64,000 nt of DNA. Source: a virus. The stretch covers positions 17,705 through 81,704 of IMG/VR virus record IMGVR_UViG_3300042564_005549; one strand, written 5' to 3'. The number at the start of each line of letters is the position of its first letter. Within the stretch, counting starts at the first letter, position 1. Both the position numbers and the translations under genes were made by a program. The notes beneath the pieces were generated by a model. It did not search any database, was not told the origin of the DNA, and worked only from the letters and a program-made list of their open reading frames with translations. Below are positions 1-64,000 of the stretch, piece by piece.

Positions 1-1
1 A

Positions 2-3000
2 CCGAAAAACAAATCATTATCAAACAACAGGTACTACCCTAATTTAGCTCAAAATTTAATTAATTATATTGGAGAGGAATATAGAGTAAATCTTTATCCA
101 TTCAATTCAACAGAATATAGTAATTTCTTATCACCATCTGGTTACACAAAAAATCAGATACACCTAAAAGGTATGGTAAGATTAAACACAACTGAAGATT
201 TTATTTCATCACCAATCGAACCCGAAATGTGGGTGTGGTCGGATGAAGTTGAATATGTTGTTGACATATCAGGAAGTACAGGAAGAAATACGAGAAAAGG
301 TAGAAACTTATTTGACAATCATATTAGTTTCGATACCATCGATTATCAAGGTGCACCAACCACCGAATTAAGAATGATGATTAATACTCCGTATTTCCAT
401 AAACAATTATATAACGACTATCAAAATAGAAAATCTAAGGGAAGATTTGCAGGTTCTGCTTACTTACTTTTAAACCAATTAAATTTCAAAGATTTATCAC
501 ATCAATTAACTGATAAGGTAAATCAAATTTTACAGGCAGTATCTCACATTCCACAAGATGGTGTATTAATGTCTTCAATGTTTAGAGAACTTGGAGCATC
601 ACACTATGTTCCGTATCATTTAGTACTAAAATGGGGAGCATTGTATCATAGATACAAAAGACATATATTAGAAGGTGTTGATATTTTATCAGGTATCACA
701 GAACCTATTAACACAAAGTTATTTTATGACCTTAATTTAGATAGAACATATACTTTGCCATTTACAGGTAGACAAGGAACCACAAGTATTAATATCTATA
801 GAGGAGCAAATCCAAATAGTCAATATGGTTTCTTCCCGTATTATCATTCTATATTTCATCAAATAGCGAATGATTATACTTTTTATAATCCATTTGCAAC
901 CACAGGAAATACGATGTATACTGAAATGGTAGATAAAGGTGTTGTAAAACCAATTTTTAAAATTGGGGGTGACGGAGGATGGAGTTGGAGTGTTATGGTT
1001 GATAACTCTAAATTCGATTCAAAAGACCAAAGATATACGTTATTACCGGGTTCAGGACACATCTATTCAAATATGTCCACAACCGGATATAGTAGAAATG
1101 AACAAGACAATTTTAAAACTTATTGGTCAAACTATGACCAAATTTATATGGGTAATGAATCACCACTTTATAGTGGAGAAACATTTAATCCATCGACCCA
1201 ATATATGGTAAGTAAAAAGAATTGGTTACCAACTTTATCATCCAACAATAGAAAAATTATAGATTTGATTGCAACATTCAAACCTGAAATTTTAGATGAG
1301 TTTGAAGATATGTTCCTTGAATTTGCGTCAGATACATTAAATGAAGAAGTTCCACAATCAAAATACAACTTCAAGTACAATACATTTAAGAAAATGCTCA
1401 AGGAGATTGTATCAGTTCCGAAATATTCGACCGATACATTTGACACTGTCAGTACTATGAATGACTTTATGATGAATATCTATTGGAGACAAAAAGAAAA
1501 ATTATTCCAAATCTCTAATGACATTTTAAGTAATGACAACTTAGTTAAGATAACTTTATCAAATCCAAAGGAAATCAATGCTCACGTATTAGGTGGATTC
1601 GCACAGGCAAACGTTGAGAGATTCTCAACGGGTGAAGACTTCGATGCCGGACAAATCAATACTGAAACACAAAATTATATAAAACTATATCTCGGAGAAG
1701 ATATGGACAATTACTATGAGGATTTCTTCAGGTATAATAATGTTGAGTTAAGTGTTGATAACATTAAAAGATTTAGATTTTTAATTTACATATATGCTGG
1801 ATTTAGAAAGGCCGGTAACGGAATAAGTAAAGCTGACTTTGTGAATTATTTAAGAAACAATATCATATTAAAAGATTCGGACCCCGTATCAAAAGTTGGG
1901 GGACAAGCAAACAGACTAGGTTTATTTTTAAAAGTATTGATTAGTCGATTTAACACACTTAAAGCGGACAATGTTGAACAAAGATTAAAAATAGACAGAG
2001 GTTATAATGATGATATAATTAAATTAGAATTATACAACTTCTTCAAATCGTTTAACGATAAATGGGTTGCAGGTAACTCAATTGGACAAAGAAATTTATT
2101 AGAGGAATTTTTATTCTTGGATAAAGCTAATGTCGATATTGGTGACTCGGTTTATATTGATATTAAAAAATTAATTGAGATTGGCGACCAAAGAAACTCT
2201 AAGAAACAAAATTTATATGGAACCATCTCAAATTTAATATCGAGAACCGGTTTCGATATGAGAGCAATGCCAGCTTATATTAATTTCTACGGAACGAACT
2301 ATAACAACAAAGCAAAAATAACTCCGTCAAAAACGGTTGCAAAAAATATATTCGGAACTTTCTTGGAGGTTGATTATCAGGATTCATCACCTAAAATCAT
2401 TTTACAATATACAGGACCAACTTCAAAATATTTGGAGATGAGTGAAGTGAATAAAAAAATGATGTTTAAGGACGATAGTTTTAATATTCAACAACCAAAT
2501 AACAATCCGGTATTAGTTGCTCCCGAAGTATTCAACACAATCGATTTCTTTAAATCAAATAAAGCGGTTGCGTTTGAGGTTAGTTTTGGTGACCAAAACC
2601 AAGGAATATTCAAGGGGATTGAATTAAATCAGTCTTCAGTTAAAAATACATCCGAATCATTTGCGGTGTTAGAAAGATTAGGTGCTAGTGAAACAGGTTC
2701 AAGTACTGCACAGGTGGATATTGGGTTGTTTGACATTTATAGGTCACAGTCCTACACTTGTGATGTTACTATGATGGGTAATGTAATGATTCAACCTACA
2801 ATGTACTTCTATCTTAAAAACATACCATTATTTAGAGGAACATATTGGATTCAAGAGGTTACACACAGTATTAGAAATAACACCATTGAAACAACCTTCA
2901 AGGGTACAAGAATACCTATTACTTCACTCCCTGACCCTAAAGACTCGTTTATGGCAAGTTATAGAGCGTTGTTTGATAAAATGGTTGCTAAGGCGGTGGC

Positions 3001-3649
3001 CAAAGTTAAAGATGAAAATCAAAAACTTGCAAATAAAACTAATAACGAAAAAGTAGTACAGGATAATAAAGGTAACACTTACGTTTATGACCCGGGTACT
3101 AAAACGGTTAGTGGTGAAAAAATAATTGAGAACGCTTCATCTACTCCATATGGTATTTCATATAATGGATTTAAGAATGAGAAGTATGTTCAATTAGTAA
3201 AATACAATGATGAAGAGTGGTTAAGAGGTAATGTTGTGACTATGGGAGGTACTAATTACCCAATTGGTAATGATATTGACTTAGGATTTGTTAGTAGATA
3301 TGAATTTACATCGGGAAGTACGAAAACTAGTAGTAGAGTTAAATGGGTTGAGGTTAGTCCAAACTCAGATAAAGATATGTTCTATTCAACTAAATTCTTA
3401 TTTGATAGTGTACTCACACCTAATACAATTTTAGAGGGTTCACCTAAAACTGAATTCTTTAATCCTGACCCTAAGAAAAATAAGAAATATACACTCGGAT
3501 ATAGTTACAATTTCGATACAAGAAGATTCGTCGGACCTGTTAACACAGGACCTGCAGATATACCTTATGGTATAGGTATGTCTAAAGCATTAATGAAAGA
3601 ACTTGATTTATATGATGGAGATATTGTTTATTTCCGATTAATAAAATAG
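2..3649 (+). CDS. Very large tail/baseplate structural protein, 5'-truncated by the window
   Basis: The reading frame is open from base 2, so the start lies outside the window and the ATG at 173 is internal. At least 1216 residues are visible. The C-terminal third has a stretch (about nt 2730-2930) with GNVMIQPTMYFYL, FRGTYWIQEVTHSI and TTFKGTRI, which reads like late-control/gpD or gp27-type tail-hub domains. The last 60 residues (YGIGMSKALMKELDLYDGDI) resemble a double-psi barrel or 3D-type fold, but I cannot identify catalytic residues. Size and virion-like neighbours support a tail or baseplate hub protein; the exact T4 counterpart is not clear. A TATTTATA box follows the gene and serves the next one. 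Virion role is likely, assignment to the hub is inference. Confidence 0.6.
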   Translation, partial: PKNKSLSNNRYYPNLAQNLINYIGEEYRVNLYPFNSTEYSNFLSPSGYTKNQIHLKGMVRLNTTEDFISSPIEPEMWVWSDEVEYVVDISGSTGRNTRKGRNLFDNHISFDTIDYQGAPTTELRMMINTPYFHKQLYNDYQNRKSKGRFAGSAYLLLNQLNFKDLSHQLTDKVNQILQAVSHIPQDGVLMSSMFRELGASHYVPYHLVLKWGALYHRYKRHILEGVDILSGITEPINTKLFYDLNLDRTYTLPFTGRQGTTSINIYRGANPNSQYGFFPYYHSIFHQIANDYTFYNPFATTGNTMYTEMVDKGVVKPIFKIGGDGGWSWSVMVDNSKFDSKDQRYTLLPGSGHIYSNMSTTGYSRNEQDNFKTYWSNYDQIYMGNESPLYSGETFNPSTQYMVSKKNWLPTLSSNNRKIIDLIATFKPEILDEFEDMFLEFASDTLNEEVPQSKYNFKYNTFKKMLKEIVSVPKYSTDTFDTVSTMNDFMMNIYWRQKEKLFQISNDILSNDNLVKITLSNPKEINAHVLGGFAQANVERFSTGEDFDAGQINTETQNYIKLYLGEDMDNYYEDFFRYNNVELSVDNIKRFRFLIYIYAGFRKAGNGISKADFVNYLRNNIILKDSDPVSKVGGQANRLGLFLKVLISRFNTLKADNVEQRLKIDRGYNDDIIKLELYNFFKSFNDKWVAGNSIGQRNLLEEFLFLDKANVDIGDSVYIDIKKLIEIGDQRNSKKQNLYGTISNLISRTGFDMRAMPAYINFYGTNYNNKAKITPSKTVAKNIFGTFLEVDYQDSSPKIILQYTGPTSKYLEMSEVNKKMMFKDDSFNIQQPNNNPVLVAPEVFNTIDFFKSNKAVAFEVSFGDQNQGIFKGIELNQSSVKNTSESFAVLERLGASETGSSTAQVDIGLFDIYRSQSYTCDVTMMGNVMIQPTMYFYLKNIPLFRGTYWIQEVTHSIRNNTIETTFKGTRIPITSLPDPKDSFMASYRALFDKMVAKAVAKVKDENQKLANKTNNEKVVQDNKGNTYVYDPGTKTVSGEKIIENASSTPYGISYNGFKNEKYVQLVKYNDEEWLRGNVVTMGGTNYPIGNDIDLGFVSRYEFTSGSTKTSSRVKWVEVSPNSDKDMFYSTKFLFDSVLTPNTILEGSPKTEFFNPDPKKNKKYTLGYSYNFDTRRFVGPVNTGPADIPYGIGMSKALMKELDLYDGDIVYFRLIK

Positions 3650-3667
3650 AATTTAAAAAATTCTTGA

Positions 3668-3675
3668 TATTTATA
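3668..3675 (+). promoter_or_regulatory. TATTTATA box (late-promoter candidate)
   Basis: TATTTATA followed by TAAAAA, 9 nt upstream of the ATG at 3685, in the 35-bp gap after the large tail gene. One of about sixteen such boxes in the window. Confidence 0.5.
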
Positions 3676-3684
3676 TAAAAAGAT

Positions 3685-3888
3685 ATGGAAAACTTAAAAA
3701 TAAAAAACTCAGTAGACCAATTCTTGAATCCAAAATCAGTTAAGGGAGTATCTCAAGACGGAATGGAAAGAGAAGAGTGTGATTTAGTAACAGGGGAATG
3801 TTACATCATCAGGTCAAAAGACGGTATCGTTGAAAGAATCAATAAAAAATACATTACCGAAGACGGTAGACAATTATTACAAGACTAA
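3685..3888 (+). CDS. Small conserved-looking protein, unknown function
   Basis: A 67-residue protein starting at the ATG 9 nt after a TATTTATA box. It is charged and soluble, with two cysteines spaced C-x6-C in the middle (ECDLVTGEC) and no membrane segment. It is followed after 4 bp by the PA-rich protein, so the two are probably cotranscribed. I do not recognise a family. Its position between a tail protein and a coiled-coil structural protein suggests a virion or assembly role, which is inference only. Confidence 0.7.
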   Translation: MENLKIKNSVDQFLNPKSVKGVSQDGMEREECDLVTGECYIIRSKDGIVERINKKYITEDGRQLLQD

Positions 3889-3892
3889 TACT

Positions 3893-4588
3893 ATGTTAGA
3901 ACAAAAATTAATGGAAGAGTTAAATCGTCACAAAGCGATTAACAAATACACAAAGACAATGATTATGGAACAAGATATGGGTGCGGATACCGCAACACCA
4001 GCAGTTCCACCGGCAGACCCATTAGCAGCACCACCAGCACCTGAAGGAGCTCCACTTGATGCTGCGGCCGACCCTGCAGCTATGGGAGCTGACCCAGCGG
4101 CTATGGGTGGAGACCCTGCAGCAATGGGGGCAGCACCTGAAGCACCTGCAGCTGACGCGGGTAGTACTGAAGAAATTGATATTACTGATTTAGTTAATAT
4201 GACTAAAAACATTAAAAATCAATTAGACCAATCAAAAGATAGTAGTGGTGACGTTATTCAAAAAATGGACGGTGTGTTTAGTAAGTTAACCGACTTAGAA
4301 CAAAAATTAGCACAGATGGACTCTGTAATGGCTAAAATTGATGAGTTAGGTTCACGTATCGAACAAGTAAAACCAAAAACTCCTCAAGAGAAATTGGAAA
4401 TGCGTTCTTTAGATTCTTATCCATTCAACCAACATCCACAAGATTTCTTCTCACAAAAACAAGACGAAATGAGACAAACAGGTAAAAACGAATATGTTTT
4501 AACTAAGGATGATGTTGAAAATTACGGAAAAGAACAAATAATGAAATCATTTAACCCAGACCAAGACGATAATGAACCTCAGTACTAA
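3893..4588 (+). CDS. PA-rich coiled-coil protein, probable virion or scaffold-like component
   Basis: The start is taken at ATG 3893, 4 bp after the upstream stop. A longer frame would need a TTG inside the previous gene. The 231-residue protein has three parts: an N-terminal helix (MEELNRHKAINKY), a low-complexity Pro/Ala/Asp stretch with repeated DPAAMG units (about residues 40-85), and a helical segment with heptad-like hydrophobics (about 95-165) followed by a charged C-terminus. The N-terminal helix resembles the C-terminal motif of the protein at 54666-56150 (EEMNRIKNMANY). No enzyme motif is visible. A core, scaffold or linker role is inference. It overlaps the next gene by 17 bp. Confidence 0.7.
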   Translation: MLEQKLMEELNRHKAINKYTKTMIMEQDMGADTATPAVPPADPLAAPPAPEGAPLDAAADPAAMGADPAAMGGDPAAMGAAPEAPAADAGSTEEIDITDLVNMTKNIKNQLDQSKDSSGDVIQKMDGVFSKLTDLEQKLAQMDSVMAKIDELGSRIEQVKPKTPQEKLEMRSLDSYPFNQHPQDFFSQKQDEMRQTGKNEYVLTKDDVENYGKEQIMKSFNPDQDDNEPQY

Positions 4589-4946
4589 CGTTCAATTTCT
4601 ATTAGAAGCTCAAATACAATTCAAAATATTACATTGGCAAACCAAAGGATATTCTAGACATATTGCATTTGGTGACATATATTCATCTATGGATGAGAAT
4701 ATCGATTCATTTGTTGAGGTGGCGATGGGAAAATATGGTAGATTTACATTAGGTGATAACGAAAAGACACTTAATTTACAAAATTTATCAGAATTAGATT
4801 TGACAACATTTTTAAAAACCTTGAAATCAAACATAATCGGATTATCGAACGGTTTATCTCAAGAGAAAGACACAGACTTATTAAACATCAAAGACGAGAT
4901 TTTAGCAGACGTAAACAAATTATCGTATCTCTTAACTTTAGAATAG
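4572..4946 (+). CDS. Dps/ferritin-like four-helix protein (DUF5856-type)
   Basis: A 124-residue all-helical protein. The stretch FKILHWQTKGYSRHIAFGDI followed by Y-SSMDENIDSFVE looks like the Dps/ferritin first helix pair (HW...H....Y..lde.iD...E), and matches the phage family I know as DUF5856. Dps proteins bind iron through His, Asp and Glu from such helices. Whether this one binds iron, or has kept only the fold, cannot be told from sequence. It overlaps the upstream gene by 17 bp and is followed by a terminator, so it closes a transcription unit of otherwise virion-like genes. Confidence 0.6.
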   Translation: MNLSTNVQFLLEAQIQFKILHWQTKGYSRHIAFGDIYSSMDENIDSFVEVAMGKYGRFTLGDNEKTLNLQNLSELDLTTFLKTLKSNIIGLSNGLSQEKDTDLLNIKDEILADVNKLSYLLTLE

Positions 4947-4968
4947 ATTTACTAAAAAAAATCTTTAG

Positions 4969-4997
4969 AGCCGGGTTTGACAATCCGGCTTTTTTTG
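4969..4997 (+). terminator. Intrinsic terminator after the Dps-like gene
   Basis: AGCCGG (4969-4974) pairs with CCGGCT (4985-4990), with an extra G-T pair and a short loop, followed by seven Ts. It separates the structural unit from the gp32 unit. Confidence 0.85.
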
Positions 4998-5010
4998 TTT
5001 ATATTTTTAC
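4998..5010 (+). promoter_or_regulatory. TTATATTTT-type promoter of the gp32 gene
   Basis: TTTATATTTTTAC directly after the terminator and 36 nt upstream of the gp32 ATG. It resembles the Bacteroidota -7 element TAnnTTTG. A TATTTATT box (5024-5031) lies closer to the start, so the gene may have two promoters. Confidence 0.5.
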
Positions 5011-5023
5011 TATAGACAATTAT

Positions 5024-5031
5024 TATTTATT
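5024..5031 (+). promoter_or_regulatory. TATTTATT box upstream of gp32
   Basis: TATTTATT 15 nt before the ATG at 5047, downstream of the TTATATTTT-type box. It could give the SSB gene additional late transcription. Confidence 0.4.
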
Positions 5032-5046
5032 TAAAACCCAATTATT

Positions 5047-5901
5047 ATGTCAGTATTAGATTCGGTACTTGCTCAATATGAGAAGTCCAAAAACGCCGCA
5101 AGCGGCAGTGCAAGCAAAGTATCCCAAGAGGATAGAATGAAAAAGTATTTCACAACAATCTTACCAAAAGGTGTGAGAAGTGTGGAAAAACGTATTCGTA
5201 TTTTACCACCATCTGATGGTGGAACCCCATTCGTACCCGTTAAATTTCACGAAATTCAAATTGACGGTAAATGGACTAAATTGTATGACCCGGCACAAGA
5301 GGGTAAACGTTCACCATTAAACGAGGTTTATGATAGTTTGATGATGACAGGAGTTGCAGAAGACAGAGAACTTGCAAGAAATTATCGTTCTCGTGGTTTC
5401 TACATCGTTAAAGTTATCGACCGTGATAACGAACAAGACGGACCAAAATTTTGGAGATTTAAACACAATACAAAATCAGACGGTGTTTTAGATAAAATCC
5501 ACCCAATTTTCAGAACTAAAGGTGATGTATCAGACGCAAAAACTGGTCGTGATTTGATTCTTACTTTATCCCTAACTAAAGCGGGTAATGGTAAAGAATA
5601 CACAACAATCAGTTCAGTAATACCTGATGATTCTGCACCACTTCACACAGATGAGGCAATTGCTCAACAATGGGTTAATGATGAATTAACTTGGGCAGAT
5701 GTTTATTCTAAAAAAGGAGAAGATTATCTTGAAATGGTAGCAAGAGGAGAAGTACCTCGTTGGGATAGTGAAGCTAAAAAATTCGTTTCAAATTCAACAG
5801 GAGAAGCAACATTTGGAGGAACTTCAACCCCATCTACACCATCCACACCTGTGGTTGACCCACAAGAAGATGATGACGCTGACGGAGACTTACCGTTCTA
5901 A
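5047..5901 (+). CDS. 32: Single-stranded DNA-binding protein, T4 gp32-like
   Basis: A 284-residue protein in the position and size range of T4 gp32 (about 300 residues). The N-terminus is basic, the central region (about 40-200) has the charged and aromatic pattern of the gp32 OB core (KRIRILPPSDGG, GPKFWRFKHNT). The C-terminus is a Ser/Thr/Pro linker and an acidic tail, DDDADGDLPF, typical of SSBs for partner recruitment. Unlike T4 gp32 it has no cysteine at all, so the zinc-binding site is absent. The UvsX gene follows 50 bp downstream, after a hairpin terminator. Role: coating ssDNA in replication and recombination. Identification rests on pattern and gene order. Confidence 0.85.
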   Translation: MSVLDSVLAQYEKSKNAASGSASKVSQEDRMKKYFTTILPKGVRSVEKRIRILPPSDGGTPFVPVKFHEIQIDGKWTKLYDPAQEGKRSPLNEVYDSLMMTGVAEDRELARNYRSRGFYIVKVIDRDNEQDGPKFWRFKHNTKSDGVLDKIHPIFRTKGDVSDAKTGRDLILTLSLTKAGNGKEYTTISSVIPDDSAPLHTDEAIAQQWVNDELTWADVYSKKGEDYLEMVARGEVPRWDSEAKKFVSNSTGEATFGGTSTPSTPSTPVVDPQEDDDADGDLPF

Positions 5902-5911
5902 TTAATTCATA

Positions 5912-5939
5912 GGGGTGGTGAAATATCCACCCCATTTTT
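5912..5939 (+). terminator. Hairpin terminator between gp32 and uvsX
   Basis: GGGGTGG (5912-5918) pairs with CCACCCC (5927-5933) across an 8-nt loop, followed by ATTTTTA. It probably acts as a partial terminator letting SSB be made in excess over UvsX. Confidence 0.75.
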
Positions 5940-5951
5940 AAAAACAACACA

Positions 5952-6932
5952 ATGGCAGGTATTAAAAAAACAGATTTCTCGGCAATTAAGAAGAAATTCT
6001 CAAAAGAGGCGGAATATAAACCAGACCGTTTCTTTGATTTAGGAGATGCTTTCTTAGAAGCCACAGGTTTACCGGGTCCAGCAATGGGTCACATCAATAT
6101 GTTATTAGGACATAGTGATACGGGTAAAACAACCGCATTAGTTAAAACTGCGGTAGATGCACAAAAGAAAGGAATTATTCCTGTGTTCATCATTACAGAA
6201 CAAAAATGGAGTTGGGAACACGCGGAATTGATGGGATTTGACAAAGAGGGTGATTACCTTTTTAACAGTGATTTTGAATATATCGAACAAATTACAGATT
6301 ACATCAATGATTTGTTAGATGCACAACAAAAAGGAGACATTCCTCACGATTTATTATTCCTTTGGGATTCGGTAGGTTCAGTTCCTTGTAAAATGACTTT
6401 CGATGGTAAAGGTGGTAAACAACACAATGCGTCAGTTTTAGCTGATAAAATTGGTATGGGTATCAATCAACGTATCGCGGGTTCAAGAAGAACTGACAAA
6501 CCTTACACAAGTACATTGGTTATTGTTAACCAACCTTGGGTAGAATTACCTGACAATCCTTTTGGACAACCAAAAATCAAAGCTAAAGGTGGTGAAGCCA
6601 TTTGGTTAAACTCATCATTAGTATTCTTATTCGGTAACCAAAAAGGTGCGGGAACTACTAAAATCTCTATCACTAAAGATAAGAGAAAAATCAGAATCGC
6701 TACACGTACCAAAATCTCAATCAGTAAGAACCACATCAATGGTGGTGGATATGAGGATGGTCGTATCTTGGTAACTCCACAAGGATTTATGCACGGTAAA
6801 GACGATACTGAAGAAAAACGTTCTATCGAAGAGTACAAACGTGACAACGGAGAGTACATCGGTAAACAATTAGGTGTTAATGTTACAGACATCGCAGATA
6901 CACAAGTTGTAACAGAGGAAAGTGATATATAA
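5952..6932 (+). CDS. uvsX: RecA-like recombinase UvsX
   Basis: A 326-residue RecA/UvsX ATPase. Walker A is GHSDTGKTT at residues 53-61 and Walker B is LLFLWDS ending near residue 140. The segment IRIATRTKISISKNHINGGG fits the DNA-binding region late in the core. It forms filaments on ssDNA to drive strand exchange, with the gp32-like SSB encoded immediately upstream and the gp41-like helicase downstream. The length is slightly shorter than T4 UvsX (about 390). The start follows an A-rich leader without a strong Shine-Dalgarno. It is followed at 13 bp by RNase H, so the genes are likely cotranscribed. Confidence 0.93.
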   Translation: MAGIKKTDFSAIKKKFSKEAEYKPDRFFDLGDAFLEATGLPGPAMGHINMLLGHSDTGKTTALVKTAVDAQKKGIIPVFIITEQKWSWEHAELMGFDKEGDYLFNSDFEYIEQITDYINDLLDAQQKGDIPHDLLFLWDSVGSVPCKMTFDGKGGKQHNASVLADKIGMGINQRIAGSRRTDKPYTSTLVIVNQPWVELPDNPFGQPKIKAKGGEAIWLNSSLVFLFGNQKGAGTTKISITKDKRKIRIATRTKISISKNHINGGGYEDGRILVTPQGFMHGKDDTEEKRSIEEYKRDNGEYIGKQLGVNVTDIADTQVVTEESDI

Positions 6933-6945
6933 TAAATTAATTTAA

Positions 6946-7959
6946 ATGTCCGTTCTACTTGTTGATGGAGACAATTTACTTACGATTGGTTTTTATGGTC
7001 TCAAAAACCACTACTATAAGGGTAAACATATTGGAGGAATCTATCATTTTGTTAATACTCTTAGCAGAGCGTTTGAGATATATGGATTAGACAAAATCGT
7101 AGTATTTTGGGATGGGGAAAATTCTGCAATCTTAAGAAAACAGATTTACCACCAATACAAAGAGAATAGAAAAAGTAGATTAAGAACTGAGGAGGAACTT
7201 GACAATTACAATTACCAAAGAGTCAGAATTAAGCAATACCTTGAGGAACTATATGTTAGACAAGGTGAATACCCAAATTGTGAAACTGACGATTGTATTG
7301 CGTATTATGTTCAAAATTCTCCAAATGAGAAAAAGATTATATATTCTTCAGACAGAGATTTAGCACAGTTAGTTAACGAGAATACTCAACTATTCAATCC
7401 TTCACACGGCAAAATCTACAAACCAAAAGATACAATTGAATACGACCACGAAACTATCTTAATTGAAAATGTAAAATTGATTAAGATACTTTGTGGCGAC
7501 CCTTCAGACAATATTTCAGGGATAAAGAATATGGGAATTAAAAGACTCATATCTCTTTTCCCCGAAATAAAAAACACTCCGGTCACACTTTCAGAAATAA
7601 AAGAAAAAGGTAATATGTTATTTGAGCAAGACAAAAATAATTGGCTTGTTAGGAATCTATTGACCGGTGTGACCAAGTACGGTGTTTTCGGGGAGGAGTT
7701 TTTCGACATCAATGACAGAATAGTTAATTTGGATATCCCATTTTTGGATGATAATGCTAAAACTCAAGTTACACAATTAATAAATGAAAATTTAGATAAA
7801 GAAGGTCGTTCATATAAAAATGCTATGAAAATGATGACGGAAGATGGTATACACCTACTATTACCTAAATCGGACGACGCTTGGAATAAATTCTTAAACC
7901 CATTCTTGAGATTAACAAGAAAAGAAAAAAATAAACACATTTTTAAATTAAAAAAATAA
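6946..7959 (+). CDS. rnh: RNase H / 5'-3' exonuclease (T4 Rnh, FEN-1 family)
   Basis: A 337-residue protein of the 5'-nuclease (PIN/FEN) family. Acidic metal-binding motifs appear in order: VDGDN near residue 7, ETDDCIAYY, SSDRDLAQL, and GDPSDNISGIKNMGIKRL, the helix-hairpin-helix segment that typifies the family. The T4 homologue (305 residues) removes RNA primers and adjacent DNA from Okazaki fragments. It sits between UvsX and a small unknown gene ahead of the replicative helicase, consistent with a replication operon. Confidence 0.9.
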   Translation: MSVLLVDGDNLLTIGFYGLKNHYYKGKHIGGIYHFVNTLSRAFEIYGLDKIVVFWDGENSAILRKQIYHQYKENRKSRLRTEEELDNYNYQRVRIKQYLEELYVRQGEYPNCETDDCIAYYVQNSPNEKKIIYSSDRDLAQLVNENTQLFNPSHGKIYKPKDTIEYDHETILIENVKLIKILCGDPSDNISGIKNMGIKRLISLFPEIKNTPVTLSEIKEKGNMLFEQDKNNWLVRNLLTGVTKYGVFGEEFFDINDRIVNLDIPFLDDNAKTQVTQLINENLDKEGRSYKNAMKMMTEDGIHLLLPKSDDAWNKFLNPFLRLTRKEKNKHIFKLKK

Positions 7960-7962
7960 ACA

Positions 7963-8406
7963 ATGAACAATCAAGACGTAACAAAATTTGAATTCCTTTT
8001 AACCCTTGAAGGTAATTTCATTATTCAAAGATTCTTTAACGTAAAGGGATATAATCCTCAAGCAAGAAGGTCAATAGATTTACACTACACAGTAAAAAAT
8101 ATTTGTGACGAAATTGCGGAAGATTTGAAAATAAAAAGTTCCGATTATATGAGCGAAAATCAAAATTATTTCTTGTCTAACGAGAATGTGGAAGATAACG
8201 AAGCTCAAAAAGAAGAGTACTTTTTATTGGAAGTTAAGCTCAATGACGATGTATTTATTTCAAGAATCTTTCCCGCACATTTCTACCACCCAAAGGCTAG
8301 ATACGCGGTAGACATCAGACCAAAAGTTAGGAAAATTTTGTCAGAGTTAACAGACGTTTTGTCAGCTTATGAACTCGAGACGACTTACTTAGGTTACGAA
8401 CTTTAA
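7963..8406 (+). CDS. Unknown protein with an internal domain duplication
   Basis: A 147-residue protein that I do not recognise. It begins 3 bp after the rnh stop. Its two halves resemble each other: FEFLLTLEGNFIIQRFFNV followed by YNPQARRSIDL, and YFLLEVKLNDDVFISRIFPA followed by YHPKARYAVDI. Each half ends in a helical stretch (VKNICDEIAEDL; VRKILSELTDVL). The linker between them is acidic. This indicates two tandem copies of an alpha/beta module of about 60 residues. Its position among replication genes suggests an accessory replication role, which is inference. Confidence 0.75.
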   Translation: MNNQDVTKFEFLLTLEGNFIIQRFFNVKGYNPQARRSIDLHYTVKNICDEIAEDLKIKSSDYMSENQNYFLSNENVEDNEAQKEEYFLLEVKLNDDVFISRIFPAHFYHPKARYAVDIRPKVRKILSELTDVLSAYELETTYLGYEL

Positions 8407-8438
8407 TAATATTTTTAATATATAAACAAACACATCAA

Positions 8439-9824
8439 ATGAGCGAAAAGAACTTTGGACAACTTGGTCAGAATTTTCAAAAATCCTTAATTAAGGTAAT
8501 AATAGAGAACAAAAAATTCGCTGTTACCATAGTTGATGTAATCGAAAGTAAGTATTTTGATGGTCCATATTTTAGATATATTATCGAAAATGTGAAAGAA
8601 TTGTATGGTAAGTACGGTGAAATGCCGTCGTATGAGACTTTGGCACAAAAAATTATGACTGAAAATGTTAAAGACACAACATCTTCAATTCATATGGATA
8701 CACTTAAAGGTATTCAAGAACACGACTTAACAAATGAGTCTTGGATTATGGATACCGCAATGAATTTTTGTAAACAACAAGTATTAAAGAAAGAACTTAA
8801 AACTGTTGAGAAAATTATTGAAAATGGTGATTTCGAGGAGTATAGAAAAATTGAACAAATAATTCAAAAAGCACTACAAGTAGGAGCAACGGCGGATGAC
8901 ATTAGAGACGTTTTTGAGAACGTTTCAGGAGCATTGGAGAAAGATTCAAGAGTACCGGTTCCATTAGGAATTGTGGGTATTGATAATCTTTTAAAAGGTG
9001 GTTTAGGAATTGGTGAGTTAGGGGTAGTACTTGCACCGACCGGTACAGGTAAAACTACATTACTTACTAAAATTGCAAATAGTGCACACGCATCAGGTAA
9101 GAACGTACTTCAAATCTTCTTTGAAGATAACGTAACGAACATCCTAAGAAAACACTACACTATTTGGACAGGGATTGCACCTGACGACCAATTAGAGAAT
9201 AAGGAAGAGGTTATTGCAAGAGTAAAAGAAATCGAGGAGAATTCAAAAGGTCAATTAAAACTATTGAAGATGCCAAGTGATTCTGTTACAATTTCAGAAA
9301 TCAAATCTAAAATTAGAAAATTACATTCAGAAGGATTTATTGTTGATGTATTATTAATTGACTATGTTGATTGTATTTCACCTGAAAGGTCTACCTTTGG
9401 TGAAGAATGGAAAGGAGAAGGGTCAATTATGAGAAGTTTAGAGGCGATGACATCTGAATTTAATATCGCCATATGGACGGCAACTCAAGGTAATCGTGAA
9501 TCGATTGCGTCTGAAGTTGTAACTACAGACCAAATGGGTGGTTCTATTAAGAAAGCACAAATTGGACACGTGGTTATGTCAGTAGGTAAAACTATGGAAC
9601 AAAAAGAACACAATTTAGCAACTATGACGTTGTTAAAGTCACGTATCGGTAGAGATGGTGTAATTTTCCAAAACTGCACATTCAATAATGAAATGTTAAT
9701 TATTGATACCGATAGTCAAAACACACTACTTGGATTCGAAGAACAGAAAACACAAGAGAGAGCTAACAGAGCCGCTGAAGTGTACAAGAAAACCCAAGAA
9801 AAAAAACAAATACTAATTAACTAA
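8439..9824 (+). CDS. 41: Replicative DNA helicase, DnaB/gp41 family
   Basis: A 461-residue protein with a DnaB-type N-terminal helical part (about 1-165) and a RecA-type C-terminal motor. Walker A is APTGTGKTT near residues 199-207. The segment VLLIDYVDCISPE is Walker B and its surroundings, and WTATQGNRES near nt 9480 fits the DnaB H3/Q-loop motif. T4 gp41 (475 residues) forms a hexamer that unwinds the fork and works with the gp61 primase, whose homologue lies at 38365-39306. The leader contains an AT-rich stretch (TATTTTTAATATATAAAC) that may hold a promoter but does not match either recurrent box. Confidence 0.92.
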   Translation: MSEKNFGQLGQNFQKSLIKVIIENKKFAVTIVDVIESKYFDGPYFRYIIENVKELYGKYGEMPSYETLAQKIMTENVKDTTSSIHMDTLKGIQEHDLTNESWIMDTAMNFCKQQVLKKELKTVEKIIENGDFEEYRKIEQIIQKALQVGATADDIRDVFENVSGALEKDSRVPVPLGIVGIDNLLKGGLGIGELGVVLAPTGTGKTTLLTKIANSAHASGKNVLQIFFEDNVTNILRKHYTIWTGIAPDDQLENKEEVIARVKEIEENSKGQLKLLKMPSDSVTISEIKSKIRKLHSEGFIVDVLLIDYVDCISPERSTFGEEWKGEGSIMRSLEAMTSEFNIAIWTATQGNRESIASEVVTTDQMGGSIKKAQIGHVVMSVGKTMEQKEHNLATMTLLKSRIGRDGVIFQNCTFNNEMLIIDTDSQNTLLGFEEQKTQERANRAAEVYKKTQEKKQILIN

Positions 9825-9839
9825 AAAAAAACTAAAAAG

Positions 9840-10814
9840 ATGACTGAGAAGATTTTACAAGAAAATCCTGGACGCTTTGTCCTTTTTCCAATCGAACATC
9901 ACGATTTGTGGAAGTTATATAAACAACAAGAAGCTTGTTTTTGGACAGCAGAAGAGATTGATTTATCACAAGATATTTCCGATTGGGAAAATAAATTAAA
10001 TAACGATGAACAACACTTCGTTAAACACGTGTTAGCATTTTTTGCGGCGTCTGACGGTATTGTAAATGAAAATATTGCAATGAATTTTGTTAACTCAGTA
10101 CAATATACTGAGGCGAAATTCTTCTATGGTTTTCAGATTATGATGGAGAACATTCATAGTGAAACTTATTCATTGTTAATCGACACATACATCAAAGACA
10201 AAGAAGAACAAAGTAAATTATTCAACGCAATTGAGACAGTACCGGCAATCCAAAAGAAAGCAAAATGGGCGATGAATTATATTGACAATGGTACATTTGT
10301 TGAAAGACTAATTGCATTTGCAGCTGTTGAAGGTATATTCTTTTCAGGTTCATTCTGTTCACTTTTCTGGTTAAAGAAAAGAGGATTGATGCCAGGTCTT
10401 ACATTTTCAAATGAATTGATTTCTCGTGATGAAGGTATGCATTGTGATTATGCTTGTCATCTATATAACAATCATATTGAAAACAAATTGAGTGAAAAGA
10501 AGATTAAGGATATCATTTGTGGAGCATTAGAAATCGAAAAGGAATTTATCCTTGAAGCACTTCCTGTTCGTTTGATTGGTATGAATTCAGATTTGATGTC
10601 TCAATATCTTGAGTTTGTTACTGATAGACTTTTAGTTGCTTTAGGATGTTCTAAAGTATACAATACCACAAATCCTTTTGATTTTATGGAGAACATAGCA
10701 ATCCAAGGGAAAACTAACTTTTTTGAAAAGAGAGTTGCTGAATACCAAAAGGCAGGAGTACATAATAAATCAGATGAAGAACTTGATAGTGCATTCTCTG
10801 ATATGGATTTTTAA
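9840..10814 (+). CDS. nrdB: Ribonucleotide reductase class Ia beta subunit
   Basis: A 324-residue NrdB. The di-iron ligands and radical tyrosine are in the expected order: SDGIVNEN (Asp), then ENIHSETY with Glu, His and the Tyr four residues after the His, then [10 protein letters not shown] (Glu) and RDEGMHCDY (Glu, His). It makes the tyrosyl radical for NrdA. It starts 15 bp after the helicase stop and is followed at 21 bp by nrdA; this beta-before-alpha order is the reverse of most bacterial operons. The C-terminus DSAFSDMDF fits the NrdA-binding tail. Confidence 0.95.
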
Positions 10815-10835
10815 TATTTAAAAGTTTTTATAAAG

Positions 10836-13253
10836 ATGAAAGTTAAAAAGAGGAATGGTGAACTGGAAGAAATGAGATATGACAAAATCACTAAACGTAT
10901 TAGTGCTTTATGTCACGATTTGAATATGGATTATGTTGACCCTACATATATTACATTAAAAGTAACACAGGGAATTTATGATGGAATATCTACAATTGAG
11001 TTAGACAAATTAGCAGCGGAAACCGCGGCACAGATGACATCTACTCACCCCGACTACGCAAAATTAGCGGGTAGAATTTCAGTATCTAATTTACATAAAT
11101 CAACCCCAAAAAAGTTCTCACAATGTATTAAAGAGTTATATTCTTTCATTGAACCAAAAACTGGTAAAGAATCTACTTTAATTTCTGACGAAGTATATGA
11201 GTTCGTAATGGAAAATAAAGAAGTTATCGACGGTGCAATTGATATGAACAGAGATTTGGATTTTGATTATTTCGGATTCAAAACATTAGAACGTTCATAT
11301 CTTTTAAAGATTGGTAATAGAATTGTGGAAAGACCACAATATATGTATATGAGAGTTGCGGTGGGTATTTGCAAAGGAGATGTTGAAATGGCTTTGAGAA
11401 TCTACGATGACTTATCACAACACTTTTATACACACGCCACTCCAACACTATTCAATGCAGGAACACGTAGAGCCCAAATGTCTTCTTGTTTCTTAATTGG
11501 AAACAAAGGTGACGATATCGATGGATTGTTCGATACAATCAAAGACGTTGCAAAGATTTCTAAGTGGGCTGGTGGTATCGGATTACACGTACACGATGTT
11601 CGAGCTAAAGGTTCTTACATTAAAGGAACCGGTGGAGAATCTGATGGTCTAATCCCAATGATGAAAACATATAACGAAGTTGCTCGTTGGATTAACCAAG
11701 GTGGTAAACGTAAAGGTTCGTTCGCAATTTATCTTGAACCTTGGCACGCGGATGTATTTGAATTTATTGATTTGAGAAAGAATCACGGTAAGGAAGAAAT
11801 GAGAGCAAGAGATTTATTCTTGGCTATGTGGACTCCTGATTTATTTATGAAACGTGTGGAAGAGGATGGTGATTGGTCTTTATTCTCACCTGACGAAGCT
11901 CCGGGTTTATCGGATGCATATGATAGTCCTGAAGACAAAGCGTTTACACGTTTATATGAACAATATGAACAAGACGGTAAAGCAAGAAAAGTTATTAAGG
12001 CAAGAAAGTTAATGGATGCAATATTAACTGCACAAATTGAAACAGGAACTCCTTATATGTTGTATAAGGACCCTGCAAACTATAAATCAAATCAAAAGAA
12101 CTTAGGTACAATTAAGTCATCAAACTTATGTACTGAAATACTTGAGTATTCCTCTCCAACAGAACAAGCCGTTTGTAATTTGGCATCAATCGCATTACCT
12201 AAGTATATTCTTAATGGTGAGTTTAACCACGAACTATTGTACGAATATACCTACCAAGTAGTAAAGAACTTGAACAACGTAATCGATTTAAATTTTTATC
12301 CAACCGAAGAAACAAAACGTTCAAATTTCAAACATCGTCCTGTTGGATTAGGAGTTCAAGGATTGGCGGATGTGTTCTGTATGTTGGGTATTCCATTTGA
12401 GAGTGAAGATGCCGATAAATTACAAACTGAGATTTTTGAAACTATCTATTTTGCGGCGTTAACATCGTCAAAAGATTTATCTAAAACTTTTGGTCCATAC
12501 GAGAGTATAGTGGGTTCCCCGATTGAAAAAGGGATATTTCAATATCAGGTATGGGACAAAACAGATAAAGATTTATCAGGTCGTTGGGATTGGAAATCAT
12601 TAAGAAAAGAGGTGGTTAATTACGGTGTTAGAAACTCACTATTAGTTGCTCCAATGCCAACAGCTTCTACTGCACAAATATTAGGTAATAACGAGGCGTT
12701 TGAACCATTCACCACCAATCTTTACCTTAGAAGAACATTAGGTGGAGAATTTGTTGTAATTAACAAACACTTGGTTAATGACCTATTAAAAGTGGGTATG
12801 TGGAATGATAACATCAAAAACAAATTAATTTTTGAAAATGGGTCAGTTCAAAATATTCCTGAAGTACCAACCGAAATAAAAGAGATATATAAAACTGTTT
12901 GGGAAATGTCACAAAAGAGAATTCTTCAAATGGCGGCAAACAGGTCAGTTTTCATTGACCAATCCCAATCTTTGAATTTATTTATTGACAATGTAACCAA
13001 ACCAAAATTATTGGCCGCACATATCTATGGATGGAAATTAGGATTAAAAACGGGTATGTATTATTTAAGAACAAGAGCTGCGGTGGACGCTATCAAAACT
13101 TTAGGTGTTGAAATGTCCGCTCCTCAAAAAGTGGAGACCACCACTCAAAACGTGGATTTACCAACTAAATCTATATTGTTCGAACAAAATGAAACAGCGT
13201 TAAGTATGAAACCTACAGACTCACCATTTGAGTGTGAGGGATGTGGTTCATAA
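10836..13253 (+). CDS. nrdA: Ribonucleotide reductase class Ia alpha subunit
   Basis: An 805-residue NrdA. The N-terminal 90 residues (VKKRNGELEEMRYDKITKRI) form an ATP-cone, so allosteric activity control may be kept. Active-site cysteines are seen in SSCFLIGN, SNLCTEI and EQAVCNLAS. The motif PMPTASTAQILGNNE is the family signature. The C-terminus ends CEGCGS, the mobile CxxC that is re-reduced by thioredoxin or glutaredoxin; both are encoded at 61477-62065. Full length. The gene ends a transcription unit: a structured spacer and a strong terminator follow. Confidence 0.96.
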   Translation: MKVKKRNGELEEMRYDKITKRISALCHDLNMDYVDPTYITLKVTQGIYDGISTIELDKLAAETAAQMTSTHPDYAKLAGRISVSNLHKSTPKKFSQCIKELYSFIEPKTGKESTLISDEVYEFVMENKEVIDGAIDMNRDLDFDYFGFKTLERSYLLKIGNRIVERPQYMYMRVAVGICKGDVEMALRIYDDLSQHFYTHATPTLFNAGTRRAQMSSCFLIGNKGDDIDGLFDTIKDVAKISKWAGGIGLHVHDVRAKGSYIKGTGGESDGLIPMMKTYNEVARWINQGGKRKGSFAIYLEPWHADVFEFIDLRKNHGKEEMRARDLFLAMWTPDLFMKRVEEDGDWSLFSPDEAPGLSDAYDSPEDKAFTRLYEQYEQDGKARKVIKARKLMDAILTAQIETGTPYMLYKDPANYKSNQKNLGTIKSSNLCTEILEYSSPTEQAVCNLASIALPKYILNGEFNHELLYEYTYQVVKNLNNVIDLNFYPTEETKRSNFKHRPVGLGVQGLADVFCMLGIPFESEDADKLQTEIFETIYFAALTSSKDLSKTFGPYESIVGSPIEKGIFQYQVWDKTDKDLSGRWDWKSLRKEVVNYGVRNSLLVAPMPTASTAQILGNNEAFEPFTTNLYLRRTLGGEFVVINKHLVNDLLKVGMWNDNIKNKLIFENGSVQNIPEVPTEIKEIYKTVWEMSQKRILQMAANRSVFIDQSQSLNLFIDNVTKPKLLAAHIYGWKLGLKTGMYYLRTRAAVDAIKTLGVEMSAPQKVETTTQNVDLPTKSILFEQNETALSMKPTDSPFECEGCGS

Positions 13254-13261
13254 AAAATAAT

Positions 13262-13315
13262 GGGAGACTCCCTCAAAGTATGACTGTCGACAAGGCGTAC
13301 CTTGGTCTTCCAGGT
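13262..13315 (+). ncRNA. Structured 3' region or small RNA candidate after nrdA
   Basis: The 163-bp gap between nrdA and the gp25 gene is less AT-rich than its surroundings and holds two hairpins ahead of the terminator. GGGA/TCCC (13262-13272) has a 3-nt loop. ACCT-GG/CC-AGGT (13299-13315) has a bulged T and a TCTT loop. It could be an nrdA 3' UTR or a processed small RNA. A 66-residue frame from ATG 13280 crosses it, but runs through the terminator and into gp25, so I do not call it a gene. Confidence 0.35.
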
Positions 13316-13353
13316 TTTGAGAATACAGGGGGTGAATATCAAGACACTACATT

Positions 13354-13380
13354 AAAACCCATCTTCGGATGGGTTTTTTA
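13354..13380 (+). terminator. UUCG-tetraloop terminator after nrdA
   Basis: AAAACCCATC (13354-13363), loop TTCG, GATGGGTTTT (13368-13377), then more Ts. A near-ideal intrinsic terminator separating the nucleotide/replication unit from the baseplate unit. Confidence 0.93.
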
Positions 13381-13405
13381 TTTATTACCATTTTGTATTA
13401 GTTTA

Positions 13406-13413
13406 TATTTATT
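13406..13413 (+). promoter_or_regulatory. TATTTATT box for the baseplate unit
   Basis: TATTTATT 3 nt before the ATG of gp25 and just after the terminator. As a -10 element it would start the transcript at or next to the ATG. Confidence 0.5.
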
Positions 13414-13416
13414 GAT

Positions 13417-13872
13417 ATGGCGACAACATCATACGGAATTGATTATCCATTTAGGGATAGTAGATACGGAGATTACTTAAAAACAACGGAATCTCCACAA
13501 AGAGAAGTGAGAGCGAATATCATACACCTACTCCTAACGAGAAAGGGTACAAGATATTATTTACCCGATTTTGGAACAAGACTATATGAGTATATTTTTG
13601 AACAAAATGATGTGGTTACATTCAACCATATAGAAGAGGAGATAAGAGAAGGAATTAGGAAATTTATCCCTAATGTGGAGATTAAATCCTTAAACATTAT
13701 GTCTGCAGAAAATGACCCTGACGAAACAAAAACATATAGTGAGGATGAGGACGAAAGATTATTTAGAGTTTCGGATTACTCAAGTAAACCATACACCGCA
13801 AAGGTGAAACTTGAATATACAGTAAATAACGGAGCATTTTCGGTATCAGACTTTATAATTATTAACATATAA
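13417..13872 (+). CDS. 25: Baseplate wedge protein, T4 gp25-like
   Basis: A 151-residue gp25/GpW-family protein. YGIDYPFRDS, then REVRANIIHLLLTRKGTRYY, LPDFGTRLYEYIFEQND and IEEEIREGIRKFIPNVEIK are the family pattern, including the conserved E-P/D-F-G-T-R-L region. In T4 and other contractile systems gp25 links the baseplate wedge to the first sheath ring. The family is usually about 130 residues; the extra length here is an acidic insert before the last strand. The next gene, gp6-like, starts 1 bp after its stop, the classic baseplate pairing. Confidence 0.92.
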   Translation: MATTSYGIDYPFRDSRYGDYLKTTESPQREVRANIIHLLLTRKGTRYYLPDFGTRLYEYIFEQNDVVTFNHIEEEIREGIRKFIPNVEIKSLNIMSAENDPDETKTYSEDEDERLFRVSDYSSKPYTAKVKLEYTVNNGAFSVSDFIIINI

Positions 13873-13873
13873 G

Positions 13874-15703
13874 ATGGCTAAAGAAATATCATACGCAACG
13901 AGGGATTTTGCCGGTTTAAGAGACGAATTAGTTTCACTAACCAAAAAATATTACCCTGAATTAATAAGTAACTTCAACGATGCATCGATTTACTCGGTGT
14001 TACTTGATTTAAACGCTGCGGTTGCAGATAACTTACACTTTCACATTGATAGGGTTTGGCAAGAAACAATGTTGGATTTTGCACAACAAAGACAATCATT
14101 ATTTCATATTGCAAAAACATATGGTATTAGATTACCCGGTTTAAGACCATCAGTTGCTTTGTGTGATTTCTCAATTAATGTACCTGTAAGAGGTGATAAA
14201 GACGATGAGAGATATGAAGGTATATTGAAAGCCGGTGCTCAAGTTTCAGGAGGAGGACAAATATTTGAAACATTGGAAGACATCGATTTCTCAAATCCTT
14301 TCAACAGTAAGGGTGAACCTAACAGATTAAAGATTCCTAATTTTGATAATAACAGTAAGTTAATATCATATACGATTACAAAAAGAGAGGCGGTAGTTAA
14401 TGGTACCACAAAAATATTCAGAAGAGTAATTAACGATGTTGACCAAAAACCGTTCTTAAAACTTTATCTACCTGAAAAGAATGTGTTAGGTGTTGTGGGA
14501 ATGATTCATAAATCAGGAACCAATTATGTTACCAACCCAACGTATGATGAATTTTCAACAGGTAATAAATGGTATGAGGTGAAATCATTAATGGAAGATA
14601 GAGTTTTTATCGAAGACCCGACAACCATTTCAGATACGGACAATTTTAAATCAGGTGATTATCTTAGAGTAGATAATAAATTTATCACAGAATACACACC
14701 TGAAGGATATTTCAATATCACTTTCGGTTCAGGAAATGTTGACCCAATGGATAATTTGGACAACTATATGAACGGAACAATGAAGGTTAATATTGCAACT
14801 TTCCTAAATAATAACTCATTAGGAAATATTCCGAGAGCAAATACCACGTTATTCATCAAATATCGTGTAGGTGGGGGTAAAGAATCGAATTTAGGAGTTA
14901 ATGTAATCACATCTGTAGATACAATTGATTTTGCTTTAAACGGTCCAAATTCAACAATAAACGACCAAGTTTATCAATCATTAAGAGTTACCAATATTAC
15001 ACCGGCAGTTGGTGGAGCAGATTCCCCAACAATCGAGGAAATTAGAAATATGGTTGCGTATAATTTCGCAGCACAAAATAGAGCGGTTACATTAAACGAC
15101 TACAAATCTTTGATTGAGACAATGCCATCAACATACGGAGCACCTGCGAAGGTTAGTGTGATGGAAGAAGATAACAAAGTAAGAATCAAATTATTATCAT
15201 ACGATAGTGATGGTAACTTAACTGACATTGTTTCTAACACATTAAAGAATAACGTATTAAATTATTTGGCTAAGTTTAGAATGTTGAATGACTTCTTAGA
15301 CATTATGAGTGGTGAGGTCATTGATTTAGGTTTAGAAATTGACTTGGTAGTTAACAAAAACGAAAGTCAAAGTGATGTACTTAAAGAAACAGTTAATACG
15401 GTTACAAGTTTCTTCGCAATTGACAAACGTAAAATGGGTGACCCATTATTCGTAGGTGATTTAATGAGAGAAGTTGGTAATGTTACAGGAGTAGTAAACG
15501 TTGTTGAAATCAGAGTCTTTAATAAAATTGGAGGGAAATATTCATCTGCTGAGATATCTCAAGCGTACAAAGATGACATAACTAAAGAGATTTTACAGTT
15601 TGATTCTACCATATATATGAAATCAAATCAAATCTGTCAAATTAGGTTCCCACAATCAGATATTAAAGTTAGGGTAAAAACTTTAACTTCGGCTACATAT
15701 TAA
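13874..15703 (+). CDS. 6: Baseplate wedge protein, T4 gp6 / baseplate J-like
   Basis: A 609-residue protein (T4 gp6 is 660). N-terminal ATRDFAGLRDELVSLTKKYYPE followed by NDASIYSVLLDLNAAVADNL is the usual start of gp6/baseplate-J proteins, and the second half has ADSPTIEEIRNMVAYNFAAQ then RAVTLNDYKSLIETMPSTYG, the signature of the J-like core. It forms the wedge dimers around the hub, with gp25 from the gene 1 bp upstream. The C-terminal part (about 450-609) carries the dimerisation-type alpha/beta repeat. Confidence 0.9.
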   Translation: MAKEISYATRDFAGLRDELVSLTKKYYPELISNFNDASIYSVLLDLNAAVADNLHFHIDRVWQETMLDFAQQRQSLFHIAKTYGIRLPGLRPSVALCDFSINVPVRGDKDDERYEGILKAGAQVSGGGQIFETLEDIDFSNPFNSKGEPNRLKIPNFDNNSKLISYTITKREAVVNGTTKIFRRVINDVDQKPFLKLYLPEKNVLGVVGMIHKSGTNYVTNPTYDEFSTGNKWYEVKSLMEDRVFIEDPTTISDTDNFKSGDYLRVDNKFITEYTPEGYFNITFGSGNVDPMDNLDNYMNGTMKVNIATFLNNNSLGNIPRANTTLFIKYRVGGGKESNLGVNVITSVDTIDFALNGPNSTINDQVYQSLRVTNITPAVGGADSPTIEEIRNMVAYNFAAQNRAVTLNDYKSLIETMPSTYGAPAKVSVMEEDNKVRIKLLSYDSDGNLTDIVSNTLKNNVLNYLAKFRMLNDFLDIMSGEVIDLGLEIDLVVNKNESQSDVLKETVNTVTSFFAIDKRKMGDPLFVGDLMREVGNVTGVVNVVEIRVFNKIGGKYSSAEISQAYKDDITKEILQFDSTIYMKSNQICQIRFPQSDIKVRVKTLTSATY

Positions 15704-15743
15704 TTTGTTTTTTAGTTATCTTATAAGAAAATCATTGAGTTTC

Positions 15744-15751
15744 TATTTATT
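15744..15751 (+). promoter_or_regulatory. TATTTATT box
   Basis: TATTTATT 5 nt before the ATG at 15757 in a 53-bp gap. Likely internal late promoter for the giant baseplate genes. Confidence 0.45.
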
Positions 15752-15756
15752 ATAAG

Positions 15757-18700
15757 ATGATACAAAAACATAGAATTCATACAAACATAGGGGAAGACCA
15801 ATACATTAAATTCGAAGTCAAACAAGATTTCGATTTATTGGAGGTATTGTCGTTAAAATTATCCCAAAGAGACGTATACACTTCGTTGTGTGCGGATTAT
15901 GGTGTTGTTTGTGGTAGACTTACTGTAAACAACGGATTCGGTGTTCCAAACGCAAGAGTTTCCATTTTTATTCCATTAGACGACGACGATGTTAACGACC
16001 CGGTAATATCAGCATTATATCCATACACAGAAGTAACCGATAAAGACGATAATCATTATCGTTATAATTTATTACCCGCAAGAAAACAACATAGTGGTCA
16101 CGCGGCGACGGGTACATTCCCCGACCAAACTGATATCTTAGATAGAGAAGAGGTTTTGGAGGTATATGAAAAATACTACAAATACACTGTAAAAACGAAT
16201 AGTGCTGGTGACTTTATGATTTGGGGAGTTCCTCTTGGAGAACAAATCATTGTATGTGATGTTGACTTGTCAGACATTAGTTGTTTTTCACTAAGACCGG
16301 ACGATTACCTAAGAAAAGGTTTTGGATTAGAAGAATTCCAATCAACATATGAGTTTAAAGCTAGTGTTGATATTGACTCACTTCCACAAATTAAAACATT
16401 CAAAAAAACAATTGAAGTTTATCCTTTTTGGGGTTCAGAAGATTTATGTGAGATTGGTTTAACAAGAACCGATTTTGATTTATCCGACCAAGGAGTTAAG
16501 ATAGAACCAAAGGCTTATCTGATTGGTGGAACATATACAGATGGAAGACCAGGACTTAAGGCAAACTGTAGTGTTAAAAGAGATAGTAACAAAAAATGTG
16601 ATTTAACAACTAAGGCAGGTAAAATCGAAATGATTAGAATGACCGCCGAGTATGATGAAAATAACAGACCAAAATTAGAATTATATGATGTAAAAGAAGA
16701 TATCTTAGATGACGGTTCATTTATTGTTTCGTTACCTATGAATATGGACTTTGTTTATACAAATGAATTTGGTGAGAATGAATATTCAAACGACCCAAAT
16801 AAAGGTATACCAACATCAGGTTGTTATCGTTTTAAATTCAAAACATTACAAGAAGGAACTGCAGAATTTTTAGTACCTAATATTAGAGAATACACAACAA
16901 ATGTGGATAAGTCATATGCTTGGTCTACATTGTATGATGATTATCCTTCAGAATCTTTGAGTTTAATTTTGAACACATCTGATGGATTTTACACACCCCA
17001 AGATTATTTTTATAGGTTTACCTACAATAAAGTTTTTACGGTGTCATCATTTCATAATTCATTCTTTAAAAATTCTTTGTCTACATTATCGGGACAATTA
17101 TTAGGACTAAAAGAATTAGCACCACCAAAAGAATCAGATTGTGAAAATGCTATCGTTACTCCACCGGTTAACTTTGGTTTTAGAAATTATACAATTAAGT
17201 TATTAATTGCAGATATATTATTGTTCTTTGAACAATTATCAACAGTTTCTGGTTTTATATTTAATAATTCAGTAGCAAAAATATTTCATAGATTTTCAGA
17301 TGCGACTAATTTCTGGCCGATTAAATCAGTTAGTAGAGCATTAAGAAGATACGCTTATGGCATTCAAGATTCGGGACAAAGAGAATTATTTTTAATTGAT
17401 TTTCCTTCTTGTCTTGAATGTAATAAAGATAATGAATACGGTACCGTCGGTGGTTTAGGTAACTCAGTAGATTTTTGTGAAGTCGGTACAGTTACAATTC
17501 AAGGTACTTCAGTAGAATCCCCAAGAACAGTAATTGCAACAAATTTTGTATTTAATAACCCAGACCCAGTTACTTGTTCGGGAGCAACTACACCTGCAGA
17601 TTTAACTTACTTTATAAATAATCAAACAAATTATATTTTAACAACAGGAAGTAATGGAGTTCTTTTAACAGGAACAACAATTTTTACTTCGGGAGCTACG
17701 ATTACATTTAATGACACATTAGGTATGTTTAACGAAAGTATAACATATAGTGCAGTTATTAGAGATAAAAATGCGTCAACTGTAGGTTCAGAACAATTAG
17801 CTGCGTTAGAAGAAGGATGTGCACTTTATGATACACCATATGATGAAGCGTTAGTTCAAAAATATTACATAGTACCAAATAGAACTGAAATATTACCAAC
17901 GTCATATACTGCAGGAATGGATGTAATGGCAACATTAATATCTGACGTGGATTCGAGCAATAAACCATTACCGGCATCATACGATGGAGAAACGTACACA
18001 CCAAGAACGACATCAGGTCAATCTGAATTTAGTAATGGAATATTTGCAATGATTCCTGGTACTATGACGAATAGAAGAGTTGTTGCGATTATGAAAGAAT
18101 ATAGAAGACGTAGACGTATGGCTAAGTTATTCTGTTCGGGAGTTGTGAATTATTCTTTCGTTGATAATTGGTTATCAGGTTCACTTTATTTTATTTCATT
18201 TGAGACTCAAAAAAGATTTTTATTTTGGACAAAATCTGCGTGTTGTGAGAACATCATTAAGAGAGTCACACAAAAAAACATAAAAACAAATGAAAATGAA
18301 CCTCATTATTACTATAGAAGCACAACTTATAATAATGGTACAGGTGAATGGGGTGTAGCATTTAACGGTTCGAAAAAAAGATTAAATAGACCAACAACAA
18401 TAGTTGATTTAGGACCAAGAGATGAATTCATTAGAGAAATTTGTGTGGACCCTAATTTAGACCCTAACTGCTCAGTATCGAGAGAAATAGGTCCATCATC
18501 ATTTAAAGATTTTGGAGAAATTCTTGGTATGGCGATTAACTATAGAATGGATGTTAGTAACTCGAATTTTGACGTTAGAAACTTTTTCGATAACAATGGA
18601 TTTTATTCTAACGGAATTAGAAGTGCGTTAGACGGTGATTTATTACAATTAATATCAATCAACAGTGAAGTCGGTATTGAACAATTCGATTTACAAAGTC

Positions 18701-19500
18701 CGAAATACATTGGTTACAGTTATCAAATATTAGACCCTGAATTATATCCGGATGTTTTCAAAAAGAATAACGTATGGGGACCGTTACCAATAACTATGGA
18801 ATTTTCTGAAGATGGTGAAAGAGTTCGTGCGTGTTTAAATGAACCAACACATATTGCAAATGACGGAGTTACACAAGTTCAAGGTAGATTAACTGAATCG
18901 TCACAACCGGTACCGTTCTTTTTATGGGATAAGAAAGGAACAGGATTTGGGGCATATAATACAGAAACATTAGATGACCAATCTTGGGACATTGTTAACG
19001 TTCAAGTACAACCATTACAGGGTATGACATATGCGTATAATGTAACAGGTTCAACAGACGATTCATCCGACAAATACTTGTTATTACCAATCACATATGA
19101 TTTCACAGGCACATCAGTATCAACATTGAATGTTGTGGATGACGAAGGTTTCGCTTACGATGCGGTAATATCAGGAATTACAGGAAACGAATACCATCAG
19201 TATGATTCACAATATCCTGGTTACACAGTTTTACAAGTAACATCGGGAACTTTAGGTAATCCATCGGCGGGTATGTTATATACTCGTTATGGTAATGCGG
19301 GAACTTGGAACGGTATCCCTTGGACAACATCAACCGATTTCTTTATTAGAAGAACACAAGATTATTATAACGGAACTAAACAAATACTGTCAACACCATT
19401 TATGTTCCACTTTGGATTAAGACCGGGTAAAACAGGTCTTGATAAATTTATTGATAGGTTCGGACCTAAAGGTGCATTTAAATCATCGAACTTGACATAA
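15757..19500 (+). CDS. Giant baseplate/tail structural protein, gp7-position
   Basis: A 1247-residue protein directly after gp6, the position of gp7 (1032 residues) in T4; similarity to gp7 cannot be shown by eye. The N-terminal 200 residues contain a carboxypeptidase-regulatory-like beta-sandwich (GVVCGRLTVNNGFGVPNARV, then TNSAGDFMIWGVPLGEQIIV). It holds many cysteines, some in pairs (CLEC; SACCENI). A basic patch, KEYRRRRRMAKLF, lies near nt 18095-18130. Rich in beta-prone sequence throughout. Its stop overlaps the next start as TAATG, so the four following genes are probably translationally coupled. Confidence 0.75.
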   Translation: MIQKHRIHTNIGEDQYIKFEVKQDFDLLEVLSLKLSQRDVYTSLCADYGVVCGRLTVNNGFGVPNARVSIFIPLDDDDVNDPVISALYPYTEVTDKDDNHYRYNLLPARKQHSGHAATGTFPDQTDILDREEVLEVYEKYYKYTVKTNSAGDFMIWGVPLGEQIIVCDVDLSDISCFSLRPDDYLRKGFGLEEFQSTYEFKASVDIDSLPQIKTFKKTIEVYPFWGSEDLCEIGLTRTDFDLSDQGVKIEPKAYLIGGTYTDGRPGLKANCSVKRDSNKKCDLTTKAGKIEMIRMTAEYDENNRPKLELYDVKEDILDDGSFIVSLPMNMDFVYTNEFGENEYSNDPNKGIPTSGCYRFKFKTLQEGTAEFLVPNIREYTTNVDKSYAWSTLYDDYPSESLSLILNTSDGFYTPQDYFYRFTYNKVFTVSSFHNSFFKNSLSTLSGQLLGLKELAPPKESDCENAIVTPPVNFGFRNYTIKLLIADILLFFEQLSTVSGFIFNNSVAKIFHRFSDATNFWPIKSVSRALRRYAYGIQDSGQRELFLIDFPSCLECNKDNEYGTVGGLGNSVDFCEVGTVTIQGTSVESPRTVIATNFVFNNPDPVTCSGATTPADLTYFINNQTNYILTTGSNGVLLTGTTIFTSGATITFNDTLGMFNESITYSAVIRDKNASTVGSEQLAALEEGCALYDTPYDEALVQKYYIVPNRTEILPTSYTAGMDVMATLISDVDSSNKPLPASYDGETYTPRTTSGQSEFSNGIFAMIPGTMTNRRVVAIMKEYRRRRRMAKLFCSGVVNYSFVDNWLSGSLYFISFETQKRFLFWTKSACCENIIKRVTQKNIKTNENEPHYYYRSTTYNNGTGEWGVAFNGSKKRLNRPTTIVDLGPRDEFIREICVDPNLDPNCSVSREIGPSSFKDFGEILGMAINYRMDVSNSNFDVRNFFDNNGFYSNGIRSALDGDLLQLISINSEVGIEQFDLQSPKYIGYSYQILDPELYPDVFKKNNVWGPLPITMEFSEDGERVRACLNEPTHIANDGVTQVQGRLTESSQPVPFFLWDKKGTGFGAYNTETLDDQSWDIVNVQVQPLQGMTYAYNVTGSTDDSSDKYLLLPITYDFTGTSVSTLNVVDDEGFAYDAVISGITGNEYHQYDSQYPGYTVLQVTSGTLGNPSAGMLYTRYGNAGTWNGIPWTTSTDFFIRRTQDYYNGTKQILSTPFMFHFGLRPGKTGLDKFIDRFGPKGAFKSSNLT

Positions 19501-21299
19501 TGGAAAAAAGAAAAATTATATTACCAGAGAAGAGGTATCATAAAGCATCTTCAGAAGACCAAATCCTCCAAATAAATTTTGAAGAGGGTAAGAGTTTATT
19601 AACAAACGACGACAGAGATGTTATTTTGGACATAAATGAGTTATTCGGTCAAGAGAGAAACGATAGTAAAAGATATAAATTATATGGTAAACTAAAAGTT
19701 GTATTTAGAAATATGTACAGTGGGTTATCAAGTTACTTACCATTGTCAGAAGAATTGGCATTGGTTGGTGACGGAGATGACGGTGAATTTGATGGGTACT
19801 TACCATACAATGAATTTGCTTTTTTAAGAAATGATGTGTATCGAGAAAAGTCTAACGATATCGATGTTGCAGATTTAAGTACGTTCACGGGAATTACAGT
19901 AACAAAAACAGGTGACATTACACACCAATTGATTACACCGATGAATGCTCCTTATCACAATTGGAATTTATACGTATCATACGTTTATGACCACGATGAA
20001 AGTTATCCGATGAAGTACACGTTGTCAGGAAACACAACGATGAGTTTTGTGAGTGGAGATGGTATTCCTTTTAGAATTTCAGATAACAACGCAAGTTATA
20101 GATTAACAAGCCCTGTTGACCACGGAATGAGTGAAGGTGAATATGTTATACTTGGAGGTTACCCATATTATATTAATTCTATCGGTAATGAATATTATAA
20201 TTCAGAACTATATGTTTTAGATATTTTAAAATCACAAATACCTTCAGGAACAACAACATTCAACAATACGTTAGTAACAGGTAAAAGATGTATTGATACA
20301 AAAAATATATCAGGAACCACATCAACATATTATGTTCATAAACATAAAACCGCAACTAATACTAACGATTATATTTTAGATAAAGCAGGATTTGAAAGTC
20401 CGATTTTTGAAGATGAGAGAAAATTAGTATTTGAAAATATATCAGGAACTAATGATGTATTAGTTGAGAGAAATAGAATGGAGGCCGTTCTTTATGATTT
20501 TAAAGAACCCTTTGTATTAACAGGATTAACAAATAATTTAAATTATGAACCAACTGATTTATATCTATCGGTTTTATTTAGAAATGGAAACGGGTATTTT
20601 GATTACCCACCTAAAGTAGGTTGGAAATTTAATTTACACAATACTTGGATTGATAACCATTTTAATGGTTCAAATAAATCATTACCTCCATATGAAACAG
20701 GTATGGGTACAGGTACACAATTTGTAAAAAGTGGAATCACATTTACAAGCGGTAGTACATTACCAGTTGGTACTGTATTAACAGGTGCTTTTATAGAATA
20801 TAGTCCTTCACAAATTAAAGAAAGGGTAATATCGGAATCGATGTATAGGTTATCAAATCCTACAAATATTTTTAATTATAATCAATCAGTAACAGTTGAA
20901 GGATTTAGTGGAGCAACATCTACAAATATGTATGGTGTAATTTATCAACCACATTATAGAGTTAAAATTAGAGAGTTGTCACCATACGTCGAGGCGTCAT
21001 CAACGGCAGATATAGATAATCTACCACAAAACGCAAGATTTTTTCCATTCGAGAATGTATGGAAATGGAGAGACGTCTATGATTATGGATACACAGATGA
21101 TTTAGGATATGGAGTTGACTATCCGTTTTTAAATAATACACATTATGTAAGAACCGATATTAATTTCTATATGAGAAATGAAAAAAATTATCAACATAAA
21201 GCTGATGGAATTTTTGATTTCAACGGATTTATCAATAGATATAATAATAAAAATAATAGATTGGATAGAAATAATTCAAACACAAGTAAAAACTGTTAA
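19500..21299 (+). CDS. Baseplate/tail structural protein, unknown family
   Basis: A 599-residue protein overlapping its upstream neighbour by one base (TAATG). The first 100 residues are charged and helical (LPEKRYHKASSEDQILQINF); the rest is beta-rich with many Ser/Thr/Gly and aromatic residues (SYVYDHDESYPMKYTLSG; GVIYQPHYRVKIRELSPYVE). No enzyme motif. Gene order after gp25-gp6-giant wedge protein matches the gp8 position in T4, but the length is almost double and similarity is not visible. A baseplate role is inferred from context. Confidence 0.7.
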   Translation: MEKRKIILPEKRYHKASSEDQILQINFEEGKSLLTNDDRDVILDINELFGQERNDSKRYKLYGKLKVVFRNMYSGLSSYLPLSEELALVGDGDDGEFDGYLPYNEFAFLRNDVYREKSNDIDVADLSTFTGITVTKTGDITHQLITPMNAPYHNWNLYVSYVYDHDESYPMKYTLSGNTTMSFVSGDGIPFRISDNNASYRLTSPVDHGMSEGEYVILGGYPYYINSIGNEYYNSELYVLDILKSQIPSGTTTFNNTLVTGKRCIDTKNISGTTSTYYVHKHKTATNTNDYILDKAGFESPIFEDERKLVFENISGTNDVLVERNRMEAVLYDFKEPFVLTGLTNNLNYEPTDLYLSVLFRNGNGYFDYPPKVGWKFNLHNTWIDNHFNGSNKSLPPYETGMGTGTQFVKSGITFTSGSTLPVGTVLTGAFIEYSPSQIKERVISESMYRLSNPTNIFNYNQSVTVEGFSGATSTNMYGVIYQPHYRVKIRELSPYVEASSTADIDNLPQNARFFPFENVWKWRDVYDYGYTDDLGYGVDYPFLNNTHYVRTDINFYMRNEKNYQHKADGIFDFNGFINRYNNKNNRLDRNNSNTSKNC

Positions 21300-22105
21300 T
21301 GAAAGTTTTAAAAAATATTAGAGATGGTATAGTCTTAAATTTAGAATCCAACTTCAAACCAGATTTAGGTAGAGAAGAGGCGTTAGAACAATTTGAGAAC
21401 GAAACCATAAGAACCATTATCAATCCTGCGGAAAATTACGAAACGATGAGGTATATTCATAAACCTTATTCGGGTATCACTTCAAACCCAACGGACACTC
21501 AATCAGATATTTGGTTTTATTTTTATTTCTATAATCAAAGTGGAACTCACGTTGGTGGTTTAGATTATTCTTTAATTGGTATTGACCATATCGAGAATGC
21601 TAAACAACTTAGACAAACTACTAAAACATTTTTTAGATTAGAATTTTTTATGGTTCCTGATGGTGAAGTTCCCGATAGAACAAATAGAAAATTAGTATTT
21701 GCTAAAAATCTTTCATTACCACTTGGAGAAAAAGTTTTTTACACCGGATTTAACGATTACATAAGTGTACCCATTTTTAATGGTTCAAATTATAGAAACA
21801 AAGAAAATATGTATCTGTTTTGGTTCCAAGAGGATGACGCATTTGTCGGTACTATGTTAACGGGTACAACTTTTTATATGACTGCAAGATTTTTTAATGG
21901 AGAAGACGGAACTGTTTTAAACTTTTCAAACACATCTTTATCCACTAACACTTCAGTTTTGGAGTATAGAGATTTATATTATAAGGTAACGATAGACAGG
22001 TCAGATTATTCATATCAAGTATTCAGATATTCAGGAACTACAGGAACAAGAATCGGAGAATCGGGTGACCCCATAAAATTTTATGAAATAGTATCTGGAG
22101 GATAA
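21299..22105 (+). CDS. Baseplate/tail-associated protein, unknown family
   Basis: A 268-residue protein coupled by TAATG to both neighbours. N-terminal helical segment (KNIRDGIVLNLESNFKPDLG), then mixed beta-rich sequence (SDIWFYFYFYNQSGTHVGGL; YLFWFQEDDAFVGTMLTGTT). I do not recognise the fold. Coupling within the baseplate operon suggests a stoichiometric wedge or peripheral subunit. No transmembrane segment, no signal peptide. Confidence 0.7.
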   Translation: MKVLKNIRDGIVLNLESNFKPDLGREEALEQFENETIRTIINPAENYETMRYIHKPYSGITSNPTDTQSDIWFYFYFYNQSGTHVGGLDYSLIGIDHIENAKQLRQTTKTFFRLEFFMVPDGEVPDRTNRKLVFAKNLSLPLGEKVFYTGFNDYISVPIFNGSNYRNKENMYLFWFQEDDAFVGTMLTGTTFYMTARFFNGEDGTVLNFSNTSLSTNTSVLEYRDLYYKVTIDRSDYSYQVFRYSGTTGTRIGESGDPIKFYEIVSGG

Positions 22106-23043
22106 TGGATAAAATACAACATACAATATTAAAAACCACAACAGGTCAAACATTTAACCTACCAGTATTCTTAGAACAGAGTATTAAGGATTTAGGTATT
22201 ATGGTGGGATTTGATGGTGATATTGGACAAACCCAACAAATCTGCAACTTCACATATAAAGGTAACGGTAGTTCGGTTACAGTATATAATACGGTTAACA
22301 CCACGAGATATGGTGCATTAATCGATGCAATTTTTACTATTAATTGGGGTGACGGAGCAACAAGTACACTTACAATGCCGGTTATGAATATCGATAATGT
22401 AAGTTTACCATCCGCATCACACACATACTCAACTAACGGAACATATGTGATTGAAGTTACGGTGAATTCACCTTGGGATGTTAGAAAAGTTAAAAAAACT
22501 ATTGAAATACCGTTCGTCCAATCTTTTGGTTATCCAACGGATTTAGGTGAATTAACATTTGATGTTCCATATTCCGACCCTGTTACTGCTCACACACAAA
22601 CATACTTACAAGATTATAGAACATTGACGGGAGCAACTAACAGTACTACCGTTACTTTTTTAGGTATTGGAAAGAGTAGAGTTGATGAGAAAAAATTATA
22701 CGGGACCAATGCGGGTTATACGGGGGTGACAGTCACCTCAGAATATACAGGTTACACCATCGATGGGTTAGCCTACAGGGACTATGAAGATGGGTACACC
22801 CACATTTCAGGTGTCACTTCAGGAACGACTGAAACATTTTTTCAGGATGAAATATACAATGGGATGATTACAAGAAATGAACATTTTTTAGGATTTGTGG
22901 ACGACCCACAAATTTTTTCAGATGTTTTTGTAGAAAGAGGACAGATGAGTGTTATGGAAAAAAACTTTAGATTAACCGAAATTGACAACACAGGAGAAAT
23001 TGATGTGTATGGAAATGGATATTTTAAAGTACGAAAACAATAA
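22105..23043 (+). CDS. Tail/baseplate protein with a PKD-like domain
   Basis: A 312-residue protein. About residues 60-135 read as a PKD domain: FTINWGDGATSTLTMP, then SHTYSTNGTYVIEVTV, with the typical W-G-D-G and H-x-Y-x-x-x-G-x-Y motifs. PKD domains are beta-sandwiches common in surface and adhesin proteins, and in Bacteroidota secreted proteins. The C-terminal part (about 150-312) is unassigned. The start overlaps the previous stop (TAATG). Likely a virion surface protein at the baseplate. Confidence 0.75.
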   Translation: MDKIQHTILKTTTGQTFNLPVFLEQSIKDLGIMVGFDGDIGQTQQICNFTYKGNGSSVTVYNTVNTTRYGALIDAIFTINWGDGATSTLTMPVMNIDNVSLPSASHTYSTNGTYVIEVTVNSPWDVRKVKKTIEIPFVQSFGYPTDLGELTFDVPYSDPVTAHTQTYLQDYRTLTGATNSTTVTFLGIGKSRVDEKKLYGTNAGYTGVTVTSEYTGYTIDGLAYRDYEDGYTHISGVTSGTTETFFQDEIYNGMITRNEHFLGFVDDPQIFSDVFVERGQMSVMEKNFRLTEIDNTGEIDVYGNGYFKVRKQ

Positions 23044-23049
23044 AAATTA

Positions 23050-23057
23050 TATTTATA
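23050..23057 (+). promoter_or_regulatory. TATTTATA box
   Basis: TATTTATA 15 nt before the ATG at 23073, in a 29-bp gap. Confidence 0.45.
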
Positions 23058-23072
23058 GATAAATAAAAAAAG

Positions 23073-23981
23073 ATGGCAGTAGGAAGTTACGGAACTATAA
23101 GACCGGCAGACGTTTCACCAGCAGATGTTGATATATATTATCACTTTGTTTCAGGTAGAACTGCAAGTACTGAAGTTCAATTTGAAAAACTCGATAATTC
23201 CCAAGATGTATTGACACCGGTTTACCATAATGACACAACAGGAGGTAATTCAGGTACGGAAATATTGGGCGGGATGTATAATTTAAAATTAGAATCTTCG
23301 AGATTTTCGGATTTAGGTATATATACACTTTATCTAAGACCCAAACAAATTAGAACAATCGTCACTGATTGTGGTGTATTATCTTCTTTGCCGTCAGTAA
23401 GAGGTTTGATTATTGATATTTCACAAATTGATAGTTCGGATGCTAACAAATTCACACCACAAGGATTAGTTGGTTACAGAATTGAGTATTTGGATGATTC
23501 AGGGGCTAAAATTCCTAATTTCTTTAGGGTAGTGACTTCTTCATTCTATTGTGAACCAGTTTTATCTAATTTAACGAATTCATCACAGAAAGCGATTAGA
23601 TACAGATATTCAGATATAACAACAAACTTAATGTTTTTGACATTAACACCTAGCTCTTCGCCGTCTAGTAGACCTAATACCATACCGTTTATTGGTCAAC
23701 CAAACCAAAATATCATTTTGACAAACACTCATTTCAATCCGGTTATGTTGGAAATTGAAATGGTTGAACACGATGCTACCACATTGGCACACGCACTTTA
23801 TGGTAATCAAAGTAAGTCAGTTAATGATGGTATTTACACAATTTATGACCAAAATAATCAAATCTATAAGCAGTTTAACTTATACGAAATTAAAGACGAT
23901 ATTAACGAAACACTATACGAGATTAGAGAAAAGAATGATAATATCGACGAAACATTAAACTTTGATGTTATAACTCAATAA
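23073..23981 (+). CDS. Baseplate/tail structural protein, unknown family
   Basis: A 302-residue protein starting behind its own TATTTATA box and ending in a TAATG overlap with the giant 1941-residue tail gene. It is beta-rich, with [20 protein letters not shown] near the start and [20 protein letters not shown] in the middle. The last 45 residues are a helical, highly charged tail ([20 protein letters not shown]) that could form a coiled coil. The coupling suggests assembly with the downstream fibre-bearing protein, possibly as its baseplate attachment partner; that is inference. Confidence 0.7.
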
Positions 23982-26900
23982 TGGCTAAAATAACAAGAAA
24001 GGTCCCATATCAGGCGGCTAGTGGTGGTGAAACGTTCAATGACAAACTCATCGGTTTACAAATAACCGATGGTAGTTCTCAATTGGCCAATACTCAATTT
24101 CTTATCGACAGAGTAATTCCTGAAAAAGACAGTAAGACTTTTCATACCCAACCATTTTCTGATTTCTTAACATTAGATACATTACAGGAAGAGAAGAATT
24201 CAATTTATGATGATAACTCAATGGGTAGTACTCTACCTGAGAGAAGTAAGAAAATTAAATTCCACGATTCTAAAAACGATGCAACAAAATCGTTATTCGG
24301 TTCGTTATCGACAAGATTAAATGGTGCAGTTGCGAATATCATTGAAAGTTTTCCTGCTGCGTTATTAGTCGATGTTGATTCACCTTCATCATCAACAAGT
24401 GTCAGTGCGGTATTAACAGGTGTAACTTACGGTTATGACCAATTATCGAATACCACAAGATTTAAATTTAAAAAGTCATTAATTTATAATCCGTTTGATA
24501 TAGTAATTCAAAAACCGGAAGGAATTGAAATATTACAATCAACTAACACATATAGAGATTTTTATTCATCATATACCAAATATGTAATAGATAACCTTAT
24601 CGGTTCAACATTTGAAATTGTTTCCTATGATGAACCTGACAATGACGGTTACGCATCGATTAAAGTTAATGGTCGTTGCTTTCCGGGTTACAATGAATAC
24701 ACCGACAATTATTTAATCAGACCAAATAATGCAGTTACTGAAGAATTCTTCAATAGTTTAGATGAATTAGAAACTGTTTTATTAGATAGAGAATCTACAC
24801 CAAAGTACACTGCGGCGTTTAAAGTTCCAACTGATTTATATGATGGAGCGGTTAGTGAATTGCAAAATGAATATGCAACTTGGCCAATTAGTAGAGATGG
24901 ATGGAACTTACAGATTGTTGGTCTTGATTATGAATCATACGTATCGACATTAAGTAACATTGGTAATATTGTGGATGATTATAAATCTAATTTAATTATT
25001 AGATTCTTAACGTCACCACAACTTTACGAATTCGATACCGAAGAGAAAAAGGCGGAAGCCATTTTCCAATTATACGGACAAAGTTTTGATAAGATAAAGA
25101 AATTTATCGACAACATTGCGTTTATGAGGAATGTTAGTTATGACAAAGCTAACAACGTACCTGACGTATTATTAAAAAACTTAGCCGAAACTTTAGGATT
25201 ATCAACAGTTAACTTGTATGATGAAAAATCATTACAAGAAATATTATATACAAGACATAGCCCACAATACGAAGGTGTTGGAATGGGTGTTAACTTATTA
25301 GAAGGTGAATATGAATTCTACAGAAGATTAATCGTCAATCTTGCACATTTATACAAATCAAAAGGTACAAGATTAGCCATTGAATTCTTTTTGAAATTCA
25401 TAGGTGCACCAGAGCCGATGATTAGATTGGATGAATATATCTATCGTGTTGATAGTTTATTACCAAAATCAACGTATGAAAATGACATCAGAGAAGTTAT
25501 CAGTGGAGTTAAAGAATTCAATCACGTTGAATTTGTTCCATTTGCAACAACAATTGACGGAGTCGATTACAATGCCTTTACTTACAGATTAGTAACCACA
25601 TCAGGCTCAACAGTATTATCAAGAACTGAATACCCTGTAACAACAGATGGTTTACCAAGAGCATTGAAAAGCTCTGATGGTTCATTGTACTTTGCAATGG
25701 GTGCGGGTTGGTATAGAAAAACATTAGACCATAGGTCTGGTGACATTTTAGATAGAGAAAATTCTATATTAACAGGTAACACAAAAGTACTTAAGACAAA
25801 ATCAAAACCATTCACATATGGTGAAGATTACTTCAACAATTATAGACAATTACCAGGTTTAGATTACGGTTACGATTTAAACATCGAAATCGATAATAAA
25901 AAAACTGAGGTGTTGGATGATGATGGTAACTTCACATATAAATTAAACAGAAAAAATATTAATGTTTTCTTAGATGGTTCACGAGCAATTGATTATGACA
26001 TCTATAGAAAGAGTAGAAACTTAACATTAGACTTTGGTACATTACCTCCACAGGAAAAACCATCATTTGCCGAGTTTTTAAAAGAGGCGGTTAGTCAAGT
26101 TATTAGAAACTCAAATACTATAAAGTATAAAAAAGAGTATCGTTTATTAAAACAAGTGTATGAAGCTTATGTTAATAGTGTTTCATTCACCCCATACAAC
26201 TATATTAAAATAAATGAATTCATTCAAAGAATGAGTCCATATTGGGTTAATGTGATTGACCAATTTGTTCCTGCAACCACACAATGGTTAGGAGGTAACT
26301 TAATTGAGAACGGTACATTTGGAAGGTCTAAGTTTCAATACAAACAACCTTGTACACCAAAAGAATTTGTTGAGGTATTATATCCTGATTTTGAAACTGT
26401 AATTGAAGAAGATTTAGAAACAATTATAGGTGGAGGAACAACGACATATGAGAACGCAACTAACGAAGATAGTTTAAGAGGTTTATTCTCATTAAGTGGA
26501 TTAACCTATACAATTTACTTAAACATCAATGGAAACATCTATTCAGGAACAAGTTCTAATTTACGTTCAGAACTTTTTACAGGATACACCCCAACAGTTA
26601 ATTGTACATCATTAACAAATACTACGAGTTCAATTCCATTAATTTGTGAATATAAAAATTGGATTAATTTAAACTTACCGTTAATTAAAAATGAATGGAA
26701 AGAAACATTAACCGATTTAGTACAGACAATCAATACACAAATAACCCAAGACAATTATGGTTGTATTGATGATTATGCACCATACACTGCAAAGACTCAA
26801 ACATCTAACTGTTCACAAGTTTATAAAAAGACACTTTCATTAGAGTACTTTTTAGATATTGACGGAGTTGAAAAAGTAAGATTCACGTTAGATACTACAG

Positions 26901-29806
26901 ATTGTAGAAATGGTGAAAGTATTGATTTTTATTTTGAACCGAATTATGGTTTAGATAAAGATGAATGTAATTTAAGAGTTGAGTTATCAGGACCAGCAAT
27001 ACCGTACCAAGGTTCAACAACTAATTGTCAATTAGTTGAAGATGTTTACATAACGGTTACGGGTACAACGACCGGTGTTGAAAATAATGGAATTTGGGAT
27101 TTAAACATTTATATAACCAGTGGTACAACTTGTAACACCGGAGTATGTACTGATTGTGATTTCATAGAAATCAATGACCCAAAACCAATTAAGAGAGCGA
27201 TATATGCGGATGATTTAGAATTAGTTACTTGTACGTATATTATCCCTAATGTTAAAGAAACAGATGTTTACGATATCATTATTTCCGATGCTGCAAACTG
27301 TGAACAAAAATTCAGAATTGAGGGATTACAACAAAAGGTAGTCCAAATTTCTGATGAAGTAAGTGGATACACTATAAATCCTAAAGTACAATATAAAACT
27401 TCTTTTGATTATGGTATAAAGAAAGGAACTGAAATTTACAAATATGTTTCAGGTTCGGTTCCAACAACTTGGCAAGGTCTACAAAGTAGTCTTGTGTCTG
27501 GAAATGTTATTGAAGCATTTATTGAAGATATAGAAATAGGGGATAGAATTTTAAGTATAAGTCAAAAAGATTGTAATCTACAACCAACTGAAATGTTTAA
27601 GTTTGTTGAGGACAATGGATATCAATTTACTTTTGATTACTCGTTAGTTACAGTTGGAAGAAAAGAATGTTTAAGTTCTATTAAGAAAGATGTTATTAAC
27701 GGTGAGTTTGAAGTGTTACCAACAAGTAAAATATTGGTTTACACTAATATTAATGAATACTTAGAAACGGTTCCATATCATTTTACATACAAATATCCTG
27801 AAGATTTATTTGTAAGACCCGAACAACCTGAAATGCCTTGTTGTGAATATCCTGAAGGATATTTCCAGAGTGGTGACTTTATGATAAATCAATTTGGTTT
27901 TCCTATTGAGGTAACAAGTGTTGATTTAAACTATTGTAATAGAGGAATTTACTACACGTTAGTAACATCTGGAACTTCAATTAATTCAGATACTATTTTA
28001 TTTAATGGACCTTCAAGTGGAGTTAATCGAATTATCATATCAACTAAAAATGATTCGGCCTATATTAGTCCGTTTACAGGAAATAAGTTTGAGTGTTTAG
28101 ATATTGACACCCAACAATATTATTTAGGTTATGAATGTGATACGGTTCCAAGTGTTGCAAGTCTAACAAGATTAACAGGATGTACTGATGGTGACTGTAC
28201 TCAAGTACAGGCAGGTCCAAATGCTCAAAGGTCATTTATTGCCGAGGATACAACTCCAACACCAACCCCTACGCCGAGTCCAACACCAACACCTACCCCA
28301 ACACCGACAGGAACTCCAACCCCTACACCAACTAGTACACCGACACCAACAAGTACACCTACGCCAACTGCGACTGGTACACCTACACCTACACCAACTG
28401 AAACACCGGTACCACCAACGGCAACACCTACACCTACACCGACCCCAACACCGACAGGTACACCAACGGCAACACCAACAGTAACCCCAACACCGGTTTG
28501 TGAATTCAACATATCTGTGGATGTTGTTATACCAACTGCAACACCAACACCAACGCCAACATCGACACCAACACCTACACCTACACCGGTTTGTGAATTC
28601 AATATTGGTGTAGATATCATTGCGTCTACCCCAACACCAACGCCAACATCGACACCAACACCTACACCTACACCGGTTTGTGAATTCAATATTGGTGTAG
28701 ATATCATCGCATCAACTCCTACACCTACCCCGACACCAACACCTACGTCAACACCAACTGCAACTCCTACACCTACACCGGTTTGTGAATTCAATATTGG
28801 AGTGGATATAATTGCATCAACTCCAACACCAACACCTACACCGAGCCCAACGCCTACAGGTACCCCAACTAATACACCTACAGCGACTCCAACCCCAACA
28901 CCAATTTGTGAGTTTGGTATTACTGTAGATATTATTGCGTCAACACCAACTCCGACTCCGACTCCAACACCTACAAATACTCCGAGTCCGACACCTACAA
29001 ACACACCAACTAATACTCCAACTGCGACACCTACACCGACTCCAATTTGTGAGTTTAATATTGATGTTGTGGTTGTACCTTCTACACCAACACCAACACC
29101 TACGTCAACACCAACATCAACTCCTACAAGTACCCCAACAAGTACTCCGACTAACACACCTACACCTACACCAACGGCAACTAACACACCTACACCTACA
29201 CCGACAGCAACTCCAATTTGTGAGTTTAATATTGATGTAGTGGTAATCGCGTCAACTGCAACACCAACACCTACCCCAACACCTACCCCAACCGCAACAC
29301 CGACTAACACACCAAGTCCAACACCTACTAACACTCCAACCGCAACACCGACTAACACACCAAGTCCAACACCTACAAGTACACCAATACCTTGTGAGGC
29401 AACAATTACAAATACAAGTAACCCAACAAGTTGTGGTAACAATGCTGATGGTTCATTAACATTGAATGGTTCGGGTGGTGTCGGTCCATATTCGTACTAC
29501 TTATATGAAGATACTTCATTCCCTTATGAGACATCAGGTGGTACTGTATATCCAGGATTCCCAGTTCATAATCAAACAGGAGGTTACAATGTAACAGATT
29601 TAGTACCGGGTGGTTATTACTTAAGAATTGTAGATGCGAATGAATGTGAAGACTTTAGTGAAGTTGTGGTATTACCATATGACGACACTACTTGTGTAAC
29701 ACCACCATCATCATATTTCTGTAAGGAAGATAATTTTAGCCCTTGTCTTGAACAACTAAACCCTTGCGGACCTAGTCAAATAGTATGTACAGAATTTGAA
29801 GTATAA
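23981..29806 (+). CDS. 1941-residue tail protein with TPTP/CEFN repeats and an SprB-type repeat
   Basis: The largest gene in the window. Residues 1-850 look like a baseplate-attached tail protein; [20 protein letters not shown] followed by [20 protein letters not shown] resembles tail protein I-type domains. About 850-1420 is beta-rich with many Cys. Residues about 1425-1805 are Thr-Pro linkers alternating with seven CEFNIxVDIIAS-like units. The C-terminal 135 residues hold an SprB-type repeat ([20 protein letters not shown], then [16 protein letters not shown]), a module known from the Flavobacterium gliding adhesin SprB. Likely a long, flexible surface fibre or adhesin tied to the baseplate. 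No G occurs in long stretches of the coding strand in the linkers. Confidence 0.8.
28250..29391 (+). repeat. Thr-Pro-coding microsatellite-like repeats with seven CEFN units
   Basis: In-frame ACM-CCN repeats coding TPTP linkers, interrupted by seven units that begin TTTGTGA (near 28497, 28587, 28674, 28781, 28903, 29045 and 29216). One 77-bp tract (28544-28620) is repeated exactly at 28631-28707, an 87-bp (29-codon) period. The coding strand is almost only A, C and T. Confidence 0.9.
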
Positions 29807-29837
29807 TAAGGCTTGAAAATAATAATAAAAAATAAGA

Positions 29838-29845
29838 TATTTATA
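29838..29845 (+). promoter_or_regulatory. TATTTATA box
   Basis: TATTTATATAAAACA 22 nt before the Hint-gene ATG at 29868, giving the Hint gene its own promoter candidate. Confidence 0.5.
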
Positions 29846-29867
29846 TAAAACAAAACAAACACTAAAA

Positions 29868-30371
29868 ATGGAAACAAATCAAAAAGGATGTTTAGTCCAA
29901 GGAACATTAATCTCAATGGCTGACGGAACTTCAAAAGTTATTGAAGACGTTGTTGTTGGAGATTTAGTTAAATCAGTAGTTTTAAATCAAGAGGAAGGTA
30001 TTTTTGAAGAAACTGTAGGTACCGTTGTAGAATTACAACAAGAAGAAACAGAATTAGTATACTCATTAAATGAAGGTTTACTAATTGCATCTGAAGACCA
30101 CAAACATATTGTTAGACAAAAAACACCTGAAGGTGATGCATATACTGAAAGATGGATTGTATGTAGTACAACTTTTGTTGTTGAAGACGATAAAATGATG
30201 GGTGCTGATGGTATTGAAATCACAATAACATCAAAAGAAGAAGTAACAGGAACTAAAACAGTTCATAACTTAGTAATAGAAAACCATAACACATTTATTG
30301 CAAATGGTGTTATTACTTATAACGAAATATTACCTGAAGTAACGGAAGAAGAAACTCCGGCTGGAGAGTAA
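29868..30371 (+). CDS. Stand-alone Hint-domain (intein/hedgehog-type) protein
   Basis: A 167-residue protein that is almost entirely a Hint domain. CLVQGTLISMADGTSKVIED begins at Cys8 (intein block A). LLIASEDHKHIV is the block B-type His motif. VHNLVIENHNTFIANGVITY then Asn152 form the C-terminal blocks. The usual penultimate His is Tyr here, and the residue after Asn is Glu, not Cys/Ser/Thr, so protein splicing is unlikely; N-terminal cleavage or thioester chemistry is possible. Only 7 residues precede the Cys, and a 15-residue acidic tail follows, so there are no real exteins. It lies between TPTP-linker fibre genes. Function is inference: processing or crosslinking in trans, or a structural use of the fold. 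Confidence 0.85.
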   Translation: METNQKGCLVQGTLISMADGTSKVIEDVVVGDLVKSVVLNQEEGIFEETVGTVVELQQEETELVYSLNEGLLIASEDHKHIVRQKTPEGDAYTERWIVCSTTFVVEDDKMMGADGIEITITSKEEVTGTKTVHNLVIENHNTFIANGVITYNEILPEVTEEETPAGE

Positions 30372-30389
30372 TTTAAACAAAATTAAAAT

Positions 30390-30968
30390 ATGTTAGCAAC
30401 ATTTTATTTAACAGGACCATTTTCAGCATCGACATTATCGACTGAATTTACCATTACAGGAGAACCAGGAGGTATAGTTCACCCTGGTGTGACAAAAGCA
30501 CAATTATTAACAGGACACACAATTGTTTTTGTCGATTCGGTAACCGGAGGAACAGTTACGGCAACCAATGAAACTTGTGAAGGAACACAAAAAAGTTGGG
30601 CAGTAATTCAATCTACTCCAACGCCAACTCCTACTCCAACAATTACATCAACACCATTACCTCCACTATATGGATTCTTCCGTAGTAATCCATCAGTAGA
30701 AGCTCTTGGACATTGTGAGCAAAATCAAATAACAAGTGCATTATTCTACAGTACATCAACAACAATTTCGGGTATGTTAGGTACAACGGTATATGACGGT
30801 AATCAAGACCCTTGGGTTGGTGGAGATTTCTATTATGCGGTTTCTTCAGACGATACATTTAACACTAACGACCAACCATATTCGGTTATTGAAGTTGATA
30901 ATTATGGTATGGTTACTGATGTTCAATATATCACGGATTGCGGCGGTGGCGGCGGTGCAATAGTATAA
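30390..30968 (+). CDS. Short TPTP fibre protein with the shared C-terminal domain
   Basis: A 192-residue protein 18 bp after the Hint gene. It has an N-terminal beta domain (1-70), a short Thr-Pro linker (TPTPTPTITSTP), and a C-terminal domain of about 95 residues starting YGFFRSNPSVEALGHC and ending in DNYGMVTDVQYITDCGGGGG plus AIV. The same C-terminal pattern occurs at 31069-32472 and 34196-35380. Probably a small tail-tip or fibre protein. A strong terminator follows. Confidence 0.75.
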   Translation: MLATFYLTGPFSASTLSTEFTITGEPGGIVHPGVTKAQLLTGHTIVFVDSVTGGTVTATNETCEGTQKSWAVIQSTPTPTPTPTITSTPLPPLYGFFRSNPSVEALGHCEQNQITSALFYSTSTTISGMLGTTVYDGNQDPWVGGDFYYAVSSDDTFNTNDQPYSVIEVDNYGMVTDVQYITDCGGGGGAIV

Positions 30969-30996
30969 AATAAAATATTTTTAAATAAATTAAATT

Positions 30997-31026
30997 AAAC
31001 CCCTTCACAAAAAGGGGTTTTTTTAT
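30997..31026 (+). terminator. Intrinsic terminator
   Basis: AAACCCCTT (30997-31005), loop CACAAA, AAGGGGTTT (31012-31020) and a run of Ts. It splits the fibre cassette after the Hint and short fibre genes. Confidence 0.92.
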
Positions 31027-31056
31027 GGTTTATTTTTAATAAAAAAAAGGATATAC

Positions 31057-31064
31057 TATTTATG
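31057..31064 (+). promoter_or_regulatory. TATTTATG box
   Basis: TATTTATG 4 nt before the ATG at 31069, just downstream of the terminator, so the next fibre gene needs its own promoter. Confidence 0.5.
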
Positions 31065-31068
31065 TATT

Positions 31069-32472
31069 ATGGGATTAGTAATTAGACTGCACGATATTGT
31101 ATCACCGAACCAATTTAAGGTTTACTACAAGCAAGCAACATCACCATATCCAATGAATAGTGGGTATAGTTTGTATGGGACTTTTAGTGCCGGTACAACA
31201 ACTGTAAACGTTAGCGGAATTACAATTAATTTTAATTCAAATTATTGGTTTAAAATAGAAGACCAATCAACCGGTCGATATATTATTGAAAATATTGAGA
31301 CAAACGACCCGATTGCATATATGGACTGTTGTCCACAACCGGTATCGTTAGGCGCAGTTTGTTATCATAGTTGTTACCCACCAACAATTAATAGTATTAG
31401 TTGTGTTGGACTTGCGGACCCAACTCCAACTCCAACACCAACTCCTACAAGCACACCAACTCCAACACCAACTGCAACATTAGTTGCCCCGACAGCTACA
31501 CCAACTCCTACACCTACATCAACATTACCTGGACCAACAGCAACACCAACGCCTACACCAACAAGTACACCTACACCAACACCAACAATTACACCAACAC
31601 CATTACCTGGGTGTAGTTCTATTGTAACGGGTGAGTATAGTGGTTCAGATTTCTATAACTACCCTGATAATCAATTAAATTTTACAGGAGTCCCTAATGG
31701 TGCAACAATTAACTTTACTTGTACAGCAAATGATAGACCAAATAATATTTCAATTAGAACAGCGTTAACTGTACTTGAAAGTACAGGATGGTTTGGTAAT
31801 TCTTCAGGATATGATTCGGGAGATTATTGGTATCCAACCGAAGGAACTGGTCCTATAACATTATCAATCACGTATGATAATACTAAAACATATTATATAG
31901 ACGCATTAACAGCGCCGGCTTTAGCTGCACCTAACGAAGTGAACGATTATTGGGAAGTAAGTATACAGTGTTTAGGTGTACCTACACCAACACCAACAAT
32001 TACACCAACACCAACAAATACTGCAACACCTACACCAACACCTACACCAACGGACCTACCTATTTATACATTCTATAGAGCTGCTGAAGTAATTGATGAT
32101 AATATCTCAACAACTTATTGTAACAATTTCCCTGGCGGTCAAGGTTATAATATTAGTTCACCATTCTATACAACAGATTCAATGTTAATTCCGGGTTCAA
32201 CTGTAATCTATAGTGACCCTGCTTTAGTAAACGAGATTGTAGGTTCTTGGTCATTAAGTAATGTAACTAGAATGGCTTACATTACTCAGACTGAATATCA
32301 AAACGCCTCTGTTACTCCGACAACAACTAACCCTGAAGGTGATACGTTATATGATGGTGGCATATATAAATGGATGAGAGTAAATTCAGATGGAGTTGTA
32401 ATGTCTACAGGTACCGACAGTTGTACTGATGGTGGAGGTGGAGAAGGACCTGAAGGACCGAATGTAGAATAA
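31069..32472 (+). CDS. TPTP-linker fibre protein
   Basis: A 467-residue modular protein: N-terminal beta domain (about 1-115; RLHDIVSPNQFKVYYKQATS), Thr-Pro linker (about 117-182), a central domain that resembles bacterial pre-peptidase C-type sandwiches (about 183-305; PNGATINFTCTANDRPNNIS), a second Thr-Pro linker, and the shared C-terminal domain (about 330-467) with YTFYRAAEVIDDN, MLIPGSTVIYSDPAL and a Gly-rich end. The linkers make a bead-on-string protein. Likely a receptor-binding or surface-adhesion protein. No signal peptide. Confidence 0.78.
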   Translation: MGLVIRLHDIVSPNQFKVYYKQATSPYPMNSGYSLYGTFSAGTTTVNVSGITINFNSNYWFKIEDQSTGRYIIENIETNDPIAYMDCCPQPVSLGAVCYHSCYPPTINSISCVGLADPTPTPTPTPTSTPTPTPTATLVAPTATPTPTPTSTLPGPTATPTPTPTSTPTPTPTITPTPLPGCSSIVTGEYSGSDFYNYPDNQLNFTGVPNGATINFTCTANDRPNNISIRTALTVLESTGWFGNSSGYDSGDYWYPTEGTGPITLSITYDNTKTYYIDALTAPALAAPNEVNDYWEVSIQCLGVPTPTPTITPTPTNTATPTPTPTPTDLPIYTFYRAAEVIDDNISTTYCNNFPGGQGYNISSPFYTTDSMLIPGSTVIYSDPALVNEIVGSWSLSNVTRMAYITQTEYQNASVTPTTTNPEGDTLYDGGIYKWMRVNSDGVVMSTGTDSCTDGGGGEGPEGPNVE

Positions 32473-32491
32473 AATTAAAATTAAAAAAGAA

Positions 32492-32499
32492 TATAAATA
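32492..32499 (+). promoter_or_regulatory. TATAAATA box
   Basis: TATAAATA 3 nt before the ATG at 32503. This one has the exact T4 late-box sequence, while the other boxes in the window read TATTTATA. Confidence 0.35.
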
Positions 32500-32502
32500 A
32501 AA

Positions 32503-34170
32503 ATGGCGGCAGCAAGCATAACGGTTAATTACACAGCAGGTTGTACAGGATGTACTCAAGAATATAGATATGTTGTCAGTACTGGCGACATTAACACTGC
32601 AACTGTTATACCATATTCAGGTTCATCACCTTTAGTGATTACCGGTTTAACAACTGGTAATTCATATACCGTACAAATGAGAAATGTATGTGAATTAATC
32701 TCAAGTGATTGGACATCTACACAAACCGTTACTTGTAACGCAATCATCACGCCAACCGCAACACCAACACCAACTCCTACAAGTACACCTACACCAACCG
32801 CAACAGCTACACCAACTCCTACACCAACATTACCTGGACCAACCGCAACACCAACACCAACTCCTACACCAACATTGAATATAATTGACCCTGAAGACCC
32901 AACTGTTTATTATTATTATGCATTGGGAGATTGTAATGATATGAGATATTCATATACTGCAATTACTATTACAGGATTTAGTGCCCCTATACAAATACCA
33001 GGTTGTGCAACATTAACTGAAATTGGTACGTTATCATTACAAAATCCCGCAACAACATCAATTGTATTATCTGACCCATTAGACCCTTGCGGTTTTGGTG
33101 AAAGTTATTCAGGAGTCGCAATTGGTAGAAGTACATCATCATTAACTGAAGGTACGGTATATCTTGTTGGTGACCAATGTTTATCTATCATTGCGGTAGA
33201 AACTCAATATGTTGAAAGTTGGAGTGTTAACTTAGATGGTATATCACCAATTGCTGGTGATAATCCTTGCGGAGCTTGTGACCCACCATTTACAGGTTTC
33301 CAAATATCAGGATTTAGTGGTACAACTTGTGACACAGGTGAAAATATAATTGCTTATTCCTTAATTACTCCTGGAGTGTTAGGTAATGTATATGGAATAC
33401 AAATGTATAGTGGTGGTACTGCGGTAGGTTCTGCAAAATGTGCAACTTTAACTACAAATTTAGGTGTACAATTTGTTATAACTGACCCTGAAACTGAAGG
33501 TATTACAGGATATGGTATAAGTGATTTGGGTCCATTTGAATTAGGTCAACCGATGTTCCAAGGATATGAAGATTGTGCAACTTGTGAGGGTGTTGAACAA
33601 AAATATATGATTGTAGGTGAAAGATGTGATACCACGGGTAGTGTGACAATTTGGTCAGATACACCACCAACAGTCGTAAGTGGAGATACTATTTCGGTTA
33701 ATATTTTTGGTACAATAGCGTGTTTCCTTGTAACACAAGCAGACCAATTTACATCCGTTGTTTATAATGATATTGGAAATACAATAGTAGAAACAGGTTG
33801 TGATTGTAATGGAAATAGTGGAGGTGCAAATGTAAACGTTGCAAGTATTGTTGCAGCACCGATGGATAGTAGTAGTACATATAGTGAATGTCAAGGTTCA
33901 ATGGGGCAATATTACAATGAATATTACGAATATGATATAGAATTAATATTCAAAGATTCAAGTAATAATTCAGTTATACCTAATCAACCGGTTGAGTATC
34001 GTATTAATGGAGGTTCTTGGGTACCTACAACAGCAAATTCCACTACAATAGTGATATCGACTACATTAACATATTATGATAATACCGCTTGTGGTGGTGG
34101 ACCATATGCAGATACTTTAGATGTTAAAGTTGGCACAATAACAGTTCTTAATTACACTGCAGGAAGTTAA
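32503..34170 (+). CDS. TPTP-linker fibre protein with fibronectin III-like N-terminus and Cys-capped modules
   Basis: A 555-residue protein. The first 80 residues look like a fibronectin type III domain (QEYRYVVSTGDINTATVIPY; LTTGNSYTVQMRNVC), closely like the start of the gene at 34196. A Thr-Pro linker follows (about 84-125). Then come tandem modules of about 95 residues ending in Cys-rich joints (NPCGACDPP, EDCATCEGV, ETGCDCNGN). The C-terminal 110 residues are unassigned and Ser/Tyr-rich. It lacks the Gly-rich C-terminal domain of its neighbours. A host-surface binding role is inferred. Confidence 0.78.
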   Translation: MAAASITVNYTAGCTGCTQEYRYVVSTGDINTATVIPYSGSSPLVITGLTTGNSYTVQMRNVCELISSDWTSTQTVTCNAIITPTATPTPTPTSTPTPTATATPTPTPTLPGPTATPTPTPTPTLNIIDPEDPTVYYYYALGDCNDMRYSYTAITITGFSAPIQIPGCATLTEIGTLSLQNPATTSIVLSDPLDPCGFGESYSGVAIGRSTSSLTEGTVYLVGDQCLSIIAVETQYVESWSVNLDGISPIAGDNPCGACDPPFTGFQISGFSGTTCDTGENIIAYSLITPGVLGNVYGIQMYSGGTAVGSAKCATLTTNLGVQFVITDPETEGITGYGISDLGPFELGQPMFQGYEDCATCEGVEQKYMIVGERCDTTGSVTIWSDTPPTVVSGDTISVNIFGTIACFLVTQADQFTSVVYNDIGNTIVETGCDCNGNSGGANVNVASIVAAPMDSSSTYSECQGSMGQYYNEYYEYDIELIFKDSSNNSVIPNQPVEYRINGGSWVPTTANSTTIVISTTLTYYDNTACGGGPYADTLDVKVGTITVLNYTAGS

Positions 34171-34183
34171 AAATAAAAAAACG

Positions 34184-34191
34184 TATTTATA
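34184..34191 (+). promoter_or_regulatory. TATTTATA box
   Basis: TATTTATA 4 nt before the ATG at 34196. Confidence 0.45.
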
Positions 34192-34195
34192 ATAA

Positions 34196-35380
34196 ATGGC
34201 ACAATTAATATTAACTTGGTCGGCACCTTCGGATTGTAGTGGATGTACTTTTGAATATAGGTACAAACTTAGTAGTGCATCAACATATGTAACAGGTGCA
34301 ACAAGTAATACTATTGTAACAATTAATAATTTAATTGACGCTCAAACATACAATTACAGTGTTAGGACCGTATGTCCTGATGCTGGAGGTAATTTAAGAA
34401 GTAGATGGTTAAATGGAAGTTCAGTTACTTGTAACACGAATCCACCATTACAACCAACACCCACACCTACAATTACCCCTACACCTACATCAACACCAAC
34501 TAGTACTCCAACACCGACACCAACGGCGACCGTATTAACACCAACCGCAACACCTACCCCAACTCCTACACCTACAACAACCGTAGGGTCTTGTTTAAGT
34601 GGTGATTTGACATCTTCAGGTAATTGTAGTAGTTCAGATTTGGCATCGTTTACATTATCTAGTGGTTATCAAGCAACGATTACACCAAGTGGATTTTTCT
34701 ATAGTGGTACAGGAACTAGATATGCTTATGCATATTTAAGGACAAGTACAGGGACTAACATCCAACAATTTACATTAACGCAAGTTAACAGCACCACACC
34801 AACATTCTCACCAAGTACGTATACAATTACGACACCAGGTTCATATCAACTTTACGTACAACAAGTTGATTGTAATCAGGGAGGCACAGGAGGTTCGGGT
34901 ACAATGAGCCTTACTGTTGGTAATTGTCAAGTTTATACTGCACCGACTCCTACTCCTACCCCAACTCCAACAGCACAGCCAATTTACACTTTCTATGCCG
35001 CGAGTCAAATACTTTGGGATAATGTAGGAACAACATATTGTAGTGAACCGGGATATATTATGTCAGGTCCATTATACTCTCTTGACGCAACACTCACACC
35101 GGGCTCAACAGTATTATACACTGACTATACTTTAGAAACGGAATATGTTGGTGGATGGACTAATAGTTCAAACTATCGATTTGCGTATATTACCTCAACG
35201 GACCATCAATTATATACAAATTATCCGAGCTATCCAAACACCATTGACCCTGACGCAGATGGAAATATGGGAGGGATATTCAAATTTGCCGGCGTAGATG
35301 AAAATGGTGTTGTACAAACAACAGGAATATATAGTTGTAGTGGTGGAGGTTCAGGTGGAGGCGATGGTGCCATTGAATAA
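34196..35380 (+). CDS. TPTP-linker fibre protein, paralogue of neighbours
   Basis: A 394-residue protein. The N-terminal fibronectin III-like domain (CSGCTFEYRYKLSSASTYVT; QTYNYSVRTVCPDAGG) matches the start of the 32503 gene. A Thr-Pro linker leads to a pre-peptidase C-like domain (SSDLASFTLSSGYQATITPS; TPGSYQLYVQQVDC), then a short Thr-Pro linker and the shared C-terminal domain (YTFYAASQILWDN, LTPGSTVLYTDYTL, Gly-rich end). The module shuffling suggests duplication and recombination between neighbours. Probable tail surface adhesin. Confidence 0.78.
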   Translation: MAQLILTWSAPSDCSGCTFEYRYKLSSASTYVTGATSNTIVTINNLIDAQTYNYSVRTVCPDAGGNLRSRWLNGSSVTCNTNPPLQPTPTPTITPTPTSTPTSTPTPTPTATVLTPTATPTPTPTPTTTVGSCLSGDLTSSGNCSSSDLASFTLSSGYQATITPSGFFYSGTGTRYAYAYLRTSTGTNIQQFTLTQVNSTTPTFSPSTYTITTPGSYQLYVQQVDCNQGGTGGSGTMSLTVGNCQVYTAPTPTPTPTPTAQPIYTFYAASQILWDNVGTTYCSEPGYIMSGPLYSLDATLTPGSTVLYTDYTLETEYVGGWTNSSNYRFAYITSTDHQLYTNYPSYPNTIDPDADGNMGGIFKFAGVDENGVVQTTGIYSCSGGGSGGGDGAIE

Positions 35381-35404
35381 CGATAACATAAATTCTAAAA
35401 AGAA

Positions 35405-35412
35405 TATTTATA
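35405..35412 (+). promoter_or_regulatory. TATTTATA box
   Basis: TATTTATA 4 nt before the ATG at 35417. Confidence 0.45.
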
Positions 35413-35416
35413 ACAT

Positions 35417-37573
35417 ATGAGTTTTTTACACGAAAATGAATCAGAACATATAGCTGCGAGAATCACCAACGAAGGTAGACAAAAAATTGCTGAAGGTAAT
35501 TTCAATATTGTCTATTTCCAAGTCGGAGATTCCGAATATGACTATAATTTCGAAGAGTATGATGGTACTTCAGGTACCACAAACCCATCTCAAAAGGTAT
35601 TCACACCTTTGGATAAAGATTCTATTGTAAAATACCCATACAAGTTATCAGAATCAACAGTTACAGGTACAACATTTGGTAACCCAATTCAAGTAGCTCA
35701 AATAGAAACTATTAGAAATGAAATGGGCGCTGCGGGATTTGTTTCGGCTTATTTAGAATTTGATGATACAACAGACCCTTGTACAGGAACAACCGTTGAA
35801 TGTTCAAATGAAAAGATACCGGTTTCGGCTTTATCAGGAACCACAACATTATATCTAACAGGAAACACATTTTCTGATTGTCAATATATAACAATTGCAT
35901 TTACTGAATTAATCGGTGCAGATGCGGTGATTTCAGGAACATCAACAAGTTTAATTTATAGAGTAACTAATTTTGTTTCAGGTTCATCTGTTAATACATT
36001 AACATTGGATAGAGCGACTCCAAATATGTCAAATATATGTTCAGGAGGTTTTGCAACTGTTATGTGTAACAAATGTAACCCATTTTTTCCTGGTCCATAT
36101 GAAACAGATTTAACTTGTTTACCAAACACACAAAACCCTGAAGACCAACAAGACCCTTGGACATTGAACATTGTGTGGAGTGAAAGACCTGCCGGTGTTA
36201 AAAACCAAGGTTCAGAAATTCAAGAATATGTTAGTGGTTACACAAGTAACGTATTCGTTTCAACAAAAGAATTTTTAGGATACGGTTCGTCATCGGGACA
36301 AACTGTAAACACAGGAACAACAATTACCAATTCATTTGGTGATTCGGTTGTTGTATTTCCTGAAGAACAACATAGTATAGCGATTATACATTATTCGGAA
36401 TTGAATACTGAAAGAGAACCTGAAAAATTCTTTAAGTATGAAGATTATATTAGTACTAATAATAGTCTTACTGATGCGTTATTATATGACACAGACGACC
36501 AACCAGTTACTGATTTAGATTACTTTGAGGTTTATATTCCATTTATTTATTATAATAGAAATACCGGTACCACAATAGGTGCAACATTCACAATGGATAC
36601 TACAGATTATTTTGTGAATTCAACCGCAATGGATACTAAATTAAATAAAATAAAGTACAGATACCTAATTGACGAAAGAGGATATAGAGTAGGTAGAGTT
36701 TATTATAATAACAAAATAATTGTATTTGATGACCAAGAGATTGTTGCAGTTTTAGATTACAAATCTAATAGAAAATATACATTACCAATTCCAAGAGTTT
36801 CTCAAGTTCCTGTTGATACTAAATGTAGCACCAATGGTAACCCATTAACACCACTTATGAGTGGAACTACAGGTCAAACTGTATTTGTTACATATCTTTT
36901 AGAATTTAGTGGGTCAACATCTTTACATTGTAACCACTATTCAAAAATAACAGGTACATCGTTAAATGCTGATATATCATTAAGATTCTCTGATGATGAT
37001 TGGGGACATATGAAATCTACAAAATGTGGATTTAAAGATGGTTACATTGCTGACAAATTATATGCATTAGTTCAATTGGTAGACACTGGTGACCAACCAC
37101 AAACTAATTTATGGACAAAGATTAATATTACATCGGACATCCCTAACCATACTACAGGATTAATTGACCCTGATAATTTAAAAGGTGCACGTTTTGTTAT
37201 CACAAATGATGATTATGATAATGGTACGATATATGACATTGAAGACCATTTAGGTGAATTACCCGACCAACCAGCACCATATGCAAACGGTAGTTTTTAT
37301 CAAACAACTCCTCAATTTGGTGACGAACAACCATTCCCTGGTAGTGTAAAATTGATTAGAGCTTCCGACTTAACTGTTATGAGATTCTTAGTTAATTTAC
37401 CAAATGGTGAATTTACAACAACACAAAACCCAAGTTATACCACAGGTAAAACTAAAAGAATTACTGAAGTTGCTTTACTTAACAGTAATAAAGAAGTTTT
37501 AGTAATCGGTAAAACACCAAAACCAATTCACAGAGTAGGAACTCAAGTATTTGCAGTTAAAATTGACCTCTAA
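35417..37573 (+). CDS. Large tail/baseplate structural protein
   Basis: A 718-residue protein without Thr-Pro linkers. The N-terminus, ESEHIAARITNEGRQKIAEG followed by NIVYFQVGDSEYDY, resembles the attachment domain at the start of many phage fibre and collar proteins (I-T-x-x-G-x-x-x-I and a later x-x-G-D). The C-terminus (TEVALLNSNKEVLVIGKTPK) looks like the EIGL-type strand that ends such domains. The middle is beta-rich, with CSNEKIPVSALSGTTTLYLT and a cluster MCNKCNPFF. Likely a baseplate-periphery or fibre-anchoring protein closing the tail cassette. Confidence 0.72.
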   Translation: MSFLHENESEHIAARITNEGRQKIAEGNFNIVYFQVGDSEYDYNFEEYDGTSGTTNPSQKVFTPLDKDSIVKYPYKLSESTVTGTTFGNPIQVAQIETIRNEMGAAGFVSAYLEFDDTTDPCTGTTVECSNEKIPVSALSGTTTLYLTGNTFSDCQYITIAFTELIGADAVISGTSTSLIYRVTNFVSGSSVNTLTLDRATPNMSNICSGGFATVMCNKCNPFFPGPYETDLTCLPNTQNPEDQQDPWTLNIVWSERPAGVKNQGSEIQEYVSGYTSNVFVSTKEFLGYGSSSGQTVNTGTTITNSFGDSVVVFPEEQHSIAIIHYSELNTEREPEKFFKYEDYISTNNSLTDALLYDTDDQPVTDLDYFEVYIPFIYYNRNTGTTIGATFTMDTTDYFVNSTAMDTKLNKIKYRYLIDERGYRVGRVYYNNKIIVFDDQEIVAVLDYKSNRKYTLPIPRVSQVPVDTKCSTNGNPLTPLMSGTTGQTVFVTYLLEFSGSTSLHCNHYSKITGTSLNADISLRFSDDDWGHMKSTKCGFKDGYIADKLYALVQLVDTGDQPQTNLWTKINITSDIPNHTTGLIDPDNLKGARFVITNDDYDNGTIYDIEDHLGELPDQPAPYANGSFYQTTPQFGDEQPFPGSVKLIRASDLTVMRFLVNLPNGEFTTTQNPSYTTGKTKRITEVALLNSNKEVLVIGKTPKPIHRVGTQVFAVKIDL

Positions 37574-37595
37574 CTATTTACAAAACAAATAATAT

Positions 37596-37603
37596 TATTT
37601 ATA
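37596..37603 (+). promoter_or_regulatory. TATTTATA box
   Basis: TATTTATA 9 nt before the RuvC-like gene ATG at 37613. A second near-match, TATTTACA, lies at 37575. Confidence 0.45.
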
Positions 37604-37612
37604 TATTATTTT

Positions 37613-38224
37613 ATGGAGAACAATTTAAAAAACAAAGCAAAGATTTTGGGATTGGATATCTCAACCAAAACTATTGGCTGGGCATTATTCGATATTAATA
37701 GTTCCAAACTATTGGAGTTAACACACTTCTCACCAAAAATCAAACCACAACCGGAAGATAAAATTGAAGAATTGTTGTTAAAGGCTGAAGCTTTTAAAAA
37801 ACATCTTGAAGCTTATAGGAATATGGGTATCACGAGAGTGGTCATTGAAGAACCGTTATTACAATCAAATAACATTTATACCGTTGGTACTTTATTACGT
37901 TACAATACTTTGATTTTAAAGAATTGTTATGACGTGTTAGGAATCGTTCCAACATTCATCTCAACATATAATGCAAGAAAATTTGCCTTTCCTGATTTGG
38001 TTGGCGCAAATGATAAAGGTCGTAATGTGTTATTTGGTGGATACCCAAAAGACATCGACAAGAAACACGTAATTTGGGAGCACGTTAATAACGTATGTCC
38101 TGATGTTAAGTGGTTGTATGGTAAAACAGGAGCACTTAAAAAAGAAAATTACGATATGAGTGATGCCGCAACTGCTGTGATTGGATATGTTAATATGGTG
38201 AAGACAGAAAAATCCGGCAACTAA
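37613..38224 (+). CDS. RuvC-like Holliday-junction resolvase
   Basis: A 203-residue RNase H-fold nuclease of the RuvC type. Acidic residues sit where expected: Asp15 in ILGLDISTKTIGWAL, Glu79/80 in RVVIEEPLL, and Asp181/184 in DMSDAATAVIGY. The size fits RuvC (about 170-200). T4 uses the unrelated gp49, so this would be the junction resolvase or debranching nuclease before packaging here. It is the last gene before the candidate small RNA and the recombination-replication block. Confidence 0.83.
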   Translation: MENNLKNKAKILGLDISTKTIGWALFDINSSKLLELTHFSPKIKPQPEDKIEELLLKAEAFKKHLEAYRNMGITRVVIEEPLLQSNNIYTVGTLLRYNTLILKNCYDVLGIVPTFISTYNARKFAFPDLVGANDKGRNVLFGGYPKDIDKKHVIWEHVNNVCPDVKWLYGKTGALKKENYDMSDAATAVIGYVNMVKTEKSGN

Positions 38225-38252
38225 TATTTCACTTTTAAATAATTAAATAATA

Positions 38253-38260
38253 TATTTATT
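38253..38260 (+). promoter_or_regulatory. TATTTATT box of the small RNA candidate
   Basis: TATTTATT with 4 nt to G38265, where the structured RNA begins. No ORF starts here, so it suggests the box directs transcription and is not a translation signal. Confidence 0.5.
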
Positions 38261-38264
38261 AATA

Positions 38265-38337
38265 GGACGGGACGTGAGCCTTAAAATTCACGTTTGGTTG
38301 GTGTTCCCTCGGAGTGGTGTCCGAGGGATTTTTTTTT
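38265..38337 (+). ncRNA. Candidate small structured RNA with terminator
   Basis: A compact unit of about 70 nt with its own promoter-like box and a strong terminator. The less AT-rich sequence starts GGACGGGACG. Hairpin 1 is ACGTGA (38272-38277) with TCACGT (38288-38293). A G/T-rich single-stranded stretch follows (TTGGTTGGTGT). Hairpin 2 is TCCCTCGGA (38305-38313) with TCCGAGGGA (38320-38328), then nine Ts. It does not look like a tRNA and I do not recognise an RNA family. Could regulate by pairing or bind a protein; this is inference. Confidence 0.65.
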
Positions 38338-38351
38338 GTCCTTTTTTTTAC

Positions 38352-38360
38352 TTATATTTT
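38352..38360 (+). promoter_or_regulatory. TTATATTTT-type promoter of the primase gene
   Basis: TTATATTTT 4 nt before the ATG at 38365, right after the T-run of the small RNA. If it acts as a -7 box the mRNA would be nearly leaderless. Confidence 0.5.
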
Positions 38361-38364
38361 CCAT

Positions 38365-39306
38365 ATGGGTATATCTATCGACGATTACGAACCGATTATT
38401 GAGATTTTAGAAGATATTCTAGGGGACTATAGAATGCACAATGACTATAAAGGTCAAATGTCATTTGATTGTCCGGTTTGTTCGTATGAGTTAAAAGGAT
38501 TAGACCACGGAGACGGTAAAGGTAATTTAGAAGTAAACTACAGACATAACGTTTATAAATGTTGGGCTTGTAGTGAAGTTAATAATACTCACGGTTCTTT
38601 ACATAAATTAATTAAGAAATATGGGACAACCAAACATTTAAAAAGATATGAATTGTTGGTTCCCGAAGAAAGTTTTGAAAATGGAAAACCAAATTTTAAG
38701 GTTGTTAAATTACCCGAAGAATTTGTACCATTTTCTAAAGTTAGTGCCGGTTTAAAATTAACACACTACTATAAGACTGCGTTAAATTATGTCCGTAAAA
38801 GAAATATAACCGATGAGATGTTATACAAATATAACATTGGATTTTGTTATAGGGGACCATATAGCAATAGAATTATTATCCCTTCATATGATTCAGAAAA
38901 TAGGTTAAATTACTTTATTGCAAGGTCATATGAGGCAAACACTAAGTTTAAATATAAAAACCCTGAGGCACAAAAAGAAATAGTAATCTTCAACGAAAAT
39001 TTAATTGATTGGTTTATGCCAATCTATATTGTTGAGGGAGCATTTGATAGTATTTTTCTACCTAACTCAATTCCGATGTTAGGTAAAGTGATGGGTGAAA
39101 AATTATTTAGTTTATTATATGAGAAGGCATTAGAAGTTGTTGTGGTATTGGATGGAGATGCTTGGGAAAATTCTAAAAAAATATATCATAAGTTAAATGG
39201 TGGTAGATTATTTGGGAAAGTTTGGACAATAAAATTACCGTTAGATAAAGACATTGCTGACCTCCAAGGTAAATTAGGTGAATACGAAAAAATACAATTA
39301 GATTAA
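38365..39306 (+). CDS. 61: DNA primase, DnaG/T4 gp61-like
   Basis: Start chosen at ATG 38365; the longer frame from GTG 38314 would begin inside the small-RNA terminator. The 313-residue protein has a zinc ribbon (C36-x2-C39 in FDCPVCSYE, C66-x2-C69 in YKCWACSE). A TOPRIM core follows: IYIVEGAFDSIFLPNSIPML, then VVVLDGDAWENSKKIY. Length is close to T4 gp61 (342). It synthesises primers for the gp41-like helicase encoded at 8439-9824. Followed at 1 bp by the PD-(D/E)XK nuclease gene. Confidence 0.88.
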   Translation: MGISIDDYEPIIEILEDILGDYRMHNDYKGQMSFDCPVCSYELKGLDHGDGKGNLEVNYRHNVYKCWACSEVNNTHGSLHKLIKKYGTTKHLKRYELLVPEESFENGKPNFKVVKLPEEFVPFSKVSAGLKLTHYYKTALNYVRKRNITDEMLYKYNIGFCYRGPYSNRIIIPSYDSENRLNYFIARSYEANTKFKYKNPEAQKEIVIFNENLIDWFMPIYIVEGAFDSIFLPNSIPMLGKVMGEKLFSLLYEKALEVVVVLDGDAWENSKKIYHKLNGGRLFGKVWTIKLPLDKDIADLQGKLGEYEKIQLD

Positions 39307-39307
39307 T

Positions 39308-40165
39308 ATGAATTTAGTAGAAATCTCAAAAGAGATAAACAATTTATTAGAAGAGAGAAGAAAGGATTTAGAACTTACTTTTATTGAGGAAGAACACATT
39401 TATTATATGAAAGATATGAATGGTGTTTTGAGAAAAACATTTCCATCAGTATCTAAAGTAGTAAAGAAATTCCATAAAGCATTTGATGCTGAAGGTACCG
39501 CACTAAGAATGTGTAACGGTGACCCAATTGCTGCTCGAGAGTTACAGGAACAATGGAAAGCAACCGGACAGTATGCTACCAATATGGGTAGTCGTGTTCA
39601 CTTTGAATTAGAGAGTGATTTAGTACAAAGACACGAAGACTACAAAGAAGTTCGTAGACCAATTTTTGAATGTGACGAAACACAACTTACCAAAAGTGAT
39701 AATATGATTATTGCAGGTAAACAGTTTCTTGACTTAATGTTAGAAAGAGGTGCGATTCTTATTGATACAGAAATAGTGTTAGGTGATAATGAATTAGGAT
39801 ATACGGGTCAGCCGGATAAAATATGGTTGATGTCGAATAAAGAAGGTACTGACTTTGGTATTGTTGTTACCGATTGGAAAACCAATCAACCAAAAAACTT
39901 TGAAGTCCAACACTACACAGGTAGATTGTACCCACCATTCCAAGAGTATCACGATACTGCGTTAGGTCATTATTACATACAACTTCCACTTTACGCAAGA
40001 TTGTTGATAAAGATGTTAAAAGGAACCAAGTACGAAAATTTAAAATTATTAGGTTGTGTGATTGTATTATTAAAAGAAGATGGTACATTCGTAGAGTACA
40101 AAGTTCCGCCACAAATTAACAACACAATCCTTCAAATGGATTTAACAAAATATACAAAGAAATGA
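39308..40165 (+). CDS. PD-(D/E)XK exonuclease, RecB/Cas4-type nuclease fold
   Basis: A 285-residue protein with the full nuclease core: GSRVHFELE (early His), TEIVLGDNELGYTGQPDKIW with the metal-binding Asp, IVVTDWKTNQPK (the D-x-K motif), and QLPLYARLLIKML (the Q-x-x-x-Y motif typical of RecB/Cas4-type enzymes). It starts 1 bp after primase and overlaps gp47 by 4 bp (ATGA), so it works or is at least made with the recombination machinery. No iron-sulphur cysteine cluster is seen, unlike Cas4 or AddB. Likely processes DNA ends or degrades host DNA. Confidence 0.82.
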   Translation: MNLVEISKEINNLLEERRKDLELTFIEEEHIYYMKDMNGVLRKTFPSVSKVVKKFHKAFDAEGTALRMCNGDPIAARELQEQWKATGQYATNMGSRVHFELESDLVQRHEDYKEVRRPIFECDETQLTKSDNMIIAGKQFLDLMLERGAILIDTEIVLGDNELGYTGQPDKIWLMSNKEGTDFGIVVTDWKTNQPKNFEVQHYTGRLYPPFQEYHDTALGHYYIQLPLYARLLIKMLKGTKYENLKLLGCVIVLLKEDGTFVEYKVPPQINNTILQMDLTKYTKK

Positions 40166-40986
40166 TAAAGAAAATAATTCACATTGCTGATTTACATATT
40201 CGTACAATTCAAATGCACGAGTTGTATAAAAAACAATTTGATAGATTAATTGATGAGATTAAAGAACACTCAATTCAATGGACATCAGAAGGTATTGGAT
40301 GGGACGAAATTCGAATAGTAATCGCTGGTGACATTGCACACCAAAAGATTAATATATCTAATGAACAACTATTATTAACAAGTTGGTTCTTAAATAAATT
40401 ATCAGGATATGGTAAAGTAATTATCATACCGGGAAATCACGATTTCTTAGAAAATAATACAGAACGTATCGATAGTATCACACCTATCGTGGAATTATTG
40501 GATAACAAAAACATTACATACCTAAAAGATAGTGGTGATTACGTTGATACCGAAGGTAATGTCCAATGGGTTGTTTATTCATTATATCAACACAATGTTA
40601 GACCTGAATTCACTAAACAAGAAGGGTTATTAACAGTCGGATTATTTCACGGACCGATTCAAGGATTGTCAACTGATTTAGGTTTTGAGTTTGAGGATGC
40701 ATATGATAGATTAAACTTTGTTGATTTAGATTTATTATTATGTGGAGATATTCATAAGAGACAACAATGGGATTTACCTAACGGAGGAAAGGCGGTTATG
40801 GTTGGAAGTCTAATCCAACAAAACTTTGGCGAAACTATTAAACATCACGGATATGGAATCTACGATGTTAATACCAAGGATTATACATTCCACGATTTAC
40901 CAAACGACCAACCATTTATGCATTTTAAAATAACAGATATTAACGATATTGAAAATGAGCAAGAGGAACTTATTAACCTTGGGTGA
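40162..40986 (+). CDS. 47: Recombination exonuclease subunit gp47 (SbcD/Mre11 family)
   Basis: A 274-residue metallophosphoesterase. Motifs in order: HIADLHI (Asp10, His12), VIAGDIAHQ, IIPGNHDF, GLFHGPI and CGDIHKRQQ, all of the SbcD/Mre11 pattern. It is shorter than T4 gp47 (339), mainly at the C-terminus. It pairs with the gp46-like ATPase at 43963-46299; in T4 the two genes are nearly adjacent, here four genes lie between them. The ATG overlaps the upstream stop as ATGA. Confidence 0.92.
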   Translation: MIKKIIHIADLHIRTIQMHELYKKQFDRLIDEIKEHSIQWTSEGIGWDEIRIVIAGDIAHQKINISNEQLLLTSWFLNKLSGYGKVIIIPGNHDFLENNTERIDSITPIVELLDNKNITYLKDSGDYVDTEGNVQWVVYSLYQHNVRPEFTKQEGLLTVGLFHGPIQGLSTDLGFEFEDAYDRLNFVDLDLLLCGDIHKRQQWDLPNGGKAVMVGSLIQQNFGETIKHHGYGIYDVNTKDYTFHDLPNDQPFMHFKITDINDIENEQEELINLG

Positions 40987-41404
40987 TGAGTTTCTTGAGT
41001 ATTGCCGATTAAACGAAATTAAAGACGTTGAAAAATTGGCTAAAGAAACATTTCAAAGGGGTTTCACTATATTGAAGTATGGTGAGACCCCATACGGTAT
41101 TAAGGGTACCGATAAAGTTGTTGAAAAAGAAATTATCAAAGAGGTTGTTGTTGAAAAAATCGTAGAGGTAATTAAAGAAGTTCCCGTTGAAAAAATTGTG
41201 GAGGTGATTAAAGAAGTCCCTATTGAAATAGTCGGAGATACACAAATCATCACTAAGGAAGTTATAAAAGAAATAACTGTGGTGGATAATACCGAAATAG
41301 AAAAATTAAGAGAAGAGAATAATAAGTTAAACGAGGCTTTAAATAAATTTAATAAGGCAACGTTTATGAAAAATAGTGATTTGAATAATTTATATGGCGA
41401 ATAA
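40955..41404 (+). CDS. Small coiled-coil protein with a 12-residue repeat
   Basis: Start taken at ATG 40955, inside the gp47 C-terminus (32-bp overlap); an upstream TTG is less likely. 149 residues. The N-terminal 40 residues are helical; the middle has two perfect 12-residue units VEKIVEVIKEVP (41150-41221) flanked by looser copies; the C-terminus is a charged coiled coil (EIEKLREENNKLNEALNKF). I do not recognise the family. The tight overlaps with gp47 and the dehydrogenase suggest coupled translation. A tethering or oligomerising part is the simplest reading. Confidence 0.7.
   Translation: MSKRNLLTLGDEFLEYCRLNEIKDVEKLAKETFQRGFTILKYGETPYGIKGTDKVVEKEIIKEVVVEKIVEVIKEVPVEKIVEVIKEVPIEIVGDTQIITKEVIKEITVVDNTEIEKLREENNKLNEALNKFNKATFMKNSDLNNLYGE
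41150..41221 (+). repeat. Two 36-bp coding repeats
   Basis: 41150-41185 and 41186-41221 encode the same 12 residues (VEKIVEVIKEVP) with only silent differences, so selection has kept the protein repeat. Confidence 0.8.
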
Positions 41405-42635
41405 ATTTAAAATAGGATTTATTGGTTTAGGTAAGTTGGGTTTACCTTGTGCATTGGCAATTGATAATAAGGGACACGATGTGTGGGGTTATGATATTGA
41501 TAATACCGTCGAGGAAATTCTTAATGGTAAGAAACTACCTTACCTTGAAGAAGGGGCTGAGGATTTATTAAAGACTCACAATATCAAATACGGAACAGTA
41601 AAAGATGTTGTGAATCATTCTGATATAATATTTGTCCCAATCCAAACTCCTCACGATTATAAATTTGAAGGGTGTACAAGAATACCCGATGAAAGGTCAG
41701 ACTTTGATTACGAACCTTTAAAAAATGGAATTAAAACTCTATCTGATGAAATACTAAAACAGGATGGAGAAAAGATTGTGGTAATCATATCAACAGTTTT
41801 ACCCGGTACTATTGAAAGAGAAATAATGCCGATAATTGAAAGAAATGAAAATTTTATATTGTGTTATAACCCGTACTTCATTGCTATGGGAACAACAATA
41901 AACGATTTTTTAAATCCTGAATTCATATTATTTGGTTCTAAAGATAAAAGAGCATCGAAGTATGTTAAGAAGTTTTATGAAACATTACACGATAAACCAT
42001 TTTATCAAACGTCAATCAAAAATGCAGAATTAATTAAAGTTTCCTATAATACCTTTATTGGTATGAAGATAGTATTTGCTAATACGATTATGGAAATTTG
42101 TCATAAAACCGGTGCGAACATCGATGAAGTTATGGGTGGTTTGAAATTGGCAACGAACAGATTAATTTCCACCAAATATTTAAATGGAGGGATGGGAGAT
42201 GGAGGAGGATGTCACCCAAGAGATAACATAGCAATGAGTTGGTTGGCTAATAAATTAAACCTATCCCACAATTTTTTTGAAGATATTATGGAAGCAAGAG
42301 AAGAACAAACAGAATTCTTAATCGAATTATTAACACAACAACCAGGACCATATACAATCTTGGGTAAGACGTTTAAAGAAAATACCAATTTAACTTTGGG
42401 TTCACCATCAATGTTATTGGCTAATATGTTAACGGAGCAAGGAGTTACATTCCAACACTACGACCCATTTGTCGACACGGTTGAACCATATTTTGAAAAA
42501 GGAACATATATTGTAACCGTACCTCACGAACAATTTATAAATTTTATTTTCCCTTCAGGTTCGATTGTTATTGATGTTTGGAGAATCTTAGACATCAACG
42601 ACTCAACAGTTACACATATTAAAGTAGGTAACTAG
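41394..42635 (+). CDS. UDP-glucose/GDP-mannose dehydrogenase family enzyme
   Basis: A 413-residue nucleotide-sugar dehydrogenase. The N-terminal Rossmann domain has GFIGLGKLGLPCALA; STVLPGT and AELIKVSYNTFIGMKIVFAN (catalytic Lys and Asn region) are present; the catalytic Cys motif reads GGGCHPRDN in place of the usual GGxCxPKD. C-terminal NAD/UDP-sugar domain (TILGKTFKENTNLTLGSPS; HYDPFVDT). The enzyme oxidises a UDP- or GDP-sugar to its uronic acid using NAD. The usual PEF motif is NPYF. An auxiliary metabolic gene, possibly acting on host or virion glycans. Overlaps the coiled-coil gene by 11 bp. Confidence 0.88.
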   Translation: MANKFKIGFIGLGKLGLPCALAIDNKGHDVWGYDIDNTVEEILNGKKLPYLEEGAEDLLKTHNIKYGTVKDVVNHSDIIFVPIQTPHDYKFEGCTRIPDERSDFDYEPLKNGIKTLSDEILKQDGEKIVVIISTVLPGTIEREIMPIIERNENFILCYNPYFIAMGTTINDFLNPEFILFGSKDKRASKYVKKFYETLHDKPFYQTSIKNAELIKVSYNTFIGMKIVFANTIMEICHKTGANIDEVMGGLKLATNRLISTKYLNGGMGDGGGCHPRDNIAMSWLANKLNLSHNFFEDIMEAREEQTEFLIELLTQQPGPYTILGKTFKENTNLTLGSPSMLLANMLTEQGVTFQHYDPFVDTVEPYFEKGTYIVTVPHEQFINFIFPSGSIVIDVWRILDINDSTVTHIKVGN

Positions 42636-42658
42636 TTTTGATTTATCCATTTTTTTAG

Positions 42659-42669
42659 TTATATTTTTA
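42659..42669 (+). promoter_or_regulatory. TTATATTTT-type promoter
   Basis: TTATATTTTTA 17 nt before the ATG at 42687. Confidence 0.5.
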
Positions 42670-42686
42670 TAACAAAGAATATTATT

Positions 42687-42998
42687 ATGGATAAAATTTT
42701 ATTATGGTCACTCGCCGCTTATGGAATGACCTCAATTATTGTATGGGGTTCTATCTTTGAATCAACAAGAGAATTTATAAAAAGAAACTCAAAGTTTTTT
42801 GGGGACTTAGTTAGTTGTACTTTATGTACAAGTACTTGGGTTGGTTTTTTTATGTCATTAGCCTTAGGTGGATTAACAACTAAATTCTTCGATATACATT
42901 GGGTATTCGGAATCTTTTGGGACGGTATGTTCACGGCAGGTATTGTGTGGTCAATAAATGCAATCATCGAATTTTTTGAAGAAAGTAGATTAAAATAA
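42687..42998 (+). CDS. Small membrane protein with CxxC (DUF1360-like)
   Basis: A 103-residue protein with three hydrophobic segments (about 5-22, 45-62, 70-92). Between the first two lies DLVSCTLCTSTWVGFF, a C-x2-C followed by WVG that resembles DUF1360 membrane proteins. C-terminus charged (FFEESRLK). Role unknown; inner-membrane location is likely. Read with the HNH gene 3 bp downstream. Confidence 0.72.
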   Translation: MDKILLWSLAAYGMTSIIVWGSIFESTREFIKRNSKFFGDLVSCTLCTSTWVGFFMSLALGGLTTKFFDIHWVFGIFWDGMFTAGIVWSINAIIEFFEESRLK

Positions 42999-43001
42999 TC
43001 T

Positions 43002-43961
43002 ATGAAATTACTTAAAGTAGGTTACAAGGTAATTGATTATTCAATAATCAAGGAACTTTATTATTACGTAACCAAAGAGTATTTTTTACGTGAACCAAAA
43101 TTATTTGAGTCACTAAAAATAAAGAATGGTGGTGATAAAAAGAATGCCACGTATGTTGAAGTAATCAAAGGTGATAAAGATAGTTTCTTCGATTTAACAC
43201 CTAACAGAAAAGATGAATGGGATTCAATTATCGATTATCTAAACGATAAATACAAGTCCCATATCAAACCGCCGAAAGAAGAGTCTTTTGATGATGAGGA
43301 TAAGAGGGTTAAGTTTTTTAAAAACCTAAATAAAAACGCCAAACCAGAATCAATCTTAGGAAGACTTTTACATTTCAATCCAATTAATGAGGATGGTGTT
43401 AGTGAGTTACTGACATTCGATGAACTAAAAAAACACCCTGATTTTGGTAAAACAAATAAAGATGATAGTTGTATTCCAAATAACGGAACGGGATGGAATA
43501 GGACAGTTGGGAAGTATTTTAAGTTCACATTAGTAAGAGATAAAGGAAAAACAACCGCATTTAAATTTGATGGGTATAATTTTGATTATTCTCACAAAAA
43601 TCGATATATTCGTAAAGATATACGAAAGGCATTAGAACACAGTAGATGTGCTCATTGTGGTGTGAAAGGTAAGAAGATGGAAATCGACCACAAAAATGGT
43701 AGATACAATGACGATAATGTGTTGAGTTCAGATACTCAAAACCTATCCGATTTTCAACCATTGTGTGGTAATTGTAATAAATTAAAAAGAAGTGCTTGTA
43801 AAAAGTGTAAAGAGACGGGACTTAGATATGACGCACAATTCTTAGGTTATCCGTTTTCACAATTAGATGGTGACGCCGTTTATAACGATGATTTAGGTTG
43901 TTCCGGTTGTTACCTTTTTGATTGTATGGTTTGGAAATTCAGTTGCGTAAAAAATATTTAA
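43002..43961 (+). CDS. HNH endonuclease, restriction-enzyme-like
   Basis: A 319-residue protein. The C-terminal third holds a zinc-binding HNH core: SRCAHCGVKGKKMEIDHKNG (DH motif), then NLSDFQPLCGNCNKLKR and CKKCKETGLRYD, with four CxxC pairs. The end GCSGCYLFDCMVWK resembles the tail of some HNH type II restriction enzymes. The N-terminal 200 residues are unassigned, probably DNA recognition. Could be a homing/free-standing nuclease or an anti-host nuclease. Sits between the membrane protein and gp46, 1 bp from gp46, so it is cotranscribed. Confidence 0.82.
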   Translation: MKLLKVGYKVIDYSIIKELYYYVTKEYFLREPKLFESLKIKNGGDKKNATYVEVIKGDKDSFFDLTPNRKDEWDSIIDYLNDKYKSHIKPPKEESFDDEDKRVKFFKNLNKNAKPESILGRLLHFNPINEDGVSELLTFDELKKHPDFGKTNKDDSCIPNNGTGWNRTVGKYFKFTLVRDKGKTTAFKFDGYNFDYSHKNRYIRKDIRKALEHSRCAHCGVKGKKMEIDHKNGRYNDDNVLSSDTQNLSDFQPLCGNCNKLKRSACKKCKETGLRYDAQFLGYPFSQLDGDAVYNDDLGCSGCYLFDCMVWKFSCVKNI

Positions 43962-43962
43962 T

Positions 43963-46299
43963 ATGGCAAATCCTTTTATAAAAGTAGAGTGGGAAGATAC
44001 ACCAGAAAATCTTACCCAAGAAAGAATCAAGAGAGTTAAAAGTTATTTCGAAAAGAAGTACAACTCCACCAGTGTTAAAATCATAACCAAGATATCCACA
44101 AACACACTTAATACACAATTAAGAACACTTGAGGCAACTGATAGTATTTTAGACCATCAGTATCAGAAGAAAATTGTTAAAGAATTTGTTACTGAAAACG
44201 ACCTTAACGTTAAGTGGGATTTACTTAATAGATTGGACGATAAAGTTAACGGTGAGATTGATAAATTAAATCAAAATAAAGTACGTTACAATAAATGGTT
44301 CATAAAGAAAATAGAGTTTTCTAATTTCTTATCATTTGGTGAAGACAATGTAATTGAATTTGAGAACTTAGATGGTATTACTGTTATTGAATCAACCCCA
44401 AGAAACTTTGGAGGTAAGTCTACCGCAACTGTTGACCTACTAATGTTCTTGTTCTTCAACGCAACCACAAAAACAAAAACCAATATTGAGGTATTCAATA
44501 AGTTTTCAGATAAAGACGAGGTAAAAGTAAAAGGATATGTGACAATTGACGGAGATAGTTACATCATATCAAGAACAATTACGAGAAAGAAAACAAAGGT
44601 TGGAGAATATAACGTTAAGAGTGATTTGGAATTCTTCAAAGTAACTGAAGACGGTACAATATCAAACTTATCGGGAGAACAAAGAAGAGAAACTGAAACA
44701 TTTATTGCATCTGCGATTGGTAGTCAAGAAGATTTTTTATCAACGATATTAACAACCGGTTATAACTTAGAAGAACTAATTGAATCTAAACCAACCGCAA
44801 GAGGTCAGATTCTTACAAAGTTTTTAGGGTTAGAAAGTTTAAAACAAAAAGAAGACATCTGTAAAGAGATGTATAATGACTGGTCTAAAAAATTAATTTC
44901 AAATACTCATAACGTAAAAGACTTAGAAGATACTAATGAAACTTTAACGGAGAGTATCGGTAATTCTGAAAATGAGATTTTAAGACTAACCGAAGTATTA
45001 TCCGATACTGAAAGGGCACTTACGATGTTGGAGGAAAGGAGAGACAATGCACTTAGTTCTAAAAATAACGATGTTGACCAAGAACTAATAAGAACTAACC
45101 CAACATTGTTGAAAGGTGAGATTGATGCATTAATACTTAAAAGGAATCAAAGTAAATCAAGTGCTGATAGTGTTGACCTTAAAGAACCATCGAAGTATTA
45201 TCACGAAGATGAACATAAAGAGTTGAGAGGTCAAATGGCGGACCTACAGGGCATTGAGTTCGCATACAAATATGAAAAAACTGAAAAGGAAAAGTTAATC
45301 AAACAATTAACAGAAGGAACAATTTGTCCTACTTGTAATAGAGCGTTGGATGAGGTTGACCATACTGAAGAAATTGAAAAGATTAAAAAAGAAATTGAGG
45401 ACATCATAAAAAACATTGAAACCAATAAATCTGAATTTGATAAATTAAAAGTTAAGTCAGATGAATTGGATTCTTTAAAAAGTGAGTTCGACAATTATGA
45501 AAGAGATAAACTTCGTAAAGCGAGATATGAATTGGAAGTTGAGCAAAGACAACTTGAGATTGATTCAAAACAGTCAAAATTAACTAACTACGATAATAAC
45601 AAAAAGAAATTAGAACACAACCAAAGAATTGATTCAGAAGTTGTTGCTTTAAGGACTAAGATTGAAACTGCAAACGCCGATATCCGTATCACTAATCAGT
45701 CAATCGAAAAACACAAGAATAATATCACCACGTCAAAAGAAAAGATTGGGGTTAATAACGATTTAATTACAAAAATTAAATCCGAAGAAGAATTGATTTA
45801 CGTGTTCAAAACATATCTAACCATATTTGGTAAGAATGGTATTTCTAAAGTTATTATTAAAAATATGATTCCATTATTAAATCAGGAGTTGTATCGATTA
45901 TTATCTGACAGTTGCTACTTTACATTGGAGTTAAACATTAATGATAAGAATGAATTAGAATTCTTAATGATTGATAATGAAACTAGAGTTGTTAAATCAT
46001 TATCGAGTGGTTCAGGTTACGAAAGAACCATCTCATCATTGGCTATCAGAAGTGTATTGACTAAGATATCATCATTACCTAAACCTAACATTGTGGTTAT
46101 GGATGAGGTCTTCGGTAAAATTGCCGACGACAATCTCGAAATGGTAGGGGAATTCTTTAAGAAAATCAAAAATTATTTTGAACATATATTAGTAATTTCT
46201 CATAACCCATTAATAAGAAACTGGTCGGACAATATCATTATGGTTAAAAAAGATGAAAATATATCCTCAGTTGAATATATTAACACCAAAATTTCTTAA
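43963..46299 (+). CDS. 46: Recombination ATPase subunit gp46 (SbcC/Rad50 family)
   Basis: A 778-residue Rad50-type ATPase, longer than T4 gp46 (560). About 108 extra N-terminal residues precede the usual start (WFIKKIEFSNFLSFGEDNVI). The P-loop reads STPRNFGGKST (144-154), lacking the first Gly of GxxxxGKS/T. Long coiled coils flank a zinc hook C455-P-T-C458. The ABC signature region is SLSSGSGYERT, and Walker B is PNIVVMDEVFGK, followed by the switch His in VISHNPLI. With gp47 it resects DNA ends for UvsX-driven recombination. Confidence 0.92.
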   Translation: MANPFIKVEWEDTPENLTQERIKRVKSYFEKKYNSTSVKIITKISTNTLNTQLRTLEATDSILDHQYQKKIVKEFVTENDLNVKWDLLNRLDDKVNGEIDKLNQNKVRYNKWFIKKIEFSNFLSFGEDNVIEFENLDGITVIESTPRNFGGKSTATVDLLMFLFFNATTKTKTNIEVFNKFSDKDEVKVKGYVTIDGDSYIISRTITRKKTKVGEYNVKSDLEFFKVTEDGTISNLSGEQRRETETFIASAIGSQEDFLSTILTTGYNLEELIESKPTARGQILTKFLGLESLKQKEDICKEMYNDWSKKLISNTHNVKDLEDTNETLTESIGNSENEILRLTEVLSDTERALTMLEERRDNALSSKNNDVDQELIRTNPTLLKGEIDALILKRNQSKSSADSVDLKEPSKYYHEDEHKELRGQMADLQGIEFAYKYEKTEKEKLIKQLTEGTICPTCNRALDEVDHTEEIEKIKKEIEDIIKNIETNKSEFDKLKVKSDELDSLKSEFDNYERDKLRKARYELEVEQRQLEIDSKQSKLTNYDNNKKKLEHNQRIDSEVVALRTKIETANADIRITNQSIEKHKNNITTSKEKIGVNNDLITKIKSEEELIYVFKTYLTIFGKNGISKVIIKNMIPLLNQELYRLLSDSCYFTLELNINDKNELEFLMIDNETRVVKSLSSGSGYERTISSLAIRSVLTKISSLPKPNIVVMDEVFGKIADDNLEMVGEFFKKIKNYFEHILVISHNPLIRNWSDNIIMVKKDENISSVEYINTKIS

Positions 46300-46305
46300 T
46301 TTCGT

Positions 46306-46315
46306 TTATATTTTG
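46306..46315 (+). promoter_or_regulatory. TTATATTTTG promoter of clpP
   Basis: TTATATTTTG, the best match here to the Bacteroidota -7 element TAnnTTTG, 23 nt before the ATG at 46339. Confidence 0.55.
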
Positions 46316-46338
46316 TAACTTTATCCAAAACACTTATT

Positions 46339-47016
46339 ATGACCGCAAAGGAATACAACAGCTTTGGTCTATACGCTAAAGACCGTGGAATTAGCTCATT
46401 AACCTTACATAATTTCAACAAAGGTATTGAGAATAGTTTAACTCCATATATCTTGGAGGAAAGACAAATGAATGTAACTGCAATGGACGTTTTCTCTCGT
46501 TTGATGATGGAACGTATCATTTGGGTTGCTGGTGAGGTTAACGACCATATGTCAACAGTCGTACAGGCTCAGTTGATGTTCTTGGATAGTATTGACCACA
46601 ACGACATCACGATGCATATTGATAGTCCGGGTGGTTCTGTTAAATCAGGACTATCAATGGTAAATGTTATGGATTACATCAAATCTGACATCAGAACTAT
46701 TTGTACGGGTATGGCGGCGTCTATGGGTTCAGTACTATTAGGTGCAGGAACTAAAGGTAAACGTAGTTCATTGGAAGATTCTGAAATTATGTTACACCAA
46801 TCATCAGGTGGAGCGGTTGGGAATATCCAAGACGCTGAAATCACTATGGTTTGGTGGAAAAGAAAAAATGATAGATTATTTGAACTTTTGGGTGAATATT
46901 GTGGGAAGACCGCAGAACAGGTTAAAAACGACGCCTCGAGGGATTTATGGTTATCTGCTCAAGGAGCTCTCGATTACGGACTAATCGATGAGGTAGTTAA
47001 AAAGAAACAAAAGTAA
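46339..47016 (+). CDS. clpP: ClpP-like serine protease
   Basis: A 225-residue ClpP-family protein. The catalytic Ser is Ser128 in CTGMAASMGSV, the His is His153 in MLHQSSGG, and Asp198 (NDASRD) fits the third triad member. DSPGGSVKSGLSM and YGLIDEV are also family-typical. No ATPase partner is encoded nearby in recognisable form, so it may use host ClpX/ClpA or act as a prohead-type protease. Own promoter and a hairpin terminator: a monocistronic unit. Confidence 0.93.
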   Translation: MTAKEYNSFGLYAKDRGISSLTLHNFNKGIENSLTPYILEERQMNVTAMDVFSRLMMERIIWVAGEVNDHMSTVVQAQLMFLDSIDHNDITMHIDSPGGSVKSGLSMVNVMDYIKSDIRTICTGMAASMGSVLLGAGTKGKRSSLEDSEIMLHQSSGGAVGNIQDAEITMVWWKRKNDRLFELLGEYCGKTAEQVKNDASRDLWLSAQGALDYGLIDEVVKKKQK

Positions 47017-47020
47017 GATA

Positions 47021-47046
47021 AAAGGGGACTAAATGTCCCCTTCTTC
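47021..47046 (+). terminator. Hairpin terminator after clpP
   Basis: AAGGGGAC (47022-47029), loop TAAAT, GTCCCCTT (47035-47042), followed by a short T-rich CTTCTTCAT. A strong stem with a weak T-run. Confidence 0.7.
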
Positions 47047-47047
47047 A

Positions 47048-47055
47048 TATTTATA
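47048..47055 (+). promoter_or_regulatory. TATTTATA box
   Basis: TATTTATA 13 nt before the ATG at 47069, right after the clpP terminator; starts the membrane/coiled-coil cluster. Confidence 0.5.
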
Positions 47056-47068
47056 AGAAAACCCAAAT

Positions 47069-47413
47069 ATGAAGATTAATAAGACCGACATTCTATTGAT
47101 TTTGATTGTATTCCTGGCGGGGTATAGTATCTTCCAAATGAAAGGTATTAAAACTGACGTTGCAGGATACAATGCAAAGATTGATTCAATCCAAAATGAG
47201 ATTGATTCGGTTCAGTTGGAAAATGTAAAAATAACTGAACAAATTACTACAATTGATAAGGAAATTGATGTAGTAGATAAGAACATAAATAATGTTACAA
47301 AAAACATTACAATTATTAAAAAACAAACCGATGAAAAAATTGATTCTGTTAACAATTATAACTTTAGTGACCTTGAAAAGTTTTTCACAGACCGTTACAA
47401 AGACCAACATTGA
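47069..47413 (+). CDS. Membrane-anchored coiled-coil protein, inner-membrane spanin candidate
   Basis: A 114-residue protein with an N-terminal membrane segment (ILLILIVFLAGYSIFQMKGI, about 8-27) and a long coiled coil to the C-terminus (QNEIDSVQLENVKITEQITT; KNINNVTKNITIIKKQTDEK). This is the layout of Rz-type i-spanins. The next gene starts inside it in another frame, as in nested Rz/Rz1 pairs. The spanin role, disrupting the envelope at lysis, is inference. Confidence 0.65.
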   Translation: MKINKTDILLILIVFLAGYSIFQMKGIKTDVAGYNAKIDSIQNEIDSVQLENVKITEQITTIDKEIDVVDKNINNVTKNITIIKKQTDEKIDSVNNYNFSDLEKFFTDRYKDQH

Positions 47414-47747
47414 TACTATAGTTCCGTTAAAAGTACCGGTTGCAAAATTGGTAATTAAAGACCTAATCAAAGGAGATGGTGCAGTTGTAGAAATCAAGGA
47501 ATTAAATAAAGTTATCGGACTTAAAGACGAACAATTAAACTTGTTCAAACAAAAAGATACACTTAAAGACCAAAAGATTTCTAACCTTGAATTGATTATC
47601 ACTAAAAAGGATGAACAATTTGGTTTAGAACGAGCTAAATCTGAAAGTTTATTAAAAGAACTTAAAGGACAAAGAAGAAAGACATTTTTATATAAGGTAG
47701 GTTCTTTTGTTGGTATAATTGCAACATCAGCATTATTATTAAAATAA
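47331..47747 (+). CDS. Exported coiled-coil protein nested in the previous gene
   Basis: Start taken at ATG 47331, which gives a clean signal peptide (MKKLILLTIITLVTLKSFSQ, cleavage probably after Ser-Gln's neighbour), 83 bp inside the upstream gene. 138 residues. The middle is helical and charged (KELNKVIGLKDEQLNLFKQK), and the C-terminus has a second hydrophobic segment (VGSFVGIIATSALLLK). It is not a classic lipoprotein o-spanin: no lipobox Cys. Still, nesting, export and coiled coil fit an envelope-lysis or envelope-anchoring partner. Role is inference. Confidence 0.65.
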   Translation: MKKLILLTIITLVTLKSFSQTVTKTNIDTIVPLKVPVAKLVIKDLIKGDGAVVEIKELNKVIGLKDEQLNLFKQKDTLKDQKISNLELIITKKDEQFGLERAKSESLLKELKGQRRKTFLYKVGSFVGIIATSALLLK

Positions 47748-47748
47748 A

Positions 47749-48390
47749 ATGAAGAAATATCTCGATATTAGAAATATTGTAATTGTCATTTTAATACTCA
47801 TAGCCCTTTTGGAATTCTTAAATCCAAAAGGGTTTATGCCTAATAGAACTAAGTTAGTTGTACAAACAGATTCAATACCATATGCAGTTCACGACACCAT
47901 CCCTGAAGAAGTTGAGGTTGAAGTGGAAGTTGAAGTGCCGGTTGAAGTAGAAGTTGAAAGAAGAGTAGAAGTACCCGTGATTCAACAAGTCGACACTACT
48001 GAAATACTAAAAATATATTTTGCAAAAGTTCCACATAAAGAGGTCCTAACATTACCAAATAATCAGGGTACAGTTACTATTACAGATACTATATCTAAAA
48101 ATAGTGTAGTGAATAGAAAGTTTATTGCTGACGTTAAGAAGATGATTATAAACGACACCATTTATACTCCTGAACCTCGTAAAACACAACTTTATCTTGG
48201 TTTTGATGCTAAGTTTGATAAACCAAACGTAGTTAACTTGATGGGGTTGGGAATGGTACTAAAAACCAAAGATGAGAAGTTATATAAAATTGGTGTCGGG
48301 TTAGCGAATAATGTAACTGATGGTACAAATGGTAAACTTTCTCCGTATCTTGGTGGTGGTGTATATTGGAAAGTTAGACTAAAAAAGTAA
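47749..48390 (+). CDS. Envelope-spanning protein with EV/PV repeat and beta-rich C-terminus
   Basis: A 213-residue protein starting 1 bp after the previous stop. N-terminal membrane segment (IRNIVIVILILIALLEFL). Then an alternating Glu-Val/Pro-Val strand-like repeat (EVEVEVEVPVEVEVERRVEV, about 55-75), a charged middle, and a beta-rich C-terminal half (TQLYLGFDAKFDKPNVVNLM; GKLSPYLGGGVYWKVRLKK) that looks like outer-membrane or periplasmic strands. This could bridge inner and outer membrane, as in unimolecular spanins. Family not recognised. Confidence 0.65.
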   Translation: MKKYLDIRNIVIVILILIALLEFLNPKGFMPNRTKLVVQTDSIPYAVHDTIPEEVEVEVEVEVPVEVEVERRVEVPVIQQVDTTEILKIYFAKVPHKEVLTLPNNQGTVTITDTISKNSVVNRKFIADVKKMIINDTIYTPEPRKTQLYLGFDAKFDKPNVVNLMGLGMVLKTKDEKLYKIGVGLANNVTDGTNGKLSPYLGGGVYWKVRLKK

Positions 48391-48407
48391 AACATTTATT
48401 AATTTAT

Positions 48408-48863
48408 ATGAATACGTACATTTTATTCATATACGGTAATTTTGAAGACCGAGAGGATATCGAATTTTTCTGCGCGGAAGTGTTTCCGAGTGAATCAATA
48501 GTTTCCGTTAAGTATATAATTGAAAATAATCAGAACATTATTATTATATTTGATTCAGATAAAGAAAAAATGGAATTGGCAAAAGAACTTTTTTCATTTT
48601 TAACTCCTGAACATATTAAATTTTATTTTCTTTTTGAGAGGGAAAAATTAGTTACCGCCCACATACCTGAGAGTATGAAGGATTTTATTTTTAAACCGGC
48701 GGAACTTGACGAAATAAATGTTATGAAAATAGACTTTCACAGAACCTCAAAAGAAGACCCCCCATCCTTTAGTCTTGATGACATATTAGAAAAAATTGAA
48801 TCTATGGGGGTTTCAAGTTTGACCCCCGAGGAAAAAAATTTTCTTGATAATTTTGAAAATTAA
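48408..48863 (+). CDS. Unknown protein with a Bacteroidota-type C-terminal tail
   Basis: A 151-residue soluble protein. The N-terminal half is alpha/beta (NTYILFIYGNFEDREDIEFF; NIIIIFDSDKEKMELAKELF). The last 35 residues, SLDDILEKIESMGVSSLTPE then EKNFLDNF, match the tail I know from Bacteroidota rhomboid-type and other proteins (LDeILdKI...G..SLT.eEk.FL). The tail is probably a short interaction motif. The -33-like element of the sigma-factor promoter lies in its last codons. Function unknown. Confidence 0.7.
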   Translation: MNTYILFIYGNFEDREDIEFFCAEVFPSESIVSVKYIIENNQNIIIIFDSDKEKMELAKELFSFLTPEHIKFYFLFEREKLVTAHIPESMKDFIFKPAELDEINVMKIDFHRTSKEDPPSFSLDDILEKIESMGVSSLTPEEKNFLDNFEN

Positions 48864-48883
48864 AAAAATTTGCGTATCTTTAG
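48851..48883 (+). promoter_or_regulatory. Host-type promoter of the phage sigma factor
   Basis: TTTTG (48851-48855), a 19-nt spacer, and TATCTTTAG (48875-48883). This fits the Bacteroidota layout of a -33 TTTG/TTG and a -7 TAnnTTTG. It would let the host polymerase transcribe the sigma gene. Confidence 0.6.
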
Positions 48884-48904
48884 AGTATCTAAACTTACTA
48901 ACAA

Positions 48905-49714
48905 ATGCGCAAAAAACACATCATCATCAACACGGAGGAGATACAACAGTATCTTAAAGATTTAAAGAAAATCCCTGTTATTACTCATCAAAGACAAGAT
49001 GAAATTTTTGAACAATTAATCAAAAACGAACTTCCAAAAAAAGATTTGGAGGGTATGAAAGAAGAATTAGTTGTAGGAAATTTAAGATTTGTAGTATCAG
49101 TTGCGAAGTCTTATCAGAATCAAGGATTAGATTTACTCGATTTAATTTCAGAAGGTAACATTGGCTTATTAAAGGCTATTGAAAGATTTGACCCCACATC
49201 GGGAGTTAAGTTTATTTCGTATGCCGTATGGTGGGTGAAACAATCAATTATGGCATCACTTAACGAGTATGCAAGAACGATTAGAATTCCTTCAAACCTT
49301 GTACAAGAAGCACAGAAAGCTAAGAAAGAATTTAGCGATGAGGAAAGTTACTACATCAAATATAGTGACGAACCAAACGGAACTAGTTTACCGTATTGTG
49401 TTGGGTTGTATGATGAGATTAATGAAGAGGGAGACCAACTAATCGATATCATCAGAAATCCAAACGAAGAGAATCCTGAAAATATTCTTAATACAAAAGA
49501 AGAAATCCGTAAACGAGTTAATCGTGTTTTGAGCGTGTTAGATGATAGAGAAAAAGTAATTATTGAGAAGTACTTTGGGTTGAATGGTGTTGAATCCAAC
49601 TTAGAAGACCTCGGAGAAGAATTTAATTGTACTAAAGAACGTATTAGACAACTTAAAGATAAAGCAATAAAAAAATTGAGAAACGAGAGTTATTCTCTAA
49701 TAAACTATTTATAA
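48905..49714 (+). CDS. Sigma-70 family factor, RpoD-like
   Basis: A 269-residue sigma factor close in size and order to Bacteroidota RpoD. Region 1.2 (TEEIQQYLKDLKKIPVITHQ), region 2 (LRFVVSVAKSYQNQGLDLLD; FISYAVWWVKQSI), start of region 3 (RTIRIPSNLVQEA), a shortened region 3.1, a 3.2-type loop (EEGDQLIDII), and region 4 (VLDDREKVIIEKYFGLNG; TKERIRQLKDKAIKKL). T4 late sigma gp55 is much smaller and more diverged. It probably redirects host RNA polymerase to phage promoters; the TATTTATA boxes are the obvious candidates. Promoter choice is inference. Confidence 0.9.
   Translation: MRKKHIIINTEEIQQYLKDLKKIPVITHQRQDEIFEQLIKNELPKKDLEGMKEELVVGNLRFVVSVAKSYQNQGLDLLDLISEGNIGLLKAIERFDPTSGVKFISYAVWWVKQSIMASLNEYARTIRIPSNLVQEAQKAKKEFSDEESYYIKYSDEPNGTSLPYCVGLYDEINEEGDQLIDIIRNPNEENPENILNTKEEIRKRVNRVLSVLDDREKVIIEKYFGLNGVESNLEDLGEEFNCTKERIRQLKDKAIKKLRNESYSLINYL
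49706..49713 (+). promoter_or_regulatory. TATTTATA box overlapping the sigma-factor stop
   Basis: TATTTATA covering the last codons of the sigma gene, 10 nt before the ATG at 49724. Confidence 0.4.
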
Positions 49715-49723
49715 AAAGAAATT

Positions 49724-50002
49724 ATGAAAAAATTTTTAGAACAAAACTTTACCATAATCATATTGGTAATTGCGGTATTAACATTTTTTAAAAGCTGTAG
49801 TGATAGTCGAGAATTGTCAAAAGTAAGAAAAGACATTCAAGCTATTAAAGATTCAACTTATACAAAGGATGAACTAAACCAAGAATTAAAAATTATGGGT
49901 TTAGAGGCTGAGAAAAGAATGATTCAAGCAACGGATAGAAAAATATTAGACGTTCAAAGACAAACTCAAATTGAGGAAGAAATAAAGAAATTAAGAAAAT
50001 AG
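49724..50002 (+). CDS. Small membrane-anchored coiled-coil protein
   Basis: A 92-residue protein: hydrophobic segment (FTIIILVIAVLTFFKSCSDS, about 9-27) ending in a Cys followed by Ser-Asp-Ser, then a charged helix (RKDIQAIKDSTYTKDELNQE; EEEIKKLRK). The Cys is not a strict lipobox, but C-S-D is common after the lipidated Cys of Bacteroidota lipoproteins. Either an anchored or a lipidated coiled-coil protein. It lies 3 bp before the next membrane-protein gene, within the possible lysis cluster. Confidence 0.7.
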   Translation: MKKFLEQNFTIIILVIAVLTFFKSCSDSRELSKVRKDIQAIKDSTYTKDELNQELKIMGLEAEKRMIQATDRKILDVQRQTQIEEEIKKLRK

Positions 50003-50005
50003 TAA

Positions 50006-51493
50006 ATGAAGAATTGGATTAATAAAAATTATAAAACTTTAATCATTGCGGCGTTTTTGATACCAATCATTACCGTGGCAATCGTTTCAATTTCACACGT
50101 AACTAAATGGTATGGTATTTCCAATCCGGTAACTTGGGCGGTATACTTATCCATCGGTGTTGAGATTGCGGCATTATCTGCGTTAGCAGCAATATCTGCC
50201 AATATGGGTAAAAAAGTATATTTCCCATTTATGATTGTAACCATAATCCAATTCATCGGTAATATCTTTTTTGCTTATTCATATATTGATGTGAACGGTC
50301 AATCATTTAGAGATTGGGTTGGTTTAGTTTCACCATTGGTTGAATTTATGGGTGTTGAACCTACTGACTTTATTGGACATAAAAGATTTTTAGCATTTTT
50401 TGCAGGTGGTATGTTACCAATCATTTCATTATCATTCCTTCATATGTTAGTTAAGTTTACTGAAGAGGATAGAATGAAGGGTGTTGAAGATGTTAAGGAA
50501 GAAATAGACCCAAGTGAAATCGCAAGAGTTCATTTATCTGAGAACGACCTTAAGAAACTTGAAGAGGTGTTATTAAATCCACCATCACCAAATGAAGCAT
50601 TGATTAATGCAGCCCAAAAATATAAAGAACTAACCGACGAGGAGATTTTAAAAAAGGCGGAACAAATTAAACTACAAAGAACTTGGGACATTGTTACAAA
50701 AATAACTCAAGATAGAGAAGAAAAGTTTGGTCCAATGAATCCTGAAGACGAACCGGTCGGAGCTTTGGCTAATAGTGAGTATAGAGAAAAGGAGGAACAG
50801 AGAGAAGCGTTGGTTGAAATTATGAAACTTGACCAAGAGTTAGGTCTTTATGATGAACCATTTGATAATCCAATGATTAAGGAAGAACCAAAACCAATTG
50901 ATGATGATATTTCAGATTGGGACTCAACTCTAATGGATGGATTAGAAGAGGAAGAATTTTCCACAATAGAACCAACAGAAGAGGAAGAAAGTCAAAATTT
51001 TTCCACTATAACCCCTGAATCGACAAATATTTTCCAAGATGAGTATGTTCCATCATTATCTGACGAAGAAATAATGGAAATGAATCAAGATGAGTTTGAA
51101 AGAAAGCTTGATATGGATGATTTCATTACCGAAGCAATAAATGAATTCAACCAATCAACTATCGAAGAGGAAGGTTGGACTGAAGAAATTCAAGAACAAT
51201 ACTGGGAAAATGAAAGTAACGAACATATCCCACCAACGATTGAGGAACCACAACCTTTTGATATTTCAGTTGATATTGTAAAAGATGATGAACCTGTTTA
51301 TCAATCAGATAATAAAGAAATTGATGACATTAATCAAATAATGAATGATGTTATCAATGCAGTAAACATACCACCAATCGTTGAAGAGATTCAAGTCTCA
51401 AACGAGTGGATGGAACCAACCACAGAACAAATTGATATCCCTTCCGAAGTTAACGAAGAAGAGGAGTTAAAAAAAAAAGTTCAGAAAAGTTAG
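50006..51493 (+). CDS. Four-helix membrane protein with a long acidic tail (pre-frameshift part)
   Basis: A 495-residue protein. The first 165 residues hold about four membrane segments (TLIIAAFLIPIITVAIVSIS; WAVYLSIGVEIAALSALAAI; FMIVTIIQFIGNIFFAYSYI; FLAFFAGGMLPIISLSFLHM). The remaining 330 residues are a very acidic, probably disordered cytoplasmic tail rich in EE, PIDDD and TIEE. The zero frame ends soon after an A10 run (EELKKKVQKS). A -1 shift there joins it to the frame ending at 51741. No family recognised. Confidence 0.75.
   Translation: MKNWINKNYKTLIIAAFLIPIITVAIVSISHVTKWYGISNPVTWAVYLSIGVEIAALSALAAISANMGKKVYFPFMIVTIIQFIGNIFFAYSYIDVNGQSFRDWVGLVSPLVEFMGVEPTDFIGHKRFLAFFAGGMLPIISLSFLHMLVKFTEEDRMKGVEDVKEEIDPSEIARVHLSENDLKKLEEVLLNPPSPNEALINAAQKYKELTDEEILKKAEQIKLQRTWDIVTKITQDREEKFGPMNPEDEPVGALANSEYREKEEQREALVEIMKLDQELGLYDEPFDNPMIKEEPKPIDDDISDWDSTLMDGLEEEEFSTIEPTEEEESQNFSTITPESTNIFQDEYVPSLSDEEIMEMNQDEFERKLDMDDFITEAINEFNQSTIEEEGWTEEIQEQYWENESNEHIPPTIEEPQPFDISVDIVKDDEPVYQSDNKEIDDINQIMNDVINAVNIPPIVEEIQVSNEWMEPTTEQIDIPSEVNEEEELKKKVQKS
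51467..51480 (+). other. Likely -1 frameshift site at A10 (TTAAAAAAAAAAGT)
   Basis: Ten As (51469-51478) within in-frame TTA AAA AAA AAA GTT. A -1 shift enters a frame that stays open without a stop to 51741 and keeps the same acidic, Ser/Glu-rich composition. The continuation has no ATG. Either programmed frameshifting/polymerase slippage or a homopolymer error in the assembly. Confidence 0.65.
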
Positions 51494-51741
51494 AAGAAGG
51501 GTCGGAAACCACATTTTTATCGACACCATCCCCTACGACCTTGGAGGAATTTGAGTCTGATGAACTTTATTTAGAGTCAGACGATGAAAATCCTTTACAA
51601 ATAATATACGATTTAGATAACGATAAGGTCATCGTACCAACATCAGACGAAGAGTCTGTGATTGAGGAGCAAACGCTAAATCCAGCAAGAAAAACATTTA
51701 GAAGGAATGTTGGAAATTCAAGACGTAGAAATTCTCGATAA
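51478..51741 (+). CDS. Frameshift continuation of the acidic membrane protein
   Basis: In the -1 frame from the A-run the sequence reads SSEKLEEGSETTFLSTPSPT, then LEEFESDELYLESDDENPLQ and ends with a basic patch, RKTFRRNVGNSRRRNSR, at the stop at 51741. The only start-like codon is a TTG at 51541, so independent translation is unlikely. The amidase-like gene begins inside it (35-bp overlap), as expected if ribosomes translate to this stop. Together the fusion product would be about 582 residues with a basic C-terminal end after the acidic tail. Confidence 0.6.
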   Translation, partial: SSEKLEEGSETTFLSTPSPTTLEEFESDELYLESDDENPLQIIYDLDNDKVIVPTSDEESVIEEQTLNPARKTFRRNVGNSRRRNSR

Positions 51742-52324
51742 GGAAAATCTTAATATAGTCAAAAAACGTAGTAAAAAAACCCAAATCTTATTATATGACA
51801 CCCAAAGACGGGTGGATAATTTCATCTCGAAATTAAAATATAGAAGAAACGGTAAGTACGAGAATATCCCACACTTCGTTATAACCAAAATGGGGGTGGT
51901 TTACCAACTGTTTGATACAAAGTATAGCTCCAATACTTTTAACGACCCTAATACCGATAAGAAACAGATTAAGATAGCTATTGAGAATCTTGGATGGTTG
52001 AATAAAAACACCATAACCGGATTTCTCAATAATTGGATTGGGGACCCTTATAGGTCAGAACCTCATATTCGTAATTGGAGAAACCATTATTTTTGGGACA
52101 AGTACACGGATGAACAAAAATCCTCCCTTGTCAAACTATGTTCCCTCCTATGTGAGGAACACAAAATTCCATACCACACCGTACCGTCGCAGGGTTATAT
52201 TGAAAACTTAACAAAATTCAGGGGAATTGTATGTAAATCCAACTTTCTGAATATTTATACAGATATAAACCCATCATTCGATTTTAGAATATTTTATAGC
52301 GATGCAAAACAAAACAACAAATAG
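51707..52324 (+). CDS. Amidase_2-like protein with an altered zinc site
   Basis: A 205-residue protein resembling N-acetylmuramoyl-L-alanine amidases. PHFVITKMGVVYQLFDT fits the first zinc His and strand pattern; IKIAIENLGWL fits the conserved IE..G; SLVKLCSLLCEEHKIPY is the following helix; and GIVCKSNFLNIYTDINPSFD fits the C-terminal zinc motif, usually with THSN and D-x-N-P. The His expected there is a Lys by my alignment. It may be an endolysin with changed metal binding, or an inactive wall-binding relative. No signal peptide. Position beside membrane/coiled-coil genes suggests lysis. Confidence 0.68.
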   Translation: MLEIQDVEILDKENLNIVKKRSKKTQILLYDTQRRVDNFISKLKYRRNGKYENIPHFVITKMGVVYQLFDTKYSSNTFNDPNTDKKQIKIAIENLGWLNKNTITGFLNNWIGDPYRSEPHIRNWRNHYFWDKYTDEQKSSLVKLCSLLCEEHKIPYHTVPSQGYIENLTKFRGIVCKSNFLNIYTDINPSFDFRIFYSDAKQNNK

Positions 52325-52841
52325 TTACGATGAGATGAAAGGAATGTTGAATACAATGAGAAGATTCAACAAACCAAACTCATATTCAAACCTTAGAGAA
52401 CAACCCGAATTAAACGGTACTCCAATTACAGATAACCCACAACAACCAGAACAAAGTGGGGAGGAAAAGAAAGACTTCACAATCGTGAATGGTGTAGAAA
52501 TACACTTTAACTCAACAGATTCCGAGGATTTACAAATGAAGGATGATGAGAAAACAAAAGTCTCAGCACTTATTGATGCTTTCCGTAATGAGGTTTCAGA
52601 AATTGCAGAACTTGGTAAAATGATGGTTTATGCTGATAGTGTTAAATTGGACGGTGTAATTGGTAACTTTAACATCAGTTTCACACTTTCAGCTGGAGAT
52701 GATAATGGGGTTTATGTTACAAACTCTTCTATGTTAAAATTAAGTAATGAAGTTATGGAAGTTTTAAACAAGTTGAAGAGATTTGAAATGAAATTCACAG
52801 ACGAAATGAATAATTTGATATTAACAAGAAGACAAAACTAA
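52302..52841 (+). CDS. Unknown soluble protein
   Basis: A 179-residue protein, start overlapping the amidase-like gene by 23 bp. The N-terminal 60 residues are polar and probably disordered (QPELNGTPITDNPQQPEQSG). The rest is alpha/beta (FTIVNGVEIHFNSTDSEDLQ; KVSALIDAFRNEVSEIAELG) with a helical C-terminus. I do not recognise a family. It opens a run of genes that look like virion precursors; the function is unknown. Confidence 0.7.
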   Translation: MQNKTTNSYDEMKGMLNTMRRFNKPNSYSNLREQPELNGTPITDNPQQPEQSGEEKKDFTIVNGVEIHFNSTDSEDLQMKDDEKTKVSALIDAFRNEVSEIAELGKMMVYADSVKLDGVIGNFNISFTLSAGDDNGVYVTNSSMLKLSNEVMEVLNKLKRFEMKFTDEMNNLILTRRQN

Positions 52842-52842
52842 T

Positions 52843-53082
52843 ATGCCACTTACAGCAGCAGACAAGGCGGAAGTTGAAAGAATTGCCAGAAAGGAAATGA
52901 AAGACTTTTTGGATACAACACAAGCACATAATATCGTAATCAAAGTTATCCAAAAAGAATTGGGTACAAAAAAGATTGATGATAAAATCGTGGACTTATC
53001 TAGCAAGGTTGTTGTGGAACTATTCAAGACCTTATGGCAAAGAAAGTCTTTTTGGGAAACCTCATTAAAAAATGTTAGATAA
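52843..53082 (+). CDS. Small helical protein, unknown
   Basis: A 79-residue protein, 1 bp after the previous stop and overlapping the next gene by 11 bp. Helical and basic (KAEVERIARKEMKDFLDTTQ; KVVVELFKTLWQRKSFW). No recognised domain. Its tight packing and coupling suggest it is made in step with the neighbouring virion-like proteins. Confidence 0.7.
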   Translation: MPLTAADKAEVERIARKEMKDFLDTTQAHNIVIKVIQKELGTKKIDDKIVDLSSKVVVELFKTLWQRKSFWETSLKNVR

Positions 53083-54664
53083 TTTAAAATATAAAAAACC
53101 CAACTTTAGATACGAATGGTTAGAAGCCGCTCGTTATCCTGAATTCCAAGAATTGGGAAAGGCGGGATGGTTACAACTTGCACCAACCGGGTCAGTTGTA
53201 AAATATTCACAAATTAAAGACGTTCTTGAAAACGTTAATTTGGATTTTGAATCTTTAGATAGAGATAAAAGACAAAGATTTATTGAGTCATATAAAGAAG
53301 GTGTGGTGGAAACGCCAATTGCGGTTAAATTTAATGATTTTGAATATGATTTATTAGGTGGTAACACCAGATTGGCGGGATTAATTAGAATAGGTCACGA
53401 CCCTAAGATTTGGGTAATCCAAGCACCGGGTTGGGATAGTGATGAATCTGACGATACTATGAACGAATCCCTTAAAGGTGGGAAGGCCGATAATATGACA
53501 TTATTGGACATTGCTAAGAAATTTAACAAAAAAGGTTACTATGATATGGACGATATGTTAAAATCTTTGAAAAAAGAATTACATCTCGGTATGAAAGTGG
53601 AATTGGAACACTCTAAAAGTAGAGCGATGGCAAAAGAAATTGCAATGGACCACTTGAGTGAAAATCCAAGTTACTACAGTAAATTAAAAAAGTCTGAAAT
53701 AGAAGAAGGTTGTTGGAAAGGTTATAAACAAATCGGTGGTAAACTAAAGAACGGTAAACAAGTACCTAACTGTGTACCAATAGATGAATCTAAAGAAGAT
53801 TTAGAAGAAGGTGAAAACCAACCAACAAACCCATCCCTTTGGTCAAGAGCTAAATCATTGGCCAAATCTAAATTTGATGTTTACCCAAGTGCTTATGCAA
53901 ATGGTTGGGCGGCTAAATGGTATAAATCTAAAGGTGGTGGATGGAAGAAAAAATCAAAAAACGAATCAACCGAAGAAATAAGTGAAGACCTTAGAAGATG
54001 GTTTAAAGAGAAGTGGGTTGATGTCAGTAAAAAGGTTGATGGGGAACATCCTCCTTGTGGAAGAAAAGACGCCGACGGTAAGTCATACCCTAAATGTAGA
54101 CCATCAAAAAAGGTATCTAAAGAGACACCTAAAGTTGCGTCATCATATGATAAAGACGAAAAGAAGGCAATGACACAACAAAAAAGAAGAGCGGAGAAAG
54201 AAGAACCTAAAGTTGGTAAAGGTAACAAACCAACAATGACACATTTCGACGAAATGACCGGAGCAGCATCTGCAGGAGCATTTTCTGCACCAATGTCATT
54301 TAATAAGAAAGATGTACAAGAGGCGATGGATTCAGGAATATCTGCAGCGGCCGCTTTCGATGTACCATTATTTGGAGCAACAACTAAAGGAGGTAGAAAG
54401 AACCCACTTAAGATAGATGGTCCTGAAAGTATAGGTAAAAGTAGAGCAGTTAAAGATAAGAACTTCCCGAAATTCGGAGGACCGGGTGGAATATATGTCA
54501 AAATTAAAGACAAGTGTAAAAAGTTTCCTTATTGTAATCAAGGAGACATAAACGCAATTGAAGTTCTAAGAGAATCTATTGAGGAATCCGCAAAAAAACA
54601 CGGATTACCGGTAGAAGAAGTGGAGAAAATTGTATTAAAAGGAATTAAAGATATATTTATTTAG
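53072..54664 (+). CDS. Multidomain DUF patchwork protein, probable virion component
   Basis: A 530-residue protein built from short modules seen in many large phages and giant viruses. N-terminal ParB-like region (GVVETPIAVKFNDFEYDLLG; NTRLAGLIRIG); DUF5661-type segment (LHLGMKVELEHSKSRAMAKE); GCWKGYKQIGGKLKNGKQVP followed by NCVP; DUF5872-type SLWSRAKSLAKSKFDVYPSA with KGGGWKKKS; and DUF6321-type WVDVSKKVDGEHPPCGRKDA with YPKCRPSKKVS. Basic linkers join them. Each module has paired basic and Cys residues that could bind nucleic acid. Packaging with DNA or head maturation is inferred. Confidence 0.75.
   Translation: MLDNLKYKKPNFRYEWLEAARYPEFQELGKAGWLQLAPTGSVVKYSQIKDVLENVNLDFESLDRDKRQRFIESYKEGVVETPIAVKFNDFEYDLLGGNTRLAGLIRIGHDPKIWVIQAPGWDSDESDDTMNESLKGGKADNMTLLDIAKKFNKKGYYDMDDMLKSLKKELHLGMKVELEHSKSRAMAKEIAMDHLSENPSYYSKLKKSEIEEGCWKGYKQIGGKLKNGKQVPNCVPIDESKEDLEEGENQPTNPSLWSRAKSLAKSKFDVYPSAYANGWAAKWYKSKGGGWKKKSKNESTEEISEDLRRWFKEKWVDVSKKVDGEHPPCGRKDADGKSYPKCRPSKKVSKETPKVASSYDKDEKKAMTQQKRRAEKEEPKVGKGNKPTMTHFDEMTGAASAGAFSAPMSFNKKDVQEAMDSGISAAAAFDVPLFGATTKGGRKNPLKIDGPESIGKSRAVKDKNFPKFGGPGGIYVKIKDKCKKFPYCNQGDINAIEVLRESIEESAKKHGLPVEEVEKIVLKGIKDIFI
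54654..54661 (+). promoter_or_regulatory. TATTTATT box
   Basis: TATTTATT over the end of the patchwork gene, 4 nt before the ATG at 54666. Confidence 0.4.
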
Positions 54665-54665
54665 T

Positions 54666-56150
54666 ATGAAATCAACAGAAATTACCAATATAATTGAAAG
54701 TATTTTAGCAGAAGAAGTTAAAAATGCTATCACAACTGAGGCAGGTACCACTAAAAGAGTGAAATATCACGTTACTTGTGAGGGAGAACCATTAGCATCA
54801 TTTGATAGTATTGATGAGGCTAAAGACTATGTTGAGAAAAATAAAGATGGTGAATTGAAGGGTAAAAAGAAATTACTTATCGATAAGAAAACTTACGGTT
54901 CGTATCAAGAAATGATAGACCATCTTGATGAGATTGCACAATCATTAGAAGAAAAAGAAACTCCTGCAACTGAAATAAATGAATATGGAAATATGCAAGA
55001 CCCATATGAATATTATGACGAGACAATGGAGGAGGTAAAAGCTAAAGTGGACGAATGGCTTGATGCAGGTAAAATTGATGAACAAGAACATTATGAGATG
55101 TACTTTAAAATTGATTCATCAGATTATGAATGGGATTATAACCGTGGTAGTGGAAACAAAGCAAAACACATACTTATCCAATTAGCAAAAGAATGTGCAC
55201 CTCATTTATTAGTAAAAAAGAAAAAAGAAACAGAAAATATGGAAAATCAAGAACCAATGGAAGGTAATGCATACATTAAAGCAATGTTAGATGCTAAAGA
55301 AAAGGGTGAAGAGTCATTCGAAGTTGATGGGGAAACTCACAACGTTAAGGAATCTTGGAAACAATTAGAGGAAGAAGAAGGTATGTGTGAAGGTGCGGGT
55401 TGCTCTGGTGAAATGATGGAAGACAGTGAAAACTGTGAAGAATGTGGTGACAACGCTAATGAAATGTTAGAAGGTGGTAAAGGTACGTGTTCTGAATGTG
55501 GTACAATGTTACAAGAAGATGGTAGTTGTAATGAATGTGCTGGTAAAATGAACGAATCTAAAAAAGTAAAAATAAGATTAAGTGAATCTGAGTTAACAAA
55601 ACTAATTAGTAAATTAGTTATGGAGGCAATACCAGGTTTAGAAGCAGTTAAAAAATCACACAGTCAATCATCTGGTCAAGACTTAAAAGACAGTAACAAA
55701 AAAATTGATGACTATTTGAAAGGTGTTTCAGGTTCAACAAAACCTGAATTTCCTAACCAAGAAGGAACTGAAAAAGAAAAAGAAGCTTATAGAAATACAA
55801 GTGACGAAGAAGAATTTATAGACACTTACAGAGGTAAAGGTTTACAGGACTTAGATTATGATAACAAACCTTCAAAAGAGTTTATCGAAAGACTAAGAAT
55901 GGCTTTAGAAGGTGACCCTAAAATGGGTAACGGTCAAAAAGATACTGCAAACACTACACCAAGTAATGTAGGTAAAGACTTATACAAATCAATAGATAAA
56001 GAAAAGAAAACAAGACACGCTGAGCCAGCATACAAGAAGGACCCAGCACCTACTAAAGAGGTGAATGAGTCTGTAAAAAAAGATTCTGTAGTTTTAGAAG
56101 AAATGAACAGAATTAAAAATATGGCTAACTATAATAAGAAAACTCAGTAA
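54666..56150 (+). CDS. Acidic Cys-rich protein with zinc-ribbon-like knuckles, probable virion precursor
   Basis: A 494-residue acidic, mostly helical protein. The middle (about 240-300) has CEGAGCSG, CEECGD, CSECGTMLQEDGSCNECAG: at least three C-x2/3-C knuckles likely to bind zinc. DETMEEVKAKVDEWLDAGKI and KVKIRLSESELTKLISKLVM are predicted helices. The C-terminus reads LEEMNRIKNMANYNKKTQ, like the start of the 3893-4588 protein. It follows the patchwork gene by 1 bp. Head-core or maturation component is inference. Confidence 0.7.
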   Translation: MKSTEITNIIESILAEEVKNAITTEAGTTKRVKYHVTCEGEPLASFDSIDEAKDYVEKNKDGELKGKKKLLIDKKTYGSYQEMIDHLDEIAQSLEEKETPATEINEYGNMQDPYEYYDETMEEVKAKVDEWLDAGKIDEQEHYEMYFKIDSSDYEWDYNRGSGNKAKHILIQLAKECAPHLLVKKKKETENMENQEPMEGNAYIKAMLDAKEKGEESFEVDGETHNVKESWKQLEEEEGMCEGAGCSGEMMEDSENCEECGDNANEMLEGGKGTCSECGTMLQEDGSCNECAGKMNESKKVKIRLSESELTKLISKLVMEAIPGLEAVKKSHSQSSGQDLKDSNKKIDDYLKGVSGSTKPEFPNQEGTEKEKEAYRNTSDEEEFIDTYRGKGLQDLDYDNKPSKEFIERLRMALEGDPKMGNGQKDTANTTPSNVGKDLYKSIDKEKKTRHAEPAYKKDPAPTKEVNESVKKDSVVLEEMNRIKNMANYNKKTQ

Positions 56151-56178
56151 TCTACTTTTTTTTCTATTCTTTTATCTG

Positions 56179-56187
56179 TATATTTTA
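56179..56187 (+). promoter_or_regulatory. TTATATTTT-type promoter
   Basis: TATATTTTA 13 nt before the ATG at 56201, in the 50-bp gap after the virion block; it starts the small-gene cluster. Confidence 0.45.
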
Positions 56188-56200
56188 TGATAACAAAGAT

Positions 56201-56656
56201 ATGGAGAATAGAGAAGGTTATATTGAGTTTTTAACGTCAGAAAGTAATAAGAATCAAATAGATATTTGGTATAAAGCATATAATATAACTCTGGAAAAAA
56301 CAGAGTTATATTATGACTTTTTAATCTCATTGTTAGACATCATCGAAGAAACCTATTTGGGTTATGATGTCTTGGAAAAACAGGAGGATATTCAGAATCA
56401 CTTCACTTGGTGTTTCGATAAATTACTTAACAACTTCAAAAAAGAAAACATTGAATTTAAGGAAAGGGGTTCTCATTATGAGTACCTTTGGTTATTCTTT
56501 TACGAGGCGTTCTATATCACTGATTCTGAAGGTGGTATAATAAGAATACGTGAATACTTTTATAAACTCTTCAATTTCACATATAAGAAGACTCGGTCTG
56601 AGTTGGATATGTTGACAGAAATTTACAAAATGTTAGACCAAAACTTGAAAAAGTAA
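56201..56656 (+). CDS. Unknown protein, 151 residues
   Basis: An acidic, helical, aromatic-rich protein (FLTSESNKNQIDIWYKAYNI; FTWCFDKLLNNFKKENIEFK; YLWLFFYEAFYITDSEGG). No recognised motif, signal or membrane segment. Own promoter-like box upstream and another box downstream, so probably transcribed alone. Typical of phage early accessory genes. Confidence 0.65.
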   Translation: MENREGYIEFLTSESNKNQIDIWYKAYNITLEKTELYYDFLISLLDIIEETYLGYDVLEKQEDIQNHFTWCFDKLLNNFKKENIEFKERGSHYEYLWLFFYEAFYITDSEGGIIRIREYFYKLFNFTYKKTRSELDMLTEIYKMLDQNLKK

Positions 56657-56666
56657 ATTTTTTCCT

Positions 56667-56676
56667 CTATATTAGT
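56667..56676 (+). promoter_or_regulatory. TTATATTTT-related box
   Basis: TATATTAGTA 21 nt before the ATG at 56698; a weaker match to the same class. Confidence 0.35.
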
Positions 56677-56697
56677 ATTAAAAACCGAATAAATAAT

Positions 56698-56886
56698 ATG
56701 GAGACTTTAAAAAAAATCAAAGACTTGGTCGAAAAAATGTCTGTTGATACCCAAAAGGTTTATGAAAAGGGTAATCGAAGTGCGTCTATTAGGGCAAGAA
56801 AATATGCACAAGAAATCAAACAATTGATTGGTGTGTATAGAAGAGAAGTTTTAGAAGAAATTAAAAAATATGATGATAAAGATTGA
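56698..56886 (+). CDS. Histone H1-like small basic protein
   Basis: A 62-residue basic, helical protein: METLKKIKDLVEKMSVDTQK then YEKGNRSASIRARKYAQEIK. The pattern (repeated Lys, S-A-S-I-R-A-R-K) is very like the histone H1-like Hc1 proteins of Bacteroidota, about 60 residues long, which bind DNA. A phage copy could bind host or phage DNA. The assignment comes from composition and the RARK/KxxK pattern, so it is moderate. It overlaps the next gene by 17 bp. Confidence 0.6.
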   Translation: METLKKIKDLVEKMSVDTQKVYEKGNRSASIRARKYAQEIKQLIGVYRREVLEEIKKYDDKD

Positions 56887-57061
56887 GTTGTATCTACTCG
56901 TGTTAAGTGTTGTTTATATCTCAAAGTTTTTGTTTGAGTTCATATTAACACTTAGAGAAGAGGACCCGGAACCAATGAATGTTTCTAAAACAAATCAAGT
57001 GTTTTTGTATTTTGCAATTGCATATATACTAACATCAGTAATAAACGTTTTTATAAATTAG
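56870..57061 (+). CDS. Small two-helix membrane protein
   Basis: A 63-residue protein with two membrane segments (LYLLVLSVVYISKFLFEFIL; VFLYFAIAYILTSVINVFIN) and a short charged loop (REEDPEPMNVSKTN). The start overlaps the previous gene; ATGATG gives two candidate starts one codon apart. Holin-like size and topology, but no more can be said. Confidence 0.6.
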   Translation: MMIKIELYLLVLSVVYISKFLFEFILTLREEDPEPMNVSKTNQVFLYFAIAYILTSVINVFIN

Positions 57062-57067
57062 AAATTA

Positions 57068-57523
57068 GTGTACGAAAACATAAAAGGATTAAGACCCTAC
57101 TTTTTTTCACTTCGTGAAATTGATAATAATGTCAGTCTTGACATTAAATTTCCATTGACTTGGAAATATGAAAATATCATTTCTCAGTATAAATTAGTTA
57201 AGGCTAAAGTTCAGGACAAGAATGATAAATTTCATTTGGTATCCTTGATATCAACAGCAACTCAAGAAGGATATGATGTAGTTTTTGCTTGTGCTGGAGA
57301 AGTGGTAGTTGTAAACAAAGAAGAGGAAGAAAAACAAAGACTATTCCACGCAAAAGTTAAAGAGTTACAGGCATTATTCCAAAACCAGTCATTAGACAAA
57401 TTAAAAGAAATTAGTTTTATTGATACTTATGGACAAGAAGATTCAACAGGGATTAGAATGGTTGGAGAAAGAGCAGACGAAGGATTTGAAGGAGATACAG
57501 GAGCACAAGAAGAAGATGATTAA
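57068..57523 (+). CDS. Unknown protein, GTG start
   Basis: A 151-residue protein. No ATG occurs in its frame near the 5' end, so GTG at 57068, 6 bp after the previous stop, is the best start. N-terminal two thirds alpha/beta (SLREIDNNVSLDIKFPLTWK; HLVSLISTATQEGYDVVFAC); the rest is a helical acidic tail (EEEEKQRLFHAKVKELQALF). No known motif. Confidence 0.62.
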   Translation: MYENIKGLRPYFFSLREIDNNVSLDIKFPLTWKYENIISQYKLVKAKVQDKNDKFHLVSLISTATQEGYDVVFACAGEVVVVNKEEEEKQRLFHAKVKELQALFQNQSLDKLKEISFIDTYGQEDSTGIRMVGERADEGFEGDTGAQEEDD

Positions 57524-57632
57524 AGAGGTAATCTCTTTCGATAAAAATAAAATGTTCGAACCCAAACCAAAAAATAAAGTATCGTTCTTAAAAAAAATAC
57601 TTTTAGTGTTAGGCTATGGAAAAAAAAGGTAA
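57516..57632 (+). CDS. Very small basic protein
   Basis: 38 residues from ATG 57516 (a TTG-type start further upstream is less likely because of overlap). Overlaps both neighbours by 8 and 17 bp. Sequence has MFEPKPKNKVSFLKKILLVL followed by GYGKKR: a basic segment with a short hydrophobic stretch. Peptide-sized; coupling supports it being translated. Confidence 0.45.
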   Translation: MIKEVISFDKNKMFEPKPKNKVSFLKKILLVLGYGKKR

Positions 57633-57849
57633 TTTTTTTAATCAAATTGCAATTATATCTGACTTATTAGAAAAAATAAATTTAGAATCGGAATCAAGAA
57701 CCGTAATCTTCGAATTAAAAGAAGAAGAGTTCAATAGAGTATATGGATTGGTTACCGATAAAACAAAACAGAATATAAAATCTGTTAAAAATAAATTTTC
57801 AATAACTATAGGGGAAGTTAATGTTATCTTTAGTAAGAATAGTGTCTAA
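57616..57849 (+). CDS. Unknown small protein
   Basis: A 77-residue protein starting inside the previous small gene. Alpha/beta (GNFFNQIAIISDLLEKINLE; TVIFELKEEEFNRVYGLVTD). It converges on the minus-strand gene and overlaps its 3' end by 20 bp, so the two transcripts run through each other. No recognised family. Confidence 0.6.
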   Translation: MEKKGNFFNQIAIISDLLEKINLESESRTVIFELKEEEFNRVYGLVTDKTKQNIKSVKNKFSITIGEVNVIFSKNSV

Positions 57850-58468
57850 ACAACTCAGTTCTTTTATATCCCTTAGCAACTAACAAATCGTACAACATCC
57901 TTCTCTGGTGTGTTGTAACATCTTTCACAAAAATAAAGTTGTTCTTTTTTCTCTTTAACAAATCCTCTCGGATTATATTGAACAAACGAAGTGAATCGTC
58001 AATATTTTTATTACCGAACATTCTTACATCATTATCAACCTGCACAAATATTTTGTTATTTAATGTGAAGACCTGTGCAACGTCATTTACCGTCATAATG
58101 TAATTCATCATTTCGTGATAACGGATTCTTTTTTTACTATCAAAATCGTAGATTAGTTCCTCCACCCAATAAGGAATGATTTCTTTAACCCTTTCCTTTT
58201 CATTACTCAATATCACCTCTTCATTCCTACCTAATTCATCTTTAACATATGTTTTGGTGGACCATCTGGTTGTTGGATATATTAATGCCAACTCATATTT
58301 TGTTGAGGTTCTTTTTTTACCCGAATTGGTCTTTACGTAAGGTGGCTTCTTTTGGGTTTTCAATTCCTGCCATATTTCAGTTATCGTACTTCTTTTGGCG
58401 GATTTGTGGATTAGTTTTTTTCTTTTTCTATTACAAAAAAGTACTATGAAATATTTGTAATTAATCAT
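57830..58468 (-). CDS. Minus-strand protein, unknown function
   Basis: Start taken at the ATG at 58468, which overlaps the stop of the small upstream gene (ATGA); the frame can be extended 9 bp to a TTG. 212 residues, basic. N-terminal YFIVLFCNRKRKKLIHKSAK, then a region with RSTITEIWQELKTQKKPPYV and KYELALIYPTTRW, reminiscent of short basic DNA-interaction proteins but without a clear motif. C-terminal alpha/beta (KIFVQVDNDVRMFGNKNIDD). Only opposing-strand unit in the window. Unknown. Confidence 0.7.
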   Translation of the reverse strand: MINYKYFIVLFCNRKRKKLIHKSAKRSTITEIWQELKTQKKPPYVKTNSGKKRTSTKYELALIYPTTRWSTKTYVKDELGRNEEVILSNEKERVKEIIPYWVEELIYDFDSKKRIRYHEMMNYIMTVNDVAQVFTLNNKIFVQVDNDVRMFGNKNIDDSLRLFNIIREDLLKRKKNNFIFVKDVTTHQRRMLYDLLVAKGYKRTELFRHYSY

Positions 58469-58617
58469 AATAACCAACTAATTAAGGATATCACCCCATA
58501 AATCGCAAGAGCACCAACCACGATAACACCATAGAAAACTATTTTAGCGATTCTATCAGTTTCATCATAATAGTTTTTTTCCTCCTCACGTAATTTTTTA
58601 CATTCTGAACAAGCCAT
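58465..58617 (-). CDS. Short membrane protein with N-terminal CxxC
   Basis: A 50-residue protein read from ATG 58617 on the minus strand: MACSECKKLREEEKNYYDET, then a membrane segment (AKIVFYGVIVVGALAIYGVI) and SLISWLL. The C-S-E-C pair on the cytoplasmic side could bind a metal or be redox-active. Its stop overlaps the next ATG (ATGA), so the two minus-strand genes form an operon. Its promoter box lies directly upstream. Confidence 0.68.
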   Translation of the reverse strand: MACSECKKLREEEKNYYDETDRIAKIVFYGVIVVGALAIYGVISLISWLL

Positions 58618-58620
58618 ATT

Positions 58621-58629
58621 AAAATATAA
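58621..58629 (-). promoter_or_regulatory. TTATATTTT-type promoter on the minus strand
   Basis: Read on the minus strand: TTATATTTT, 3 nt before the ATG at 58617. The same motif as on the plus strand, which supports both the box and the antisense operon. Confidence 0.5.
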
Positions 58630-58679
58630 CTATTTCTCAGATAAAAATCAAACCAATTTCTTTTTCTCATTTTTTTTAC

Positions 58680-58698
58680 TTATATTTTTTTATATAAC
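58680..58698 (+). promoter_or_regulatory. TTATATTTT-type promoter of the dam-like gene
   Basis: TTATATTTTTTTATATAAC 10 nt before the ATG at 58709, divergent from the minus-strand promoter 50 bp away. The A/T palindromic part could also bind a regulator. Confidence 0.5.
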
Positions 58699-58708
58699 CT
58701 AAATTTTT

Positions 58709-59545
58709 ATGATATCGTATATTGGAGGAAAAGCAAGAATTGGTAAGTGGATAAAAGAATATATCCCACAGGACATCGAAACGTATGTGGAGGGATTTTC
58801 AGGTATGTTCTGGGTCTTTTTTAATATGGACTTAGAGAAGTATCCAAACCTTAAGACCGTCGTATATAACGACTATAATAGGTTAAATCATAACCTAATG
58901 AAGTGGGCTAAAGACTATGATGTATTATGGGAAGGTTTATCTCACTATCCTTGCCAACAGTTGGGTGTGGTTGACACACCGCCTCAGTATGAACAAATGT
59001 TCAATCAATACCAACAAGAGATATTTGATGAGAACTTAGTCATTACTGATGAGAATAGTTTAGAGATTGCTTGTAAATACGTTTATGTATTAGGTCAGGT
59101 GTTCTCCGGTTCTAAACCTGAAACCGCATCCTATATGGACTACAAGGGAAAATACAGATGTAAGGTTTTAGTTTTTATGGATAAACTAAAAAATCCAAAG
59201 TATCGTGAACACTTCGATAAAATAACATTTGTCGAAAATAAAGACTTCCAAGAAGTGGTTGAAAAATATGATTCACCTACAACTTATTTCTATATGGACC
59301 CACCATATTGGAAAACTGAGAATTACTATTCTAATCACGATTTTGATGTAAATGACCATACAAGACTTGCGGAATGTATCAAAGGTATTCAAGGTAAATT
59401 CAGTCTATCATATTACGATTTTCCACAATTATCTGAGTGGTTCCCTAAAGACCAATATCGTTGGGAACAAAAGGATTTCAGTAAAGCGGCATCAACCAAA
59501 AAGGAAAAGAATGTGGGTACCGAACTCCTAATAATGAACTATTAG
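58709..59545 (+). CDS. dam: DNA adenine methylase (Dam/D12 class)
   Basis: A 278-residue N6-adenine methyltransferase. SYIGGKARIGKWI at the start and ETYVEGFSGMFWVFFNMD replace the usual YxGGK and F-x-G-x-G SAM-binding motifs in a divergent form; YMDPPY at residues 195-200 is the catalytic motif. It transfers a methyl group from SAM to adenine, target probably short and palindromic but not readable from sequence. Phage methylases protect against host restriction. Own promoter; divergent from the minus-strand operon. Confidence 0.85.
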   Translation: MISYIGGKARIGKWIKEYIPQDIETYVEGFSGMFWVFFNMDLEKYPNLKTVVYNDYNRLNHNLMKWAKDYDVLWEGLSHYPCQQLGVVDTPPQYEQMFNQYQQEIFDENLVITDENSLEIACKYVYVLGQVFSGSKPETASYMDYKGKYRCKVLVFMDKLKNPKYREHFDKITFVENKDFQEVVEKYDSPTTYFYMDPPYWKTENYYSNHDFDVNDHTRLAECIKGIQGKFSLSYYDFPQLSEWFPKDQYRWEQKDFSKAASTKKEKNVGTELLIMNY

Positions 59546-59549
59546 TTCA

Positions 59550-59557
59550 TATTTATA
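59550..59557 (+). promoter_or_regulatory. TATTTATA box
   Basis: TATTTATA 13 nt before the NusG-like gene ATG at 59571. If it is a late promoter, the factor is made late. Confidence 0.45.
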
Positions 59558-59570
59558 AAATAATTTATTT

Positions 59571-60095
59571 ATGAAGACAAGTTGGTATTTGGTAAAAGTT
59601 TTACCCGGTAAAGAGAGACAATTAACTGAACAATATAACAAAGAAATTTCTTTGGGTACTATCAAAAATATCCTTAGATTTGTGTGTCCTTTAGAAAAAA
59701 ACTTAGTTGTTGTAAAAAACAAAAAAGTAATCAGAGAGAAAGTTCTTTATAGTGGATATCTTTATTTCGAAACACAGGAAAAATTAAACGACGATGACCT
59801 TAAAGTGATTGCACATCAGCAATCAATTATGGGTTTACTCGGAGATAAAACACCCATTCATTTAAGAGAGAGTGATGTTGCAAGAATATTAAAAGATGAT
59901 GTTCTTGATGAACACATTCAGTCTAAAAAAGTAACATTGAATGTTGCGGACATTGTCACAATATCTGATGGTGCGTTTAACGGATTCAACGGAATCGTAT
60001 CAGCAATTAAAGGTGACAAGGTTGATGTTGAAGTAAAGGTATTCGGTAGAGGAACAATTGTAACCGTAGGTATTGAACAGGTAGAAAAAGTATAA
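59571..60095 (+). CDS. NusG-like transcription factor
   Basis: A 174-residue protein. The N-terminal NGN domain begins KTSWYLVKVLPGKERQL as in NusG (WYvv...GkE), and the C-terminal KOW domain is ADIVTISDGAFNGFNGIVSA then DKVDVEVKVFGRGTIVTVGI. Full NusG architecture, so it probably binds RNA polymerase and may act as an antiterminator for phage operons. Starts behind a TATTTATA box; stop overlaps the next start (TAATG). Confidence 0.86.
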   Translation: MKTSWYLVKVLPGKERQLTEQYNKEISLGTIKNILRFVCPLEKNLVVVKNKKVIREKVLYSGYLYFETQEKLNDDDLKVIAHQQSIMGLLGDKTPIHLRESDVARILKDDVLDEHIQSKKVTLNVADIVTISDGAFNGFNGIVSAIKGDKVDVEVKVFGRGTIVTVGIEQVEKV

Positions 60096-60373
60096 TGAAT
60101 TTTAAGCCGGAGGTTTTAATTTATTTGAATCAAGTTAAATCGTTCTTATCAAAAAACGAAGAGGCTCGTTCATACTTTATGTCAAATACAAATCCTGATG
60201 ATTTTTACACAAAACTTTGTGAGATGTCTGAAAAAAATTTTGATTCATCAGGTGAACCAAGTTTAACACAAGAACAATTTGAAGAATTAAGATTGGAAAT
60301 TATCAAAGAACCGGAGAAAAAAGTCTTTGACCCTATTGTTTACACAAAATTTGGTCACTACTCTCTAAATTAA
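60095..60373 (+). CDS. Small protein, unknown
   Basis: A 92-residue protein coupled (TAATG) to the NusG-like gene. N-terminal helix (YLNQVKSFLSKNEEARSYFM), then NPDDFYTKLCEMSEKNF and QEQFEELRLEI, an acidic helical segment. No recognised domain. Coupling suggests a role with the NusG-like factor, which is inference. Confidence 0.65.
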   Translation: MNFKPEVLIYLNQVKSFLSKNEEARSYFMSNTNPDDFYTKLCEMSEKNFDSSGEPSLTQEQFEELRLEIIKEPEKKVFDPIVYTKFGHYSLN

Positions 60374-60396
60374 CTTCTATTTCTCACAAAATTTAA

Positions 60397-60407
60397 TTAT
60401 ATTACTA
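60397..60407 (+). promoter_or_regulatory. TTATATT-type promoter
   Basis: TTATATTACTA 2 nt before the ATG at 60410, within a 36-bp gap. Confidence 0.4.
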
Positions 60408-60409
60408 CT

Positions 60410-61480
60410 ATGATAAGAATATTACCTTCTGAGTTAAAATTATATGACTCAGTATATGCCAACGATTTCCCTGATAGTCAGTATTTCATTGTTTTGTTTG
60501 GTGATATGCCATCAAAATATAGTAGTAGGACTTATTACGACCCGAAAATACTCGAACACTTTAAAAGTTTGGGGTATGAAGCGACTCATAAAATTGAGAA
60601 CACGAAAAAGAACTACGATATTTCAATCGAGACTTTGTTAATTAACAAAGAAAAGGAAATAATGATTAGAGTTGATTTATCAACACAAAAGAAAACCGAA
60701 CTCGTAACTATTGATATTCTTTATAACTTAAAAAATGGTGAGATTACTAACCAAATAGATTTTGAATCACTATCGGTATTAGTTAAAGAAAAGAAAAGAG
60801 CGAATATCCATTTGGTTAAGAGTGAAATGGGTCATTTAGACACTCAAGAGTATGATTTACCTGTACCGGATATGGACTTAGAGTTAAATTATGGTCCTGA
60901 ATTTAAAAAGATACACGACATTATCATTAAGAGATTAAATAAGACAAATGATAAAGGTATCATTCTTTTACACGGAGACCCTGGCACCGGTAAAACATCT
61001 TATTTAAAATATATTACAAAGTTTGTAGAGGATAAGGATATTTTATTTATCCCACCATCAATGGCGGAGATGTTATCAGAACCATCCATAATTCCATTCT
61101 TAATGGAAAATAAAAATTCAATTTTAATTATTGAAGATGCTGAAAGGGTTATTTCAGATAGAGAAGGTAATGGTTCACCAGCAGGAGTTTCGAATATTCT
61201 TAACTTAACTGATGGAATTTTAGGTGATTGTTTAAATATACAGGTAATTGCCACGTTCAATATGAAAAGAGAAAGAATCGACCAAGCATTACTTAGAAAG
61301 GGTAGATTAATCGTTGAACATAAATTTGAAAAATTACCAATAGAAGAAACCAATAAATTATTAAAACATTTAGGTAAAACCTACGATGTTAAAGAGGCAA
61401 TGAGTTTGGCTGATATATATAATGTGGACTCAGACGAAGTCAGAATAACTAAAGAAAAAAAATCAATAGGATTTGTATGA
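60410..61480 (+). CDS. AAA+ ATPase with an N-terminal accessory domain
   Basis: A 356-residue protein. N-terminal 165 residues are unassigned alpha/beta. The AAA+ module follows: Walker A GDPGTGKTS (189-197), Walker B SILIIEDAER (around 238-246), sensor 1 VIATFNMK, and the Arg-finger/box VII region IDQALLRKGRLIVEHKF, much like BCS1/FtsH-type ATPases. Not the T4 gp44 clamp loader. Substrate unknown; a remodelling role is likely. Overlaps the thioredoxin gene by 4 bp (ATGA). Confidence 0.82.
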   Translation: MIRILPSELKLYDSVYANDFPDSQYFIVLFGDMPSKYSSRTYYDPKILEHFKSLGYEATHKIENTKKNYDISIETLLINKEKEIMIRVDLSTQKKTELVTIDILYNLKNGEITNQIDFESLSVLVKEKKRANIHLVKSEMGHLDTQEYDLPVPDMDLELNYGPEFKKIHDIIIKRLNKTNDKGIILLHGDPGTGKTSYLKYITKFVEDKDILFIPPSMAEMLSEPSIIPFLMENKNSILIIEDAERVISDREGNGSPAGVSNILNLTDGILGDCLNIQVIATFNMKRERIDQALLRKGRLIVEHKFEKLPIEETNKLLKHLGKTYDVKEAMSLADIYNVDSDEVRITKEKKSIGFV

Positions 61481-61791
61481 AACAATTAACAACAGAACAA
61501 TTAACAGAAAAACTAAATAATAATGAAAAAGTGTTGGTGGACTTTTTTGCCACTTGGTGTGGACCTTGTAAGGCTTTAGTACCGACATTGGAATCAATCC
61601 AAGATAATTATAATGGAGTAGAGTTTGTGAAAATTGACGTAGACCAAAACCAAGATTTGGCAATGTCAATGGGTGTTAGAAGTGTACCAACAGTTATACT
61701 TTTTGAAGGTAAGAAAGAAGTTTTCAGAACAACAGGGGCCAACACTAAAAATTTCTATGATAAAGTGATAACAGAGTCATTTAATTTATAA
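61477..61791 (+). CDS. Thioredoxin
   Basis: A 104-residue thioredoxin. Active site WCGPC at residues 27-31, cis-Pro in SVPTVILFEGK. Full-length, no signal peptide, so cytosolic. Likely reduces NrdA or other phage proteins. Its start overlaps the AAA+ gene (ATGA) and the glutaredoxin gene begins 1 bp after it. Confidence 0.95.
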   Translation: MKQLTTEQLTEKLNNNEKVLVDFFATWCGPCKALVPTLESIQDNYNGVEFVKIDVDQNQDLAMSMGVRSVPTVILFEGKKEVFRTTGANTKNFYDKVITESFNL

Positions 61792-61792
61792 T

Positions 61793-62065
61793 ATGAGTAA
61801 TACTATTGTTATTTTTACTTTAAAAACTTGTGGACATTGTGCCGACCTTAAAGAAAAATTAACTGAACTTTCAATTCCATATGAAGAATTGGAAATAAAT
61901 CAAAATAGACCTATTTGGGACCAAGTGGTTAGTCAAACAGGTCATAATTTACTTCCAACCGTCTTTATAAAAAAAGAAAATGATGACACGGGACCTATTT
62001 TTATCCCGGGCAGAGACTTCCAAAGTCGAGATGAGGTCATAGAAATTATAAAAAATTACGTTTAA
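61793..62065 (+). CDS. Glutaredoxin with CGHC active site
   Basis: A 90-residue glutaredoxin-fold protein: KTCGHCADL with Cys13 and Cys16, TVFIKKENDD, and GRDFQSRDEVIEIIKNYV at the C-terminus. The active site is CGHC, as in protein disulfide isomerases, where glutaredoxins usually have CPYC. This gives a more oxidising couple. Cytosolic, and with thioredoxin likely serves the phage ribonucleotide reductase. Confidence 0.92.
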   Translation: MSNTIVIFTLKTCGHCADLKEKLTELSIPYEELEINQNRPIWDQVVSQTGHNLLPTVFIKKENDDTGPIFIPGRDFQSRDEVIEIIKNYV

Positions 62066-62070
62066 AACAA

Positions 62071-62097
62071 AAAGGGATTAAAAAAATCCCTTTTTTT
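62071..62097 (+). terminator. Intrinsic terminator after the redox genes
   Basis: AAAGGGATT (62071-62079), loop AAAAA, AATCCCTTT (62085-62093) and a run of Ts. It ends the AAA+/thioredoxin/glutaredoxin unit. Confidence 0.93.
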
Positions 62098-62120
62098 ATG
62101 CTGACATCTCAAATAAAAAG

Positions 62121-62128
62121 TATTTATG
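62121..62128 (+). promoter_or_regulatory. TATTTATG box
   Basis: TATTTATG 19 nt before the ATG at 62148, after the terminator. Confidence 0.45.
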
Positions 62129-62147
62129 TAAAAGACTTTACTTTTAG

Positions 62148-62921
62148 ATGGCTTTACAACAAATTAATTGGTCGCAAATTGACACAAGGAATGTCCCGTC
62201 AGGTTCTCAAACAGATTTGGGAACCATTTCTGGTTCGTTACATTCAATATATGCTGACCACATATACATCTCAGGACAATTATTATCAAATAGTGATGAA
62301 CTAAATCAATGGTCCGCATCTATCAAAGAATCAATCGAGACCACAGGTTCTAATCTCACAGTAAAAGGTAATTTATTAGTAAAGGGTACAACAACCGCAA
62401 TTAATTCAACCACAGTTTCAATTGGAGACAATGTGATTGAGTTAAATGGTACTGAAGCGGGTTTTGGAGGTTTATTAGTTAAAGACCCTACTGCACCAAA
62501 CACAATTTCAGGTTCATTACTTTGGGATACTGCCAACGATAAGTGGATAGGTGGTCCGTTGGGTGATGAAGAAGGGTTTATTCAGGAAACTGAATTTACC
62601 AACTTTTCAAGTTCAGTTAGTACAACAATCGATGAAATTGGAATTTGGAGAGAAACGGGTTCATTCTACGCAACTACTCACGATTTACAGGTGACAGGTT
62701 CAATGAGAATCAAAGGAGATTTATTTGTTGAGGGAAAAACAACCTTAATACAGAAATTAGACCCGAATGTGGAATCTTTAGTGGTATCAGGGGCAATGAA
62801 TATCGTTCAAAACCAAATAAGTTCCCAAGTGATTGCCGCGTCTCTTAAAATACAGGGGTTAGGTGAGTTAGCAGATGTCAGCAAATTTGCGATAATTGAT
62901 TGTGGAGACGGATTTTTTTAA
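62148..62921 (+). CDS. Tail-fibre-like structural protein
   Basis: A 257-residue protein. Repeated short beta units TVKGNLLVKGTTTAINSTTV, QVTGSMRIKGDLFVEGKTTL and LVVSGAMNIVQNQI are typical of trimeric fibre shafts and beta-helical segments. The end (IQGLGELADVSKFAIIDCGD) may be a chaperone-like or knob region. Very likely part of a long tail fibre with the next gene. A shadow frame at 62098-62304 is not coding. Confidence 0.75.
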   Translation: MALQQINWSQIDTRNVPSGSQTDLGTISGSLHSIYADHIYISGQLLSNSDELNQWSASIKESIETTGSNLTVKGNLLVKGTTTAINSTTVSIGDNVIELNGTEAGFGGLLVKDPTAPNTISGSLLWDTANDKWIGGPLGDEEGFIQETEFTNFSSSVSTTIDEIGIWRETGSFYATTHDLQVTGSMRIKGDLFVEGKTTLIQKLDPNVESLVVSGAMNIVQNQISSQVIAASLKIQGLGELADVSKFAIIDCGDGFF

Positions 62922-62934
62922 ACGAAAAATAAAG

Positions 62935-62942
62935 TATTTATA
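62935..62942 (+). promoter_or_regulatory. TATTTATA box
   Basis: TATTTATATAAAACA 21 nt before the ATG at 62964, the same extended form as at 29838. Confidence 0.5.
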
Positions 62943-62963
62943 TAAAACAAAGTAAAACACATT

Positions 62964-64000
62964 ATGGCACAAATAATTAAACATAGAAGAGGTGGTATAT
63001 CAACCCTTAAAGATGTTACTGCTAGAATAGGTGAATTGGTGATGACTACAGGGTCAATTAATGACCTCAATGGACCAATGGTGTTCATTGGTGAAACTGA
63101 AGGAGTTGCCGGTGCTTACAGACCCGTATCTAAAATCTACCAAGGTGCAACAGCACCAACAATTTCGGTTGGTTCATATGGTTCGGTTGTTGATGGTACT
63201 CCCTTCTACGCTTCAGGTAATAAATCATTATACGTTTTAAGTCAGGCAGGAAATAATAGACTTGATTTAACGGGTAATATTGAAGGTAACACGATTAGTG
63301 GATTAACCATCAATAGATTAAATGGTAATTTAGAACTTAACGGTGATTTATTCATTACCGGTAGTACTTACCAAACAGGTTCTATCGATTTAACAGGTAA
63401 TGTTAAATTAGGTGGAAATATTACTGTCGGTGATTCAACAACTGATTTCGTTGCATTCGGTGCTGAGATTAGTTCATCAATAGTACCTGATATTCATAAT
63501 GCGTTTGACTTAGGTTCTACTGATAAGAATTGGAGAAATTTACACGTTAGTGGTACTGCGTATATTAACACGTTAGAGGCTCAAACTATATCACTTGATG
63601 GTATCACAGTATTTGATGACTTAATAGTTCAAGGAGACACTTACTTAGGTAATGGTGCAGGTGATGAAGTTTTCATTACAGGTAACACATATGTTGGTAA
63701 CTTAACTGATAATAGAGTTGTAATTGCGGGTACAAATGGATTGTTAGAAGACAGTGCTGATTTCACATTTGACGGAACAACTTTAAAAGTTGGTTCAGGA
63801 CATTTTGAAATTGCACAATCATCTGGTAACGTTAGAACTTCAGGTTCAGTATATGCTGAAGGATTGGGTACATTCCACAATGGATTATCGGTAAGTGGTG
63901 TAACAAATCTTTATGGAACTTTAGAAGCACATAGTACTTCTGAACTTAAAGGTTCTGTGGGTATCAACTCAACATTAGATGTTACAGGTTCTGTATATTT
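62964..64000 (+). CDS. Large tail-fibre/shaft protein, truncated by the window end
   Basis: Start at ATG 62964, open to the last base (345 residues visible). MAQIIKHRRGGISTLKDVTA then GELVMTTGS looks like the fibre attachment N-terminus seen in T4-like short fibre/adhesin proteins. The rest repeats beta-shaft units (LELNGDLFITGSTYQTGSID; NVKLGGNITVGDSTTD; DLGSTDKNWRNLHVSGTAYI). Probably a large trimeric long tail fibre. The DLGSxxxxWxxLxVSG unit is very common in phage and gliding-bacterium surface proteins. Confidence 0.8.
   Translation, partial: MAQIIKHRRGGISTLKDVTARIGELVMTTGSINDLNGPMVFIGETEGVAGAYRPVSKIYQGATAPTISVGSYGSVVDGTPFYASGNKSLYVLSQAGNNRLDLTGNIEGNTISGLTINRLNGNLELNGDLFITGSTYQTGSIDLTGNVKLGGNITVGDSTTDFVAFGAEISSSIVPDIHNAFDLGSTDKNWRNLHVSGTAYINTLEAQTISLDGITVFDDLIVQGDTYLGNGAGDEVFITGNTYVGNLTDNRVVIAGTNGLLEDSADFTFDGTTLKVGSGHFEIAQSSGNVRTSGSVYAEGLGTFHNGLSVSGVTNLYGTLEAHSTSELKGSVGINSTLDVTGSVY

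Follow-up and report, generated by a model that had tools for sequence, protein, structure and literature searches.

The question raised by this locus is what a protein that is almost nothing but a Hint domain does among the tail-fibre genes of a large virus, the host of which is Bacteroidota-type bacteria, and which of the reactions of such domains it may have kept. Hint domains are known in several guises, i.e. inteins, Hedgehog processing domains, BILs and pre-toxin domains; a literature search returned no paper on Hint domains of phage fibres. The DNA analysed (64,000 nucleotides, hereafter the window) comes from an 81.7-kb virus record, of which it covers positions 17705-81704. Within it, the ORF at 29868-30371 (167 residues, with an ATG start; plus strand, as are the window genes, domain blocks and upstream box located below) is a real gene coding for almost nothing except a Hint domain, as indicated by phmmer, AlphaFold2, Foldseek and synteny in two relatives, L002 and L003. 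The layout of the product is METNQKG-C8...Y151-N152-EILPEVTEEETPAGE, with only seven residues before Cys8 and 15 after Asn152, so there are, as proposed in the initial annotation, no exteins. The reading frame is offset by one base from that of the preceding gene, which encodes a protein of 1941 residues, and two TAA stops lie between them; the ORF is thus a separate gene rather than an in-frame part of its neighbour. A read-through or frameshift fusion of the two was rejected in view of the offset frame, the TAATAA and a conserved intergenic region with its own promoter-like box.

The region is one of tail genes, since baseplate wedge proteins of 151 and 609 residues (13417-15703) are identified by matches to baseplate wedge families in PHROGs. 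Between these and the Hint gene is a row of large proteins, the last of which is the 1941-residue, TPTP-rich protein (23981-29806). Next downstream is fibre gene A (192 residues, TPTP-rich; 30390-30968), followed by three more TPTP-rich fibre genes (31069-32472, 32503-34170 and 34196-35380) and, to the right of the cassette, by a conserved protein of 718 residues (35417-37573), which served as the anchor for finding relatives. These ORF coordinates agree with the location first assigned to the gene, between the large TPTP protein and the TPTP fibre genes. Several of the cassette fibre genes have Gly-rich tails at their ends. A terminator-like hairpin with a T-run (aaccccttcacaaaaaggggttttttt) is present after fibre gene A, at about 30998-31024. 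The box TATTTATA, which had been described as the gene's own, occupies 29838-29845, 30 nt upstream of the ATG; L002 and L003 match it and its flanks almost exactly, though the window has 12 copies in all. Eight of these (at 23050, 29838, 34184, 35405, 37596, 47048, 49706 and 59550) lie 12-30 nt ahead of ORF starts, and TATTTATA is therefore probably a recurrent phage promoter element.

The assignment as a Hint domain is, on the combined evidence of phmmer and of a predicted structure, beyond chance. In a phmmer search against PDB chains, residues 6-151 match the Tetrahymena BIL2 domain (E 2e-6). The AlphaFold2 model, for which the input was an alignment of nine virus-derived Hints, has a mean pLDDT of 86.5 and is predicted to adopt the all-beta, horseshoe Hint fold. 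In Foldseek its top ranks are BIL domains (6y75, E 2.9e-10; 2lwy, E 2.0e-8), followed by the gp41-1, DnaB and Prp8 inteins and by Hedgehog (1at0, E 4.6e-6); there are 55 PDB matches at E<=0.001, and among the matches listed all are to inteins, BIL or Hedgehog. The fold, the block A nucleophile and the T/S-x-x-H of block B are those of the Hint superfamily, but Pfam scores are below the curated cut-offs (Hom_end_hint, 19.4 bits against 32.1; Hint_2, 17.5 against 28.4; Intein_splicing, 13.7 against 35.8) and the matches to NCBIfam Hint/intein models are likewise weak and sub-cut-off. Such a cut-off is a database threshold and not a biological feature, and the fold test weighs more. A single-sequence scan of cellular genomes with the protein gave zero relatives, tblastn against INPHARED gave nothing, and PHROGs held no useful family. 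Several candidates were discarded, i.e. a DNA pattern for HNTFIANG, which retrieved known relatives only, plus an unrelated phage protein in two copies; weak Hint matches in G055, G056 and G006, which turned out to be another protein family; and a match in G012, which lies inside a protein homologous to the large, repeat-rich one upstream.

The residues expected of a Hint active site were compared across 56 aligned virus-derived Hints, a set that is not dereplicated. Block A of the window protein (residues 8-32, CLVQGTLISMADGTSKVIEDVVVGD; 29889-29963) begins with the nucleophile Cys8 (codon 29889-29891), and the equivalent Cys1 is present in 54 of the 56. Block B is Ser75-Glu-Asp-His78 (30090-30101); the first of these positions is T or S in 53/56, and the last is His in 54/56. 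In blocks F and G (residues 132-152, VHNLVIENHNTFIANGVITYN; 30261-30323) Asn152 is kept, as is its counterpart in each of the 51 Hints that have a letter at that column, whereas the penultimate His, found in 46 of the 51 with a letter there, is replaced by Tyr151, a substitution confined to the window, L002 and L003. The block-F column, His in 27/56, is Asn141 in the window protein, and the +1 residue, Lys in 33 of the surveyed Hints, is Glu153. His aside, block G (ANGVITYN) aligns with those of inteins and type A BILs. Beyond Asn152 is an acidic tail of 15 residues (EILPEVTEEETPAGE; 30324-30368), which is identical in the window, L002 and L003. The catalytic features first read from the DNA, including the penultimate Tyr and the +1 Glu, are thus borne out by the alignment.

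The block-F His and the penultimate His are normally used for C-terminal cleavage, i.e. Asn cyclisation, whereas the acyl shift in Hint proteins targets the peptide bond preceding their own Cys, a chemistry that occurs in cis. Splicing by the window protein is probably impossible, because it has neither a +1 nucleophile nor exteins. Cyclisation of Asn152 is likely to be weak or absent, since both of the usual histidines are missing. With the cyclisation histidines lost and the acyl-shift set kept, N-terminal chemistry is the most that might be expected; an N-S acyl shift at Gly7-Cys8 could clip METNQKG, so exposing an N-terminal cysteine.

Comparison with known systems places the protein near, but not within, the defined types. 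Type A BILs (Tetrahymena BIL2, 6y75/6tmm; C. thermocellum, 2lwy) are its best structural and sequence matches, and have in common with it the fold, Cys1, T/S-x-x-H, the terminal Asn and the lack of a +1 nucleophile; BILs, being without this nucleophile, mostly cleave (PMC4031507; PMC7664689). Type A is defined, however, by a C-terminal His-Asn (PMC4031507), whereas the window protein has Tyr-Asn, albeit with Glu153 in place of a +1 nucleophile, and it stands alone with no flanking host protein. Type B BILs have a block G unlike that of inteins, and that of the window protein is intein-like. As neither definition applies, the filing stops at 'BIL-like Hint'. Class 1 inteins (gp41-1, DnaB, Prp8) share the fold and the block A and B residues, but the window protein is not inserted between exteins, has no endonuclease and no +1 Cys, Ser or Thr, and lacks the penultimate His, which is usual, though not universal, in inteins. 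The Hog/Hint domain of Hedgehog (1at0) similarly has a Hint fold with an N-terminal acyl-shift centre; by contrast, the window protein, with only 15 residues after Asn152, has no sterol-recognition region, and there is no signalling domain ahead of it.

In L002 (a 160-kb contig) and L003 (73 kb) the Hint gene is at the same place, with 87% amino acid identity. To its right the fibre genes are heavily rearranged in these close relatives; the Hint gene and the end of the 1941-residue protein gene are not. The dN/dS of the Hint gene is 0.22 (NG86, window versus L002); conserved neighbours in the tail region are at 0.02-0.07, and fibre A, compared with L003, is at 0.375. In residues 121-167, a stretch to which Asn152 and the acidic tail belong, there are 10 synonymous codon changes and a single nonsynonymous one; within the tail itself the changes between the window and L002 are four synonymous and none nonsynonymous. 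From these comparisons, which involve three sequences, among them a nearly identical pair, the gene appears to be under purifying selection in the window and both relatives, and the full conservation of Asn152 and the tail argues that the C-terminal end still matters. A gene of 213-214 residues (MGTFNR...GGVLFDFN), nucleotidyltransferase-like by eye, occurs in the fibre cassettes of L002 (14509-15153), L003 (14554-15198), L136 (8539-9180) and L192 (8174-8818); the window lacks it at 34170-34196.

More widely, a search with an alignment of the 718-residue protein retrieved 80 contigs, and overall there were 82 anchored loci. At 95% identity these fall into 47 clusters, of which 18 have a member reaching the large upstream protein. 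Of the 82 loci, those of the window lineage and of L192 alone contain a Hint; 50 whole records, when searched, yielded no further Hint of the window kind, and relatives of 310, 336 and 245 kb have none at the cassette. The expectation that the same gene would stand beside TPTP fibres in relatives thus holds for both close relatives, but not for most of those bearing the cassette. Since most relatives with the same cassette are without it, the Hint is no general fibre-processing factor. In L192 the Hint is within a protein of 311 residues homologous to fibre A (tblastn E 5.9e-13), in the order fibre part, TPTP, Cys-rich module, CFIEG...THN-IKPSG, second Cys-rich module. It has 27% identity to the window Hint, with which it shares the cassette, the neighbouring gene and a related virus, and differs in being fused between two Cys-rich modules, in its His-Asn and in its +1 Ile. 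A Hint and the fibre-A position are thus associated twice, beside fibre A in the window and inside its homologue in the distant L192, and the location of the gene, the same in two of two close relatives, is not random. In a phylogenetic tree the window Hint is on a long branch, with no supported grouping with L192 or with any fused Hint. The idea that the Hint is coupled with the Cys-rich C terminus of the upstream protein was dropped, because L136 has the YFCRDNVSSPCIEQ... end and no Hint.

Scans with Hint alignments gathered many virus loci, true inteins among them (phage-genome inteins, e.g. L007-L010, L099 and L100). A large share of the virus Hints are, however, C-terminal on virion-like proteins, often right behind Gly-rich linkers. 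Such fused Hints, mostly with the linker and with a short tail after HN, are found in L005 (THN-VEQTDKF), L011 (THN-SEQVKE), L078 (VHN-SENTETPKEPIG), L080 (THN-VEEDLKQKE), L093, L113, L115 and L117 (VHN-KIASSLASE). In Flavobacterium, i.e. in cellular genomes, a DUF5977 module, a Gly-rich linker and a Hint ending THN-YKQPLANDY (L244, 4605-5486; L239, 4326-5474; and similar loci) adjoin a tail fibre that has Peptidase_S74 and phage fibre repeats, and these are thus prophage-like fibre loci. The fused fibre Hints (L005, L011, L078, L080, L093, L113, L115, L244 and L239) resemble the window protein, which is itself located beside fibre genes, in their fibre context, in commonly having Gly before Cys1 and in the short post-Asn tail; they differ in having 75 to 2600 residues of other protein ahead, mostly with Gly-rich linkers, and a His-Asn end, whereas the window protein starts seven residues ahead of Cys1. 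Judged from its sequences, the class is similar overall to type A BILs. BFVD has Hint folds in proteins of uncultured phages that bear the names fibronectin type III or collagen repeat, together with a few Hints of stand-alone size, e.g. of 143 and 153 residues, uncharacterised or unnamed, so this size is unusual rather than unique. The survey shows that fibre-like proteins of phages and prophages repeatedly carry a Hint as their C-terminal module. That of L080 (5776-6471) is nearly stand-alone, in a protein of 231 residues in which the block-B His is Gln (TWEQ), and a neighbour of 1922 residues in that phage likewise has an intein-like stretch.

The best explanation, to which we give an even chance, is that the window Hint is a BIL-like module of the fibre-linked, C-terminal Hint kind, detached as its own gene, that does not splice and carries out an N-terminal acyl shift at most, the centre for which (Cys8 and Ser75-x-x-His78) it has kept. 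Its role would then most likely be that of a small accessory of the fibre cassette, descended from a fused fibre Hint, and not of a processing enzyme for its neighbours; the fused-to-detached direction is one that we infer, the tree giving no supported grouping with fused Hints. Against this reading, it is not evident what the removal of seven residues would serve, three sequences of which two are nearly identical would show the same conservation if the fold were dead, and the full conservation of Asn152 and the tail speaks for a C-terminal end that still matters. A catalytically dead Hint fold, acting as a structural or assembly protein that binds a fibre or the 1941-residue protein with no bond broken, is the main rival, and a serious if tentative possibility. 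The loss of both the penultimate and block-F His, the want of a meaningful leaving peptide at either end, the long branch and a dN/dS laxer than that of conserved neighbours are all consistent with it, whereas the retention of Cys8, Ser75, His78 and Asn152 in all three members is not what it leads one to expect. If the preferred reading, with N-terminal chemistry only, is correct, the stand-alone Hint provides a small, clean test object for a virion role, if any, of such domains.

The initial annotation had proposed either that splicing was lost, which is likely given the lack of exteins and of a +1 nucleophile, or that neighbouring fibre proteins are processed or attached, for which no trans substrate is indicated. 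A trans-acting factor of the latter type, acting e.g. on Gly-rich C-terminal tails, would fit the Gly-rich ends of several cassette fibre genes, which are like the linker before fused Hints elsewhere, and the conserved neighbourhood in close relatives; it is nevertheless improbable, because such tails also occur in a relative without a Hint (L136) and because Hint chemistry acts on the protein's own preceding peptide bond, and most relatives that have this fibre cassette lack the gene. It is very improbable, too, that the protein is a free acyl-transfer partner, which, once clipped and with Cys8 exposed, joins or exchanges with Gly-rich fibre ends, although, if true, this would mean covalently decorated or cross-linked phage fibres. 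That the gene is what remains of a mobile intein, or of a splicing one whose host gene was lost, has hardly any probability: the superfamily is the same and phage genomes do carry inteins, but the idea was rejected for want of a homing endonuclease, exteins or a +1 nucleophile, and the best matches are BIL domains, while three viruses keep the gene as a separate unit, which has its own promoter-like box.

A further family of proteins, of about 500-637 residues and with a degenerate Hint, is encoded by several jumbo relatives and by the L002 genome (L132, 640-2130; L207, L208, L210, L214 and, in the L002 genome, L216); none was found in the window record, which is a fragment. The N-terminal part of the family is weakly ATP-grasp-like (Foldseek 3k1t, E 7.6e-3, from a low-confidence model with a mean pLDDT of 66.9), and the Hint (Foldseek E about 2e-7) is without Cys1, mostly keeps 'HN' and is followed by a Cys-rich tail. 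Such a protein would mirror that of the window, with only the C-terminal cut left, freeing a Cys-rich peptide. The genes adjoin an ORF of roughly 90 residues with CxxC and, in places, ORFs that by eye are 2OG-oxygenase- or sulfotransferase-like. A protein of 912 residues in L004 (8177-10915), the N-terminal part of which is distantly like this family, has four tandem Hints, the first degenerate, and a VHNK end.
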